Shown here: in pieces, positions 1 to 53,855 of the stretch | How the letters are laid out: each line of letters opens with the position of its first letter | Numbering within the stretch: the first letter of the stretch is position 1 | Assembly: GCA_029251405.1 (NCBI GenBank) | Contig: JAQXDK010000025.1 | Location: forward strand, 1-53,855 | Direction: 5' to 3' | From: Flavobacteriales bacterium | GTDB taxonomy: Bacteria > Bacteroidota > Bacteroidia > Flavobacteriales_D > Parvicellaceae | Length of the DNA stretch: 53,855 bases | Made by a program: the position numbers and the translations under genes | Notes under the pieces: model-generated | The model's input: the letters and a program-made list of their open reading frames with translations, nothing else | Told to the model about the DNA's origin: nothing | Database searches by the model: none

Positions 1-1702
1 CATTAAAGTATTCATTTTATTATTCACATGTATTAACTCTTTTAGTCAAGGTACTATTGAGTTTACAATTGAAGCCCCTTCATCAATAGGTGGAGCTTAC
101 GGTTTTTCATCTACCAATGATGTTGCCGGATGGGGAAGTCCAGATTTAACTGATACAGCAAATGCTATCATGGATACTTTAATGTTTGTCGAAGATGGTA
201 CTGCAGGAACAAATCCACAAGGAAATCCTATTTCTCAAGAGGGTTGTTTTCCGTTAACCAATGACTTAACTGGAAAAATAGCTGTTATCTGGAGAAACAC
301 CTGTCAATTTGGTACTAAAATATATTATGCAGAGCAAGCAGGAGCTAGAGCTGTTATAATAATTAATAGAGAACCAGGACTTGTAAACATGGCTCCTGGG
401 GACAGTGGTGCAGTTTGTACAATTCCAGCAATCTTTATCGAGGACGCAACTGGTGCAGTAATTACAGCTGAAATGGCAAATGGACCAGTAGTAGCATTTA
501 TAGGTGCTAGAAATTTTGATAACAATCTTTCTATAACAGCTGCTGATGTAATTAGACCAGAAGCTGCATCAACTCCAGCTGCATATGCACAAGATAACTC
601 AGAATATGATGTTCAAGTTGGAACTTGGGTTGTAAATAAAGGAAATCTTGACAACAACGCAATTCTAAATGCAAAAATCACCTTTGGTGGTACTACCTTA
701 TACGATCAGTCTACAGCCTCTACCCCAATATTAGCTGGTGATAGTGCATATTTTTCATTGCCTACTTTCAGTCAGGCATCATATAGCACAGGAATGTATA
801 ATTTGACTTACAGTGTGGATACTACTGGAGATGAATTTACTAGTGATAATGAAATATCACAAGATTTCCATATTAGTAATACAAAATATTCTAATGTTCC
901 TTTAGACGCTAATGAAGAAATGGTATTAAGTCCATTTTACAGGCCAAATAATGCAACTGGAAGTGTTAGTGTTTGTGCACCTTTCTTAGATCCTAATGCA
1001 AGCAGAATGGCAGCAATGGGATTAAGTTTTGCTGCTGTTTGTAGTGGTTGTGATCTTTCTAACAGGTACTTTACAACTTACCTACATGAATGGGGTGATG
1101 CATTTCTTGATTTAGATGATCCTGCTGCTGACATAACAATGATAAATACAATTGGAACAGGTGAATATACTTACCCTTCAGATTCAGCTTACGCAGAGAT
1201 TTATGTACCATTTACTGATCCTGTAGATTTAGTAGATAATCAGAGATATTTATTTTGTGTAAACACTTACGATACAGATATTTACATTGGATTTGATGAC
1301 AAATTAGATTACGTCCAAAATATTGAAAATGTTTACAAACAACCAGTAAGTGTTGTTGAAAATAACGGATCATGGTTTTTAACTGGGTTTGGTAGTGATG
1401 TTACTGCTGGTATTTCTGTTGAGTTAACTACTAACCTAAAAGTTGAAGAGAATCAACTATCTAAAATAGATGCTTATCCTAATCCTGCTGCAAACTTAGT
1501 GACTATACCATTAGATGGATATAAAGGAAAAGGAACCATTAATATTTTAGATGTAACAGGAAAAGTTATTGCAACAAAAAATGTTAATGTAAATAACTTA
1601 GTATCTGTAGATGTATCAGAAATTTCAAATGGAAATTACATATTTGATTTAAATTTAGAAGATGGTAGATCAGCTAAACTTAATATTATAATCAATAAGT
1701 GA
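1..1702 (+). CDS. PA-domain secreted protein with T9SS type A sorting domain (5' end cut by window)
   Basis: The reading frame is open from base 2, so the start codon lies just outside the window; 566 codons are visible. The first visible residues are the hydrophobic end of a signal peptide, with likely cleavage after a Ser-Gln. A protease-associated (PA) domain follows (roughly visible residues 80-155; Cys-rich, with the typical AEQAGARAVIIINRE stretch). After it come a CARDB-like beta-sandwich region and, in the last ~80 residues, a T9SS type A sorting domain (YPNPAAN, then GKVIATK, NGNYIF). The protein should be exported by Sec, passed through the T9SS and attached at or released from the cell surface. 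I see no HExxH, subtilisin or other peptidase motif, so it may be a PA-domain protein without its own protease. Function unknown; secretion route fairly sure. Confidence 0.85.
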   Translation, partial: IKVFILLFTCINSFSQGTIEFTIEAPSSIGGAYGFSSTNDVAGWGSPDLTDTANAIMDTLMFVEDGTAGTNPQGNPISQEGCFPLTNDLTGKIAVIWRNTCQFGTKIYYAEQAGARAVIIINREPGLVNMAPGDSGAVCTIPAIFIEDATGAVITAEMANGPVVAFIGARNFDNNLSITAADVIRPEAASTPAAYAQDNSEYDVQVGTWVVNKGNLDNNAILNAKITFGGTTLYDQSTASTPILAGDSAYFSLPTFSQASYSTGMYNLTYSVDTTGDEFTSDNEISQDFHISNTKYSNVPLDANEEMVLSPFYRPNNATGSVSVCAPFLDPNASRMAAMGLSFAAVCSGCDLSNRYFTTYLHEWGDAFLDLDDPAADITMINTIGTGEYTYPSDSAYAEIYVPFTDPVDLVDNQRYLFCVNTYDTDIYIGFDDKLDYVQNIENVYKQPVSVVENNGSWFLTGFGSDVTAGISVELTTNLKVEENQLSKIDAYPNPAANLVTIPLDGYKGKGTINILDVTGKVIATKNVNVNNLVSVDVSEISNGNYIFDLNLEDGRSAKLNIIINK

Positions 1703-1728
1703 TATAGCATTACTTATTGTAAATCATT

Positions 1729-1758
1729 AAAAAAGGCCTCTATGAGGCCTTTTTTTTT
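1729..1758. terminator. Bidirectional intrinsic terminator
   Basis: A perfect 12-bp stem (aaaaaaggcctc / gaggcctttttt) with a TAT loop lies between two convergent genes. It has a T-run on the plus strand and an A-run (T-run on the minus strand) on the other side, so it can end transcription of both the PA-domain gene and mlaF. Confidence 0.9.
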
Positions 1759-1771
1759 GCATAATTTAAAT

Positions 1772-2521
1772 CTACTTGGGTTTTATATTTTGTAAAAATT
1801 TTGAAACGTAAACAAAATCGTGAAGTTCTTTGACCTTTACGTTGAGAATTTCATTTTTGCTTCCCTCCCATTTTTTTATACCATTATCTATAAAGAGTAT
1901 ATTGTCACCAATTTCTAGGACAGAATTCATGTCATGTGTAATAACAATCGTCGTCATTTTATACTCATCCGTAATTTCTTTGATAAGTTCATCTATAACA
2001 ATTGCTGTAACAGGGTCTAATCCCGAATTTGGTTCATCACAAAACAAATATTTAGGTTGAAGAGATATCGCTCGAGCAATAGCAACTCTTTTCTGCATTC
2101 CTCCACTAAGCTCTGACGGGTACAAATTGTTTTTATTTAAAATATTGACTCTATTTAAACAAAAATTGACTCTTTCCAATATTTCGTCTTCCAACATATT
2201 TGTAAACATTCTTAAAGGAAAGGCGACATTCTCTTCAACAGATTGTGAATCAAAAAGAGCACTACCTTGAAATAACATACCCATTTCTTTTCGAAGATCT
2301 TTTTTTTCTTTAGATTTTAAAGCTAAAAAATCTCTATTATCATAAAATATCTCACCTTCATCTGGTTCAAATAAACCAACTATACATTTAGTTAAAACTG
2401 ATTTACCAGAACCACTTTTACCAATAATTAAATTAGTTTTACCTTTCTCAAATCCAAATGAAATGTCTTTTAGAACCTGAGTCCCATTAAAAGATTTAGA
2501 TATGTTTTTAACGGTTATCAT
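1772..2521 (-). CDS. mlaF: MlaF-type ABC transporter ATP-binding protein
   Basis: This 249-residue protein is the ATPase of an Mla-type phospholipid transporter at the inner membrane. Seen directly: Walker A GKSGSGKS (34-41), ABC signature LSGGMQ (138-143), Walker B ending CDEP (161-164), D-loop SGLDP and the H-loop His196. Its ATG overlaps the stop of the upstream permease gene as ATGA, which is typical of coupled translation of the MlaE/MlaF pair. The MCE-domain partner MlaD is not in this window. The Asn in DEPNSGLD (many ABC proteins have Thr) is, as I recall, usual for Bacteroidota MlaF. Confidence 0.92.
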   Translation of the reverse strand: MITVKNISKSFNGTQVLKDISFGFEKGKTNLIIGKSGSGKSVLTKCIVGLFEPDEGEIFYDNRDFLALKSKEKKDLRKEMGMLFQGSALFDSQSVEENVAFPLRMFTNMLEDEILERVNFCLNRVNILNKNNLYPSELSGGMQKRVAIARAISLQPKYLFCDEPNSGLDPVTAIVIDELIKEITDEYKMTTIVITHDMNSVLEIGDNILFIDNGIKKWEGSKNEILNVKVKELHDFVYVSKFLQNIKPK

Positions 2522-3258
2522 ATTAACATTAATTGAGTTAATATATAATTAGCAAATAAAATAAAAATACTACTGTAGACAACAGCATTGGTACTAGCCT
2601 TACCGACCGCTAAAGAACCACCCTTTAAATAGTAACCAAAATAACTTGAAATACTTGTGATTAGAAAAGCAAAAACTACAGTTTTAGTTAAAGCGTATCT
2701 GATAAATGTGAAATTATCTTCAGAAAAAGATCTTATACCAAGAATATATTGATTTACAGGTATAATTTCAGTAAAATAACAAACTAATCCACCACCCATA
2801 AAACCAAAAAACATACTGTAGGTTATAACAATTGGAAAGATAAATAAAGACCCTAGTATTTTTGGACCTATTAAATAGCCTATAGAATTTACACCCATTA
2901 CTTCAAGAGCATCTATTTGCTCTGTAACTTTCATTGAACCTAATTCAGAGGCAATACTAGACCCAACTTTTCCAGCTAATATTAAAGAAATTATTGTTGG
3001 GCAGAATTCTAATAACATGGACTGTTTCACTGTAAAACCTACTGTGTAATCAGGGATCCAAGCCGATTCAATAGCTGTAGCAGTTTGAATTACAAGTACT
3101 GCTCCCATAAAAGCTGACATTATAGAAACTATAAATAAGGATTTAACTCCTAGTTCTATAACTTCATGTGATAATCTTTTAAAATAAACTCCAAACTTTT
3201 CAGGTTTATGAAAAATGTAGTATAGCATTAAAATATATTTCCCGAAGTTTTTTATCAT
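2518..3258 (-). CDS. mlaE: MlaE-type ABC transporter permease
   Basis: A 246-residue polytopic membrane protein of the MlaE/YrbE permease family, the membrane partner of the ATPase encoded immediately downstream. The central part (PTIISLILAGKVGSSIASEL, then GSMKVTEQIDALEVMGVN) is the family's hallmark coupling region. About five hydrophobic segments are visible. It shares four bases with mlaF (ATGA), so the two form one transcription unit. The complex is expected to move phospholipids between inner and outer membrane; direction is not deducible here. Confidence 0.92.
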   Translation of the reverse strand: MIKNFGKYILMLYYIFHKPEKFGVYFKRLSHEVIELGVKSLFIVSIMSAFMGAVLVIQTATAIESAWIPDYTVGFTVKQSMLLEFCPTIISLILAGKVGSSIASELGSMKVTEQIDALEVMGVNSIGYLIGPKILGSLFIFPIVITYSMFFGFMGGGLVCYFTEIIPVNQYILGIRSFSEDNFTFIRYALTKTVVFAFLITSISSYFGYYLKGGSLAVGKASTNAVVYSSIFILFANYILTQLMLI

Positions 3259-3341
3259 CTGATTTTATATTAACCAAAATAAACAATAATAATTGTGAAT
3301 CCATAGATGCATTGATTAATTTTAAACGTTTTAATAATTAG

Positions 3342-3527
3342 ATGAGAAAATTATTCATTGCAAAATATTCAATTATTGTAATTTTAGTTTTAAACTTTAA
3401 CTCTTGTAAAATTTTCAAGAATAACAAAAAGTGTGATTGCCCAGAATGGACATACCATACCAATTTAAAAGCAAATGATTTTAAAAATAAACCAGAACTT
3501 AACTGTATACATCCTAGTCTAATCTAA
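3342..3527 (+). CDS. Small lipoprotein, function unknown
   Basis: A 61-residue product with a lipoprotein signal peptide: basic start, hydrophobic core and a lipobox ending NFNSC, giving lipidated Cys22. The mature part is about 40 residues and contains a CDCPEW motif. I recall similar CDCP(K/E)W tails in small Bacteroidota lipoproteins of unknown role. The stop codon is directly followed by the ATG of the nucleotidyltransferase gene, so the two are co-transcribed. No function can be assigned. Confidence 0.65.
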   Translation: MRKLFIAKYSIIVILVLNFNSCKIFKNNKKCDCPEWTYHTNLKANDFKNKPELNCIHPSLI

Positions 3528-3953
3528 ATGAAAAAAAAAGCAATTATTGTAAGTGGATATTTTAATCCTATCCATAAAGGTCACCTGGAATATTTTAATA
3601 ATGCCAAAGAGAGCTCAGATGAATTATTTGTAATTGTTAATTCTGATTTACAAAGAGAATTAAAAGGCAGTAAAGCATTTCAAGACGAAGAAGAAAGAAT
3701 GATAATTGTAAGTAATATCAAAGCTGTAGATAAAGCATTTCTTTCTGTGGATAATGACAGAACTGTCTGCAAAACGATTGAAAAAATAGTAGCTGATCAT
3801 GGAAGTAAATATGAACTAGCATTTGCAAATGGAGGAGATCAAAATAACGACACCATTCCAGAAAAACCAATATGTAAAAAATTAAACGTTCAACTTATTG
3901 ACGGATTGGGAGATAAAATTCAATCTTCTAGTTGGCTTCTAAATAAAAAATAA
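3528..3953 (+). CDS. Cytidylyltransferase-like (HxGH) nucleotidyltransferase
   Basis: A 141-residue single-domain Rossmann nucleotidyltransferase of the cytidylyltransferase-like superfamily. The ATP/CTP-binding H16-K-G-H19 motif follows the usual first strand (AIIVSGYFNPIHKGH), and a second conserved segment, FANGGDQNND, lies near residue 105. Closest known types are the RfaE C-terminal ADP-heptose synthase domain and TagD glycerol-3-phosphate cytidylyltransferase, but the C-terminal ISSS/RTE-type signature is replaced by QSSSWLL, so the substrate is uncertain. It follows the small lipoprotein gene without a gap and precedes a 66-residue orphan, suggesting a three-gene unit. Confidence 0.85.
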   Translation: MKKKAIIVSGYFNPIHKGHLEYFNNAKESSDELFVIVNSDLQRELKGSKAFQDEEERMIIVSNIKAVDKAFLSVDNDRTVCKTIEKIVADHGSKYELAFANGGDQNNDTIPEKPICKKLNVQLIDGLGDKIQSSSWLLNKK

Positions 3954-3963
3954 TTTTGAGAAT

Positions 3964-4164
3964 ATGATTTGTATTGAAGCAACAATACCAAGTTGGTTAT
4001 GTGAAATCGATGATGAATTGAAAGCTATCTATCATAGTAAAGAAACATTTTGTGTTTGGATATTTAAAACTAGACTTCTGAGAAATCAATTTATGAAAGA
4101 AACTGTTGACATGATAAAAAGTGAAAGAGAAAATCATTTTCTTCAAAAATATCATTCACTCTAA
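3964..4164 (+). CDS. Hypothetical protein (66 aa)
   Basis: A short ORF ten bases downstream of the nucleotidyltransferase gene and same-strand with it. The product has no signal peptide or membrane segment; its C-terminal half is rich in Lys/Glu and looks helical. The amino-acid composition is protein-like and the ORF fills an otherwise empty gap before rodA. I do not recognise it. It could be a chance ORF in a 225-base gap. Confidence 0.4.
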   Translation: MICIEATIPSWLCEIDDELKAIYHSKETFCVWIFKTRLLRNQFMKETVDMIKSERENHFLQKYHSL

Positions 4165-4178
4165 CAGAAAATTTTTAG

Positions 4179-5510
4179 TTATCTGAGAACTACTTTTCTT
4201 TCAGCATCTAGTCTTAACATAATAAATATCATTAATCCAAATGATAAAATAGCTGATCCGCCTTTACTAAAAAAAGGAAGAGGAATACCAATAACTGGAG
4301 CTAATCCAATTACCATAGCGATATTAATCATAAAATGAAAAAACAAAATTCCAGAAACACAATACCCATAAATTCTGGTAAACTTACTTCTTTGTCTTTC
4401 TGCAACAGCTATAATTCTAACCAACATAGATAAATACAGAATAATAAATATTAAAGAGCCCATAAAACCCAACTCTTCAGCTAAAACACAAAATATAAAA
4501 TCAGTATTCTGTTCAGGTACATGTTTGTATTTATCATTACTTAAAGTTCCCTTTAAAAATCCTTTACCAAAGCCCTCTCCAGACCCTACAGCTGAAAGAG
4601 CCTGATATATATTGTACCCCGCACCTTGTCTATCTTCTTTTATTCCAAACATAATTTGAAATCGAGTTCTGTGTCTGTCTTTAAAAACAGAATCGTAAAC
4701 AACATTTATTCCTCCAGAAATTGAAAGCCCCAAAATACCAATTAAAATCAAGCTTCTTATTTTTTGTTTCCTATACCTAGGAAGAACAAAGTATCTAATA
4801 ATTAAAAAGGAGAAAATAAAGCCAATTATTAAGAAGAATCCGAAGAATACAATTCCAGAAACCATGGTTTCTCCAATATAAAAAACAGAGTTGGAAGCCT
4901 TTAAAAATATACCAACTATTGCAATTAAAACTGTAAAAAGTCCAACTAATAGAAAGTTACCAGATAATCCTTCTCTGTACAATACAAAGACAAAGCAAGT
5001 GAAGACAAGCATAGTACCAGGATCTGGTTGTAAAGCAATTAAGATTGAAGGAATTATTATAAGTAAAAAGGCTTTTAATTTAGTTTTAAAATCTTGGAAT
5101 TTAGAACCAACATCACTTAAAAGTTTTGCTAGCGCTAAACTTAGAGCTAACTTAATTAGTTCGGATGGTTGAAAAGAGAATCCACTAAAATAAAACCAAG
5201 AACGTGCTCCTTTTAAAGGAGGCATTAGTAATACTATGAATAATAGGAAAATAATAACTCCATAAATTAAATAGGAGCTATTTTTAATTAAGTTACCATC
5301 TATAAGTAGAATAACTATACCTAAAAAAGAAGTTAAGAATAACCAAATCAGTTGCTTACCATAATTTGAATTCCAAACGAAGTCCTGAAACTCTGATCCC
5401 TTAAAACTACTTGAGAACATAATCAAATATCCAATTATTGATAATATTATATAAAACAAAACCAAGGGTTTATCAATATTTCGCCATACGGATAGATTTC
5501 TGTGTTTCAT
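4179..5510 (-). CDS. rodA: RodA, SEDS peptidoglycan polymerase of the elongasome
   Basis: A 443-residue SEDS (RodA/FtsW/SpoVE) membrane glycosyltransferase with about ten hydrophobic segments. Conserved regions visible are the GARSWF segment, FQPSELIKLAL, RFQIMFG near the large loop and FIFCVLAEELGF, all typical of the family. It is called RodA, not FtsW, because it is the last gene of the mreB-mreC-mreD-mrdA operon; PBP2 is its transpeptidase partner. It polymerises lipid II into glycan strands during lateral wall growth. It is slightly longer than E. coli RodA, as is usual in Bacteroidota. Confidence 0.94.
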   Translation of the reverse strand: MKHRNLSVWRNIDKPLVLFYIILSIIGYLIMFSSSFKGSEFQDFVWNSNYGKQLIWLFLTSFLGIVILLIDGNLIKNSSYLIYGVIIFLLFIVLLMPPLKGARSWFYFSGFSFQPSELIKLALSLALAKLLSDVGSKFQDFKTKLKAFLLIIIPSILIALQPDPGTMLVFTCFVFVLYREGLSGNFLLVGLFTVLIAIVGIFLKASNSVFYIGETMVSGIVFFGFFLIIGFIFSFLIIRYFVLPRYRKQKIRSLILIGILGLSISGGINVVYDSVFKDRHRTRFQIMFGIKEDRQGAGYNIYQALSAVGSGEGFGKGFLKGTLSNDKYKHVPEQNTDFIFCVLAEELGFMGSLIFIILYLSMLVRIIAVAERQRSKFTRIYGYCVSGILFFHFMINIAMVIGLAPVIGIPLPFFSKGGSAILSFGLMIFIMLRLDAERKVVLR

Positions 5511-5511
5511 T

Positions 5512-7347
5512 TTAAAATTTTGTATTCTTATTTAGAATAACTGACTGTTGAATTTCTAACATTTTTTGATATGACTTTTCTGAAAGTTTACCATTTATGT
5601 ATTTTTCCATCATTAAACTTGCAATCGGAGCAGCCCATTTACTTCCCCACGTCCCATATTCTACATAAACAGCAATAGCTATTTTTGGTTTACTCATTGG
5701 AGCAAACGATATAAAAACAGAATGATCATTAAAGTTTTTATTTTCAACCGTACCAGTTTTTCCACAAACTTCAATACTATCAATTCTTGCATTTCTGCCA
5801 GTTCCATTATTGACCACTTCATTCATGGCTTTGGTAATTATTTCAAAATGATTTTCTTCAACATCTGTAAAGTGTTTAATTTTGTATTTATTACTCAATT
5901 CTTCATCCTCAATTTTTTTAACTACGTGAGGAGTATAATAAAATCCTTTGTTAGCGATAATAGCTGCCAGATTAGCCATTTGAATTGGTGACACCCCTAT
6001 TTCTCCTTCTCCAATACTGTTAGAATAAATAGTACTAAATGCCCATCTCTTTTTCCCATACCATCTATCATAAAATTCTACATTTGGTATAAATCCGCTT
6101 TTTTCATCTGGCAAATCAATTCCTAATGGGCTACCAAAGCCAAAAGATTTAACTTTTTCTTCCCAAATTCCTAGCCCTAGTCTGCTAGTCTCAAAGATGT
6201 TTCCGTTACTATTCTTCATAATTAGCCGCTTATAAACATGAAAAAAATACGGATTGCAACTGTGTTTAATTGCTTTTAGTAGGCTGTTAGGTTTTTCATG
6301 ATTATGACATCCAATTGTGTTTTTATTACATACAAAACCAGTTTCTTTAGTGATTACACCCTCATCTAATGCTATAAGAGCTTGAACAAGTTTGAAAATT
6401 GAACCTGGCCTATATTTATCGTTATAAACAGGTCTGTTAATTAACGGCTTTAAAGAATCATTTTGTTTTAAATTTTTAAATTCATTAGCAAAATTTCTAC
6501 CTGTCAATAAAGATGGATTATAACTTGGTGCAGAGATCATTGCTAAAACTTCACCAGTTGAAGGCTCGAGAGCAACAATGGAACCAATTTTATTTTTCAT
6601 TAAATCTTCACCTAATTTTTGAAGTTTTGCGTCTAAGGTTATTAACAAACTTTTTCCAGCTTTTGGAGGGGTTTTATCCACAGTCTCCATTTTATTACCT
6701 GCATAATCTTTCAGATAATTTATATTTCCTCTTTCGCCTCTTAATAATTTTTCATATTGATTTTCTAAACCTGTAATTCCAATAAAATCATTTTTAGTAT
6801 AAAATAAATCGTCTTCCTTTCTTGTTTTTTGAAATTGATTTTCATCTATTCTTCTAATATAACCTAGTAAATGAGAAGCTATGGGAAAAGGATACCCCCT
6901 ATCAAGCTTAGATTCTGCATGAATAGCAGGTATTTGTCCTATAAATGGTGAGATTTTTGCATGTTCTAACTGAGACATTGATTTAATGAAAACTGAAGGC
7001 TTGTAAGGGACATTGTAACCGCTAGAAGCTTGGTTAAGAATTTCTCTAAAATCAGATCTGCTAAAATTAAATACATCACAAATAATTACAGTATCTTTTT
7101 CCTTAACAGCAATCGGAAGAATAAATAAATCGTAAAGTGTAGCTGACCCTACTAGTAGATTATTATTTCTATCGTAAATAAAACCCCTTGGAGGTTGTAA
7201 GTTTTCAGTTGTTAGACTAATTTCAGCCGCTCTTTCAGACCAATCATGGTTAATTACTTGAATATAAAATAGCCTTAAAGAAAAAATTATTCCAACACAA
7301 GTTATAATTAGTATAATAACCCACCTTCTATTCTTAAAAGGATCCAT
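5512..7347 (-). CDS. mrdA: Penicillin-binding protein 2 (elongasome transpeptidase)
   Basis: A 611-residue class B penicillin-binding protein. It has one N-terminal membrane anchor (about residues 9-30), a PBP dimerisation region, then the transpeptidase domain with active-site S316-I-F-K, S363-C-N and K530-T-G. It cross-links peptidoglycan made by RodA. The gene overlaps the upstream mreD by one base (TAATG) and is two bases from rodA, so it is translated from the same message. All catalytic motifs are intact. Confidence 0.95.
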   Translation of the reverse strand: MDPFKNRRWVIILIITCVGIIFSLRLFYIQVINHDWSERAAEISLTTENLQPPRGFIYDRNNNLLVGSATLYDLFILPIAVKEKDTVIICDVFNFSRSDFREILNQASSGYNVPYKPSVFIKSMSQLEHAKISPFIGQIPAIHAESKLDRGYPFPIASHLLGYIRRIDENQFQKTRKEDDLFYTKNDFIGITGLENQYEKLLRGERGNINYLKDYAGNKMETVDKTPPKAGKSLLITLDAKLQKLGEDLMKNKIGSIVALEPSTGEVLAMISAPSYNPSLLTGRNFANEFKNLKQNDSLKPLINRPVYNDKYRPGSIFKLVQALIALDEGVITKETGFVCNKNTIGCHNHEKPNSLLKAIKHSCNPYFFHVYKRLIMKNSNGNIFETSRLGLGIWEEKVKSFGFGSPLGIDLPDEKSGFIPNVEFYDRWYGKKRWAFSTIYSNSIGEGEIGVSPIQMANLAAIIANKGFYYTPHVVKKIEDEELSNKYKIKHFTDVEENHFEIITKAMNEVVNNGTGRNARIDSIEVCGKTGTVENKNFNDHSVFISFAPMSKPKIAIAVYVEYGTWGSKWAAPIASLMMEKYINGKLSEKSYQKMLEIQQSVILNKNTKF

Positions 7348-7862
7348 TATTTTCTAGAAATAAAAACATATTGTAAAAACAATAACACCATTAAAGATGA
7401 GATGGTATTGATAAGTGATCTAAGTAGTAAAGTGAAGAGATTTTGAAAAGAAAATTGTTCTATTAAAAAAAACAATAAATGATAAAAAAAAAGACTAGAC
7501 CCAAAGAATAATAAAAATCTAAGGATTCCAATATTGAATATATTTAATTCTACATCTTTTTCAATATCTTCAGTAGATGTTATACTGTATAAAAAAGTAG
7601 GCTTTAAATAAGTAATCATTAGTAATACAAAAGTATTTAATCCCAAAGTATTTCTAAAAATATCCGTAATCATTCCCATAAAAAAAGCAATAATTAAAAG
7701 TTGAAAAACTGTTGTGCTTAGCCTTTGCTTTAGAATATAAAATGCGATAATAATTGGAGAAAAAAAATAGGAGTAAGTCCCAAGATCTATCGCATCAATA
7801 ACAAATATTTGAAATATTATTAAACCTAAAAACCATGCAATATTTTTAAATTCTAATATCAT
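7347..7862 (-). CDS. mreD: Rod shape-determining protein MreD
   Basis: A 171-residue hydrophobic protein with about five membrane segments, the size and hydropathy expected for MreD. Sequence conservation in this family is weak; the assignment rests mainly on position between mreC and mrdA, with an ATGA overlap with mreC and a one-base overlap with mrdA. MreD is an inner-membrane member of the elongasome that works with MreC to activate PBP2/RodA. Confidence 0.9.
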   Translation of the reverse strand: MILEFKNIAWFLGLIIFQIFVIDAIDLGTYSYFFSPIIIAFYILKQRLSTTVFQLLIIAFFMGMITDIFRNTLGLNTFVLLMITYLKPTFLYSITSTEDIEKDVELNIFNIGILRFLLFFGSSLFFYHLLFFLIEQFSFQNLFTLLLRSLINTISSLMVLLFLQYVFISRK

Positions 7863-8689
7863 TTAAATTTTAAATGTTCATTGAGCTCTTCTTGGAAGTT
7901 ATTCTTAACAAGAAATCCAATTTTTAAGGCAGAAAAATTTTCCTCTAATTTCAGTTCAATATCTAATGTCTGGTCTTCTATATTTTCACTAATACTTATA
8001 ACTCTACCTATTTTAACCCCTTTAGGATAAATACCCTCAGCACCAGAAGTAACAAAAAAATCATTTTCATCAACTTTAGTATATATTGGGATGTTATTCA
8101 CATAAACTGAATTAAAATTATTTTTTTCGGGAACCCAAAGAAGATCTCCCCAAGCGTTAGTTTTTTGATGAAGAATTTTTAATCCAAAATCTGGATTTAT
8201 TATGGGTCTTACCGTAGCATAGTTGTTAGTTACGTTGGTTACTATCCCTATAACTCCCTTAGTTCCAATAAGTCCCATTTTTGGGACAACTCCATTTTGA
8301 GAGCCTGAATTAATTATTAAATTATTTTTGTAAAACTTGAATTGAGAATTGACAATATTTACTTCTTTAAATAAAAAGTTTTTTCTATAAATTGTATCGT
8401 TAGATTTTATAAATTTTTTACCAACAACTAAATTTTTATTTAAAATTTGTTCTTTTAAATAAGCATTTTCAATCATTAAATCGTTGTTGACTTCCCTCAA
8501 AGAAAAATAAGAAAATAGACTGGATTGGTACTTAAGAAGTCCCGCAGATAAGCTATTACTTGAACTTAAATAATGGTAATGATGATAATTATTAGTAGCA
8601 CTAAATAAAAAAAATAAAGCAGTAGATTCTAAAAACAAGAAAAAAAGAAAGTTTCTGTACTTTTGAATAAGCAGAATTATATTTCTCAT
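7859..8689 (-). CDS. mreC: Rod shape-determining protein MreC
   Basis: A 276-residue bitopic protein: one N-terminal membrane segment (about residues 10-30), a short coiled-coil region (about 55-85), then the periplasmic beta-rich MreC domain (NSGSQNGVVPKMGLIG, later DDFFVTSGAEGIYPKG). It organises the elongasome in the periplasm and activates PBP2. It lies 16 bases after mreB and overlaps mreD by four bases. Confidence 0.93.
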   Translation of the reverse strand: MRNIILLIQKYRNFLFFLFLESTALFFLFSATNNYHHYHYLSSSNSLSAGLLKYQSSLFSYFSLREVNNDLMIENAYLKEQILNKNLVVGKKFIKSNDTIYRKNFLFKEVNIVNSQFKFYKNNLIINSGSQNGVVPKMGLIGTKGVIGIVTNVTNNYATVRPIINPDFGLKILHQKTNAWGDLLWVPEKNNFNSVYVNNIPIYTKVDENDFFVTSGAEGIYPKGVKIGRVISISENIEDQTLDIELKLEENFSALKIGFLVKNNFQEELNEHLKFK

Positions 8690-8705
8690 TTATATTATTA
8701 TGATT

Positions 8706-9731
8706 CTAAGCCTTAATTAAAAATTGATAGTTATCAATATTTTTTAGTGCAATTCCCGTTCCTCTTGCCACTGCCCTTAATGGGTCTTCAGCAATATGAA
8801 CTGGTAATTTAGTTCTCGTAGATATTCTTGAATCCAGTCCTCTCAACATTGAACCGCCTCCAGCTAAATAAATTCCTGTTTTATAAATGTCCGCAGAAAG
8901 TTCTGGTGGAGTCATCTCTAAAGCACTTAATATAGCTTCCTCAATTTTTGAAATGGATTTGTCTAGAGAATGGGCAATTTCTTTATAAGAAACATGAATT
9001 TCTTTAGGAATACCTGTCATTAGATCTCTTCCTCTAACTGCATAATCTTCAGGAGGGTTTTCTAATTTATCCAAAGCAGCTCCAACTTCAATTTTAATTT
9101 GCTCTGCTGTTCTCTCCCCAATTAAAATATTATGTTGCCTTCTCATGTATTCTTCTATATCACTTGTAAAGTCATCACCAGCTACTCTTATTGATTTATC
9201 GCATACTATACCTCCAAGTGCAATAACAGCAATTTCTGAAGTACCACCACCAATATCAATAATCATATTTCCCATTGGTTCTTCAACATCAACACCAATA
9301 CCAATAGCCGCAGCCATAGGTTCGTGGATAAGATAAACTTCTTTACCACCTGCATGCTCAGCGGAATCTTGAACTGCTCTTTTTTCTACTTCAGTTATTC
9401 CAGATGGAATACATATTACCATTCTCATAGTAGGTTGAATATACCTACTGCCACCTTTCATCATTTTTATCATTCCTCTGATCATGTGTTCTGCAGCTTG
9501 AAAATCTGCAATGACACCATCTTTTAGTGGTCTAATTGTTTTAATATTTTCGTGAGTTTTACCGTGCATTTGTTGAGCTTTTCTTCCAATAGCAATTACT
9601 TTTCCGGTAGTTCTATCCATCGCAACTATAGATGGTTCGTCAACTACTACTTTATCATTATTGATGATTAAAGTATTAGCAGTACCCAAATCAATGGCAA
9701 CTTCTTGTGTAAATACATTAAATAAACCCAT
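8706..9731 (-). CDS. mreB: MreB, actin-like rod shape protein
   Basis: Actin-fold ATPase that forms membrane-associated filaments guiding lateral wall synthesis. From ATG 9731 the product is 341 residues, the normal MreB length, beginning MGLFNVFTQEVAIDLGTANT with the phosphate-1 loop. The open frame extends to an upstream codon at 9782, but those extra 17 residues do not fit the family and would overlap purH; the start at 9731 leaves a ten-base gap after the purH stop. Later motifs NMIIDIGGGTSEIAV and YLAGGGSMLRGL complete the nucleotide pocket. First of the mre genes in the operon. Confidence 0.95.
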   Translation of the reverse strand: MGLFNVFTQEVAIDLGTANTLIINNDKVVVDEPSIVAMDRTTGKVIAIGRKAQQMHGKTHENIKTIRPLKDGVIADFQAAEHMIRGMIKMMKGGSRYIQPTMRMVICIPSGITEVEKRAVQDSAEHAGGKEVYLIHEPMAAAIGIGVDVEEPMGNMIIDIGGGTSEIAVIALGGIVCDKSIRVAGDDFTSDIEEYMRRQHNILIGERTAEQIKIEVGAALDKLENPPEDYAVRGRDLMTGIPKEIHVSYKEIAHSLDKSISKIEEAILSALEMTPPELSADIYKTGIYLAGGGSMLRGLDSRISTRTKLPVHIAEDPLRAVARGTGIALKNIDNYQFLIKA

Positions 9732-9741
9732 GAATGTAAAT

Positions 9742-11244
9742 TTAATGTTTAAAATGTCTAATTCCAGTAAAAACCATACCAATTTTATTTTTATTACAAA
9801 AATCTATGGACAAATCGTCTTTGACAGAGCCACCGGGTTGAATAACGGCATTAACACCTTCCTCTCCAGCAATCTCAACACAGTCTGGAAAAGGAAAAAA
9901 AGCATCTGAAGCCATTACTGCATCTTTAAGGTTGAAATTAAATGTTTTGGCTTTATTAATTGCTTGATTAAGAGCATCAACCCTTGATGTTTGTCCTGTT
10001 CCACTAGCTAGTAATTGTTGATTTTTCACTAAAACTATGGTATTCGATTTGGTATGCTTTGCTAATTTATTAGCAAAAAACAAGTCCTCCATTTGATTTG
10101 CAGTAGGAGAAACATTTGTTTTCAATTCAAAAGTTTCAATTTTTTCAATTGACTCGTCTCGTTGCTGAATTAACTTTCCGTTTAAACACGATCTTTCAAT
10201 CGTAGTAGAAAATTCAGCATTTTTTTGAACAAGAATAATTCTATTTTTTTTACTTTTTAATAATTCCAATGCTTCAGTATTATAAGAAGGCGCTATAACT
10301 ACCTCGCAAAAAAGAGTATTAATAATTGTTGCTGTTTCTAAATCAATTTCATGATTGGTAATTAAGATACCACCAAATGCAGAAATAGGGTCTGCTTCTA
10401 AAGCCGCAGAATATGCATCTTTTAAAATTCGTCTTGTTGCAAAACCACAGGCATTGTTGTGTTTTAAAATAGCAAACGTCGGGAGTGAATTTTTAAAATC
10501 CTCCATTAACATGATTGCAGCATCAATATCGAGTAAATTATTGTAAGAAATTTGTTTTCCGTGTAATTGTGAAAAAACTTCATTTAGATTTCCGCTGAAC
10601 CAACCTTTTTGATGGGGGTTTTCTCCATATCGTAGTTCTTTAGATTGATTTCCACTAAAATAATTATGAATTGCGGTATCGTATTTACTAGAAACTGAAA
10701 AAGAGGCTGTTGCAAATAACTTTCTTTCATTAATTGATGTTGAAGCTTCATTTTTGTTAGATATTATAGTACACAATTCACTGTAATGCTCTTTTTTAGA
10801 AAGAACAGTAATGTCCTTAAAATTTTTTGCGGCTGCTCTTATCAATGATATTCCACCGATATCAATCTTCTCAATAATTTCTTCTTCGCTTGAACCGGAA
10901 CTGACTGTCTTTTCAAACGGATATAAATCAACTACAACAAGATCAATGTTTGGTATTTTATATTCTTTTATTTGACTCTGGTCATTTTCATTAGACCTCC
11001 TATTTAAGATGCCGCCAAAAACTTTCGGGTGAAGTGTTTTGACTCTTCCACCCAATATTGATGGGTATTCTGTTATATCTTCAACTGGAATAACTGTAAC
11101 ACCTAGGTTTTCAATATATTTTTGTGTGCCCCCAGTAGAATAAATTGTAACATTATGGTTATCTAACAAAGCAACAAGTTCCGCTAAACCTTCTTTTGAA
11201 AAAACAGAAATTAAAGCACTTTTAATATGTTTTTCATCTTTCAT
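9742..11244 (-). CDS. purH: Bifunctional AICAR transformylase / IMP cyclohydrolase
   Basis: A 500-residue PurH catalysing the last two steps of de novo IMP synthesis. The N-terminal MGS-like IMP cyclohydrolase domain starts SALISVFSKEG and includes STGGTQKYIE and ILGGRVKTLHPKV. The C-terminal AICAR formyltransferase domain includes the RYGENPHQ and LKHNNACGFA motifs; the latter corresponds to KHxNPCG with Ala for Pro. Its stop is ten bases from the mreB start, so it probably shares a promoter with the cell-shape genes. About 97 bases separate it from hemJ. Confidence 0.95.
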   Translation of the reverse strand: MKDEKHIKSALISVFSKEGLAELVALLDNHNVTIYSTGGTQKYIENLGVTVIPVEDITEYPSILGGRVKTLHPKVFGGILNRRSNENDQSQIKEYKIPNIDLVVVDLYPFEKTVSSGSSEEEIIEKIDIGGISLIRAAAKNFKDITVLSKKEHYSELCTIISNKNEASTSINERKLFATASFSVSSKYDTAIHNYFSGNQSKELRYGENPHQKGWFSGNLNEVFSQLHGKQISYNNLLDIDAAIMLMEDFKNSLPTFAILKHNNACGFATRRILKDAYSAALEADPISAFGGILITNHEIDLETATIINTLFCEVVIAPSYNTEALELLKSKKNRIILVQKNAEFSTTIERSCLNGKLIQQRDESIEKIETFELKTNVSPTANQMEDLFFANKLAKHTKSNTIVLVKNQQLLASGTGQTSRVDALNQAINKAKTFNFNLKDAVMASDAFFPFPDCVEIAGEEGVNAVIQPGGSVKDDLSIDFCNKNKIGMVFTGIRHFKH

Positions 11245-11341
11245 GGTGTTTTTTTATAATTACTGACAATTTTAACAACTATAAAGTAATTAATAAAGTT
11301 AAATCTTGTGATGTTGATAAAAAGAGGGTGTTTGTTTAAAA

Positions 11342-11884
11342 TTACTTGGACTTTCTAATTTTCTTATACCATTTAACAGCTGTAAAGAGCAAGGCGCCAA
11401 ATAAAATAAAACCTACAGTACCGTAAATTCCATCTAGCTGATTTTTTAAAACAATAATAAAGATGATTGCAACTAAAAAAAGAGTTGCCACTTCGTTCCA
11501 AACACGTAATTGCGTGGATGTAAAATTGGATGCATCGTTTTTTTGCTTAAGAAATATGTAATGACAAATTAAGTGGTAAATAACTAACAAAAAAATAAAA
11601 AAAAGCTTCACATGCATATATGGAAGTTCTAAATAAAAGGGCTGTATGTAAAGCATTGAAAAACCAAATATTAATGTTAAAACCATTGCAGGCCAAGCTA
11701 TAATCTTCCAAAGTCTCTTTTGCATAAGTAAATATTGCGACTTAAAAATACTTGAATTCTTTCCGTGGTTATCCTCAGATTCCGAATAATAAACAAAGAG
11801 TCTTACCATATAAAACATTCCAGCAAACCAGCTGACCATGAAAATAAGATGTAAAGCCTTGAAGTAACCAAACCAATTTATCAT
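11342..11884 (-). CDS. hemJ: HemJ-type protoporphyrinogen IX oxidase
   Basis: A 180-residue membrane protein of the HemJ/UPF0093 family with four to five hydrophobic segments. Features matching the family are the N-terminal ALHLIFMVSWFAGMFYMVRL segment with its conserved His and the later MHVKLFFIF with conserved Lys. HemJ oxidises protoporphyrinogen IX to protoporphyrin IX, the step before ferrochelatase, which is encoded at 34631. It is transcribed divergently from the PpiD-like gene; the 106-base spacer has no clear consensus promoter. Confidence 0.88.
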   Translation of the reverse strand: MINWFGYFKALHLIFMVSWFAGMFYMVRLFVYYSESEDNHGKNSSIFKSQYLLMQKRLWKIIAWPAMVLTLIFGFSMLYIQPFYLELPYMHVKLFFIFLLVIYHLICHYIFLKQKNDASNFTSTQLRVWNEVATLFLVAIIFIIVLKNQLDGIYGTVGFILFGALLFTAVKWYKKIRKSK

Positions 11885-11990
11885 GTTGTAAAAATATTAA
11901 TTAAAACCTTTGAAATGTAGAGATATCAAAAAGTAATTTTCATATATGCTTATTCCATTGTATATTCGCGAACTTTTAACAATTACATAG

Positions 11991-14219
11991 ATGGCTATTA
12001 TAGGAAAAATTAGAGAGAAATCTGGACTTTTAGTAACAATGGTAGGGCTTGGCCTTTTCCTTTTCATAATTCCAGTAAATGATTTATTGAATCAGTTTTC
12101 TGGGGGTGCTAATTCAACCCTCGGTTTATTTAATAACTCAGAAATCGATGCAAACGACTGGAAATATTATTTCAAAGAAAACAGAACAAGAAATAATTTA
12201 AGAATGAATAATATGAATTCAGGAGGTAACGGTAGTCTAACAAGTGCGGACGAAGACCAATTGAAAGTTACTACATGGAATCAAATGATTTCTGATACCA
12301 TTTATCATTTCGAATTAGAAAAAGTAGGTTTAAGTGTTTCTGCTGAAGAACTAAATCAAGGTCTTCTCAATGGTGAAAATCCATTACCCTCTTCTCTAAA
12401 GGAATTATTTGTAAAAGATGGTTTATACAACAAAGACTCCTTTAATATTTGGAAAACCAATAGAATAATTAATCTCCCTGACAATCCTGAATCCAAAAGA
12501 GACTTAAAAAACAACATAGAAGATCCATTAAAAAATGAAAGGAGAATTAACAAGTACGGGGCAATGCTTCAAAACGGAGTATTTACAACAGTACAAGAAG
12601 CTAAAAAATTTGCTAATGAAGACAAAATTTCTGCTAACATTAAATACGTTTTCGTAAGCTATGATAATATTAACGATACCTTAATTTCCTTAGACGAACA
12701 AAAAAGACAAGAATATTACAACGAACATTCGAACGAAAAAGTTTGGGAACAAAGACAAAATTTAGTGTCTTATGATTACTCAATTCTTACTTTTAAACCT
12801 TCTGCGTCTGATATTAGAAATTATACTGAAAGAATGGAATCACTTAAGGAAGATTTTCAGTCTTCTAAAAACGACTCTTTATTTGTTGCAAATTATGCAG
12901 AAACTCCGATGATGGTTCAATCTCCATATGGTCCAAGACCAAGCGGAAATTTCACTGGTCAACCTTACAAAGGTGGTAAATTTTCATCATTTATTGACGA
13001 GAAAATCAAAAACAGTTCTAAAGGTGATATAATTGGACCATTTGTAAATGGAGACAAAATTCAACTTGTTAAGATTTATGAAACAGGTGATGAAGAACAA
13101 GCTAAAGTCAGACATATTTTAATTAATTCTAAAGAAGGTGATGTTGATGATGACAAAAACAAAAGACTAGCAGATAGTATTCTATACGCTGTAAGAAGAG
13201 ATAGTAGTAAATTCAGTAGTTTGGTTTCTAAATATTCAGATGACCCGGGTTCAGTAGCTAATGGCGGAGTATATTCTTGGTTTCCTAAAGGTCAAATGGT
13301 TCCAGAATTCGAAGAGTTTAGTTTTTCAAAAAGAATCGGTAAATCTGGAGTAGTAAGAACCACTTACGGTTTTCATATTATTCAGGTTCTTGGAAGAAAA
13401 ACTGGTTCTTTTAAAAAAATAGCTGTTGTTGATGAAACTATACAAGTAAGTAAAACAACACAAAATGAATATTACGATTCAGTTGCATTAGCCTTTTACT
13501 ACAAAGCAGATTCTACAGATTTCACATCAGCGGCAGACGAATATGGTTTTGAAGTTAAATCTTCTGGGTATGTTCCTTTGATTTATCCAAACAGAAGAAC
13601 ATCTGGACTTTATGGGCCTGCAGACCTTAACAGAAATATGAATATAGCTAGGTGGGCTTTTAATAGTAATTCAGGTGATTTATTAGAACCAGAATACATT
13701 TCTAATAATCAATTAGTTTTAGCTGTTGTAAAAAAGAAAATTGATGCCGATGTTACATCCTATAAAAATTTAAATACGCTCATGGAGCCTTTAATGAAGA
13801 ATCATCTTAAAGCAATATATTATCAAAAAACATTTGCAAATAACATTAGCTCCCTTAAAACTATTGACAGTGTATCTAAAATATTAACTAGTAATGTCGA
13901 AAGTAAGTTTGTTAAATACAGCGATGTTAATATTGGGAATAATAGCCAAGAAGTTGCAGAGCCAAAAGTAATGGCCTATATTTTTAGTTTAGATGTCAAT
14001 GAAATTTCTCCAATTATTGAAGGGAAAAAAGGAGTTTACATAATACAAGCTGAATCACAAAACAATAATTCAGTAGTTGACGAAAGATCTATATCTACAA
14101 AAGCAGAAAGTAAGCAAAAAGAAATAAGAACTCAGATTGAGCAAGGCTACTACCCAGCATTATACAACTCTTATAAAGTAAGAGATGATAGAGCTAAAAA
14201 TATGATTTTAAGCAATTAA
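11991..14219 (+). CDS. PpiD/SurA-type peptidylprolyl isomerase, membrane-anchored
   Basis: A 742-residue periplasmic folding factor. One N-terminal membrane segment (about residues 14-30) anchors it with the bulk in the periplasm; a SurA_N-like region follows, and one parvulin (PpiC) domain lies at about 370-470 (AKVRHILINS, SDDPGSVANGGVYSWF, GFHIIQVL). A second, degenerate rotamase-like segment may occupy 470-600. The layout matches PpiD of other bacteria, which assists folding of proteins leaving the Sec channel. Its stop codon and that of the convergent YifB gene share a TTAA, leaving no room for a terminator. Confidence 0.88.
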   Translation: MAIIGKIREKSGLLVTMVGLGLFLFIIPVNDLLNQFSGGANSTLGLFNNSEIDANDWKYYFKENRTRNNLRMNNMNSGGNGSLTSADEDQLKVTTWNQMISDTIYHFELEKVGLSVSAEELNQGLLNGENPLPSSLKELFVKDGLYNKDSFNIWKTNRIINLPDNPESKRDLKNNIEDPLKNERRINKYGAMLQNGVFTTVQEAKKFANEDKISANIKYVFVSYDNINDTLISLDEQKRQEYYNEHSNEKVWEQRQNLVSYDYSILTFKPSASDIRNYTERMESLKEDFQSSKNDSLFVANYAETPMMVQSPYGPRPSGNFTGQPYKGGKFSSFIDEKIKNSSKGDIIGPFVNGDKIQLVKIYETGDEEQAKVRHILINSKEGDVDDDKNKRLADSILYAVRRDSSKFSSLVSKYSDDPGSVANGGVYSWFPKGQMVPEFEEFSFSKRIGKSGVVRTTYGFHIIQVLGRKTGSFKKIAVVDETIQVSKTTQNEYYDSVALAFYYKADSTDFTSAADEYGFEVKSSGYVPLIYPNRRTSGLYGPADLNRNMNIARWAFNSNSGDLLEPEYISNNQLVLAVVKKKIDADVTSYKNLNTLMEPLMKNHLKAIYYQKTFANNISSLKTIDSVSKILTSNVESKFVKYSDVNIGNNSQEVAEPKVMAYIFSLDVNEISPIIEGKKGVYIIQAESQNNNSVVDERSISTKAESKQKEIRTQIEQGYYPALYNSYKVRDDRAKNMILSN

Positions 14220-15730
14220 TTTAAAAACTGCTTTAATCTTTCTAAACTTCTGTACTGTATAGCTTCTGCTACATGCTCGATTTCAATATTCTTTGAAGCA
14301 AATAAATCTGCTATTGTCCTAGATATCTTTTTAATTCTTGAAAAACTTCTTGCAGAAATATTTAATTTCAAAGATGCGTTACGTAAAAAAGAAAGCGTTT
14401 CTTCGTTAAGATTACAATATTTATTGATTTCATTATTCTCTAATTGAGCATTTATTTTGGACTGTCGACTTATTTGAACTTTTCTAGCTTTCTGAACTCT
14501 TTTTCTTATAGACTCACTATTTTCTTCTTCTCTTTTAAGACTAGTTAATCTATCTATTGAAACAGATTCCACCTCAATTTGAAGGTCTATTCGATCTAAT
14601 AAAGGTTGACTTAATTTAGATAGATACTGTTGAGTTCTATGGTAAGATTGTCTAGTACTTGAAGCACTAAAATATCCTCCATCAGGAGTAGGGTTCATAG
14701 CCGCTACTAACATTAAATTTGAAGGGAAATTTACTGTACCTGATGCTCTAGAGATAGTTACTTGCCCATCTTCGAGAGGCTGACGTAAAACTTCTAAAAC
14801 TTTTCTTTTAAATTCTGGTAGTTCATCCAAAAAAAGGACACCATTATGAGCTAAAGAAATCTCTCCTGGCTTGGGGTGAGACCCTCCACCAACCAAAGCA
14901 ACATCAGAAATTGTATGATGTGGATTTCTAAAAGGTGGTTTATATATTAATTTATTTTTTTGGTTGAATCTTCCTAAGTATGAATAAATTTTTGTTGTTT
15001 CTAACATTTCTTTTTCTGTCAGATTGGGTAATATTGTTGGGATTCGTTTCGCTAACATTGATTTACCAGATCCTGGGGGGCCAATTAATAATATGTTATG
15101 TCCACCTGCTGCTGCAATTTCAATAGCTCTTTTAGCTATTTGCTGGCCAATTACGTCTACAAAATCCAAATAGCTGTTGAATGGTTTTATAACTTCTGTT
15201 TCTTTTTTAATCAAAATTTCTTTTGTTCCTTGAAAATGCTGTATTAATTCTTTGAGATTACAGGCACCTACAATTTTTATTCCCTTTACCAGTCTAGCTT
15301 CGTTTGCGTTTTCTTGAGGAACAACAATACCTTTCATTCCCATTTGTTTTGCTTTTATAGTCATAGATAACACTCCTTTTACAGGTCTTAATTTGCCATC
15401 CAAAGAAAGCTCTCCCATGACTATAAAGTCTTTAAAAAGCCCTGGTTTAAGTTGCTCAGAAGCACAAAGTATACCAATTGCAATTGGCAAATCATAGGAG
15501 CTCCCTTCCTTTTTTAAATCTGCCGGAGCTAGATTTATAATAATCTCTTTTACTGGAATTTTGTATCCGTTATTTTTTAATGCAGCCAGTATCCTAAAAT
15601 GGGATTCTTTAACCGCATTATCAGGAAGACCAACTAATAAAAATTTAGCTCCTCTAGAGATGTTAACCTCTATATCTACTTTATGACTTTCTATTCCCTC
15701 TAAAGCACAACCTGTTATTTTCTCAATCAT
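14216..15730 (-). CDS. YifB/ComM family Mg-chelatase-like AAA ATPase
   Basis: A 504-residue protein with the YifB/ComM architecture: an N-terminal S5/Lon-like fold (about 1-165; NLAPADLKKEGSSYDLPIA), a central Mg-chelatase-type AAA domain with Walker A GPPGSGKSMLAKR near residue 217 and a GVLFLDELPEF Walker B, and a C-terminal lid region (SARSFSRIKKISRTIADL). The homologue ComM is a helicase that promotes branch migration during natural transformation; the role in Bacteroidota is not established. Convergent with the PpiD-like gene. Confidence 0.92.
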   Translation of the reverse strand: MIEKITGCALEGIESHKVDIEVNISRGAKFLLVGLPDNAVKESHFRILAALKNNGYKIPVKEIIINLAPADLKKEGSSYDLPIAIGILCASEQLKPGLFKDFIVMGELSLDGKLRPVKGVLSMTIKAKQMGMKGIVVPQENANEARLVKGIKIVGACNLKELIQHFQGTKEILIKKETEVIKPFNSYLDFVDVIGQQIAKRAIEIAAAGGHNILLIGPPGSGKSMLAKRIPTILPNLTEKEMLETTKIYSYLGRFNQKNKLIYKPPFRNPHHTISDVALVGGGSHPKPGEISLAHNGVLFLDELPEFKRKVLEVLRQPLEDGQVTISRASGTVNFPSNLMLVAAMNPTPDGGYFSASSTRQSYHRTQQYLSKLSQPLLDRIDLQIEVESVSIDRLTSLKREEENSESIRKRVQKARKVQISRQSKINAQLENNEINKYCNLNEETLSFLRNASLKLNISARSFSRIKKISRTIADLFASKNIEIEHVAEAIQYRSLERLKQFLN

Positions 15731-15778
15731 TTTTTTTTGACAAAGAAAAAGGTTCTGGTACTTAAATTATTTACGTTG

Positions 15779-17074
15779 TTAAATTTTAGATGCTATTTTT
15801 TCAAATGACTTTATAGTATCATCAATATCCGAAAATGTGATCGCATCATTTAAAAAATAACTTTCATAAGCACTTGGGGGTAAATAAACACCATTTGCCA
15901 ACATTCCATGAAAATAGTTTTTAAAATATTTATTATCACCCTGTTGAGCTGTTTCAAAATTAACGACATGAGAGTTGGTGAAATGTAAAGAAATCATTGA
16001 TCCTATACTATTAATATGGAATGGTAATTTATTTGTTTTAAGTACTGATTCCAATCCTTCTCTTAAATATATAGTTTTTGAATCCAAAGATTCATAAATA
16101 CTTGTGTTGTTTTTAAGGTAATTCAACATGGCATAACCGGCAGACATTGCAATGGGGTTACCACTAAGAGTACCTGCTTGATATACAGGCCCATCTGGAG
16201 CAAGAAAGTTCATGATATCTTCCCTACCACCAAAAGCTCCAACAGGTAACCCACCACCTATTACTTTTCCATAAGTAACCAAGTCAGCATCTACGCCAAG
16301 AATTTCCTGGGCACCTCCTAATCCCAGTCTAAAACCGGTCATTACTTCATCAAAAACTAAAACAGTATTGTGTTGATCACATAGTTTTCTTAACTCTAAG
16401 ATAAAATCACTTTCAGGTAAAACACAACCCATATTTCCTGCAATTGGCTCAACAATTACTGCTGCTATTTCATTTTTATACTCCTTAAAAAGATCCTTAA
16501 CTTGACCGATATCGTTAAAACTTGCCAATAAAGTGTCTGATGCTGTAGCTTTAGTGACTCCTGGACTATTGGGAACTCCAAATGTTGATGCGCCACTACC
16601 AGCTTGTATTAGAAAAGAATCCGAATGGCCATGATAACAACCTGAAAACTTAATAATTTTATCTCTTTTAGTGTATCCTCTTGCAAGTCTAATTGCGCTC
16701 ATACATGCTTCAGTTCCAGAATTTACAAATCTAATTTTATCTACGTTTGGAGCTAATGAAACCACCAATTCAGCCATTTTAGTTTCTAATTCTGTTGGAA
16801 TACCATAAGAAGTGCCCTTTCGAGATTGATTTTCTACAGCATTAATTATTTCAGGATGAGCGTGGCCAATAATCATGGGGCCCCAAGAAGAAATATAATC
16901 GATATATTTATTTCCATCTTCGTCATATAAATATGCTCCTTTAGCCTCTTTAATAAAAATTGGACTTCCACCAACAGACTTAAATGCTCTAACAGGTGAA
17001 TTGACCCCACCAGGAATTACTTTTTTAGCTTCCTCAAATAATTTTTTAGATCTTTCGTTTATGAGTTTAAACAT
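15779..17074 (-). CDS. hemL: Glutamate-1-semialdehyde 2,1-aminomutase
   Basis: A 431-residue class III aminotransferase-fold enzyme converting glutamate-1-semialdehyde to 5-aminolevulinate, the start of the C5 heme pathway. The PLP-binding lysine is K270 in [19 protein letters not shown]-terminal [11 protein letters not shown] and [16 protein letters not shown] are family signatures. Length is standard. It is transcribed divergently from kynU with a 63-base spacer. With hemJ and hemH elsewhere in the window, this shows a C5 heme route. Confidence 0.96.
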
Positions 17075-17100
17075 TTTTAATTCTCTCTATTTAATTCAGT

Positions 17101-17108
17101 TATATTTG
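17101..17108 (+). promoter_or_regulatory. Possible -7 box for kynU
   Basis: The spacer between hemL and kynU holds TATATTTG, an exact match to the Bacteroidota -7 consensus TAnnTTTG, 29 bases before the kynU start. No TTG is found 19-20 bases upstream, so this is a partial match only. Confidence 0.3.
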
Positions 17109-17137
17109 CCAATAATAATTTTAAAGCTTTAAATATC

Positions 17138-18418
17138 GTGACTAATTGGGAATTTTCTTTAGACTGTGCAAGAAAACTTGACGAAAATGATGAATTAAGT
17201 TCATACAGAGATCAGTTTTACATACCTAATTTTTCTGGAGAACAGTCTATTTACTTCACTGGAAATTCTCTGGGGTTACAGCCCAAAAAAGTACAATCTT
17301 ACATACAAAAAGAACTTGAAGATTGGTCGAGATTTGGTGTAGAAGGACACGAAAAAGCAACTAATCCTTGGATCAGCTATCATGAAATTTTCACTGATGA
17401 TATAAAAAAATTAGTAGGAGCTAAAAGTAATGAAGTAGTAGTTACTCACAGTCTCACAACAAACCTTCATCTTTTATTGATTTCATTTTACAGACCAACA
17501 AAAAAAAGATTCAAAATTCTGTGCGAGAAAAAAGCTTTTCCTAGCGATCAATATGCTCTAGAAAGTCAAGTTAAATTACACCAGCTTAAAGCTGAAGACT
17601 GTATAATTGAAATAGGACCAAGAGATGGCGAAGAAACTATTCGTAATGAAGATATCGTTCAAAAAATTGAAGAAATTGGTGAAGAACTAGCACTAATTAT
17701 GATCGGTGGGGTAAACTACTATTCCGGACAAGTATTTGATATGAAAAAAATTACAAAAGCTGGACATAATGTTGGTGCTTTTGTGGGATTTGATCTTGCT
17801 CACGGAGTAGGTAATGTTCCAATGGAGCTTAATAAATGGGAAGTGGATTTCGCTGCCTGGTGTTCGTATAAATATTTAAACTCTGGGCCAGGTGGAGTAA
17901 GTGGTATTTATATTAATGAGAAACATGTTGAAAACCCAAATGTTTTAAGATTGGCAGGTTGGTGGGGACACAACAAAGAAAACAGGTTTCAAATGCCAGA
18001 TAAATTTGACCCTATTCCCAGTGCAGAAAGTTGGCAACTGTCCAATGCGCCTATATTGGCAATGGCAGCTCACAAAGCTTCATTAGATCTTTTTACTGAA
18101 GTTGGGATGAAAAAATTAAGAAATAAAAGTATTTTACTTACCCAATACATGGAGTTTTTAATTCATTACATAAATGAAAACTACAATAGCAAATTAGAAA
18201 TAATTACTCCAAAAAATATAAATGAAAGAGGTTGCCAGTTGTCAATAATTGCCCACGGCTTTGGAAAAGAACTATTTGAAAAACTTTCTGAAAATCATAT
18301 TATTGTTGATTGGAGAGAACCCAACGTGATTAGAGCAGCACCAGTCCCTTTTTATAACAGCTTTGAAGATGTTTTTAAATTTGGAGAAGTGTTAAAAAAC
18401 ATATTAAATGAACATTGA
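17138..18418 (+). CDS. kynU: Kynureninase
   Basis: A 426-residue PLP enzyme cleaving kynurenine or 3-hydroxykynurenine to (3-hydroxy)anthranilate plus alanine. The PLP lysine is K245 in WCSYKYLNSGPGG, and FDLAHGVGN carries the Asp that binds the pyridine nitrogen. The start is a GTG at 17138; it gives the expected kynureninase N-terminus, and no ATG lies nearby upstream in frame. Its 3' end overlaps a small membrane ORF by 11 bases, followed by kmo; together they form a kynurenine segment, in bacteria usually leading to quinolinate and NAD. Confidence 0.95.
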   Translation: MTNWEFSLDCARKLDENDELSSYRDQFYIPNFSGEQSIYFTGNSLGLQPKKVQSYIQKELEDWSRFGVEGHEKATNPWISYHEIFTDDIKKLVGAKSNEVVVTHSLTTNLHLLLISFYRPTKKRFKILCEKKAFPSDQYALESQVKLHQLKAEDCIIEIGPRDGEETIRNEDIVQKIEEIGEELALIMIGGVNYYSGQVFDMKKITKAGHNVGAFVGFDLAHGVGNVPMELNKWEVDFAAWCSYKYLNSGPGGVSGIYINEKHVENPNVLRLAGWWGHNKENRFQMPDKFDPIPSAESWQLSNAPILAMAAHKASLDLFTEVGMKKLRNKSILLTQYMEFLIHYINENYNSKLEIITPKNINERGCQLSIIAHGFGKELFEKLSENHIIVDWREPNVIRAAPVPFYNSFEDVFKFGEVLKNILNEH

Positions 18419-18572
18419 TCCAGAATCAAAAATTTCATTGTTAGCAATTTCTACAGTAATTTTCGGGTTAGTGGTTTGGAGAATATCCAACAGAGTTTTT
18501 AAAGCAAATAATAGACAACAGAATAACAAATTTGATCAATCAGAATATCGTAAAAGATGGAAAAGAAGATAA
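18408..18572 (+). CDS. Small single-span membrane protein between kynU and kmo
   Basis: A 54-codon ORF that fills the 138-base gap between kynU and kmo exactly. Its ATG overlaps the kynU end by 11 bases and its TAA overlaps the kmo start by 16 bases, so both junctions suggest translational coupling. The product begins MNIDPESKIS, has one hydrophobic span (about residues 10-26, LLAISTVIFGLVVW) and a strongly basic, hydrophilic tail ending RKRWKRR. A positively charged C-terminus would place the tail in the cytoplasm. No known family recognised; it could tether or help translate the flanking enzymes, but this is only inference. Confidence 0.6.
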   Translation: MNIDPESKISLLAISTVIFGLVVWRISNRVFKANNRQQNNKFDQSEYRKRWKRR

Positions 18573-19894
18573 TTATTGTAGGAGCTGGATTAGTAGGATC
18601 TCTTTGGGCAGTTTATATGAGAAAAGCTGGCTACAAAGTAGTAATTTATGAAAGAAGATCAGATATTAGAAAAGCCGAAATTAGTGCTGGAAAATCTATA
18701 AACTTAGCTCTTTCGGCCAGAGGTTGGAATTCTTTGAATGCAGCTGGAATAAAAGCAGACATTGAAAAAATTGCAATTCCAATGAGCGGTAGAATAATGC
18801 ACAGTGAAGAAGGTGAATTAACATATCAACCATATGGTAAAAAAGAGGAAGCTATTTATTCTGTTTCTAGAGGACATCTTAATGCCATAATGATGGATCT
18901 CGCGGAAGAAAAAGGAAATTCAACCATACACTATAATCACCAATGTCTGAATGCTGATTTAAAAAATGGTAAAATAACTTTAAAAAATCTTTTAACTGAT
19001 GAAATTTTTGAAGACCAAGCGGATGTAGTATTTGCTGCAGATGGAGCCTATTCAGCCATCAGATATAATTCAATGCAAAAAGTAGATCGTTTTAATTTTA
19101 GTCAGTTTTATGTTGAAGATGGTTATAAAGAGTTGCTGCTTCCTGCTGGAAAAGATGGAAGTTATCAAATTGAAAAAAATGCATTACATATTTGGCCAAG
19201 AGGAAGGTTTATGTTAATTGCTTTACCAAATGAAGATGGTTCTTTTACCTGCACGCTATTTATGCCCTACGAAAACCATGAACATGCATTTAATGATTTA
19301 GATACAGATGAGAAAGTGGATGATTTCTTTAAAAAAGTTTTTCCTGACTTTTATGACATGATGCCTAACCTTGTAGAAAATTGGCATCAAAATCCATTAT
19401 CATCCATGTCCATAACAAGATGCTTTCCTTGGACTATGGGTAAATTTGCTCTTTTGGGAGATTCTGCTCATGCTACTGTTCCATTTTACGGTCAAGGAAT
19501 GAATGCTGGATTTGAAGATTGCTTTGTGATGTGGGAACTTTATAACAAATGTGGGAATTGGAAGGAAACTTTTCAAGAATTTCAAAAGATTAGAAAACCA
19601 GACGGAGATGCGTTACAGGATCTTTCTTTAGATAACTATTATGTGATGAGAGACCACGTAGCAGATAAAAAATTCTTACTTCAGAAGAAAATTGAAGCAA
19701 AGTTGCATAAAAATTATCCAGATAAATGGATTCCTCTTTACAGTCAAGTTTCTTTTAGTACTATAAGATATTCTGAAGCTTACAAAAATGGTAAAAAGCA
19801 AGAAAAAATAATGAAAGAAATAATGAAAATTTCAAATATTGAAGAAATTTGGAAGTCTAATGAAATTGAGGATAAAATATTATCAATGTTATAA
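18557..19894 (+). CDS. kmo: Kynurenine 3-monooxygenase
   Basis: A 445-residue FAD-dependent aromatic hydroxylase converting kynurenine to 3-hydroxykynurenine with NADPH and O2. Visible motifs: the N-terminal FAD dinucleotide site IIVGAGLVGSLWAVYMRKAG, the ISAGKSINLALSARGWN segment typical of KMO, and the second FAD motif LLGDSAHATVPFYGQGMNAG. It lies downstream of kynU and the small membrane ORF, and its stop abuts the next gene. The pairing with kynU supports KMO over other flavin hydroxylases. Confidence 0.95.
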   Translation: MEKKIIIVGAGLVGSLWAVYMRKAGYKVVIYERRSDIRKAEISAGKSINLALSARGWNSLNAAGIKADIEKIAIPMSGRIMHSEEGELTYQPYGKKEEAIYSVSRGHLNAIMMDLAEEKGNSTIHYNHQCLNADLKNGKITLKNLLTDEIFEDQADVVFAADGAYSAIRYNSMQKVDRFNFSQFYVEDGYKELLLPAGKDGSYQIEKNALHIWPRGRFMLIALPNEDGSFTCTLFMPYENHEHAFNDLDTDEKVDDFFKKVFPDFYDMMPNLVENWHQNPLSSMSITRCFPWTMGKFALLGDSAHATVPFYGQGMNAGFEDCFVMWELYNKCGNWKETFQEFQKIRKPDGDALQDLSLDNYYVMRDHVADKKFLLQKKIEAKLHKNYPDKWIPLYSQVSFSTIRYSEAYKNGKKQEKIMKEIMKISNIEEIWKSNEIEDKILSML

Positions 19895-20647
19895 ATGTCA
19901 AAGAAAGGTTATTTCACCATAATACTGACTATATTTTCTTTTACTGGAACTTGTCAATTTTACAGTAAGAAAAAAACACCTCTGATTAATTTTAACGGCT
20001 TGTACAGAATGCAACATTTTTATGTAAGTCCTGGAGCTACTTATATGATACCTCAAAGTTCTCCAAGTGAAATAAAAGATCTAAAAAAAAGAGGAAGAAT
20101 GGGTATTCTTCTTGAAGCAGGGGCATATTATATTTTTGAAAGAGGAGGTAATGTTTTTAATTACATGGATTATGGTTTTGGATTCAAACGGTTGTCAGGA
20201 AGTCAATTCAACGACCTTGACGAAAAAAATATTTTCAAACAAAATTACCTTTCAGCAAATGTTAATCTAAACAACATTTGGCAACTCTCAAATAAAAATT
20301 TCCTACAGTCTAGCATCGGAGCAAATATGGATTTTAAGATTTCTGAGAAAGAGCAACCAACTCCAAACACAACTGATAAATTAATTTTCTCCTGTCATCT
20401 GAAAATTGGCTATGGATTTAAAATTAAAAAAACATTATTTATAATTCCTTCAATTGAAACACCTTTTATAAATATAAAAAAATGGGAACAAGGAAAATCA
20501 ACTTATGGAATTTTTGATAGTAGATACCGACCTATTTTAATTAAATTACGATTTATTTGGTTGAAAAAACTAGGTAAAGGAGATTGTCCCCCTGTTTACA
20601 CCAATCCAGAGGATGATGCAAGAAACGAAAGAAATTATATGCAATAA
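19895..20647 (+). CDS. Exported protein of unknown function, probable beta-rich envelope protein
   Basis: A 250-residue product with an N-terminal signal peptide (cleavage probably near TGTCQ, residues 17-21). The rest alternates hydrophobic and aromatic residues in short strands with Gly/Asn turns, as in a small outer-membrane barrel, but there is no clear C-terminal aromatic beta-signal; the end is hydrophilic (DDARNERNYMQ). The start codon directly follows the kmo stop, and its own stop overlaps the next ATG by one base, so it is within the operon. I do not recognise the family. Confidence 0.75.
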   Translation: MSKKGYFTIILTIFSFTGTCQFYSKKKTPLINFNGLYRMQHFYVSPGATYMIPQSSPSEIKDLKKRGRMGILLEAGAYYIFERGGNVFNYMDYGFGFKRLSGSQFNDLDEKNIFKQNYLSANVNLNNIWQLSNKNFLQSSIGANMDFKISEKEQPTPNTTDKLIFSCHLKIGYGFKIKKTLFIIPSIETPFINIKKWEQGKSTYGIFDSRYRPILIKLRFIWLKKLGKGDCPPVYTNPEDDARNERNYMQ

Positions 20648-21171
20648 TGAATAATTCTCAAAAAAAAGCTTCAGAATCATTAGCAGTACAAACTAAAATG
20701 GTTCTACCTAATGACACCAATCCATTAAACACTTTATTTGGAGGGAGATTATTAGAATGGATGGATGAAATCGCAAGTATTTCTGCTCATAAACACTGCG
20801 GAAGAGTTGTAGTTACTGCTTCTATAAATAATGTTTCTTTTAACGAACCTATTTTTGCTGGAGAAATCATTTCTTTAAATGCACAAGTCAGTAGAGCTTT
20901 TAACTCCTCAATGGAAGTATTTATTGATGTTTTTGTAGAAGATAGTGACGGTAGTAGAAGAAAATGTAACGAAGCTATTTACAATTTTGTAGCGATTGAT
21001 CAGAACAGAAATCCAATAAGTGTTCCAGCATTAATCCCAGAAAATCAAACTGACAAACAAAGATTCGATTCAGCGCTAAGAAGAAAGCAATTAAGCCTCG
21101 TATTAGCTGGGAAATTAAATCCTGAAGATGCAAAAGAATTAAAAAATGTTTTATTCCCAAATTTAAAATGA
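20647..21171 (+). CDS. Hotdog-fold acyl-CoA thioesterase (YciA/BACH-like)
   Basis: A 174-residue cytosolic acyl-CoA thioesterase. The hotdog signature NPLNTLFGGRLLEWMDEIAS near residues 25-45 and the following VTASINNVSFNEPIFAGE segment match the YciA/BACH branch. It hydrolyses acyl-CoA to free CoA and fatty acid; the chain-length preference cannot be read from sequence. A C-terminal extension of about 40 charged residues follows the fold. It overlaps both neighbours by one to four bases. Confidence 0.9.
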   Translation: MNNSQKKASESLAVQTKMVLPNDTNPLNTLFGGRLLEWMDEIASISAHKHCGRVVVTASINNVSFNEPIFAGEIISLNAQVSRAFNSSMEVFIDVFVEDSDGSRRKCNEAIYNFVAIDQNRNPISVPALIPENQTDKQRFDSALRRKQLSLVLAGKLNPEDAKELKNVLFPNLK

Positions 21172-21773
21172 AAGCAGAAGTATGTAACCAAATATTTAGA
21201 GAAGTAATTAATCAATACCACCTTAATGACGATGTTGATTCATTATATAAAAACTCTTTTGACACAAGTAGTCTTGAATTTCTTTTATTTGAAAAATGTT
21301 GGATTGATACAGTGCAGTGGCATTTAGAAGATATCATCAGAAAACCAGATTTACCCCCAAGAAACGGATTAGAGATTAAACATCGAATAGATATTTCGAA
21401 TCAAAATAGAACAGATATAGTTGAAAAAATTGACGATTTTTATTTTGGTATTTTTGAAAATGTTATTTCAAAGAGCAATAGTCTAAATACGGAAAGTCCT
21501 GGATGGGTAGTCGATAGAATGTCTATACTTTGTCTAAAGATTTATCATATGAACGAACAAGTTCAAAGAACAGATGTGAATTCAGAACATTTAGAAAATT
21601 GTAAAAATAAATTACATACATTAAATGAACAACAAAAAGATCTTAGTCAAGCCTTTAATGAACTTCTGGAAAATTATAAAAGCGGTGAAAAGAAAATGAA
21701 GGTTTACAGACAAATGAAAATGTATAATGATTCTTCATTAAATCCAGAGCTATATCAAAAAAAAGACTCCTGA
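21168..21773 (+). CDS. DUF4254 protein
   Basis: A 201-residue, mostly helical soluble protein matching what I recall of DUF4254: N-terminal YHLNDDVDSLYKN-like region, LEFLLFEKCWIDTVQWHLED, IDDFYFGIFENV and GWVVDRMSILCLKIYHM. The domain has no established activity. In Bacteroidota it commonly sits directly before a family 9 glycosyltransferase, as here, which suggests a role in lipopolysaccharide core or surface glycan assembly. It overlaps the thioesterase gene by four bases (ATGA) and is eight bases from the nominal glycosyltransferase start. Confidence 0.85.
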   Translation: MKAEVCNQIFREVINQYHLNDDVDSLYKNSFDTSSLEFLLFEKCWIDTVQWHLEDIIRKPDLPPRNGLEIKHRIDISNQNRTDIVEKIDDFYFGIFENVISKSNSLNTESPGWVVDRMSILCLKIYHMNEQVQRTDVNSEHLENCKNKLHTLNEQQKDLSQAFNELLENYKSGEKKMKVYRQMKMYNDSSLNPELYQKKDS

Positions 21774-21780
21774 AAATATT

Positions 21781-22752
21781 TTGCTTATAAGATTTTCTGC
21801 TCTTGGTGATGTCATCTTATTAAGACCAACCGTAGATTCTTTATTAGAGCTATATTCAAACGTAACTATTTGGATCGTTTCAAATAAAAAGAATCATTCA
21901 CTATTCAATCATCATGAAAGGGTTAAATTTATTGGTGTAGACTTAGGTAACAATATTTTTAAAATTTTTAAACAGATAAAACAACAAACCTCAGGTGTTA
22001 GTTTGGATGTAGTTTACGACTTACACGATGTTATTCGTTCAAAAATTATACGCTTATTGCTTGTAAATAAAACGCAAAAAACAAGAGTTTTTTATAAAAA
22101 CAGGTCTCTTAAAAAACAAATAATTGATAAAAAAATTAAGCTCACTCAACTCAAACACTCGAGTGAAAGATATGCGGATTGCATAAAAAATGATTTTCCA
22201 AAAATTGATTTTAGCTCTTTTAAGAAAGTATTAAAGTTTAAGGGAAAGAAAAAAAACACCATTGGAATTGCCCCATTTACAGCTCATGAAAGCAAGCAGT
22301 GGGAGCTGACAAACTATTCTTACATCTTCAAAAAATATAATACCTATAACTTTATAATTTTTGCGTTTGGAAAAAAAGAAAGACTTACCACTGAAAAGCT
22401 ATTTTTAAAATTTAAAAATGTTGAGATTATTTCGAATAAATCTGAAATTACTGATCAAATGGAACTTATTAACGAATGCAAAGTATTCTTGTCCATGGAC
22501 AGCGCCAACATGCATTTAGCCAGTCTCACTAGTACTGCAGTAGTTTCAATTTGGGGACCAACTCATCCATTTCTAGGTTTCGGACCCTTATTTAACGAAA
22601 AACACATTGTACAACTGAATAAATTATCGTGCAGGCCTTGTAGTGTTTATGGGAAAATTAAAAACAAACACAAAGAGTGTGCAAAAAAATCCATGGATGG
22701 AATTTCTCCAAAAATGGTAGCGGGAAAAATAGAATTTGCTTTAAAAAATTAA
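21781..22752 (+). CDS. Glycosyltransferase family 9 (heptosyltransferase-like)
   Basis: A GT9-type protein of about 323 residues. The N-terminal LLIRFSALGDVILLRPT and the C-terminal nucleotide-sugar region (FLSMDSANMHLASLTSTAVV, WGPTHPFLGFGP) are typical of ADP-heptose:LPS heptosyltransferases. No ATG is available in frame: TTG at 21781 is used here, but homologues usually start several residues earlier, so translation may begin at a non-standard codon such as ATT 21778 or ATC 21754, inside the DUF4254 gene. Its stop shares a TTAA with the convergent purS. Confidence 0.88.
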   Translation: MLIRFSALGDVILLRPTVDSLLELYSNVTIWIVSNKKNHSLFNHHERVKFIGVDLGNNIFKIFKQIKQQTSGVSLDVVYDLHDVIRSKIIRLLLVNKTQKTRVFYKNRSLKKQIIDKKIKLTQLKHSSERYADCIKNDFPKIDFSSFKKVLKFKGKKKNTIGIAPFTAHESKQWELTNYSYIFKKYNTYNFIIFAFGKKERLTTEKLFLKFKNVEIISNKSEITDQMELINECKVFLSMDSANMHLASLTSTAVVSIWGPTHPFLGFGPLFNEKHIVQLNKLSCRPCSVYGKIKNKHKECAKKSMDGISPKMVAGKIEFALKN

Positions 22753-23000
22753 GCTTCTTCTAAAGTGAATTTAAAGCTTTCCATTATTTGGTTGCAAAGC
22801 AGTTTTGTACATGCTTTTTCCACAGCTTCACCGGCAGATTTTTCATCATTTGAATCTACAAACAATGTTATGTGTTTACCGATTCTGACATTACTAACTT
22901 CTGTAATACCTAAATTATCCATACTCTGACTTACCGCTTTTCCTTGTGGATCAAGAAGAGCTTCCAGTGGCATTATATTAATACTAGCTTTAAATTTCAT
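22749..23000 (-). CDS. purS: Phosphoribosylformylglycinamidine synthase subunit PurS
   Basis: An 83-residue product with the PurS fold signature: FKASINIMPLEALLDPQGKA at the start, NLGITEVSNVRIGKHITL in the middle. PurS bridges PurL and PurQ in the multi-subunit FGAM synthase of purine biosynthesis. Bacteroidota mostly encode a single large PurL, though some flavobacterial lineages have PurS/Q/L; purQ and purL are not in this window. It overlaps the pssA start region by four bases. Confidence 0.85.
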   Translation of the reverse strand: MKFKASINIMPLEALLDPQGKAVSQSMDNLGITEVSNVRIGKHITLFVDSNDEKSAGEAVEKACTKLLCNQIMESFKFTLEEA

Positions 23001-23698
23001 GAAATAAAATTATAAATTATTGAAAATATTAGATACAAAAATAGAACAATAGGTAGAATAAGAACATAATAACCTAATAATATTAAAATGATAGAGGATA
23101 CTATTGAAATAACGATTAGCGTAAATAATATCTTGTTATTTTTAAATTGAAAATCATTTATTTTAAAAGCGATAAATTTCACATTAACGATCATCAGTGA
23201 TGCAAAAGTAATAGCTATGAATGGAAATATTTTTTTTAAAAATTCATAGCCATTTTCTATAAAAATAATTGATAAACTAATTGCTAATAAGGCAAAGCCG
23301 GGACTGGGTAATCCGTTAAAATAAGTAGTTTCTTGTTGAACAGAATTAAATCTTGCTAACCTGATGGCTGCAAAAACTGGAATTAACCCAATTATTAAAT
23401 AAAGAAATCCCTCAGTAAATAAGGACTCTAAAAAAGGAATTGTAATACTTAAATTATATATAATAATAGCAGGTGCTATGCCAAAAGTGATAAAATCCGC
23501 AAGGGAATCTAATTGCGCCCCTAGCTTGGAAGACACTTTTAACCAACGAGCAGAAAAACCATCTAAATAATCAAATACAGAAGCTATTATAATACTGAAA
23601 ATAGCATAATTTATTAGATTGTTAAAAGCAAAATAAATAGACATCCAACCAAATAGAAGGTTACATATTGTTAAGAAATTTGGAATATGTTTTTTCAT
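22997..23698 (-). CDS. pssA: CDP-diacylglycerol-serine O-phosphatidyltransferase
   Basis: A 233-residue membrane enzyme of the CDP-alcohol phosphatidyltransferase family. The full catalytic signature DG-x2-AR-x8-G-x3-D-x3-D is present as D46 G47, A50 R51, G60, D64, D68. About six to seven hydrophobic segments follow. It makes phosphatidylserine, the precursor of phosphatidylethanolamine. PssA is favoured over PgsA by the N-terminal IPNFLTICNLLFGWMSI and overall length. The gene is divergent from porV2 and is followed by purS with a four-base overlap. Confidence 0.92.
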   Translation of the reverse strand: MKKHIPNFLTICNLLFGWMSIYFAFNNLINYAIFSIIIASVFDYLDGFSARWLKVSSKLGAQLDSLADFITFGIAPAIIIYNLSITIPFLESLFTEGFLYLIIGLIPVFAAIRLARFNSVQQETTYFNGLPSPGFALLAISLSIIFIENGYEFLKKIFPFIAITFASLMIVNVKFIAFKINDFQFKNNKILFTLIVISIVSSIILILLGYYVLILPIVLFLYLIFSIIYNFIS

Positions 23699-23791
23699 GA
23701 ATTATAAACTAAATTAGTTTAATCTTCGTTCTCTTATATATAATTAGCTAAAAATTAGTTTTTACTTAGATAAATATCGTTAATTTTAATT

Positions 23792-24859
23792 GTGAATAAG
23801 ATTTTATTGATAGTAGTCATTTTTTTTTCTCATCACTTAGTAGGGCAAATCAACGCTCCAAAATATAGTAATGAGTTTTTAAACATCGGTGTTGGTGCAA
23901 GATCTTTAGCAATGTCTAATGCTGTTATTACAAGTACAGAGGGGGCAATGGCTGGATATTGGAACCCTAGTAATCTTGCAAGTACTACAAACGATATACA
24001 AATCGGGTTAATGCATGCTGAGTATTTTGCAGGAATAGCTAAATATGATTTTGGCAGCATCGTTAAGAAAATTGACGATAAAAGTAGTTTTGGGGTTTCA
24101 TTTTTAAGATTTGGGGTAGATAATATACCAAACACAACAGATTTAATTGATGCCCAAGGAAATTTAAATTACGATAGAATCACCTATTTCAGCGCTGCAG
24201 ATATTGCATTCATTGGTAGTTATGGAAGGAAAATAAATGAATTCTTGTCTGTGGGCTCTTCAGTTAAAATCATCAATAGAACTGCCGGAGATTTTGCTAA
24301 GGCTTGGGGTTTTGGATTGGATTTTTCTACGAGCTACAAGAAAAATGACTGGGCTTTAGCTATCATGGCTAAAGACATAACATCTACTTTCAATGTTTGG
24401 AATTATCAACTAACTAGTGAGATGATTAATACTTTTAACAACACTGGAAATGAACTACCGCAAAACGGTGTTGAACTCACTCTTCCAAGAATTATTTTTG
24501 GAGCTAGCAAAAATTACGAACTTGAAGAAAATGTTCATTTATTATTAGAAATCAATGCCGATATTACCACAGACGGCAAAAGAAATGTTCTGTTATCAGG
24601 TGACCCTTTTTCTATTGACCCTCATGTTGGAGCAGAAGTAAATATTCGAAATATTGTATACCTAAGAGGGGGTATAGGAAATATTCAAAAAACACCAGAC
24701 TTAACTGGAAATATAATTTATACCATTCAACCTAACTTAGGTTTAGGAATTAATATAAAAGGAGTTAATATCGAATATGCTTTAACTGATATTGGAGATG
24801 CATCAATTGCAGAATACAGCAATATTTTTTCACTAAAATTTAACCTAAATCCAGAATAA
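23792..24859 (+). CDS. porV2: PorV/PorQ-family outer-membrane protein, PorV2 type
   Basis: A 355-residue outer-membrane beta-barrel related to the T9SS shuttle protein PorV. It has a signal peptide (cleavage after LVGQ) and the family's hallmark N-terminal stretch FLNIGVGARSLAMSNAVITS followed by YWNPSNLA. PorV carries T9SS cargo to the sortase; here the gene directly precedes a C25-peptidase gene, matching the porV2-porU2 arrangement. The start is a GTG at 23792. Role as a true cargo shuttle is inferred from family and context. Confidence 0.85.
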   Translation: MNKILLIVVIFFSHHLVGQINAPKYSNEFLNIGVGARSLAMSNAVITSTEGAMAGYWNPSNLASTTNDIQIGLMHAEYFAGIAKYDFGSIVKKIDDKSSFGVSFLRFGVDNIPNTTDLIDAQGNLNYDRITYFSAADIAFIGSYGRKINEFLSVGSSVKIINRTAGDFAKAWGFGLDFSTSYKKNDWALAIMAKDITSTFNVWNYQLTSEMINTFNNTGNELPQNGVELTLPRIIFGASKNYELEENVHLLLEINADITTDGKRNVLLSGDPFSIDPHVGAEVNIRNIVYLRGGIGNIQKTPDLTGNIIYTIQPNLGLGINIKGVNIEYALTDIGDASIAEYSNIFSLKFNLNPE

Positions 24860-24860
24860 A

Positions 24861-27800
24861 TTGAACTTTTTAAGGAAAATTATTTTTTTCTTTCTTTACG
24901 TTTTAATCCTGCTTAATTTTTATTCTCAAAGTTTAGGAAACGAATGGATTAATTTCAATCAAAAATATTTTCATTTCCCAATTTCTAATAGCGGAATTCA
25001 TAGAATTGAATTTACTACACTAAATTCCTATTTAAATAATTACGGAGTTGATATAAGTACTATTCAACATGATAATTTTCAATTATTTGGGAAAGAAAAA
25101 GAAGTTTCAATACTGGTAAAAGATTATGATAATAATGGATTTTTAAATCAACAAGATTATATTGAGTTTTATGCAGAAAAAAATAACGGTTGGCTAGATA
25201 CTCTAGTCTACGACTCTGCTTCGTATATTCCAGATAAATATTACAGTCTATTTAACGATACCATTAGATATTATTTCACTTGGAATAATAGTATTAACAA
25301 TAAAAGAACTGTAGTAGAAACAGACACTAATTTTAGCAACTATAATATTGTAAATTATTGTTGGAAAAATGAGGTGCTAAAATTTAATTCTAAATATTTA
25401 TTTGGAAAACAACAAAGTGGCATATCCAGCCCTAAATATGATGATGGTGAAGGCTGGGCTGGTCCCAGTCTTACAAAAAATGCTTCTAATACAGAGCAAA
25501 TAAATTCTTTAAATAGCTATAATAACGGTCCCTCCAGCTTTGGAGAAGTCAATATTATATCTGCTAATTCTTCAACAAGTAATTCCAGTAGTAACAATCA
25601 CAATACAAAACTATACATTAACAACAACTTATTATTTGATACTAGTTATTCCTCTTATAAAACCCTTCATTTAAAATATAATTTTAACAGTATTAATCTT
25701 TCCCCATTAACAGAATTTAAACATGAGATTTCTGATATTGGACAAGGTACTGATTATCAAAATATTGCATCTATCAATCTTTTTTACCCACATAACTTCG
25801 ACTTTTCAACATACGATAAAACACATTTTGGAATTCCATCTATATCTAACCAAAAACAACGTATTACTATTTCTAACTCTGTCAATTCTACTGGTAATGA
25901 TTTATTATACATTCTTGACGACATCAATAGAATTATTCCCATTGTAACAAATAACAATGTATGGGAAGCTGTAATCCCGCCAGGGTTAAATGACTCAATT
26001 GTTTGTTATTTAACTACGGATTCTAATATCCAATATATAAACGAAATTTCTTCCGTAAACAGTCAGGGTTATTTTACGAATTTTAATATTCAACAATTAG
26101 ACAGTGCCTTTTTAATTGTGACTCATAAAGAACTACTCTCTTCCGCAAGAACTTATGCCTCTTACAGAGCTCAAAACATGGACACTTTAGTAGTGGATAT
26201 AGAAGAACTTTACCACCAGTTTTCAGCGGGGATATATAAAAATCCTCTTTCAATTAAGAGATTTTTAAAATTTACCATGCAAAATTGGCCTACCTGGCCT
26301 TCGCATCTTTTTTTGATTGGTAAATCTGTAAGATTTAATGATGAAACCACTCCTGGTTCAAGAAGGGATTCAACTTCTTACAAACTGAATGCTGTTCCGT
26401 CTTGGGGTTATCCAAGTTCAGACAATCACCTAGCAGTGGGATTAGAACCTAACAAAAGAGGATTTTCTATTCCTATTGGAAGATTAAGTGCGGTAGGAAA
26501 CCCCTCTGTTTTAACTTATTTAAACAAAGTTATTGAATTAGAATCCAATCAAGGTACCAATAGCACTTACAATTTAGAAAATAAAGCATGGCAAAAAAAT
26601 ATTGCTCATTTTTCTGGTGGAAGTGACAGTTCAGAACAAGCTTATATGAATAATAAGTTACTGGAATTTCAAGAAATTATTGAGGATACTCTTTTTGGAG
26701 GACAGGTTAAAAAATTTGGGAAAAATCCTTTTACTGCTGTTATTGACCCATTGGAGTTTCAAACGGTTCAAGACTATTTAGAGGAAGGTGTTTCGTTAAT
26801 TACTTTTTTCGGACATGCAGCTTCGGGATATGGTTTTAGTCAAAATATTGACCAGCCTGATAATTGGAACAATCAAGGAAAATATCCAATTGTGGTTGGT
26901 TTAGGGTGTTATTCTGGAGATGTTCACAATACAGATACCAATAGTTTTGCAGAGCAAATATTACGTCCTCAAAACAGTGGCGCCATAGCTTTTATATCTA
27001 CGGTAAAACAGGGCTTTATACCCTACATCAATCAGTATGCAAAATATCTTTACAAGATGATAGGTAATTATGGGTATAATAAAAGTATTGGTCAACAAAT
27101 GGTAATGACTATTGATTCTCTAGATCTTAATACTTCGACATTATCCTGGGAACCAAAATTTGAAAGTAATTATAATGGAATGACGCTTCAAGGAGATCCA
27201 GCTGTTAAAGTTAATTCTCACTCTCTGCCAGAGCTTGTAATTGATGAACAAAGAATATGGACTGAGCCGAGAATTGTTGATCTATCAAAAACTAGTTTCG
27301 AATTAAAGTTTGAACTTTATAATTTAGGAAAGTCTATTAAAGATTCTATATACGTTGAAGTAAAGCAAAATTTACCAGACGGGTCTGACACCATTTACTC
27401 TAAATTCGTTCATGGCGGGCTTAATAAAGACACAGTAACTTTTAATATTGTAAACAACCCTGAAAATAGCGTTGGTCAAAATATTTTCAATATTTCGGTA
27501 GATCTTCCTATATCAAATATTCAAGAAGCAGAAGACGAAACGGCCAACAATAGTGCAGAATATATTTTAAATATATCTTCTAATTCTATAATCCCTGTTT
27601 GGCCTTATGACTTGAGTATCGTAGGTAACCCATCTGATACTTTAAGAGTTTCCACAATTAATCCCTTGGAACCTCTGAACACCTACTATTTTGAAATTGA
27701 TACTACAATTTATTTTAATTCATCATTTTTAAAAACACAGTCTGTTTTATCAACCGGAGGAGTAATTGAAGCTTCTCCAAGTAACTGGCTAAACGCTACT

Positions 27801-30068
27801 AATGGTAGTAGTGACTCCTTAATATTTTCTGACAGTACTGTCTATTATTGGCGAACCAGACCAGATAGTACAGTTGTTGACTGGAAAACAAGATCCTTTC
27901 AATATTTAAAAAATAAATGGGGATGGTCTCAGGCACATTTCGATCAGTTCCGAGATAATGAATTTTTAAATATCAACTACGACACAGTTAATAAACAATT
28001 TAACTTCTTACCTACTTTTAAAAGCATTACCTGTAAAAATTATATACAACATGTTGCTCTTGGCTCAGAATGGTCCGGAACATATTGGGAAGTTAGCGGA
28101 GACATTGCAGATTATGGAGGATGGATAAAGCCAGCAATTATGATTGGAGTAGTTGATCCTAATTCGTTAAATTATTGGAAAACTCCTTTTATAGATAATT
28201 CGACCACTCCCCCAACGATACTCAATCAAAACAATTGCTTTGGACAATATAATGGAGATCCTGGGGTTTGTGGCAATACTTCTTTGCTAGGTAGACCACG
28301 AGAGCAAGGTTATTTCATGTTTAGATATGATGTTCCGACTCAATTAGATTCTTTAGCCAGTTTTTTAGATAGTAAAATCCCAAATGGTCATTACATTATT
28401 GCTTACAGCTATATTCCAAATAGCTATGGTAATTCCCTGCTTTACAACAGCCCTTTATATGCTAACTGGTCCAATAATTTGTTTACTTCATTTCAGAACC
28501 TGGGTGCTACTGGATTTACCAATTCAAATCAACCGGACGATGGTTTTATTTTCTTTTGCAAAAAAGGAGATCCTTCAACTGCTATTGAAGTTAGATCAGA
28601 TTCTATAGCTCCAGGGTTTGTCCCTTCTCAACTTTTAGAACTTAGTACCAGTATTTCCAGTTCTTTAGAAAATGGGAAGATGACTTCTTCAGTAATTGGT
28701 CCTTCCCTTAATTGGGGCAATATTTATTGGGAACAAAATGCCTTAGAGTCTTTATCAGCTGATTCGTCAAGACTAAGAGTTTTAGGACTCAGCTCACTGT
28801 CATCTAACCAAAAAACAATAATAATTGATACTCTTTTTTCAAATATTGATTCTATAATTAATTTAGAAAACATAGACAGCAATTTTAATTTTTTGCAATT
28901 GGAACTAGAAACTTTTGATGACTCACTGCTAACACCAGCTCAAGTATCCAGATGGCAAATTACCTACGATCCATTACCAGAACTGGCGCTGAATCCAAAA
29001 AAAAGATGGTATTTAGACTCTTCCATTATACAACAAGGAGATTCCATATATTTTGCGGTAGCCATAGAAAATATCAGCCCTTTTAACATGGATAGTATAT
29101 TGGTAAAATATAAGTTAGAAAACCAATCAGGAGTCATCAATATACCGTACTCAAAAAGAGACTCTCTAAAAGCAAGAGCCGTTCTTATAGACACCTTATC
29201 AATACCATCCAGAAACCTAATAGATGATTACTATATGTGGATCACTGCGAATCCTATTATTGGTTCAAAAACAGACCAACCAGAGCAATTTTATTTCAAC
29301 AATTTAGCTCAGGCTAAAATTAGTGTGCTCAAGGACCATACGAACCCTTTACTAGACGTAACTTTTGACGGCGTTCATATTTTAAATAACGATATCGTGA
29401 GCCCCAACCCATTTATTATTATTGAGTTGGACGATGAAAACCCTTTTCTAGTTTTGAATGATGATGTAGATACAGCAAATTTTCAACTGGAAATAATGAA
29501 TCCTAATAGCTCTAATTGGAAGAGAATAAACTTTTACAACAATAACAACCCTAATCTTGATTGGTATGTTAAAGAAGATGAAAATAAATTTATTATTGAA
29601 TTTAAACCAAGTTTTAGAGAAGATGGAATTTACAAATTAAGAGTCCAAGGACAAGACAAATCTGGTAATTTAAGTGGTGATGAACCGTATCAAATTCAAT
29701 TTGAAGTAATTCAAAAATCAACAATTTCAAATATTTACAATTATCCAAATCCTTTTTCTACTAAAACACATTTTGCATTTACATTAACAGGAAGTGAAAT
29801 TCCTGAGAGACTAGATATTCAGATTCTAAATGTAAGAGGAAGATTGATAAAACAAATAGCTCTTCATGAAATTGAAATTCTAAAAATTGGGAATAACGTT
29901 ACGGAATATTATTGGGACGGAACTGATGATTTTGGAGATCCAGTGGGCAATGGAGTTTATTTATATAGAGTCATATCAGAAATCAATAAAGAATCTATTG
30001 AACATAGAGAGACTTCAGGAGACAAAGCATTCACAAATGGAATTGGGAAAATGTACTTAATTCGGTAA
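24861..30068 (+). CDS. porU2: PorU2-type C25 peptidase / putative T9SS sortase
   Basis: A 1735-residue exported protein with a signal peptide (about residues 1-22) and a gingipain-type C25 peptidase domain in the first half. The catalytic dyad is H652 (ITFFGHAASG) and C683 (VVGLGCYSGD). Beta-sandwich repeats of CARDB type fill much of residues 790-1600. The last ~110 residues form a FlgD-like/T9SS type A-like domain (YNYPNPFSTKTHF, then YYWDGTDDFGDPVGNGVYLY). PorU is the T9SS sortase; PorU2 is the related longer form found next to PorV2. The start is a TTG one base after the porV2 stop; no ATG is available nearby. The 3' end overlaps the convergent acyltransferase gene by 12 bases. Confidence 0.88.
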   Translation: MNFLRKIIFFFLYVLILLNFYSQSLGNEWINFNQKYFHFPISNSGIHRIEFTTLNSYLNNYGVDISTIQHDNFQLFGKEKEVSILVKDYDNNGFLNQQDYIEFYAEKNNGWLDTLVYDSASYIPDKYYSLFNDTIRYYFTWNNSINNKRTVVETDTNFSNYNIVNYCWKNEVLKFNSKYLFGKQQSGISSPKYDDGEGWAGPSLTKNASNTEQINSLNSYNNGPSSFGEVNIISANSSTSNSSSNNHNTKLYINNNLLFDTSYSSYKTLHLKYNFNSINLSPLTEFKHEISDIGQGTDYQNIASINLFYPHNFDFSTYDKTHFGIPSISNQKQRITISNSVNSTGNDLLYILDDINRIIPIVTNNNVWEAVIPPGLNDSIVCYLTTDSNIQYINEISSVNSQGYFTNFNIQQLDSAFLIVTHKELLSSARTYASYRAQNMDTLVVDIEELYHQFSAGIYKNPLSIKRFLKFTMQNWPTWPSHLFLIGKSVRFNDETTPGSRRDSTSYKLNAVPSWGYPSSDNHLAVGLEPNKRGFSIPIGRLSAVGNPSVLTYLNKVIELESNQGTNSTYNLENKAWQKNIAHFSGGSDSSEQAYMNNKLLEFQEIIEDTLFGGQVKKFGKNPFTAVIDPLEFQTVQDYLEEGVSLITFFGHAASGYGFSQNIDQPDNWNNQGKYPIVVGLGCYSGDVHNTDTNSFAEQILRPQNSGAIAFISTVKQGFIPYINQYAKYLYKMIGNYGYNKSIGQQMVMTIDSLDLNTSTLSWEPKFESNYNGMTLQGDPAVKVNSHSLPELVIDEQRIWTEPRIVDLSKTSFELKFELYNLGKSIKDSIYVEVKQNLPDGSDTIYSKFVHGGLNKDTVTFNIVNNPENSVGQNIFNISVDLPISNIQEAEDETANNSAEYILNISSNSIIPVWPYDLSIVGNPSDTLRVSTINPLEPLNTYYFEIDTTIYFNSSFLKTQSVLSTGGVIEASPSNWLNATNGSSDSLIFSDSTVYYWRTRPDSTVVDWKTRSFQYLKNKWGWSQAHFDQFRDNEFLNINYDTVNKQFNFLPTFKSITCKNYIQHVALGSEWSGTYWEVSGDIADYGGWIKPAIMIGVVDPNSLNYWKTPFIDNSTTPPTILNQNNCFGQYNGDPGVCGNTSLLGRPREQGYFMFRYDVPTQLDSLASFLDSKIPNGHYIIAYSYIPNSYGNSLLYNSPLYANWSNNLFTSFQNLGATGFTNSNQPDDGFIFFCKKGDPSTAIEVRSDSIAPGFVPSQLLELSTSISSSLENGKMTSSVIGPSLNWGNIYWEQNALESLSADSSRLRVLGLSSLSSNQKTIIIDTLFSNIDSIINLENIDSNFNFLQLELETFDDSLLTPAQVSRWQITYDPLPELALNPKKRWYLDSSIIQQGDSIYFAVAIENISPFNMDSILVKYKLENQSGVINIPYSKRDSLKARAVLIDTLSIPSRNLIDDYYMWITANPIIGSKTDQPEQFYFNNLAQAKISVLKDHTNPLLDVTFDGVHILNNDIVSPNPFIIIELDDENPFLVLNDDVDTANFQLEIMNPNSSNWKRINFYNNNNPNLDWYVKEDENKFIIEFKPSFREDGIYKLRVQGQDKSGNLSGDEPYQIQFEVIQKSTISNIYNYPNPFSTKTHFAFTLTGSEIPERLDIQILNVRGRLIKQIALHEIEILKIGNNVTEYYWDGTDDFGDPVGNGVYLYRVISEINKESIEHRETSGDKAFTNGIGKMYLIR

Positions 30069-31172
30069 AGAAAATTTTGATTTTAATTTTAAAAACTTTG
30101 TTTCATAAAATCTGAAGCTAACATAAGAAACCAATAGTGTTAAAATAAATATCAGTATTGGATAAACTAGGATATTGAAAATTAAAGAATCATTGTAATT
30201 AAAATTTAAAATAATGGTAATAACAATACCGTGGTAACAATACAATCCAAAAGAAATTTTACCAAAAAAATCGAAAAACCTAATTCTTGAAAATTTCAAA
30301 ATAGAATTATCACAATAGCTTTGCTCCAATATAATAAAAGCAAAGAAAATTGAAAATATTAATCGTTGAAAAATTATGAAAAGATCAAATTCTAATAATT
30401 TAGGAGCTGCTATAAATACAACTGCCATTATCAAATAAATTAACAAAATTTGAACGCTAGAAAGATCTTTTACAATACGATATAGTTTGTTTTTTTTAAA
30501 GGCAAATAAGGCGATTATAGCACCAATCCCAAAATTCCCTAAAGTACTTAGGGTATTGAAATTTAAATGTAAGGTTTCCTTTAAATAAAAACATCTAAAC
30601 ATTAAAGAGCTAATAATTAGAATTATCGATATCGCTAACAATTTTTTATTGAACCATTTTAAAACTATTGCCCAAAAAACATAAAACTGTTCTTCAACAG
30701 AAATAGACCATAAAAAAACCATGAAAAACAAAAACTCATATCCGTTTTTAATAATATCATAATTTAATATAAAGAATAAAAAACTGTAGAAAGAAGGTAG
30801 CTCGTTTGTAACTTCATTAAAGTAATAACTTATGTAAATAGTCATGAAGCCAAGAAAAACTACTAAAAAATAAAGCGGCCAAATTCTCAACGATCTTCTT
30901 ATTAAAAAATACTTAAGATTAAAATTTTTAGAAAATTGCAATTCTTCTAATGCTTTCCAAGTTATTAGAAAACTAGAGAGGACAAAAAAGGAATCTAAAG
31001 AGACGAAACCTAAAATCTTTCCATATTTTTGTAAAATAATATAAAATCTAGAACTTATTAATTCTATGTTGTGATTGAAAAATACATGCCCAAAAAAAAT
31101 ACCTATAAAACCTATAAATCTTAAAGAATTCAGTTCTCTGAAATAGGTAGGCTTATAACTATCTTTGTACAA
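30057..31172 (-). CDS. Acyltransferase-3 family membrane protein (OafA/YrhL-like)
   Basis: A 371-residue integral membrane protein with about ten hydrophobic segments. The start LNSLRFIGFIGIFFGHVFFN carries the catalytic His of acyltransferase-3 enzymes; LRIWPLYFLVV and SISVEEQFYVFW are further hallmarks. Such proteins O-acetylate surface polysaccharides or other periplasmic acceptors using cytoplasmic acyl-CoA. The target cannot be deduced. It is a monocistronic gene by position, convergent with porU2 and divergent from tatD. Confidence 0.9.
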   Translation of the reverse strand: MYKDSYKPTYFRELNSLRFIGFIGIFFGHVFFNHNIELISSRFYIILQKYGKILGFVSLDSFFVLSSFLITWKALEELQFSKNFNLKYFLIRRSLRIWPLYFLVVFLGFMTIYISYYFNEVTNELPSFYSFLFFILNYDIIKNGYEFLFFMVFLWSISVEEQFYVFWAIVLKWFNKKLLAISIILIISSLMFRCFYLKETLHLNFNTLSTLGNFGIGAIIALFAFKKNKLYRIVKDLSSVQILLIYLIMAVVFIAAPKLLEFDLFIIFQRLIFSIFFAFIILEQSYCDNSILKFSRIRFFDFFGKISFGLYCYHGIVITIILNFNYNDSLIFNILVYPILIFILTLLVSYVSFRFYETKFLKLKSKFSLPN

Positions 31173-31231
31173 CTTTTTTTAATTTAGAATTAATTAAACT
31201 TATAACTTAATTTTATAATATCCGACTTTAA

Positions 31232-31999
31232 ATGTTTATTGATACACATACACATATATATCTCCAAGATTTTGAAGAAGATAGACTACAAATTATTGAT
31301 GAATGTTTAAATAACAAAATTAACAAGCTTCTTTTACCAAATATTGATAGTAGCACAATAAAAGATGTGGTAAAATTATCAAAAGATTACATTGGAGTTT
31401 GTTTTCCGATGGTAGGTTTGCACCCTTGTTCTGTTAAAAATGATTATGAAAATCAGTTAGCAATGTTGAAACCCTATCTTGAAAAATGTAATCCCGTTGC
31501 CATTGGTGAAATTGGTATGGACCTCTATTGGGACTCATCCACTTTAGAAATTCAGAAAGAAGCATTTATTCAACAAATAAAATGGGCTGAAGAATACAAC
31601 TTACCTATTGTTATTCATGCAAGAGAATCGTACAATGAAATTTTTCAAATATTAGATCAGGTAAACTCAGCTAATTTAAAAGGAGTTTTTCATTGTTTTT
31701 CAAGTGATTTAAAAGATGCAGAACGAATTTTGGAATACGGTGGATTCAAATTAGGAATCGGTGGAGTTGTAACTTTTAAAAACAGTGGTTTAGATAAAGT
31801 AATTAAAGAAATTAGTATAGAAAATATTGTTTTAGAAACTGACGCTCCTTACTTAACTCCAACTCCTCATAGAGGCAAAAGAAATAAAAGTAGTTACCTA
31901 ACATTAATTGCTGATAAACTTTCAGATATTTACGAAATAAGTATCGATGAAATTGGCAAAATAACTTCTAATAATGCTGCAAAAATATTTGACATATAA
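31232..31999 (+). CDS. TatD family metal-dependent hydrolase
   Basis: A 255-residue TIM-barrel metallohydrolase. Metal ligands are visible as IDTHTHIY (HxH), GEIGMDLYWD (Glu), IVIHARES (His), GVFHCFSSD (His) and ETDAPYLTPTPHRG (Asp). Members are DNases or D-aminoacyl hydrolases (TatD/YcfH); the exact substrate is not clear. The 3' end overlaps the lnb start by 26 bases. Confidence 0.93.
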   Translation: MFIDTHTHIYLQDFEEDRLQIIDECLNNKINKLLLPNIDSSTIKDVVKLSKDYIGVCFPMVGLHPCSVKNDYENQLAMLKPYLEKCNPVAIGEIGMDLYWDSSTLEIQKEAFIQQIKWAEEYNLPIVIHARESYNEIFQILDQVNSANLKGVFHCFSSDLKDAERILEYGGFKLGIGGVVTFKNSGLDKVIKEISIENIVLETDAPYLTPTPHRGKRNKSSYLTLIADKLSDIYEISIDEIGKITSNNAAKIFDI

Positions 32000-33188
32000 A
32001 ATTTTATTTCTTTTAATTATTACGCCTGTTTACTTGATTGGAAATAATATTGATTTTACCAAAAACATCAATACAACTAAAATTAGTATTCTAACATGTG
32101 ATCCTGGAAACGAGATATACTCACTTTTCGGTCATAGTGCACTTCGAATTAAAGACACTAAAAATCAAATTGATATGGTTGTTAACTGGGGACTCTTTGA
32201 GTTTTCAGAAAATCAATTTGAATTTGGTTATGATTTTGCAAAAGGAAGGTTGAATTATTTTATGGGGCTACAATCCATGACCAACTTTATTTACGAATAT
32301 GCAAGGTCTAATAGGGGTGTTCGAGAACAAGTTTTAAATTTAGATGAGCAAGAAAAGTTAAATCTACTTTCTATAATTTCCGAAAATTACAAACCTGAAA
32401 ATAGAAATTATCGATACGAGTTCTTTTATGATAATTGTTCTTCTAGAATTAGGGATCTATTAGTAGAAGTATTTAAAGAGAAGATAAATTTTCACAAATC
32501 TACTTTAGCGGATAAAAATACTTTTCGTGAAATAATTCATCAATACCTAAAATACGATCCATGGCTTGAATTAGGTATTGATTTAGTCTTAGGTAAAAAA
32601 ATTGATGTTTTAGTGAGTAATAATAACTTAATGTTTCTACCTGAAAAAGTAGAATCAATATTGGATAAAAGTCAAGTTGAAAATGAATCAGAAAAGAAAA
32701 ATATTATCCTTACCAAATCAACTATTGTAAACTCCAATAAGCAAGAAAGAACTTCTGAAAATATCGTAAAATATAGTTGGGGAATTTTCTTTATTACATT
32801 GATATTATTGTACTTGAAACAAAGCCATTTAATACGCGTTTGGTCTATAATGAATCTTTCTGTATTGGGAATTCTTGGAATATTACTAATTTTTATGTGG
32901 TGGGGAACCGATCATCAAGCAACTAAGATGAACTTTAACTTGCTATGGGCTAGCCCGTTACATTTTATTTTAATTGTAAATATATTGAAGAAAAAAAGTG
33001 GAGTATTTTATTACTGGTTTTTAGTTTTTTCTCTCATTATAATTTTCAGTACTGTGTTATTTTGGTTTGCTCTAATACAGGACTTTAACCCATTTGTAAA
33101 ACCACTTATCATTCAATTAGGACTTATTTATTATTATTATTTTAAAAAAAATAAAAATCAAATTAATCTTCATAAAACAAGTGGTTGA
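31974..33188 (+). CDS. lnb: Lnb/DUF4105 lipoprotein N-acyltransferase-like protein
   Basis: A 404-residue membrane protein. A signal/anchor segment (about 8-22) is followed by a periplasmic DUF4105 domain with the conserved LFGHSALRI (H54) and FFYDNCSSRIRDL (C155), which resembles an NlpC/P60-like Cys-His catalytic pair. About four to five membrane segments lie in the C-terminal third (from about residue 265). The family was recently linked to N-acylation of lipoproteins in Bacteroides (Lnb); that assignment is from memory. The ATG at 31974 lies inside tatD; a TTG five codons later is an alternative start. Confidence 0.8.
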   Translation: MLQKYLTYKILFLLIITPVYLIGNNIDFTKNINTTKISILTCDPGNEIYSLFGHSALRIKDTKNQIDMVVNWGLFEFSENQFEFGYDFAKGRLNYFMGLQSMTNFIYEYARSNRGVREQVLNLDEQEKLNLLSIISENYKPENRNYRYEFFYDNCSSRIRDLLVEVFKEKINFHKSTLADKNTFREIIHQYLKYDPWLELGIDLVLGKKIDVLVSNNNLMFLPEKVESILDKSQVENESEKKNIILTKSTIVNSNKQERTSENIVKYSWGIFFITLILLYLKQSHLIRVWSIMNLSVLGILGILLIFMWWGTDHQATKMNFNLLWASPLHFILIVNILKKKSGVFYYWFLVFSLIIIFSTVLFWFALIQDFNPFVKPLIIQLGLIYYYYFKKNKNQINLHKTSG

Positions 33189-33230
33189 TTTTAACCATTA
33201 TTTCTAAATTAGTATTATAAAAAAATTACA

Positions 33231-34628
33231 ATGGAAAAATTCGATGTTGTTGTTATTGGTTCTGGACCCGGTGGTTATGTGTCAGCAATAAGGTGTGCAC
33301 AGTTAGGTTTAAGTACTGCTATAATTGAAAAATACAATACTCTTGGTGGAACATGCTTAAACGTCGGGTGTATTCCATCAAAAGCACTTTTAGATTCTAG
33401 TGAACATTTCAAAACTGCATTACACGATTTTGACAAACATGGTATAGACATTAACACACCAAAAGTGAATCTACCAAAGATGATGGCAAGAAAAGAAGAA
33501 GTTATTAGTCAGACATGTGACGGTGTTCAATATTTAATGGATAAAAACAAAATAAAAGTATTTCATGGTTTTGGTTCATTTATCGATGCTAATAAAATTG
33601 CAATTGATGGTAAGAAAAAAGAAACTATTTATGGTGACAAAATAATAATAGCTACTGGCTCTAAGCCCAACTATTTTCCAGGAATGGAGCCCGATAAGAA
33701 TAGAATTATAACTTCTACCGAAGCACTTTCATTAAAAGAAGTTCCCAAACATATGATTGTTATTGGTGGGGGTGTTATAGGATTGGAGTTGGGTTCTGTT
33801 TACAGTAGGCTTGGAGCAGATGTGACTGTGATTGAATTTCAAGATGGACTATTACCAACAATGGACAAGACTTTAGGAAAAGAACTAATGAAAATTTTAA
33901 AAAAAGAAGGTGTTAAATTTTTATTCAACCATGCTGTTCAAAAAGTAAACGCAGTAAAAAACGGAGTTCAATTAGAGGTGAAAAATAAAAAAGGAGAAAT
34001 AGTTTCTGTTGAAGGAGATTATTGTTTGGTAGCTGTTGGCAGGAAAGCTTACACAGACAAATTAGGTCTTGAAAATATTGGATTAGAGACTGATAAAGCA
34101 GGTAGAATCATAACAGACAACCATTTAACGACGTCTTTAAAGAACATATATGCAATTGGCGATGTTGTCAAAGGAGCTATGTTAGCACATAAAGCTGAAG
34201 AAGAAGGAGTTTTTGTTGCAGAACACATTGCGAATCAAAAACCACATATTGATTATAATTTAATTCCTGGAGTTGTCTACACTTGGCCAGAAGTGGCTTC
34301 AGTTGGAAAAACTGAGCAGGAATTAAAAACTGACAACATTGATTTTAAAGTTGGCCAATTTCCAATAAGAGCCTTAGGAAGAGCAAGAGCTTCTATGGAT
34401 ATTCAGGGACTGATAAAAATAATTTCAGATTCTAAAACCGATGAAGTTTTAGGTGTTCACATGATTGCTCCTAGAGCAGCAGATTTAATTATGGAAGCTG
34501 TTGTTGCTATGGAGTATAGAGCAAGTGCAGAAGATATAGCAAGAATCTGTCACCCACATCCAACTTACAGTGAAGCTGTTAAAGAAGCTGCACTTTCAGC
34601 AACCGATAGTAGACCTTTACATATATAA
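33231..34628 (+). CDS. lpdA: Dihydrolipoyl dehydrogenase
   Basis: A 465-residue pyridine nucleotide-disulfide oxidoreductase, the E3 component of pyruvate/2-oxoglutarate dehydrogenase and the glycine cleavage system. Visible: FAD site VVVIGSGPGGYVSAI, redox-active C42/C47 in GGTCLNVGCIPSK, the NAD-binding IVIGGGVIGLELGSVYSRLG, FAD-binding YAIGDVVKGAMLAH and C-terminal CHPHPTYSEAVKEA with the catalytic His-Glu pair. Standard length. Two bases separate its stop from hemH. Confidence 0.96.
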   Translation: MEKFDVVVIGSGPGGYVSAIRCAQLGLSTAIIEKYNTLGGTCLNVGCIPSKALLDSSEHFKTALHDFDKHGIDINTPKVNLPKMMARKEEVISQTCDGVQYLMDKNKIKVFHGFGSFIDANKIAIDGKKKETIYGDKIIIATGSKPNYFPGMEPDKNRIITSTEALSLKEVPKHMIVIGGGVIGLELGSVYSRLGADVTVIEFQDGLLPTMDKTLGKELMKILKKEGVKFLFNHAVQKVNAVKNGVQLEVKNKKGEIVSVEGDYCLVAVGRKAYTDKLGLENIGLETDKAGRIITDNHLTTSLKNIYAIGDVVKGAMLAHKAEEEGVFVAEHIANQKPHIDYNLIPGVVYTWPEVASVGKTEQELKTDNIDFKVGQFPIRALGRARASMDIQGLIKIISDSKTDEVLGVHMIAPRAADLIMEAVVAMEYRASAEDIARICHPHPTYSEAVKEAALSATDSRPLHI

Positions 34629-34630
34629 CT

Positions 34631-35659
34631 ATGAGCAGTAAAAAGACTGGGGTTCTTCTAGTAAATCTAGGGACACCTGACAGCCCTAAAGTAAGTGATG
34701 TCAAAAAATATTTAAGAGAATTCTTAAATGATGGAAGAGTAATTGATATAAATGCAGTTGGTCGAAAATTATTAGTAAATGGTATCATAGCCCCAACAAG
34801 AGGACCAAAGTCTGCGAAAGAATATAAGAAATTATTTAAAATTGGGGAAGGATCCTCTCCACTTTTGACTTATGGAATTAACCTAACTGAAAAAATTCAA
34901 AAAATATCACATAACCAGTTTGACACCTATCTTGCTATGAGATATGGAAATCCAAGTATGGAAAAAGTTCTTGGTGAAATGAGACTGAAAAACTACGATC
35001 AGATTATTATTTTTCCATTATATCCTCAGTATGCATCTGCAACAACAGGTTCTATTTCTGAAAAAGCGTTTAAAATAATTAGTAAATGGTGGGTAATCCC
35101 TGAAATAAAAATAATGGGTCAGTTTTATGACGATTATAGATATTTAGAATGTGTTAGAAACAGGACCTTAGAATTTGACCTTAAAAGTTACGACCAAATA
35201 CTTTTTTCTTATCATGGAATTCCTGAAAGACATGTGGATAAAGTTTATCTTGATGGTAAACCTTGTAAAGACCACGACTGTGATACTGAAATTAATGATA
35301 GTAATAAGCACTGTTATAAGGCCACTTGCTTTGCTACTACTCGGCATTTAGCAAAAATTCTCAATTTAAAAGAAGACCAACATCGCACTACATTTCAATC
35401 GAGACTTGGTAGAGATCCTTGGCTAACTCCGTATACTGACAAAACAGTAGAAAAACTGGGGAAAGATGGTATGAAGAAAATACTTGTTTTTTCTCCAGCA
35501 TTTGTAGCAGATTGTTTGGAAACTATTTTAGAAATATGCGAAGAAAATCAGGAGATTTTCGTAGAAAACGGTGGAGAAAAATTAGATCTAGTACCTTCTT
35601 TAAATGATGGAGAAGACTGGGCAAAATGCGTTGTGAAAATGATTCAAGATTACATTTAA
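34631..35659 (+). CDS. hemH: Ferrochelatase
   Basis: A 342-residue enzyme inserting Fe2+ into protoporphyrin IX. The N-terminal GVLLVNLGTPDSPKVSDVKK, the QILFSYHGIPERHV segment with the metal-binding His and the FSPAFVADCLETILEI motif with its conserved Glu are diagnostic. A Cys/His-rich stretch (KPCKDHDCDTE, then HCYKATCFATT) sits in the middle, as in many Bacteroidota ferrochelatases. It follows lpdA by two bases and precedes pabB by nine. It completes the heme route represented here by hemL and hemJ. Confidence 0.96.
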   Translation: MSSKKTGVLLVNLGTPDSPKVSDVKKYLREFLNDGRVIDINAVGRKLLVNGIIAPTRGPKSAKEYKKLFKIGEGSSPLLTYGINLTEKIQKISHNQFDTYLAMRYGNPSMEKVLGEMRLKNYDQIIIFPLYPQYASATTGSISEKAFKIISKWWVIPEIKIMGQFYDDYRYLECVRNRTLEFDLKSYDQILFSYHGIPERHVDKVYLDGKPCKDHDCDTEINDSNKHCYKATCFATTRHLAKILNLKEDQHRTTFQSRLGRDPWLTPYTDKTVEKLGKDGMKKILVFSPAFVADCLETILEICEENQEIFVENGGEKLDLVPSLNDGEDWAKCVVKMIQDYI

Positions 35660-35668
35660 AATTTACTT

Positions 35669-36775
35669 TTGGAAGTTTTTTTTAAAGATCAACTTTTTAA
35701 AGGAGCAAAGTCTATCTGGTCTTCCGAAGATCAAAATGATGACGTATTAGTAGCTTTTCAGAAGTTTCTCGATAAAAATAAAAACGAACATATACTTTGT
35801 TTTTTTTCATACGACCTAAAAAACAATATTGAAAAATTGACATCTAAAAATTCAGATGTTATGAAGTTTCCTCAAATTATTTGTTTTGTCCCAAAAGAAA
35901 TTTCTAATTCCGATCTTATTAAAAGTGAGACAGCGGATGGAAACAGAATTAATTTTATTCCAAAAATTACTAAAGAAAAATACCTAGAGAATATTGTAAA
36001 AATTAAAGAACATATTCAAAAGGGAGATTTCTATGAAGCCAATTATTGCTATGAGTGGACTGCAAAAACCGAGGTTAAAAATCCAAAAACGATTTACAAT
36101 AAGTTAAAAAAAATTACCGAGGCTCCCTACGGATTTTATGCAGATTTAAAAAACTACAACATCATGTCAGCAAGCCCAGAGCTGTATATTAAAAAAAGAG
36201 GTAACAAAATATATTCTAGCCCTATTAAAGGAACTCAAAAAAAAGACAAAGATCCAAAAAAAGATAAATTATTAAAGAAACAATTAGAGAACAGTTTAAA
36301 AGATCAGGCTGAAAATAATATGATCGTTGATTTAGTAAGAAACGATTTAAGTAGAATTGCTAAAAAAAGTACTGTTAAAGTTGAAGAACTTAGAAAAGTA
36401 TACTCATTTAAAAATATTCACCAAATGATCTCCACTGTTTCTTGTGAAATTTCAGAGAATATTACAGTTTCAGAAATTTTAAAGGCAACATTTCCTATGG
36501 GCTCAATGACAGGAGCTCCCAAAATAAGAGTTATGCAGTGTATGGAAGAATATGAGCAGTCTAAAAGAGGATTGTATTCAGGTTCATTTGGATTAATATA
36601 TCCCAACGGTGATTTTGACTTTAATGTTATAATTCGAACATTAATCTATAATAAGTCAAATCATTTATTATCTTTTCATGTAGGTGGAGCCATTACTAAT
36701 AACAGTTCACCAGAATTAGAATATGAAGAAACATTAATTAAGGCTGATGCGTTATTTAAAGCATGTCAACAGTAG
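35669..36775 (+). CDS. pabB: Aminodeoxychorismate synthase component I
   Basis: A 368-residue chorismate-binding enzyme. PIKGTQ (K187) carries the catalytic lysine typical of PabB, whereas anthranilate synthase has PIAGT; ATFPMGSMTGAPKIRVMQ and GSFGLIYPNGDFDFNVIIRT complete the active site. It makes 4-amino-4-deoxychorismate for folate. It is shorter than E. coli PabB, as in other Bacteroidota. The start is TTG at 35669; no ATG fits. The tilS ATG lies inside its last codons (13-base overlap). Confidence 0.9.
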   Translation: MEVFFKDQLFKGAKSIWSSEDQNDDVLVAFQKFLDKNKNEHILCFFSYDLKNNIEKLTSKNSDVMKFPQIICFVPKEISNSDLIKSETADGNRINFIPKITKEKYLENIVKIKEHIQKGDFYEANYCYEWTAKTEVKNPKTIYNKLKKITEAPYGFYADLKNYNIMSASPELYIKKRGNKIYSSPIKGTQKKDKDPKKDKLLKKQLENSLKDQAENNMIVDLVRNDLSRIAKKSTVKVEELRKVYSFKNIHQMISTVSCEISENITVSEILKATFPMGSMTGAPKIRVMQCMEEYEQSKRGLYSGSFGLIYPNGDFDFNVIIRTLIYNKSNHLLSFHVGGAITNNSSPELEYEETLIKADALFKACQQ

Positions 36776-38076
36776 ATAATCATATAGATAAATATTTAAC
36801 TTTTTTTCATCATCAAAAAATAGATTTAAAAAGTAAATTATTAATTGCTTGTTCTGGGGGATCAGACTCTATGGCTTTATTAGATTTAAGTTTTAGAGCA
36901 GGTTTAAATATCAATGTTGCTCATGTGAATTATCAACTAAGAATTAATGAAAATCTAAAAGAAGTTGAAACTATTCAAAATTACTGTCAAGAAAGAAATA
37001 TCAATTTACATATTAAAACAACGTCCATAAGTAAGATTAAAAATCTACAGAACGAAGCTAGAATTATTAGGTATGAATACTTCAATGAAGTAAAAGAAAA
37101 GTATCAATTAGATTATATAATAACAGGCCATCAAGAAAACGACAATCATGAAACATTTTTATTTAATGCCCTAAGAGGAAATGGACTTAATCGTTTAAAA
37201 GGAATAAGGGAAATAAATGATATTGTATTGAGGCCACTTTTAAATTTCTCGAAGACTGAAGTTGAAAAATACTTAGTTGAAAATGATGTCCCATTTAATT
37301 TAGACAGCAGTAATTTAAAATCTAAGTACGATAGAAATTACTTAAGGAATGATTTATTTAGCGTTATTAAAAACCGATTTCCTAATTACGAAAAAGGGCT
37401 AACTAAAACCATTACGTTTTTAAATGAAGATTATTATCTCTTGGAATTTTTGGTGAAAGAAAAATTAAAACATTTTGTTACTATAGAGAAAAATTATACA
37501 AAAATCCAATATGACAATACAATTCCTTTTCATCTATGGTCCCATTTTTTAAGAAAATATGGGTTTCATCACCAACAGATAAAAAAGTGGATTGAAGATC
37601 AACCAACAACAGGAAAATTTATAGAAAGTTCCAATTATCAACTCTTAAGTGATAGAAAATTTTGGATTCTAAAAAATACCGATTCAGAATCAAATTATTT
37701 AGAAGAATGTGATCTAGAAAAAAACAAGTCTATTAGTTATCCTATTTCATTAACTGGGCACCTAACTAAAACTATTAATTTCGAAAAATTTAATTCTCAA
37801 GTTGAATACTTTAACTATTCAAAACTTCTGTTTCCATTAAAAATAAGAAAATGGATAGATGGTGATAAAATTCAACCACTTGGTATGAAAGGTTCTAAAA
37901 AAGTGAGTGATTATTTAACTGATAAAAAAGTAAGCCAAATAGAAAGAAGAAATACTTATGTCTTAATTTCTGATAAAGATATTATTTGGATAATTGGGCA
38001 TGTAATCAATGAAAAATATAAAACTCCTAAAAATTCTAAAACTTCGTATAAATTAGTTTATAAGATTACAAATTAA
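36763..38076 (+). CDS. tilS: tRNA(Ile)-lysidine synthase
   Basis: A 437-residue N-type ATP pyrophosphatase with the PP-loop S31-G-G-S-D-S36 and an INVAHVNYQLR segment; RGNGLNRLKGIRE and RPLLNFSKTEV are typical of TilS. The C-terminal TilS domain is present (RKWIDGDKIQPLGMKGSKKV near the end). It modifies C34 of tRNA-Ile(CAU) to lysidine so that it reads AUA; essential in most bacteria. Last gene of the tatD-to-tilS run. Confidence 0.95.
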   Translation: MSTVDNHIDKYLTFFHHQKIDLKSKLLIACSGGSDSMALLDLSFRAGLNINVAHVNYQLRINENLKEVETIQNYCQERNINLHIKTTSISKIKNLQNEARIIRYEYFNEVKEKYQLDYIITGHQENDNHETFLFNALRGNGLNRLKGIREINDIVLRPLLNFSKTEVEKYLVENDVPFNLDSSNLKSKYDRNYLRNDLFSVIKNRFPNYEKGLTKTITFLNEDYYLLEFLVKEKLKHFVTIEKNYTKIQYDNTIPFHLWSHFLRKYGFHHQQIKKWIEDQPTTGKFIESSNYQLLSDRKFWILKNTDSESNYLEECDLEKNKSISYPISLTGHLTKTINFEKFNSQVEYFNYSKLLFPLKIRKWIDGDKIQPLGMKGSKKVSDYLTDKKVSQIERRNTYVLISDKDIIWIIGHVINEKYKTPKNSKTSYKLVYKITN

Positions 38077-38137
38077 ATTTAAGTGTACTTTAAACAACCT
38101 TTTTTATAATTACTCGTAACCTATTACCACACATAAT

Positions 38138-38155
38138 CAATCAAATTGTTGATTG
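38138..38155. repeat. Inverted repeat over the dsbD -33 box
   Basis: CAATCAA-ATTG-TTGATTG is a perfect inverted repeat with 7-base arms. Its right arm contains the TTG used as -33 element of the dsbD promoter, the usual place for a repressor operator. It is not an FNR/CRP-type box (arms are in the opposite order). Confidence 0.45.
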
Positions 38156-38178
38156 GATGAAATAACATTGTAAATTTG
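38149..38178 (+). promoter_or_regulatory. Bacteroidota-type promoter for dsbD
   Basis: TTG (38149-38151), a 19-base spacer and TAAATTTG (38171-38178), an exact TAnnTTTG -7 match, lie 14 bases before the dsbD ATG. Transcription would start within a few bases of 38184, giving a very short leader. Confidence 0.6.
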
Positions 38179-38191
38179 TAAAAATTTTTAA

Positions 38192-40255
38192 ATGCGCTTA
38201 AGAAATTTATTACTACTAATTTTCTCATTTTCAACCTTTTTTTCTGGAGAAAAACTTTTTTCACAAGAAATGGAGTTTCCGGAGGATAAAGTAAAATATG
38301 TTATAGAAGCTAAACAAAATGGGTGCGAAGTTACAGTAAATGCGATAATTGAAATAGAAGAAGATTGGCATATCAATGCCGCTAATCTTCCCTTGGAGAG
38401 TTTTTCTATCCCAACTGATTTATTTATTGATACATCATCTAATTTTACAGTCGATAAAATTATCGAAGAACCCGAATTTCACCACGTTTATGACGAAATT
38501 GCTAAAGAAGATCTTTATTTACATAGTGGTAATCTTACAATTTCAAGAAAAATATATGTAAAAACCAACTCCGATTTTACGCTTAAAGGATACTTCACAT
38601 TTCAAACTTGTGACGACAGTCATTGTCTCCCCCCTTATGATGGTCTCTTTGAAATTGAATTAAAAGGTTGTGATTTTGAACAATTCACGATTCCAAATAA
38701 AGTTGTTCAAGAAAAAATAGAAAGTGTAGAAAAAAATGTTGAAGAAAGTAATTCAAATGTTATCGATGCAACTGATACAGAGAGTAAGGCTTTAACCGAA
38801 ATCAAGGATGAAAAAACAAATAAAAAATCACTACTTGTTATATTTTTTCTTGCATTTTTAAGTGGTTTTGCTGCTTTATTAACTCCTTGTGTTTTTCCAA
38901 TGGTTCCTATGACGGTTAGTTTTTTCACAAAACAATCTCAAAATAAAACATCAGGTATTAGAAATGCTATTTTATACGGACTTAGTATTATTATTATCTA
39001 CGTTCTTTTAGGAACTATCATAACCGCAATATTTGGAGCAAGTTTCCTCAACTCATTATCTACAAATATTTATTTTAATTTATTTTTCTTTGTACTTCTA
39101 GTAGTTTTTGCTGTTTCATTTTTAGGTGCTTTTGATATTAACCTTCCCAACTCATGGGTGACTAAAGCCGATTCTGCCTCAAATAAAGGTGGGTTTTTAG
39201 GTATCTTTTTTATGGCTTTCACATTAGCTTTAGTATCTTTTTCATGTACAGGCCCAATTGTGGGTACATTATTAGTAGAATCCGCGACTATAGGAGGGAT
39301 AGGACCTTTCGTAGGAATGTTTGGATTCTCACTTGCATTAGCGCTTCCATTTGCATTATTTGCTGCTTTTCCTGGATGGTTGAACTCATTACCAAAATCT
39401 GGGGGTTGGTTGAATACTGTTAAGGTGTTTTTAGGTTTCTTAGAGTTAGCTCTAGCATTTAAATTTCTTTCCAATGCAGATTTAGTTTACCAAGGACACT
39501 TTTTAGAGCGTGAATTATTTATTGCTATTTGGGTAGGCATATTTTTTGTTTTAGCCCTTTACCTTTTTGGCTTCATTAAATTACCAAACGACAGTGCTAT
39601 CGACTCATTATCTGTCGGGAGAACAATACTGGGAACATCAATCCTCATCTTCGTATTTTATCTGATACCTGGGTTGTGGGGAGCACCTTTAAATCTTATA
39701 AGCGGTTTCCCTCCACCCATGAGCTATAGTGAATCTCCAACAGGTCTAAATTCTTCATCAGTAAATCATATTCAAGCGGTAGATAACACCCATTCAGGAC
39801 CTCAGGGAATTCCTGTTTTTCACAACCTTAGTGACGGATTAGCTTATGCTAAAAAAAATAACAAACCCACTTTTTTAGATTTTACTGGACACGCATGTGT
39901 TAATTGTAGAAAGATGGAAGAAAAGGTTTGGGGTGAAGATGGCGTACTGAATATATTAAGAGACAGTGTGGTAATAATATCTTTGTACGTTGATGATAAA
40001 AGACCTTTACCGGAAGAAGAACACGGAGAAGTTGAAATAGCACCAGGGAAAATAATTAATGTTACCACCATCGGTGATAAATGGAGCGCTTATCAAGCTA
40101 AGAAATATAAGGCATTATCACAACCCTACTATAGAATGTTAGACAAAGATGGTAACGATCTATCTAACGGGTCTGCAGATTATTTAAATCATGGTAATAA
40201 GGAAGATTTTCTAAATTGGTTAAGGGAGGGTATAAAAGAGTTCAAAACATCCTAA
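38192..40255 (+). CDS. dsbD: Protein-disulfide reductase DsbD (thiol:disulfide interchange)
   Basis: A 687-residue three-part protein. After the signal peptide comes a periplasmic DsbD-alpha-like domain (about 28-150) with the pair CDDSHC, then a CcdA-like membrane domain with eight or so spans and redox Cys C233 (LLTPCVFP) and C352 (SCTGPIVG), then a C-terminal thioredoxin-fold domain with C569-V-N-C572. It carries electrons from cytoplasmic thioredoxin to periplasmic thiols, including those of Sco-type and cytochrome c assembly proteins. All three Cys pairs are intact. Followed immediately by a second alpha-domain gene. Confidence 0.93.
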   Translation: MRLRNLLLLIFSFSTFFSGEKLFSQEMEFPEDKVKYVIEAKQNGCEVTVNAIIEIEEDWHINAANLPLESFSIPTDLFIDTSSNFTVDKIIEEPEFHHVYDEIAKEDLYLHSGNLTISRKIYVKTNSDFTLKGYFTFQTCDDSHCLPPYDGLFEIELKGCDFEQFTIPNKVVQEKIESVEKNVEESNSNVIDATDTESKALTEIKDEKTNKKSLLVIFFLAFLSGFAALLTPCVFPMVPMTVSFFTKQSQNKTSGIRNAILYGLSIIIIYVLLGTIITAIFGASFLNSLSTNIYFNLFFFVLLVVFAVSFLGAFDINLPNSWVTKADSASNKGGFLGIFFMAFTLALVSFSCTGPIVGTLLVESATIGGIGPFVGMFGFSLALALPFALFAAFPGWLNSLPKSGGWLNTVKVFLGFLELALAFKFLSNADLVYQGHFLERELFIAIWVGIFFVLALYLFGFIKLPNDSAIDSLSVGRTILGTSILIFVFYLIPGLWGAPLNLISGFPPPMSYSESPTGLNSSSVNHIQAVDNTHSGPQGIPVFHNLSDGLAYAKKNNKPTFLDFTGHACVNCRKMEEKVWGEDGVLNILRDSVVIISLYVDDKRPLPEEEHGEVEIAPGKIINVTTIGDKWSAYQAKKYKALSQPYYRMLDKDGNDLSNGSADYLNHGNKEDFLNWLREGIKEFKTS

Positions 40256-40696
40256 GTGAAACTTTTTTCCTCACTATCTTTCTTTTTATTTTTAAACTCC
40301 TTTTTTTCTCAAAACCCTATTTCTTGGGAAATAATTTACGAGAATTCTAGAAGCGAAATTTTATTTAACGCAGTAATTAAAAGTGGATGGCATTTATATG
40401 CTGTCAACGTCCCTGATCCAAATCACGGCCCACTTCCAACAAAATTTACCTTCAATGCAAACAAGAACTATTCGATAGTTGAAAAAATAAAACAAGAAAA
40501 TCCTATAAAAGAATTTGATAAAGAATTTGGTGTTAAAATTGCGTATTACAAAAACCAAACACAATTCATTCAACCAATTTTAAGTACTGAAAGTAGATTT
40601 AAACTATCAGGAGCTATAGAGTACATGACGTGTAACGAAGAAAAATGTTTGCCTTTCAACTATAAATTTGAAATTTTAATCAATCATCAAGATTAG
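40256..40696 (+). CDS. Stand-alone DsbD-alpha-like periplasmic protein
   Basis: A 146-residue exported protein: signal peptide (cleavage after FFSQ) and a single domain similar to the N-terminal domain of the preceding DsbD ([29 protein letters not shown], and a C-x4-C pair in [11 protein letters not shown]). It probably exchanges electrons with the DsbD membrane core or replaces its alpha domain. The start is a GTG directly after the dsbD stop (TAAGTG). The 3' end overlaps metH by 17 bases on the other strand. Confidence 0.82.
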
Positions 40697-43394
40697 GTGA
40701 AAGCCATTTTCTCATGACAGAAATTTCTTCTTTTTTTCTATTACTCAAATCCTTTATTTGATCCATTTTAATTTTCCCCAGACCAAAATATTTAGACTCC
40801 GGATGACTAAAATACCAACCAGATACCGAGGACGCTGGATACATAGCTAATGACTCGGTTAAACATACCCCAACATTATTTTGGGCGTCTAACAAATTAA
40901 AAATAGTTGTTTTCTCAGTATGGTCTGGGCATGCAGGATAACCAGGAGCAGGTCTAATTCCTTTGTATTTTTCTCTAATTAACTCATCATTTGAAAGCTC
41001 TTCTTCTTTAGAGTATCCCCAATATTGTTTTCTAACCTTTTCATGTAAATACTCAGCAGCAGCTTCTGCCATTCTATCAGCAATAGCTTTTATCATTATA
41101 GCGTTGTAGTCGTCTAAATTATTTTCAAATTCCTTAGCAATTTCATCTATATTTTTACCAGCTGTTACTACAAAAGCTCCTATATAATCTTTCTTATCAG
41201 AGGATTTAGGAGCAATGAAATCCGCCAAAGACATGTTGTAAGCTTTAGAAGATTTTTTAGTTTGTTGTCTTAAGCTGTGTGAAACTCCAATTTGTTGACC
41301 AGATTCATCTAGAATAAAAATATCATCATCAATACTGTAAGCTTCCCAAAAACCAAAAACAACTTGAACTTCTAACCAGTTTTTATCTAAAGCTTCTTGC
41401 AGCATCTTATGAGCATCTTTAAATAATTTTTGTGCTTCTTCTCCCACAATTTCATCGTCTAATATTTTAGGATATCTTCCATGAAGTTCCCAGGTTTGAA
41501 AAAATGGAGTCCAGTCAATATAAGAGGCTATTTCAGAAGACGAAAAATTATTAATTTTTTGTATACCTTTTAGCTTTGGTTCGACAGCCTTATAATCCTT
41601 CCAATCTATTGAGTACTTATTGCTTCTTGCTTCTTGAATAGTAAGATATATTTTTTCTGTTCTCTTTTTAAAATGGTAATCTCTTAATATTTGATATTCT
41701 TTTTGAATATTTTCAATAAAGTCTTCTTTTTTGTCTCCTAATAAACTTCCCGCAACAGGAACAGATCTTGAAGCATCTAAGACGTGAATTGTAGGGCTAG
41801 ATGGTAATTCTTTTTCTATTTTAACAGCCGTATGTACTCTTGAAGTTGTAGCGCCACCAATTAGAAGAGGGACATGGACTTTATTTTTTTCCATTTCCTT
41901 AGCTACATCTATCATTTCGTCTAGGGATGGTGTAATTAACCCACTTAAACCTATAATATCAACATTGTATCTAACAGCTTCTCGAATAATTTTATCTGCA
42001 CTAACCATCACCCCTAAATCTATGATTTCATAATGATTGCAACCCAATACGACTCCAACAATATTTTTCCCAATATCATGCACATCTCCCTTAACTGTTG
42101 CTAATAATATTTTTCCTTTAGTTAATAATTTACCTCCCTTTTCTTTTTCAATAAATGGGGTTAAATAGGCAACTGCTTTTTTCATGACTCTAGCAGATTT
42201 CACTACTTGAGGAAGAAACATTTTCCCTTCTCCAAATAAATCACCTACTGTATTCATCCCATTCATTAAAGGGCCTTCAATCACCTCTATAGGTCTAGAT
42301 GCTTTTTGTCTTACTTCTTCAACATCTTCAATAATAAACTCTGTAATACCTTTAATTAATGAATATTCTAACCTTTTTTCTACAGTATATTCTCTCCATT
42401 CAGCTTTTTTAACCTCGCTTTTGGCAACTCCTTTTATATTTTGAGCGAAGGAAAGTAATTCTTCTGTGGCATTTTCTGATCTATTTAGAAGAACATCTTC
42501 CACCTTTTTCAGAAGGTCTTTAGGAATATCGTCATATATTTCTAACATAGAAGGATTGACGATTCCCATATCCATTCCTTCATTAATAGCATGATAAAGA
42601 AATGCAGAATGCATGGCTTCTCTAACAACGTTATTACCCCGAAAAGAAAAAGAAACATTACTAATGCCACCACTAATATGAGCAGCAGGAAGGTTCTCTC
42701 GGATCCATCTAGTCGCTTTGAAAAAATCAACTGCATTATTTTTGTGTTCATCCATTCCTGTTGCAACAGGAAAAACATTGGGATCAAATATTATATCTTC
42801 AGCTGGAAAGCTTAACTCATTAACTAAAATAGTATAAGATCTTTCACATATTTCAATCCTTCTTTCATAAGAATCAGCCTGACCATTTTCATCAAAAGCC
42901 ATGACAATTACAGCAGCTCCAAATTGCTTTATTAATTTAGCTTGCTTTTTAAATTGTTCTTCTCCTTCTTTTAAAGAAATGGAATTAACAACACCTTTGC
43001 CTTGTATACATTTTAAACCTGCTTCAATAATTTTCCATTTAGAAGAATCAATCATAACTGGTATTCTCGAAATATCAGGTTCAGCAGCTATTAAATTTAG
43101 GAACCTTACCATGGCGGCTTCACCGTCTAGCATGCCTTCATCCATATTTACGTCTAAAATTTGGGCACCTCCTTCAACTTGTTCCCTAGCTACGTCAATA
43201 GCTTCGTCAAATTTTTCTTCTTTTATCAATCGAAGAAATTTTTTTGAACCTGTAACATTCGTTCGTTCTCCAACATTTACAAAATTTCTCTCAGGATTAA
43301 AAACTAAAGGTTCCAAGCCACTTAATTTCATGAAAGGATAGTTGTTCCACTTAAACTTGTATTTATCTTGATATGGTTTTAATAGACTTTCCAC
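40680..43394 (-). CDS. metH: Methionine synthase, pterin/cobalamin/activation part of a split MetH
   Basis: A 904-residue protein equal to MetH without its homocysteine-binding domain. Order: pterin-binding domain ([14 protein letters not shown] onwards), cap and B12-binding domains with the DxHxxG motif G-D-V-H439-D-I-G and later [13 protein letters not shown], then the AdoMet activation domain ([31 protein letters not shown]). It transfers the methyl group of 5-methyl-THF via cobalamin. The homocysteine half is encoded just upstream, separated by four bases, so both are under the SAM riboswitch. Split MetH is common in flavobacteria and is not a frameshift: each half has its own start and stop. 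Confidence 0.95.
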
Positions 43395-43398
43395 AGTT

Positions 43399-44391
43399 TT
43401 AATAGATTTTTCTTGGAGTATATTGAGCAGCTAATTCTGAAATAGCTTTTATATGGCTTGGGGTTGTACCACAACATCCCCCAATTATATTAACCAAATT
43501 ATCGTCTAGAAATAATTTAATTTGTTCTACCATTTTTTCAGGTGTTTCTTCATATTCTCCAAATTCATTGGGCAATCCTGCATTAGGATGGGCACTTACA
43601 AAAAAGGAAGCGTTTCTTGATAGTGTTTTCAAGTAGGGTTGCATATCTGCTGCTCCTAAAGCACAATTTAAGCCGATACTAAATAGCGGGAAATGCGACA
43701 TTGAAATTAAAAAAGCCTCTGTTGTTTGACCTGTCAAAGTTCGTCCACTTGCATCTGTAATAGTGCCTGAAACCATAACTGGTACGGATTTATTTTGTTT
43801 TTGAAAAACTTCTTCAACTGCAAACAACGCAGCTTTAGCATTTAATGTATCAAACACCGTTTCAATTAAAAGTAAATCTACTCCACCATCCAATAAAGCG
43901 GCTACTTGCTCTTGATATGCAATATTTAATTCATCAAACGATGTATTTCTGAATCCAGGATCATTTACGTCTGGTGAAATAGAAGCAGTTCTATTCGTTG
44001 GTCCAATAGATCCAGCAACGAACCTTGGTTTATTGGGCTCTTTACTGGTAAAATTAAAAGCAATTTCTTTAGCAATTTTTGCACTATGAAAATTGATATC
44101 ATAGACATATTTCTCTAAACCGTAGTCTGACTGAGCAATGCTAGTCCCTGAAAAAGTATTGGTTTCAACAATGTCTGCTCCAGATTGAAAATAAGCACTG
44201 TGAATATCTTTAATAATATCTGGTCTGGTTAAACTTAGTAAGTCATTATTGCCTTTCAGCGGACTATTATGCCCTTCAAACCAGTTTTTTCTAAAGTCCA
44301 GTTCTTCTAACTTATGGCGTTGAATCATGGTCCCCATGGCACCGTCTAAAACCAATATTTTATGTTTTGCAATACTTAATATATCATTCAT
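43399..44391 (-). CDS. Homocysteine S-methyltransferase domain, N-terminal part of split MetH
   Basis: A 330-residue Zn-dependent homocysteine-binding barrel ([19 protein letters not shown] at the start; Zn cysteines in GLNCALGA and in GGCCGTTP near the end). It works with the 904-residue protein encoded downstream. The open frame has an earlier ATG at 44418, but that codon lies in the loop of the riboswitch terminator and encodes nine residues foreign to the family; ATG 44391, nine bases after the U-tract, is the likely start. Confidence 0.9.
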
Positions 44392-44399
44392 ATTATGCC

Positions 44400-44430
44400 A
44401 AAAAAAAATCTCTTTCATATGAAAGAGATT
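44400..44430 (-). terminator. Riboswitch-controlled intrinsic terminator before split metH
   Basis: Bases 44407-44430 form a perfect 24-base palindrome (10-bp stem, ATAT loop), followed on the minus strand by nine T residues in total (44408-44400). Its 5' arm CTCTTTC can instead pair with GATAAGAG at the 3' end of the riboswitch P1 helix, giving an antiterminator with one bulge. This is the expected expression platform for SAM-dependent termination. Confidence 0.88.
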
Positions 44431-44452
44431 GAATATTTTTTAAACTTCAACT

Positions 44453-44543
44453 CTTATCTTGATAATACTATCTGGAATTAGCACCTACCTCTTGGGGTTG
44501 CTAAGGTTTCTAAGGGCCATATCCCTCCACCTTTCTTGATAAG
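44453..44543 (-). ncRNA. SAM-I (S-box) riboswitch
   Basis: About 91 bases on the minus strand match the SAM-I aptamer: P1 arms CTTATC (44543-44538) and GATAAG (44458-44453), the GGTGGAGGGATATGGCCC core, GAAACCTTAGCAACC and AGGTGCTAATTCC. All parts needed for SAM binding are present in the right order. With the terminator just downstream, high SAM should stop transcription of both metH genes. Confidence 0.95.
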
Positions 44544-44559
44544 TTTTAAAGAACTGTAA

Positions 44560-44589
44560 CAAATATATAACTTAGAGTAAAAAAAGCAA
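44560..44589 (-). promoter_or_regulatory. Bacteroidota-type promoter for the SAM riboswitch/metH operon
   Basis: On the minus strand TTG (44589-44587), a 19-base spacer and TATATTTG (44567-44560) match the phylum consensus exactly. Transcription would start near 44553, about ten bases before the riboswitch P1 helix, which fits its position well. Confidence 0.65.
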
Positions 44590-44597
44590 GTTATAGT

Positions 44598-44840
44598 TTA
44601 AGAATTAACTTTTAATGATTTATAAACCTTTAATATTTTTTTTCTGAATAAAAAAAACAATATAATGTATGGAATAATCATTAGAAATAATATTCCTGTA
44701 TTTAAACCATTTCCTGTGGTGAAATCTTCATTAGAACTATTTATTATTTGAGCTCTGCAAGTAGAACAACCCTGAGAAATTAAGTTCAAATGAAACATAA
44801 TAAATAAAAAAACTACTGCTATTTTATTTAATAATCTCAT
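44598..44840 (-). CDS. Small CxxC membrane protein of the cytochrome oxidase cluster
   Basis: An 80-residue product. The start at ATG 44840 overlaps the DUF420 stop as ATGA and gives a proper signal peptide; a longer frame to 44900 would add 20 residues inside the DUF420 gene and is unlikely. Cleavage after LISQ would leave a mature N-terminus GCSTCRAQ with two cysteines, followed by one membrane span (about 49-66) and a basic tail. I recall the CSTCRAQ-type protein beside oxidase genes in other flavobacteria, but it has no named function. A role in copper handling or oxidase assembly is inference. Confidence 0.72.
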   Translation of the reverse strand: MRLLNKIAVVFLFIMFHLNLISQGCSTCRAQIINSSNEDFTTGNGLNTGILFLMIIPYIILFFLFRKKILKVYKSLKVNS

Positions 44841-45385
44841 AGGTAATATGGTGAAATTAAAATGTAAACGACAACTCCTGTAACGGCAACATAAAGCCAT
44901 ACTGGATACACATACCTAGCAAGTTTTTTGTGCCTTCCGAACTCCGCAATTGAAGCTCTGTAAGCAGTAAACAAAATAAACGGTAAAGACAAGCCTGCTA
45001 GTATGATGTGAGATACAAGAATGAAGTAATAAATGGTTTTAATGGTTCCTTCTCCCATAAATGGCGTGCTTTCAGCTAGAAGGTGATGGGCTATGTATGA
45101 TAATAGAAACAAAACAGACAGAACGATTGAAAGATTCATTACTTTCTTGTGAAAAAGATATTTTTTTCCTTTGATAAAAATCAGACCTAAAACTAGTAAT
45201 ATTGAAACAATCCCGTTGATTATCGCGTTAATTTTCGCAAATATATGGGGGTCAAAACTAACTTCAATTTTTAAATTTAATTCATGTAAAAATACGACTG
45301 CTAGAAAGACTATAGCTGATACTGAGATAATGAAAATATTAGCTTTTCTATCGTTCTTAGAAATTGATGGAGCTGGTAAATTCAT
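44837..45385 (-). CDS. DUF420 membrane protein (cytochrome oxidase assembly, CtaM-like)
   Basis: A 182-residue protein with about five membrane segments and conserved His residues (FLHEL, IAHHLLAE, VSHIILAG) typical of DUF420. A member of this family in Staphylococcus (CtaM) is needed for heme-copper oxidase maturation. Position after Sco and subunit genes supports the same job. Its stop overlaps the small CxxC gene. Confidence 0.85.
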   Translation of the reverse strand: MNLPAPSISKNDRKANIFIISVSAIVFLAVVFLHELNLKIEVSFDPHIFAKINAIINGIVSILLVLGLIFIKGKKYLFHKKVMNLSIVLSVLFLLSYIAHHLLAESTPFMGEGTIKTIYYFILVSHIILAGLSLPFILFTAYRASIAEFGRHKKLARYVYPVWLYVAVTGVVVYILISPYYL

Positions 45386-45446
45386 AATTTAAATTTAAGT
45401 AAAACTAAAGTAAATTTTATTTCAAAATAAAATTTGGATATGAAAA

Positions 45447-46640
45447 TTATAGAAGTGACTTAATGTCTTCAACAATAACTGAAATATTGGAGGGGTTTGT
45501 ACCGTCATAATACCCTCTTATTCTTTGTTTTTGGTCGATTAGAATTAATTTTTCTGAATGTAGAAAACCGCCAGGGGCCAAAGCATCTTCTTGGTTAGGA
45601 ACTAAAAATCCATTTACTCCTAGATCGTAGATGGTGTTTTGATTTCCGGTTAATAAATTCCAGTTTTTAGAATTTAAATTATAGGTCCTAGCGTATTGAC
45701 TAAGTTGCTCTACTGAATCTCTTGTTGGATCTACTGTGAATGATAATAATTCAACATTTTCCAAGCATTCTTTTTGTAACGCATTTTGTATTTTTTTCAT
45801 ATTAACTGTCATTTTGGGACAAATGGTTGGACAATTAGTAAAAAAGAAGTCTACAAGATGAACTTTGCCTTTTAAATCTTCAGAACTTTTATTAATCCCA
45901 TTTTGATTTTCAAATGACCATGATGGTATACTATGATAAATAGTATCCTCGTCTAAATCAGCATTGAATTCTTTATTTCCATAAATAGGTAATGGATCTT
46001 TATGAGATATCGACGACTCTTCTTTAATTAAAAGACTGATTTCTTTAGTAATTCTTCTGATTTCTCCGAAATTATAAGAAAAATACTTTCCCCTGATTTT
46101 TTGGTTTTTATCTACAAGTAAAGTCATTAAATGAGCTTGTTTATCAAAACCATAAGCAGTATCTTTTTTAACCCAGGGATTACCCTTAGCAAAGTCATTG
46201 TCAAAAAATGGAATGTATTTAGTAGCTGTCATTATCCATTTATCACTGTAAATCTTATTGTAGTCTCTAAATTCTTTAATTCTATCGTTTAAATTCTCCA
46301 ACGTATCTATAAATGAGGTAACCACAATAACATCTTCGAATCCTTTATTACCAACTAACTCATTGTAAATTTTTATTTTAAACCATTCCAGCCGAAAAGG
46401 ACATTTTTTAAAATCTGTGGGGCAATCAGATGAAAGAAAATTGTAGAGCACTATTTTATCATTCCAATCACAAGAAGATATAGTATTTCCATTGTAATCA
46501 ATGATATTAAATGGGTTTTCCAGTTCGCCAAATGTAGGCTGGGAAATAAAAACAGGTTTACTAAAGGTTTTAAGAGTTATAATAACTAATGAGGAAAGAC
46601 CAAAAATAAGGCCTAAAACTAAAAAGCCTTTTTTCTTCAT
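45447..46640 (-). CDS. Tandem Sco-like copper chaperone fusion
   Basis: A 397-residue protein with an N-terminal membrane anchor (about 5-24) and two thioredoxin-fold domains. The C-terminal one (about 225-397) is a standard SCO1/SenC domain with C270-P-T-I-C274 and H361 (FLHSEKL), the Cu ligands that serve Cu(A) assembly. The N-terminal one (about 35-205) is a diverged copy: C73 and C80 (C-x6-C) and H170 (QAHLMTLLVDKNQKIRG) align with the C-terminal motif, including the shared LxxDxxQxIRGxY. The usual Sco protein is about half this length. The gene follows cytochrome oxidase subunit IV by nine bases. Confidence 0.88.
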   Translation of the reverse strand: MKKKGFLVLGLIFGLSSLVIITLKTFSKPVFISQPTFGELENPFNIIDYNGNTISSCDWNDKIVLYNFLSSDCPTDFKKCPFRLEWFKIKIYNELVGNKGFEDVIVVTSFIDTLENLNDRIKEFRDYNKIYSDKWIMTATKYIPFFDNDFAKGNPWVKKDTAYGFDKQAHLMTLLVDKNQKIRGKYFSYNFGEIRRITKEISLLIKEESSISHKDPLPIYGNKEFNADLDEDTIYHSIPSWSFENQNGINKSSEDLKGKVHLVDFFFTNCPTICPKMTVNMKKIQNALQKECLENVELLSFTVDPTRDSVEQLSQYARTYNLNSKNWNLLTGNQNTIYDLGVNGFLVPNQEDALAPGGFLHSEKLILIDQKQRIRGYYDGTNPSNISVIVEDIKSLL

Positions 46641-46649
46641 AAGATAGTA

Positions 46650-47054
46650 TTAAGGATTAATACTATTCGCCCCTTCAAAAACTTCATGCCAGTAGCTGGA
46701 TTCGGTTAGGCAAATAAATATTAAATAAAGAATGAAGAGAATATATGGAGCTAAGATGACCCACTTAAAACTTTTTCTTTCATCTCCTAAATGCATAAAG
46801 ATCAATACAATGTAAGCTGCTTTTACAACTGTAAGAACTAAAAATCCTATTTTCACATAAGGCCAAAGTGTATTATCTCCACCAGTAGCATCGTATTGCT
46901 TAATAAAAGCTCCTATAAGAACTTCAACAACTGTAATGAGAGTAAGAATTCCTGTTACCTTCCAAATTTTCTTTCTTATCTCTACTCCATGAGCTTCGTC
47001 ATGATTGGCAGCTACAGAATATTTATGATCTTGAATTAAATCGTCTCTTTCCAT
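46650..47054 (-). CDS. Cytochrome c oxidase subunit IV family protein
   Basis: A 134-residue protein with three membrane segments, matching the small subunit IV (CyoD/CtaF-like) of heme-copper oxidases: KIWKVTGILTLITVVEVLIG, then VVKAAYIVLIFMHLGDERK, then a last span. The FMHLGDE motif is typical. It lies between subunit III (11 bases upstream) and Sco. Confidence 0.9.
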   Translation of the reverse strand: MERDDLIQDHKYSVAANHDEAHGVEIRKKIWKVTGILTLITVVEVLIGAFIKQYDATGGDNTLWPYVKIGFLVLTVVKAAYIVLIFMHLGDERKSFKWVILAPYILFILYLIFICLTESSYWHEVFEGANSINP

Positions 47055-47065
47055 TTAAATAATAA

Positions 47066-47878
47066 TTAAAGTAAGTAAAAGAATGTGAATACAAATACCC
47101 AAACTAAATCAACAAAATGCCAGTAAAGACCAACCTTTTCCACCATTTCATAATGACCTCGTTTATCATAGACACCCTTTACAACATTTATTAAAATTAT
47201 TAAATTAAATACGACTCCCGAAAACACGTGAAAACCGTGAAAACCAGTGATGAAAAAGAAGAAATTAGCATATTGTGGTACCATTGGTGCATACTCATTT
47301 TCTAAAAGATTTGCACCTTGCATAGTCGCTGTGGCATTTTCTAAAAGAGAAGTGGCCTCAGCACCAACAATTGTGATCCCTCGACCCATATTCAAAATAA
47401 GTTCATTAGCAGCATTGTAATCAACTACAGCCCAACCTTGTGAGGTCAAAATTGAACCAAAATGTGTTCCATGAATGAAATGATACCATTCCCATGCCTG
47501 AGATCCAACAAAAAAGAAACCTCCAATTACAGTTAGAAGTAACCATTTTATAACACCCTTTTTATCCAAGCGATGGGCAGCCTCAACGGCTAGTACCATA
47601 GTTACAGAGCTTACAATAAGTATAAAAGTCATCAAAGCTACATACAACAAAGGAAATCCATTTCCTAAGAATGGCATAGCATTAAAAGTTTCTTCACCAA
47701 TAGGCCATGAAGGCGCTTGATGTCTGGCAAAACCATATGCAGTAAGTAAACCTCCGAATGTTAGGGCATCGGACACAAGAAACATCCACATCCACTGTTT
47801 ACCATAAGAAATTCTAAAAGGTGAACCATCACCACCCCAAAGTTCTGATCTGCTAATATTTTCTGTTTTCCCAGCCAT
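47066..47878 (-). CDS. Cytochrome c oxidase subunit III
   Basis: A 270-residue heme-copper oxidase subunit III with about five to six spans. Typical segments are WMWMFLVSDALTFGGLLTAY, SQAWEWYHFIHGTHFGS, FITGFHGFHVFSGVVFNLI and VGLYWHFVDLVWVFVFTFFYL. It has a modest loop between the middle spans (NATATMQGANLLENEY), common in Bacteroidota. A second subunit III-like gene lies 24 bases upstream. Confidence 0.93.
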   Translation of the reverse strand: MAGKTENISRSELWGGDGSPFRISYGKQWMWMFLVSDALTFGGLLTAYGFARHQAPSWPIGEETFNAMPFLGNGFPLLYVALMTFILIVSSVTMVLAVEAAHRLDKKGVIKWLLLTVIGGFFFVGSQAWEWYHFIHGTHFGSILTSQGWAVVDYNAANELILNMGRGITIVGAEATSLLENATATMQGANLLENEYAPMVPQYANFFFFITGFHGFHVFSGVVFNLIILINVVKGVYDKRGHYEMVEKVGLYWHFVDLVWVFVFTFFYLL

Positions 47879-47902
47879 TGAATAAAATTTTCAGTTGCAA
47901 GT

Positions 47903-49144
47903 TTAATTAATATATTCTAAAAAAACATACAAGTAAAGCCATAAAAGGCCAACAAAATGCCAAAAAACACCAATCGCTTTTAATCCTGCTGTATTTTCAG
48001 AATTATAACGACCATTATTTGCTCTAAAAGCAACGACTATTATACCAGATAATGACAAGATCAAGTGTAAAAAATGTATTATAGTTAGTACCCAAACGAA
48101 ACTACTTGAAACATTAGAAGTTTGATAAAATTCAGCATATTGATTTGGATTTAATTCTTCTTTTACTCTTTCCCAATAATCATTTTCAATATGAATATTA
48201 ACACCCTGTTTCAACTGAAAATAACCTTCAAAATCATTTATTTCAACATCATCTAAGTAGACTGCTCCACCTGAAACAAGATATTCTTTACCTGATTGAA
48301 ATACTTTTTGATTAATTGTATTTCTCTCTTGTTCAGTTAGTTCTTTGGAAGGAAAGAACAACTTTTTCTTATCATATATCAAATCTTCTCCATTTAATGC
48401 GATAGAAAAATCTTCTCCATATCTTCCCTTAAGCATGAAAAAAGGTTGGTCGTTACACACTCCATAGGAAAATTTAAATAACTCATCTTTTTGTCCCTCA
48501 GAAATAAGATTGCCTTTTAAAGTGAGGCCATTTTTACTGTTTTCTAAAATAACTTCATTATTTACATCAAAGATACTGTAAGGACTTTTATACTCTTTTA
48601 AAAATAAATTAGAGCCTTCAAAACTTGTACCATATCCGCAAATTTGTCTTAGAAATAACTTTACATTATTCAGATCTTGTTCGCTTAATTTTTTTCCATC
48701 TTTCACGTAATCTTCTCCATTATATTCTATTGGGGTTCCACTATCATAAATTAAATAGGATTGACCATATTGTCCGTAAACAAAGGTTATAAAGGACTTA
48801 ACTGCATTACCTTGTTGGTAATATTTTTTCCATCCCTGAAATTGAAAAAAAGTAAAAAATAAGCAGAGTATAAATGAACCAACTAAATAATTAACTGTTT
48901 TCTTTTTATTGGATAATCTAGCATTTTTTAAAGCTAAATACATAAGTAAACTACTTATTAGAATAATTATAGTACTTATAATGAAAGCATTAGGCAGGTG
49001 GATATTTACCCAAAATTTATCCATTTTTCTTACTAATACTGCACTAGAAAGGCCAGCAAATAACATTATACTTGAAATAACACCTACGATAACTAAAGAA
49101 GTATATACTTTTTCCTTTTGTTGATTAGATTTAAATTGTTGCAT
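47903..49144 (-). CDS. Subunit III-like oxidase protein with large periplasmic insertion
   Basis: A 413-residue protein with five membrane spans (about 16-36, 53-72, 85-103, 349-373, 391-410). Those parts match the first of the two subunit III genes of flavobacterial oxidase clusters, normally about 190-200 residues (FQFQGW after span 3; WVLTIIHFLHLILSLSG and VFWHFVGLLWLYLYVFL at the end). About 240 residues between spans 3 and 4, where a short loop is usual, form a hydrophilic, probably periplasmic domain with two cysteines (C169, C230) and no recognised family. The reading frame is continuous and base composition is like its neighbours. Confidence 0.88.
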   Translation of the reverse strand: MQQFKSNQQKEKVYTSLVIVGVISSIMLFAGLSSAVLVRKMDKFWVNIHLPNAFIISTIIILISSLLMYLALKNARLSNKKKTVNYLVGSFILCLFFTFFQFQGWKKYYQQGNAVKSFITFVYGQYGQSYLIYDSGTPIEYNGEDYVKDGKKLSEQDLNNVKLFLRQICGYGTSFEGSNLFLKEYKSPYSIFDVNNEVILENSKNGLTLKGNLISEGQKDELFKFSYGVCNDQPFFMLKGRYGEDFSIALNGEDLIYDKKKLFFPSKELTEQERNTINQKVFQSGKEYLVSGGAVYLDDVEINDFEGYFQLKQGVNIHIENDYWERVKEELNPNQYAEFYQTSNVSSSFVWVLTIIHFLHLILSLSGIIVVAFRANNGRYNSENTAGLKAIGVFWHFVGLLWLYLYVFLEYIN

Positions 49145-49155
49145 TTTCTAAAAAA

Positions 49156-50028
49156 TTAAAGTTGATTAAAACAATAAATTGAGAATAGAATTGGTAAGTA
49201 AATAAAAGACATGAACATAAGCTGGGTAGCATATTTATTATTTAAAGTGAAATACAATTTAATTGCGGGATAATACATAATTAAACTGATGAAGACAGCA
49301 ACCAACATGGACCAAAATCCAGTCATTTCAGCTGCCCACGGAAGCATTGATACTGGAATTAAAAAGGCTGAGTATAACATAATTTGAAAAGCACTTTTTT
49401 TATCTCTATTTCCACTTGGTAACAATCTAAATCCAGCTTTCTTATAATCATCATCTAGTTTCCATGCTAATGTCCAGAAGTGAGGAAATTGCCAAAAAAA
49501 CTGAACAATAAATAATATTCCTGGTTCTAAACCAAAACTATTTGTTACTGCGACATATCCTAATAAAGGTGGAATACTTCCTGGAATAGCTCCAATAAAA
49601 ACTGCAAATGGGGTGATTTTTTTTAACGGGGTATATATTGTAGTATATGTTACCATAGCTAATAAACCTAAAATAAAAGAGTTAAAATTAATATCGGCAA
49701 GGAGATAAAGTCCTAAAACACCAGAAAGGGAACAAAATACAAGTGCTTCAAAATTGTTAAGTACTTTAGAAGGAAGAGGTCTTGAGGATGTTCTAGACAT
49801 TAAGCCATCGGTTTTAACCTCTATAATTTGGTTGAATCCGTTAGAAGCGCCTGTGATTAGAATACCACCAAGAATTAATTCAAAAAACACCAAAGAGCCA
49901 AGGTTTCCATCCGCTAGCAAATACCCAAAGAATGCACTCATAACAACGAGTGAAGACAACCTTAGCTTTAATAGAGAGACATAACCCTTTAACTTTGCAA
50001 CCAATGATAATTTAGATACTGTTTCCAA
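49156..50028 (-). CDS. ctaB: Protoheme IX farnesyltransferase (heme o synthase)
   Basis: A 290-residue UbiA-type prenyltransferase with about eight to nine spans. The Asp-rich allylic-diphosphate motif appears as NQIIEVKTDGLMSRTSSRPL, the Bacteroidota variant with Glu in place of the first Asp; a second motif is in KLDDDYKKAGFRLLP. It farnesylates heme b to heme o for the oxidase. First gene of the oxidase cluster, twelve bases before the long subunit III gene. Confidence 0.94.
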   Translation of the reverse strand: METVSKLSLVAKLKGYVSLLKLRLSSLVVMSAFFGYLLADGNLGSLVFFELILGGILITGASNGFNQIIEVKTDGLMSRTSSRPLPSKVLNNFEALVFCSLSGVLGLYLLADINFNSFILGLLAMVTYTTIYTPLKKITPFAVFIGAIPGSIPPLLGYVAVTNSFGLEPGILFIVQFFWQFPHFWTLAWKLDDDYKKAGFRLLPSGNRDKKSAFQIMLYSAFLIPVSMLPWAAEMTGFWSMLVAVFISLIMYYPAIKLYFTLNNKYATQLMFMSFIYLPILFSIYCFNQL

Positions 50029-50097
50029 ATCAATTTTAAATTTTAATCGAAATTAGTATAATTAATTGTGAATTTACAGGAGTGTTCAACGATTCAG

Positions 50098-51600
50098 TTA
50101 AAAATCCTGAAGGTTTTGCCACAATCTCGAGGATAAACCAAAATTGAATACTGTTTTAGTATTAGAATTATTATTTTCTTCAATTTTTCTGAAGTTAAAT
50201 CGAAAAAATATTTTTGAATTCGTTCGCGCAGCTAGCAAGTAAGAAATTTGAAGAATAAAAATATTTTGTCTTATCGTATTTCCCTGACCTATTGACTGAT
50301 CATAATCTCCATTTCTATCAACGTAAGAATTAAACATATTTCCACCAAAATTAATTCCAGCTGAATCAAGCCCGAATAATTGACTATGAAATTGAAAAGT
50401 AAAGTCAATATTGTTTTTTTGGTAGCCCATCAAAATCAAAAATTCTTTGAAATTAGATTCAAGAGGATGAACGAGAGAATGATTTTTATGACCATAGTTT
50501 TGTTTTGAGCTTATATGAGAATAGGTATAAGGTCTAACTAAATTATATTCTAGTATGGAATAAAGTCCTTCTTTGTGAAATAAATCAAATAGTTTTATTC
50601 CAAATTGAACACCGAACTTATTACCCCACCATTTTGTATTATTTCTTAATTCACTTAATAAAAATTCATCTAAAATTATACTCGAATAACTTATTATTTT
50701 TCGAGACAAATTCCACCTTAATCCTGCACCAACTAGAGAGTTATCTGCAGATCCTATTCCATATTCTACAGGTCTAAAAAAAACAAATGGATTGAAATAA
50801 TTAATTTCTGGCCCTCGGTTAATTAAGGTGTCTTTATCTTGCCAAATCACAGATTCAAAAAGACTTAAATTTAACCATTTAGTCACATTGAAACTAAGCA
50901 TATGTGAAGAAACCCATTTTTTATTTGAAAACCCTTTTGAGTGTCTGTCATCATGCATAGACCATAAGTTTACATACTTAACTTTCCAAAAGGTGGATTC
51001 TAATTTTAAGAAAGGATAAACAGGTGCAAACTCGGATAACCATAACGATCTGTAACCGTCTCCGAATTTATTTTTTTGAGACCCAACACTAACAACCATA
51101 TACTTATTTAATTTATAGCTAAGCAATCCTTGTAAAATTGGGTTGCTTGACAATTGATTGGTTGAATCTAGTAAGTATCCAATATTAGGACTCATTAACC
51201 TTTTATAAGATAAATTTTGAAATAATGAATTAAAATAATTGGTTTGGTATCCAAACCTTAACTGACTAAAAAATCTAGAATTACTGTAATTTATTTGTAG
51301 ACCAGCATCGTAATTTAATTTTGTAGAATAAAGTGCTGGAACCTGAGATAAAGATGCAAAAGGTAAAACAACTAAACTAGATGAATCTTTCATAGAACCG
51401 AATTTCCATAATCCTTTTTGAAAAAAATCATTTTTAAATTTAGATATTAAATAAGGTTTCGATAAGGTGTGGTGATTACCTGTAGAATAATAATGTTTAT
51501 CTAAACTATAGTTAGTCTGAATATCACCAAAGAAATAATGTTGTGAAAAAGTGTTTGAGATAATAAAAATTAGAAAAATAAACGTTGTAAATCTCATCAA
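50098..51600 (-). CDS. RemB/Wzi-like outer-membrane beta-barrel protein
   Basis: A 500-residue exported protein: signal peptide (cleavage after NTFSQ), then alternating strands of a large outer-membrane barrel, ending in Phe as outer-membrane proteins commonly do. Signatures shared with the protein encoded at 52701: FGDGYRSLWLSEFAPVYPF, then FNPFVFFRPVEYGIGSADNS and HPLESNFKEFLILMGYQ. These recall gliding-motility RemB and the capsule-assembly Wzi family; I cannot tell which is closer. It overlaps the WecA-like gene by four bases, so its work is probably in surface polysaccharide or gliding. Confidence 0.78.
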   Translation of the reverse strand: MMRFTTFIFLIFIISNTFSQHYFFGDIQTNYSLDKHYYSTGNHHTLSKPYLISKFKNDFFQKGLWKFGSMKDSSSLVVLPFASLSQVPALYSTKLNYDAGLQINYSNSRFFSQLRFGYQTNYFNSLFQNLSYKRLMSPNIGYLLDSTNQLSSNPILQGLLSYKLNKYMVVSVGSQKNKFGDGYRSLWLSEFAPVYPFLKLESTFWKVKYVNLWSMHDDRHSKGFSNKKWVSSHMLSFNVTKWLNLSLFESVIWQDKDTLINRGPEINYFNPFVFFRPVEYGIGSADNSLVGAGLRWNLSRKIISYSSIILDEFLLSELRNNTKWWGNKFGVQFGIKLFDLFHKEGLYSILEYNLVRPYTYSHISSKQNYGHKNHSLVHPLESNFKEFLILMGYQKNNIDFTFQFHSQLFGLDSAGINFGGNMFNSYVDRNGDYDQSIGQGNTIRQNIFILQISYLLAARTNSKIFFRFNFRKIEENNNSNTKTVFNFGLSSRLWQNLQDF

Positions 51601-52691
51601 AATTTAAAATATATTTTCTTGTAAACTTTATATAAAATATACAATGTAATAGTAGAAAAAATTATCTGTAAGGATAATAATAAGCTTGGGTTATTGATTT
51701 TTAAATAAAGTTGACAAAAGACTAGAAAAACTACAATTAATATGCTGTAGAAAAATAAAGACAAGGAGGTTTTTCCATGTCCAACTCCAATTTTCTCAAA
51801 ATGATGATGAATATGATTTTTGTCTGCCTTAAAAGGTGAACTACCCTTAAAAATTCTTAAGATAAAAACACGTAGCGTATCAATTAAAGGATAAACCAAA
51901 AAACTCATGACCAATATGGGTTTATTTAGTATTTGAATACTTTCTGAAGCCACAGAGTAATCTTCATTAATAGCGTTTATTGTCAATAAACAAAATATGG
52001 AACCAATAGCTAATGACCCTGCATCCCCCATAAAAACTTTGGCTGGATGAAAATTAAAAAATACAAAGCCAAGCATAGTCCCTGCCAAAACTACTGCCAA
52101 TAAGCTTAAAGGAATATTACCTGAAAGATAAAATAACACACTAAAAAAAACAGCTGCAATTAAGGATATTAAACCTGCTAAACCATCAAGACCATCAATT
52201 AAATTTATTGAGTTAATAATGACTATATAAGCAAATAAACTCAAAAGATAACTTTGCCATAACGAAAGCGGATCATAAACTCCTAAAATCCCATGCATGG
52301 ACTCAATTCTTAAATCAGCCATTACTACTAAAATAAAAGCTACTATAATGTGAGCAATTAATTTTTTTATTGGGGCAGTTCCTATAACATCATCTTTTAC
52401 ACCAACAAAAAAAAGTAAAATTAGAGAGGTTATTAAAAATTTAAAATTCACAACTGCACCATCAATAAAGTCATATTCTACTGGGAACCACAAGGAGTAT
52501 GAAAATATAATAGCTCCAAATATAACGACGCCCCCTAAAGTGGGTATACTCCATCTGTGCATTTTACGATCTTCTGTGGGGGAGTCTACTAAATTTTTAA
52601 GTTTAGCTACTTTAATTAATGAAGGCATGGAAAATAAGACAACAAAAAAAGAAGTTAAGAACCCGAAAACTAATATGTAAAGTTCACTCAA
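51597..52691 (-). CDS. WecA/TagO-type polyprenyl-phosphate glycosyl-1-phosphate transferase
   Basis: A 364-residue membrane enzyme of the MraY/WecA family with about ten to eleven spans. Visible: FVGVKDDVIGTAPIKKLIAH (the Asp-Asp motif), INLIDGLDGLAGLISL, VFMGDAGSLAIG and the C-terminal DKNHIHHHFEKIGVGH, which mark the WecA/TagO branch and not MraY. It starts a lipid-linked glycan by moving a sugar-1-phosphate (often GlcNAc) onto undecaprenyl phosphate. It lies between two related outer-membrane barrels on the same strand. Confidence 0.92.
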   Translation of the reverse strand: MSELYILVFGFLTSFFVVLFSMPSLIKVAKLKNLVDSPTEDRKMHRWSIPTLGGVVIFGAIIFSYSLWFPVEYDFIDGAVVNFKFLITSLILLFFVGVKDDVIGTAPIKKLIAHIIVAFILVVMADLRIESMHGILGVYDPLSLWQSYLLSLFAYIVIINSINLIDGLDGLAGLISLIAAVFFSVLFYLSGNIPLSLLAVVLAGTMLGFVFFNFHPAKVFMGDAGSLAIGSIFCLLTINAINEDYSVASESIQILNKPILVMSFLVYPLIDTLRVFILRIFKGSSPFKADKNHIHHHFEKIGVGHGKTSLSLFFYSILIVVFLVFCQLYLKINNPSLLLSLQIIFSTITLYILYKVYKKIYFKF

Positions 52692-52700
52692 AATATTAAA

Positions 52701-53855
52701 TTATTGATCAAAGTAATCGTTTTTTAAATAAGTTCTCCAAGAAATAGAAAAGTAATTTTCGTTTGAATAATTAGTAATTCGAGATGTGTAGCCTAGTGCA
52801 ATTTCCATTTTACTTGAGCTATTTATAAACAATCCTAGTGAAGAACTTAGAAAGTGTCTGTAATTTTCATCTCTTACATTAAATAAAAGATCTTCATTTG
52901 CTTGAAAAACTTCGTTTTCATTGTAATTATTCATTGACAGAGAAAAGTTGTAATTAAATCTAAGAAATAATCTTTCTTTTGAAAATTGTCCAATTACTAA
53001 AAACTCTTGAAATCCAGATCCTAAGGGATGTGCTAATTCGTGTCCCAAATGGGAATAAGTTTGATAGTGTTGCAACCTTTTCATTGAGTACATTCCTGAA
53101 GGCGAACTGTTCCACTCAAAATTTAAAAAAGAATTATCAAGTTTAAAAGGATTACACCACTTTAAACCTAACTGAAATCCATACAAAACGTTGGTAAGAT
53201 TTACGGGTATTTGGTTGTAAATCATGACATTATCTAAAATTTTATAAGACCAATTTATTCCATACATTATGTTGTTAGTTGAATCAATATCAAAAAATTT
53301 AGAACCTATTATGGGGCTATAAAAACTAAAATTTGGAGAAATATTATCATTTTGGATGTCAAACGTCTTGTATATACCACCTTCAAAAATTGCTATCGAT
53401 AATTTATCATTAGGACTAAACGATAGCTGATTGAAACTGAATGATTTTGGCACAAAAAGTGCTTCGGGGGTTGAGGCTGTTGGAATTCTATTTAAATTTC
53501 TCATCCATGCAGTAACATGCTTGTAAAGAAGTTTGTTTTTGAACAAATAATATTGTCCACTTATGTATGGGTAGTCAGGAGCATAATCGGAAATTAAATG
53601 AGATCTATATCCATTACCAAAAAAATGTCTGCCATGACCAATTTGAAAATTCAAATATTTGTTGGGTGAAAAACTTAAATATCCATTAGCTAAACTTGCA
53701 TCGTTACCATAATCTTTAAATCTCTTAGATCTTCCTAATCCAAAGGCAATACCATCCACCCCAAGTGAAGGATTAGCTCTTAGATCTGATTTTTCTCTTA
53801 AGTAGTCTGCATAAAAAAATTGATTTTCATAAAATCTTGTTTCAAAAGAAAGATT
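52701..53855 (-). CDS. RemB/Wzi-like outer-membrane beta-barrel protein (5' end cut by window)
   Basis: 384 codons are visible and the frame is open to the window edge, so the N-terminus is missing; the GTG at 53757-53759 is not the start. The protein is a barrel with alternating strands and is a paralogue of the one encoded at 50098: shared are FGNGYRSHLISDYAPDYPY, a FNQLSFSPNDKLSIAIFEG-type strand and HPLGSGFQEFLVIGQFS. It lies ten bases before the WecA-like gene. Probable role in surface glycan export or gliding. Confidence 0.78.
   Translation of the reverse strand, partial: NLSFETRFYENQFFYADYLREKSDLRANPSLGVDGIAFGLGRSKRFKDYGNDASLANGYLSFSPNKYLNFQIGHGRHFFGNGYRSHLISDYAPDYPYISGQYYLFKNKLLYKHVTAWMRNLNRIPTASTPEALFVPKSFSFNQLSFSPNDKLSIAIFEGGIYKTFDIQNDNISPNFSFYSPIIGSKFFDIDSTNNIMYGINWSYKILDNVMIYNQIPVNLTNVLYGFQLGLKWCNPFKLDNSFLNFEWNSSPSGMYSMKRLQHYQTYSHLGHELAHPLGSGFQEFLVIGQFSKERLFLRFNYNFSLSMNNYNENEVFQANEDLLFNVRDENYRHFLSSSLGLFINSSSKMEIALGYTSRITNYSNENYFSISWRTYLKNDYFDQ

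Follow-up and report, generated by a model that had tools for sequence, protein, structure and literature searches.

Oxidase cluster and subunit III genes

The window, a stretch of 53,855 nucleotides at the start of contig JAQXDK010000025.1 from a Flavobacteriales bacterium, contains a cluster of oxidase genes on the reverse strand (Table 1). The source genome spans 2.23 Mb in 53 contigs and has a single detectable COX1. The gene of main interest, COX3A, is uninterrupted with zero internal stops, and its neighbours encode UbiA/ctaB, a second subunit III (COX3B), COX4_pro, SCO1 and DUF420. COX3A is a member of the cytochrome c oxidase subunit III family, as evidenced by its profile match, its helices with the HxxH and WHxxxxxW motifs, and the surrounding oxidase genes. 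The PF00510 match lies in the C-terminal half and reaches 31.1 bits against a cut-off of 23.8 (32.9 bits in the genome search). The same half also matches COX3 chains of solved structures, none of which is from Bacteroidota. An AlphaFold model built on 16 aligned family members (mean pLDDT 80.7) has five membrane helices at residues 7-37, 52-76, 80-110, 347-376 and 386-411. H357, H360, W395, H396 and W402 are invariant in the protein alignment. The initial sequence-only reading of this locus as an intact, five-span oxidase subunit III gene is thus borne out.

The two subunit III proteins appear to differ in their first span. By eye, residue 25 of COX3A is a serine, while COX3B keeps an acidic residue, the D in LVSDALTF, which we take to correspond to the conserved glutamate of mitochondrial COX3. 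Because of this difference in sequence, COX3A and COX3B may have divided roles. Further along the cluster, the N-terminal half of the SCO1 protein, with 'LSSDCPTDFKKCPF', resembles by eye a second, degenerate thioredoxin-like domain.

Table 1. Features of the oxidase cluster, with positions in the window and residue numbers of the encoded protein.
Feature	Position	Strand	Size or residues	Basis and details
COX3A, aa3 oxidase subunit III with putative four-module periplasmic insert	47903..49144	-	413 aa	
COX3A membrane span 1	49034..49126	-	residues 7-37	AlphaFold secondary structure
COX3A whole periplasmic insert	48116..48808	-	residues 113-343	alignment with 195-aa insert-free orthologues; model
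COX3A module 1	48635..48793	-	residues ~118-170	HMM, hhalign, model; strands 130-134, 137-141, 146-148, helix 155-169
COX3A module 2	48449..48607	-	residues ~180-232	hhalign, model; strands 189-193, 201-203, 206-209, helix 216-231
COX3A module 3	48317..48442	-	residues ~235-276	HMM, hhalign, model; strands 246-250, 256-258, 261-264, helix 271-275
COX3A module 4 (putative)	48116..48316	-	residues ~277-343	alignment gap, model; strands 278-302, strands 306-326, helix 333-341
COX3A membrane spans 4 and 5	47912..48109	-	residues 346-411	alignment; H357, H360, WHxxxxxW motif
COX3B, second subunit III with unrelated 65-residue insert in the same loop	47066..47878	-	270 aa	
COX4_pro, small oxidase subunit IV	46650..47054	-		PF03626
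SCO1/SenC copper chaperone with long N-terminal extension	45447..46640	-	397 aa	PF02630 on residues 240-373
DUF420 membrane protein of the oxidase cluster	44837..45385	-		PF04238
UbiA-family protein, by position ctaB (haem o synthase)	49156..50028	-		PF01040

A modular insert in the periplasmic loop

Helices 3 and 4 of the COX3A model are separated by a folded region of mixed beta/alpha structure comprising about 230 residues. A large insert between these spans had been proposed from the sequence, and its limits can now be refined to approximately residues 113-343. The topology of COX3 places the span 3-4 loop on the periplasmic side. Together with the contrast between a basic span 2-3 loop (net charge +5) and an acidic insert (-12), this supports the periplasmic location suggested by the sequence-only reading. 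Of the two cysteines highlighted in that reading, both C169 and C230 are present, but they do not form a conserved pair: C169 is frequent across the GTDB family, whereas C230 is restricted to the same genus. A conserved disulfide is thus absent, and the interpretation of the insert as a disulfide-bonded domain was dropped.

The insert is very probably a modular array, in which a unit of about 55 residues is repeated about four times. Comparing the insert with itself by blastp returned no repeat, and it takes sensitive alignment or profiles to reveal the units. In the AlphaFold model, strand-strand-strand-helix units recur in the same order in each module, with pLDDT values mostly between 80 and 92. 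A module consists of three or four short strands and a helix, with the consensus GxYGxDYxIxxxGxxLxYxxGxxYxxxxxxL. An HMM trained exclusively on one-module proteins from other families matched COX3A at residues 122-146 (iE 9e-4) and 237-259 (iE 3e-7), and produced three matches each in several three-module proteins. None of 940 shuffled inserts reached iE<0.1. Pairwise hhalign comparisons among modules 1, 2 and 3 and the single module gave probabilities of 90-98%, against at most 7% for column-shuffled controls. Modules 1 and 3 aligned to the single-module proteins at 96% and 98%, respectively, and module 2 aligned to module 1 at 97% and to module 3 at 96%. Judged by these alignments, modules 1 to 3 are a tandem repeat, alike to each other and to the single-unit form. 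Module 4, whose homology to the other units the sequence does not confirm, reached 4-40% against modules 1-3 and has a similar order of strands and helix in the model. The fourth block (~275-333) corresponds to a gap in the alignment of three-module proteins.

The module appears to be confined to COX3A. A profile of the insert alone found the COX3A position and no second place in the source genome. Across 396 Bacteroidia genomes, the profile yielded 31 matches, each in a frame whose size fits COX3A; those whose location was checked lie at COX3A positions. The module was also looked for in COX3B and COX2 and was not found in either. The insert has no match near the cut-off in Pfam, no match on its own in NCBIfam and none among PDB sequences. 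The insert could be modelled alone, as had been suggested from the sequence, but with less confidence than within the full-length protein. Fold searches with Foldseek, run on PDB and viral models, and with VIA-align, the second structural comparison covering chiefly module 3 onward, gave nothing convincing (best Foldseek E 0.11, best structural Z 3.6). These negative results are compatible with membership of a known family or fold. No published description of such a COX3A insert was found in the literature searched.

Distribution and evolution of the module

The insert is shared by the GTDB family of the source genome. COX3A matches were recovered from 38 of its 39 genomes at 29-76% identity, and every unbroken same-family copy that was extracted contains the insert. 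One same-family genome (G014) has three modules rather than four. Named hits come from marine MAGs, which bear the labels Crocinitomicaceae, Cryomorphaceae, Flavobacteriales or MED-G20. Across the order and class, COX3A orthologues sort into length groups. Among 113 distinct orthologues from Bacteroidia, the span 3-4 loop measures 0-3, 23 (two cases), 46-59, 100-107, 156-170 or 223-232 residues, and the gaps between these ranges are empty. Module number is four in the source family, and three, two, one or none in related families. Most Bacteroidota orthologues are insert-free at 195-205 aa, in keeping with the sequence-only reading, which the same insert in most of them would have refuted. Beyond the class, open frames among the matches listed are ~205-240 aa long, with one exception at 301. 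The sequence-only reading of a single acquired domain of ~240 residues gives way to a graded series of zero to four modules, which is not peculiar to this genome but shared across the family and shorter in several others. The 23-residue inserts at the same site, below the length of one module, occur in two proteins of one family (L103, L108) and could be either part of a module or a short loop with no relation to it.

Copy number is inherited at the family level, since the copy-number classes require six changes on a phylogeny of the membrane core, close to the minimum of five and far from the 59.5 obtained with shuffled labels. The tree covers 113 proteins with the insert removed, and is a quick, unrooted tree with several weak deep branches. 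Three four-module family members, those of genus g9, lie on a long branch away from the rest. Pairwise dN/dS is 0.10 for the insert, compared with 0.12 and 0.10 for the two core parts, and purifying selection acts on the insert as strongly as on the core. An artefact or a fused frame was ruled out by this selection and by the presence of full-length COX3A in independent assemblies. The direction of gain versus loss was judged from the insert-free state outside of the class rather than from a rooted tree. We infer tandem duplication as the mechanism of module expansion. Quantised loop lengths, similarity among modules, repeated units in the model, the small number of copy-number changes and the restriction to COX3A together point to a module that expanded in place and in tandem.

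Possible functions of the module array

In the source genome, actABCDEF, the genes of the quinol-oxidising alternative complex III (ACIII), is followed directly by ctaC and ctaD, on a different contig from COX3A. CxxCH occurs six times in ActA (G000:C39:26116-27471), where the first motif belongs to a distinct single-haem cytochrome c domain at the N-terminus. Subunit II contains the CuA motif and no CxxCH. In Flavobacterium johnsoniae, aa3 receives its electrons from ACIII only (PMC8552683), and an additional cytochrome domain on ActA takes the place of that of subunit II (PMC5928083). Contacts within the F. johnsoniae ACIII-aa3 supercomplex run via the five-span subunit III, and the structural variability of subunit III has been noted as a possible adaptation to differing partners (PMC8361435). 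In R. marinus, a low-resolution fit puts subunit I/III next to ActC and underneath ActA (PMC5928083).

We suggest, with a probability of about one half for the explanation as a whole, that the span 3-4 loop of COX3A expanded by repeated duplication of its module and that the resulting array makes a contact within the supercomplex. The array would form an acidic periplasmic ledge touching the periplasmic arm of ACIII (ActA, ActB or ActE), the CuA domain of subunit II, or both. Such a contact would fix the ACIII-aa3 supercomplex, which could allow electrons to pass directly from the ActA cytochrome domain to CuA. A platform directed at ACIII or CuA is favoured because an array that projects from subunit III into the periplasm would be close to the reported interface. 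The platform role itself, with its inferred partner and benefit, falls just short of even odds. Docking is plausible, with ACIII more likely as the partner than a soluble donor. ActC was detected in 68 of the 69 genomes tested, whatever the module number, and the presence of ACIII nearly everywhere makes it uninformative as a discriminator of module number. As ACIII is equally found in module-free genomes, the modules would at most strengthen or tune docking rather than be essential. The insert-free orthologues of ~200 aa in other Bacteroidia likewise indicate that supercomplexes can form without modules. A further step seems rather unlikely, in which copy number determines how the supercomplex is arranged or how strongly it holds, evolution thereby tuned it through tandem duplication of a module, and COX3B acts likewise through an unrelated module.

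The modules might alternatively shield or stiffen the oxidase itself as a cap over COX1, COX2 or COX3B, or represent structural growth retained through the dependence of neighbouring subunits. This is the strongest competitor, even if we would bet against it, and it accommodates well that other subunits have clade-specific extra periplasmic segments, so that the whole face appears thickened. The span 3-4 insert of COX3B varies by clade (18-45, 61-83, 115-145 or 223 residues), is repeated internally in at least one family (halves 92.5%), and scores below 1% against the COX3A module by hhalign. The periplasmic part of COX2 contains a helical, coiled-coil-like insert of ~70 residues in most families of the order and lacks it in several others. 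A second short COX2 insert lies directly before the CuA motif (COX2 at G000:C39:34973-36274; relatives L177-L196). The COX2 insert is present or absent by clade, and its main loop correlates with module number at a Spearman coefficient of 0.59 (14 genomes, kinship uncorrected). COX2 length tracks module number only loosely and was set aside as evidence of contact with a co-varying partner. With clade-specific inserts in both COX3B and COX2, the periplasmic face of the oxidase was enlarged independently in several subunits. The independence of ACIII presence from module number also fits a role confined to the oxidase. However, clade-stable copy number and core-like constraint on the insert suggest a defined contact, without indicating which one.

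Sites that bind basic cytochromes c are often acidic, and the periplasmic insert with its net charge of -12 could be such a site for a soluble or lipid-anchored donor. We consider this improbable, as ActA brings its own extra cytochrome domain, the configuration by which aa3 is supplied directly in F. johnsoniae, and as three-module inserts have a median net charge of +1. The proximity of SCO1 and DUF420 within the cluster would suit an assembly role for the insert, as a platform for factors that deliver copper or haem, which appears more improbable still: the insert lacks a conserved cysteine pair, CuA is built in subunit II, and insert-free relatives have the same oxidase subunits. Capture of a whole foreign domain by recombination could account for an insert without Pfam or NCBIfam match, and yet is highly improbable given that forms with one, two or three modules occupy the same site, that modules resemble one another and that the searches found the module in no other protein.

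Subunit III is among the most conserved respiratory proteins, and its role is still disputed. A natural series of zero to four modules at one site provides a ready-made experiment on subunit III at the interface with a quinol-oxidising complex. The series occurs in bacteria abundant in the sea, as well as in families with finished genomes.

Comparison with known systems

COX3A shares the core, the histidine pair, the WHxxxxxW motif and the gene neighbourhood with the five-span subunit III of aa3/bo3 oxidases (PF00510; CyoC/CtaE type). Typical orthologues have 0-3 residues in the span 3-4 loop, whereas COX3A has ~230 extra residues arranged in modules. COX3B of the same cluster resembles COX3A in its five spans and in having a variable insert in the same loop, though the insert sequence is unrelated. 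With the F. johnsoniae ACIII-aa3 supercomplex (PDB 6BTM for ACIII; EMD-7447), the system shares the extra ActA cytochrome domain and a subunit II without cytochrome. The five-span subunit III of F. johnsoniae lies at the ACIII interface, and F. johnsoniae is the one species in which association with ACIII through subunit III is known (PMC8361435); in the source genome such an association is predicted. Subunit III likewise contacts complex III in the actinobacterial bcc-aa3 system with CtaE/CtaF (PMC8361435), which differs in having another complex III and no described modular periplasmic array. The subunit III family itself is known, and the new element is the modular variant of the COX3A periplasmic loop.
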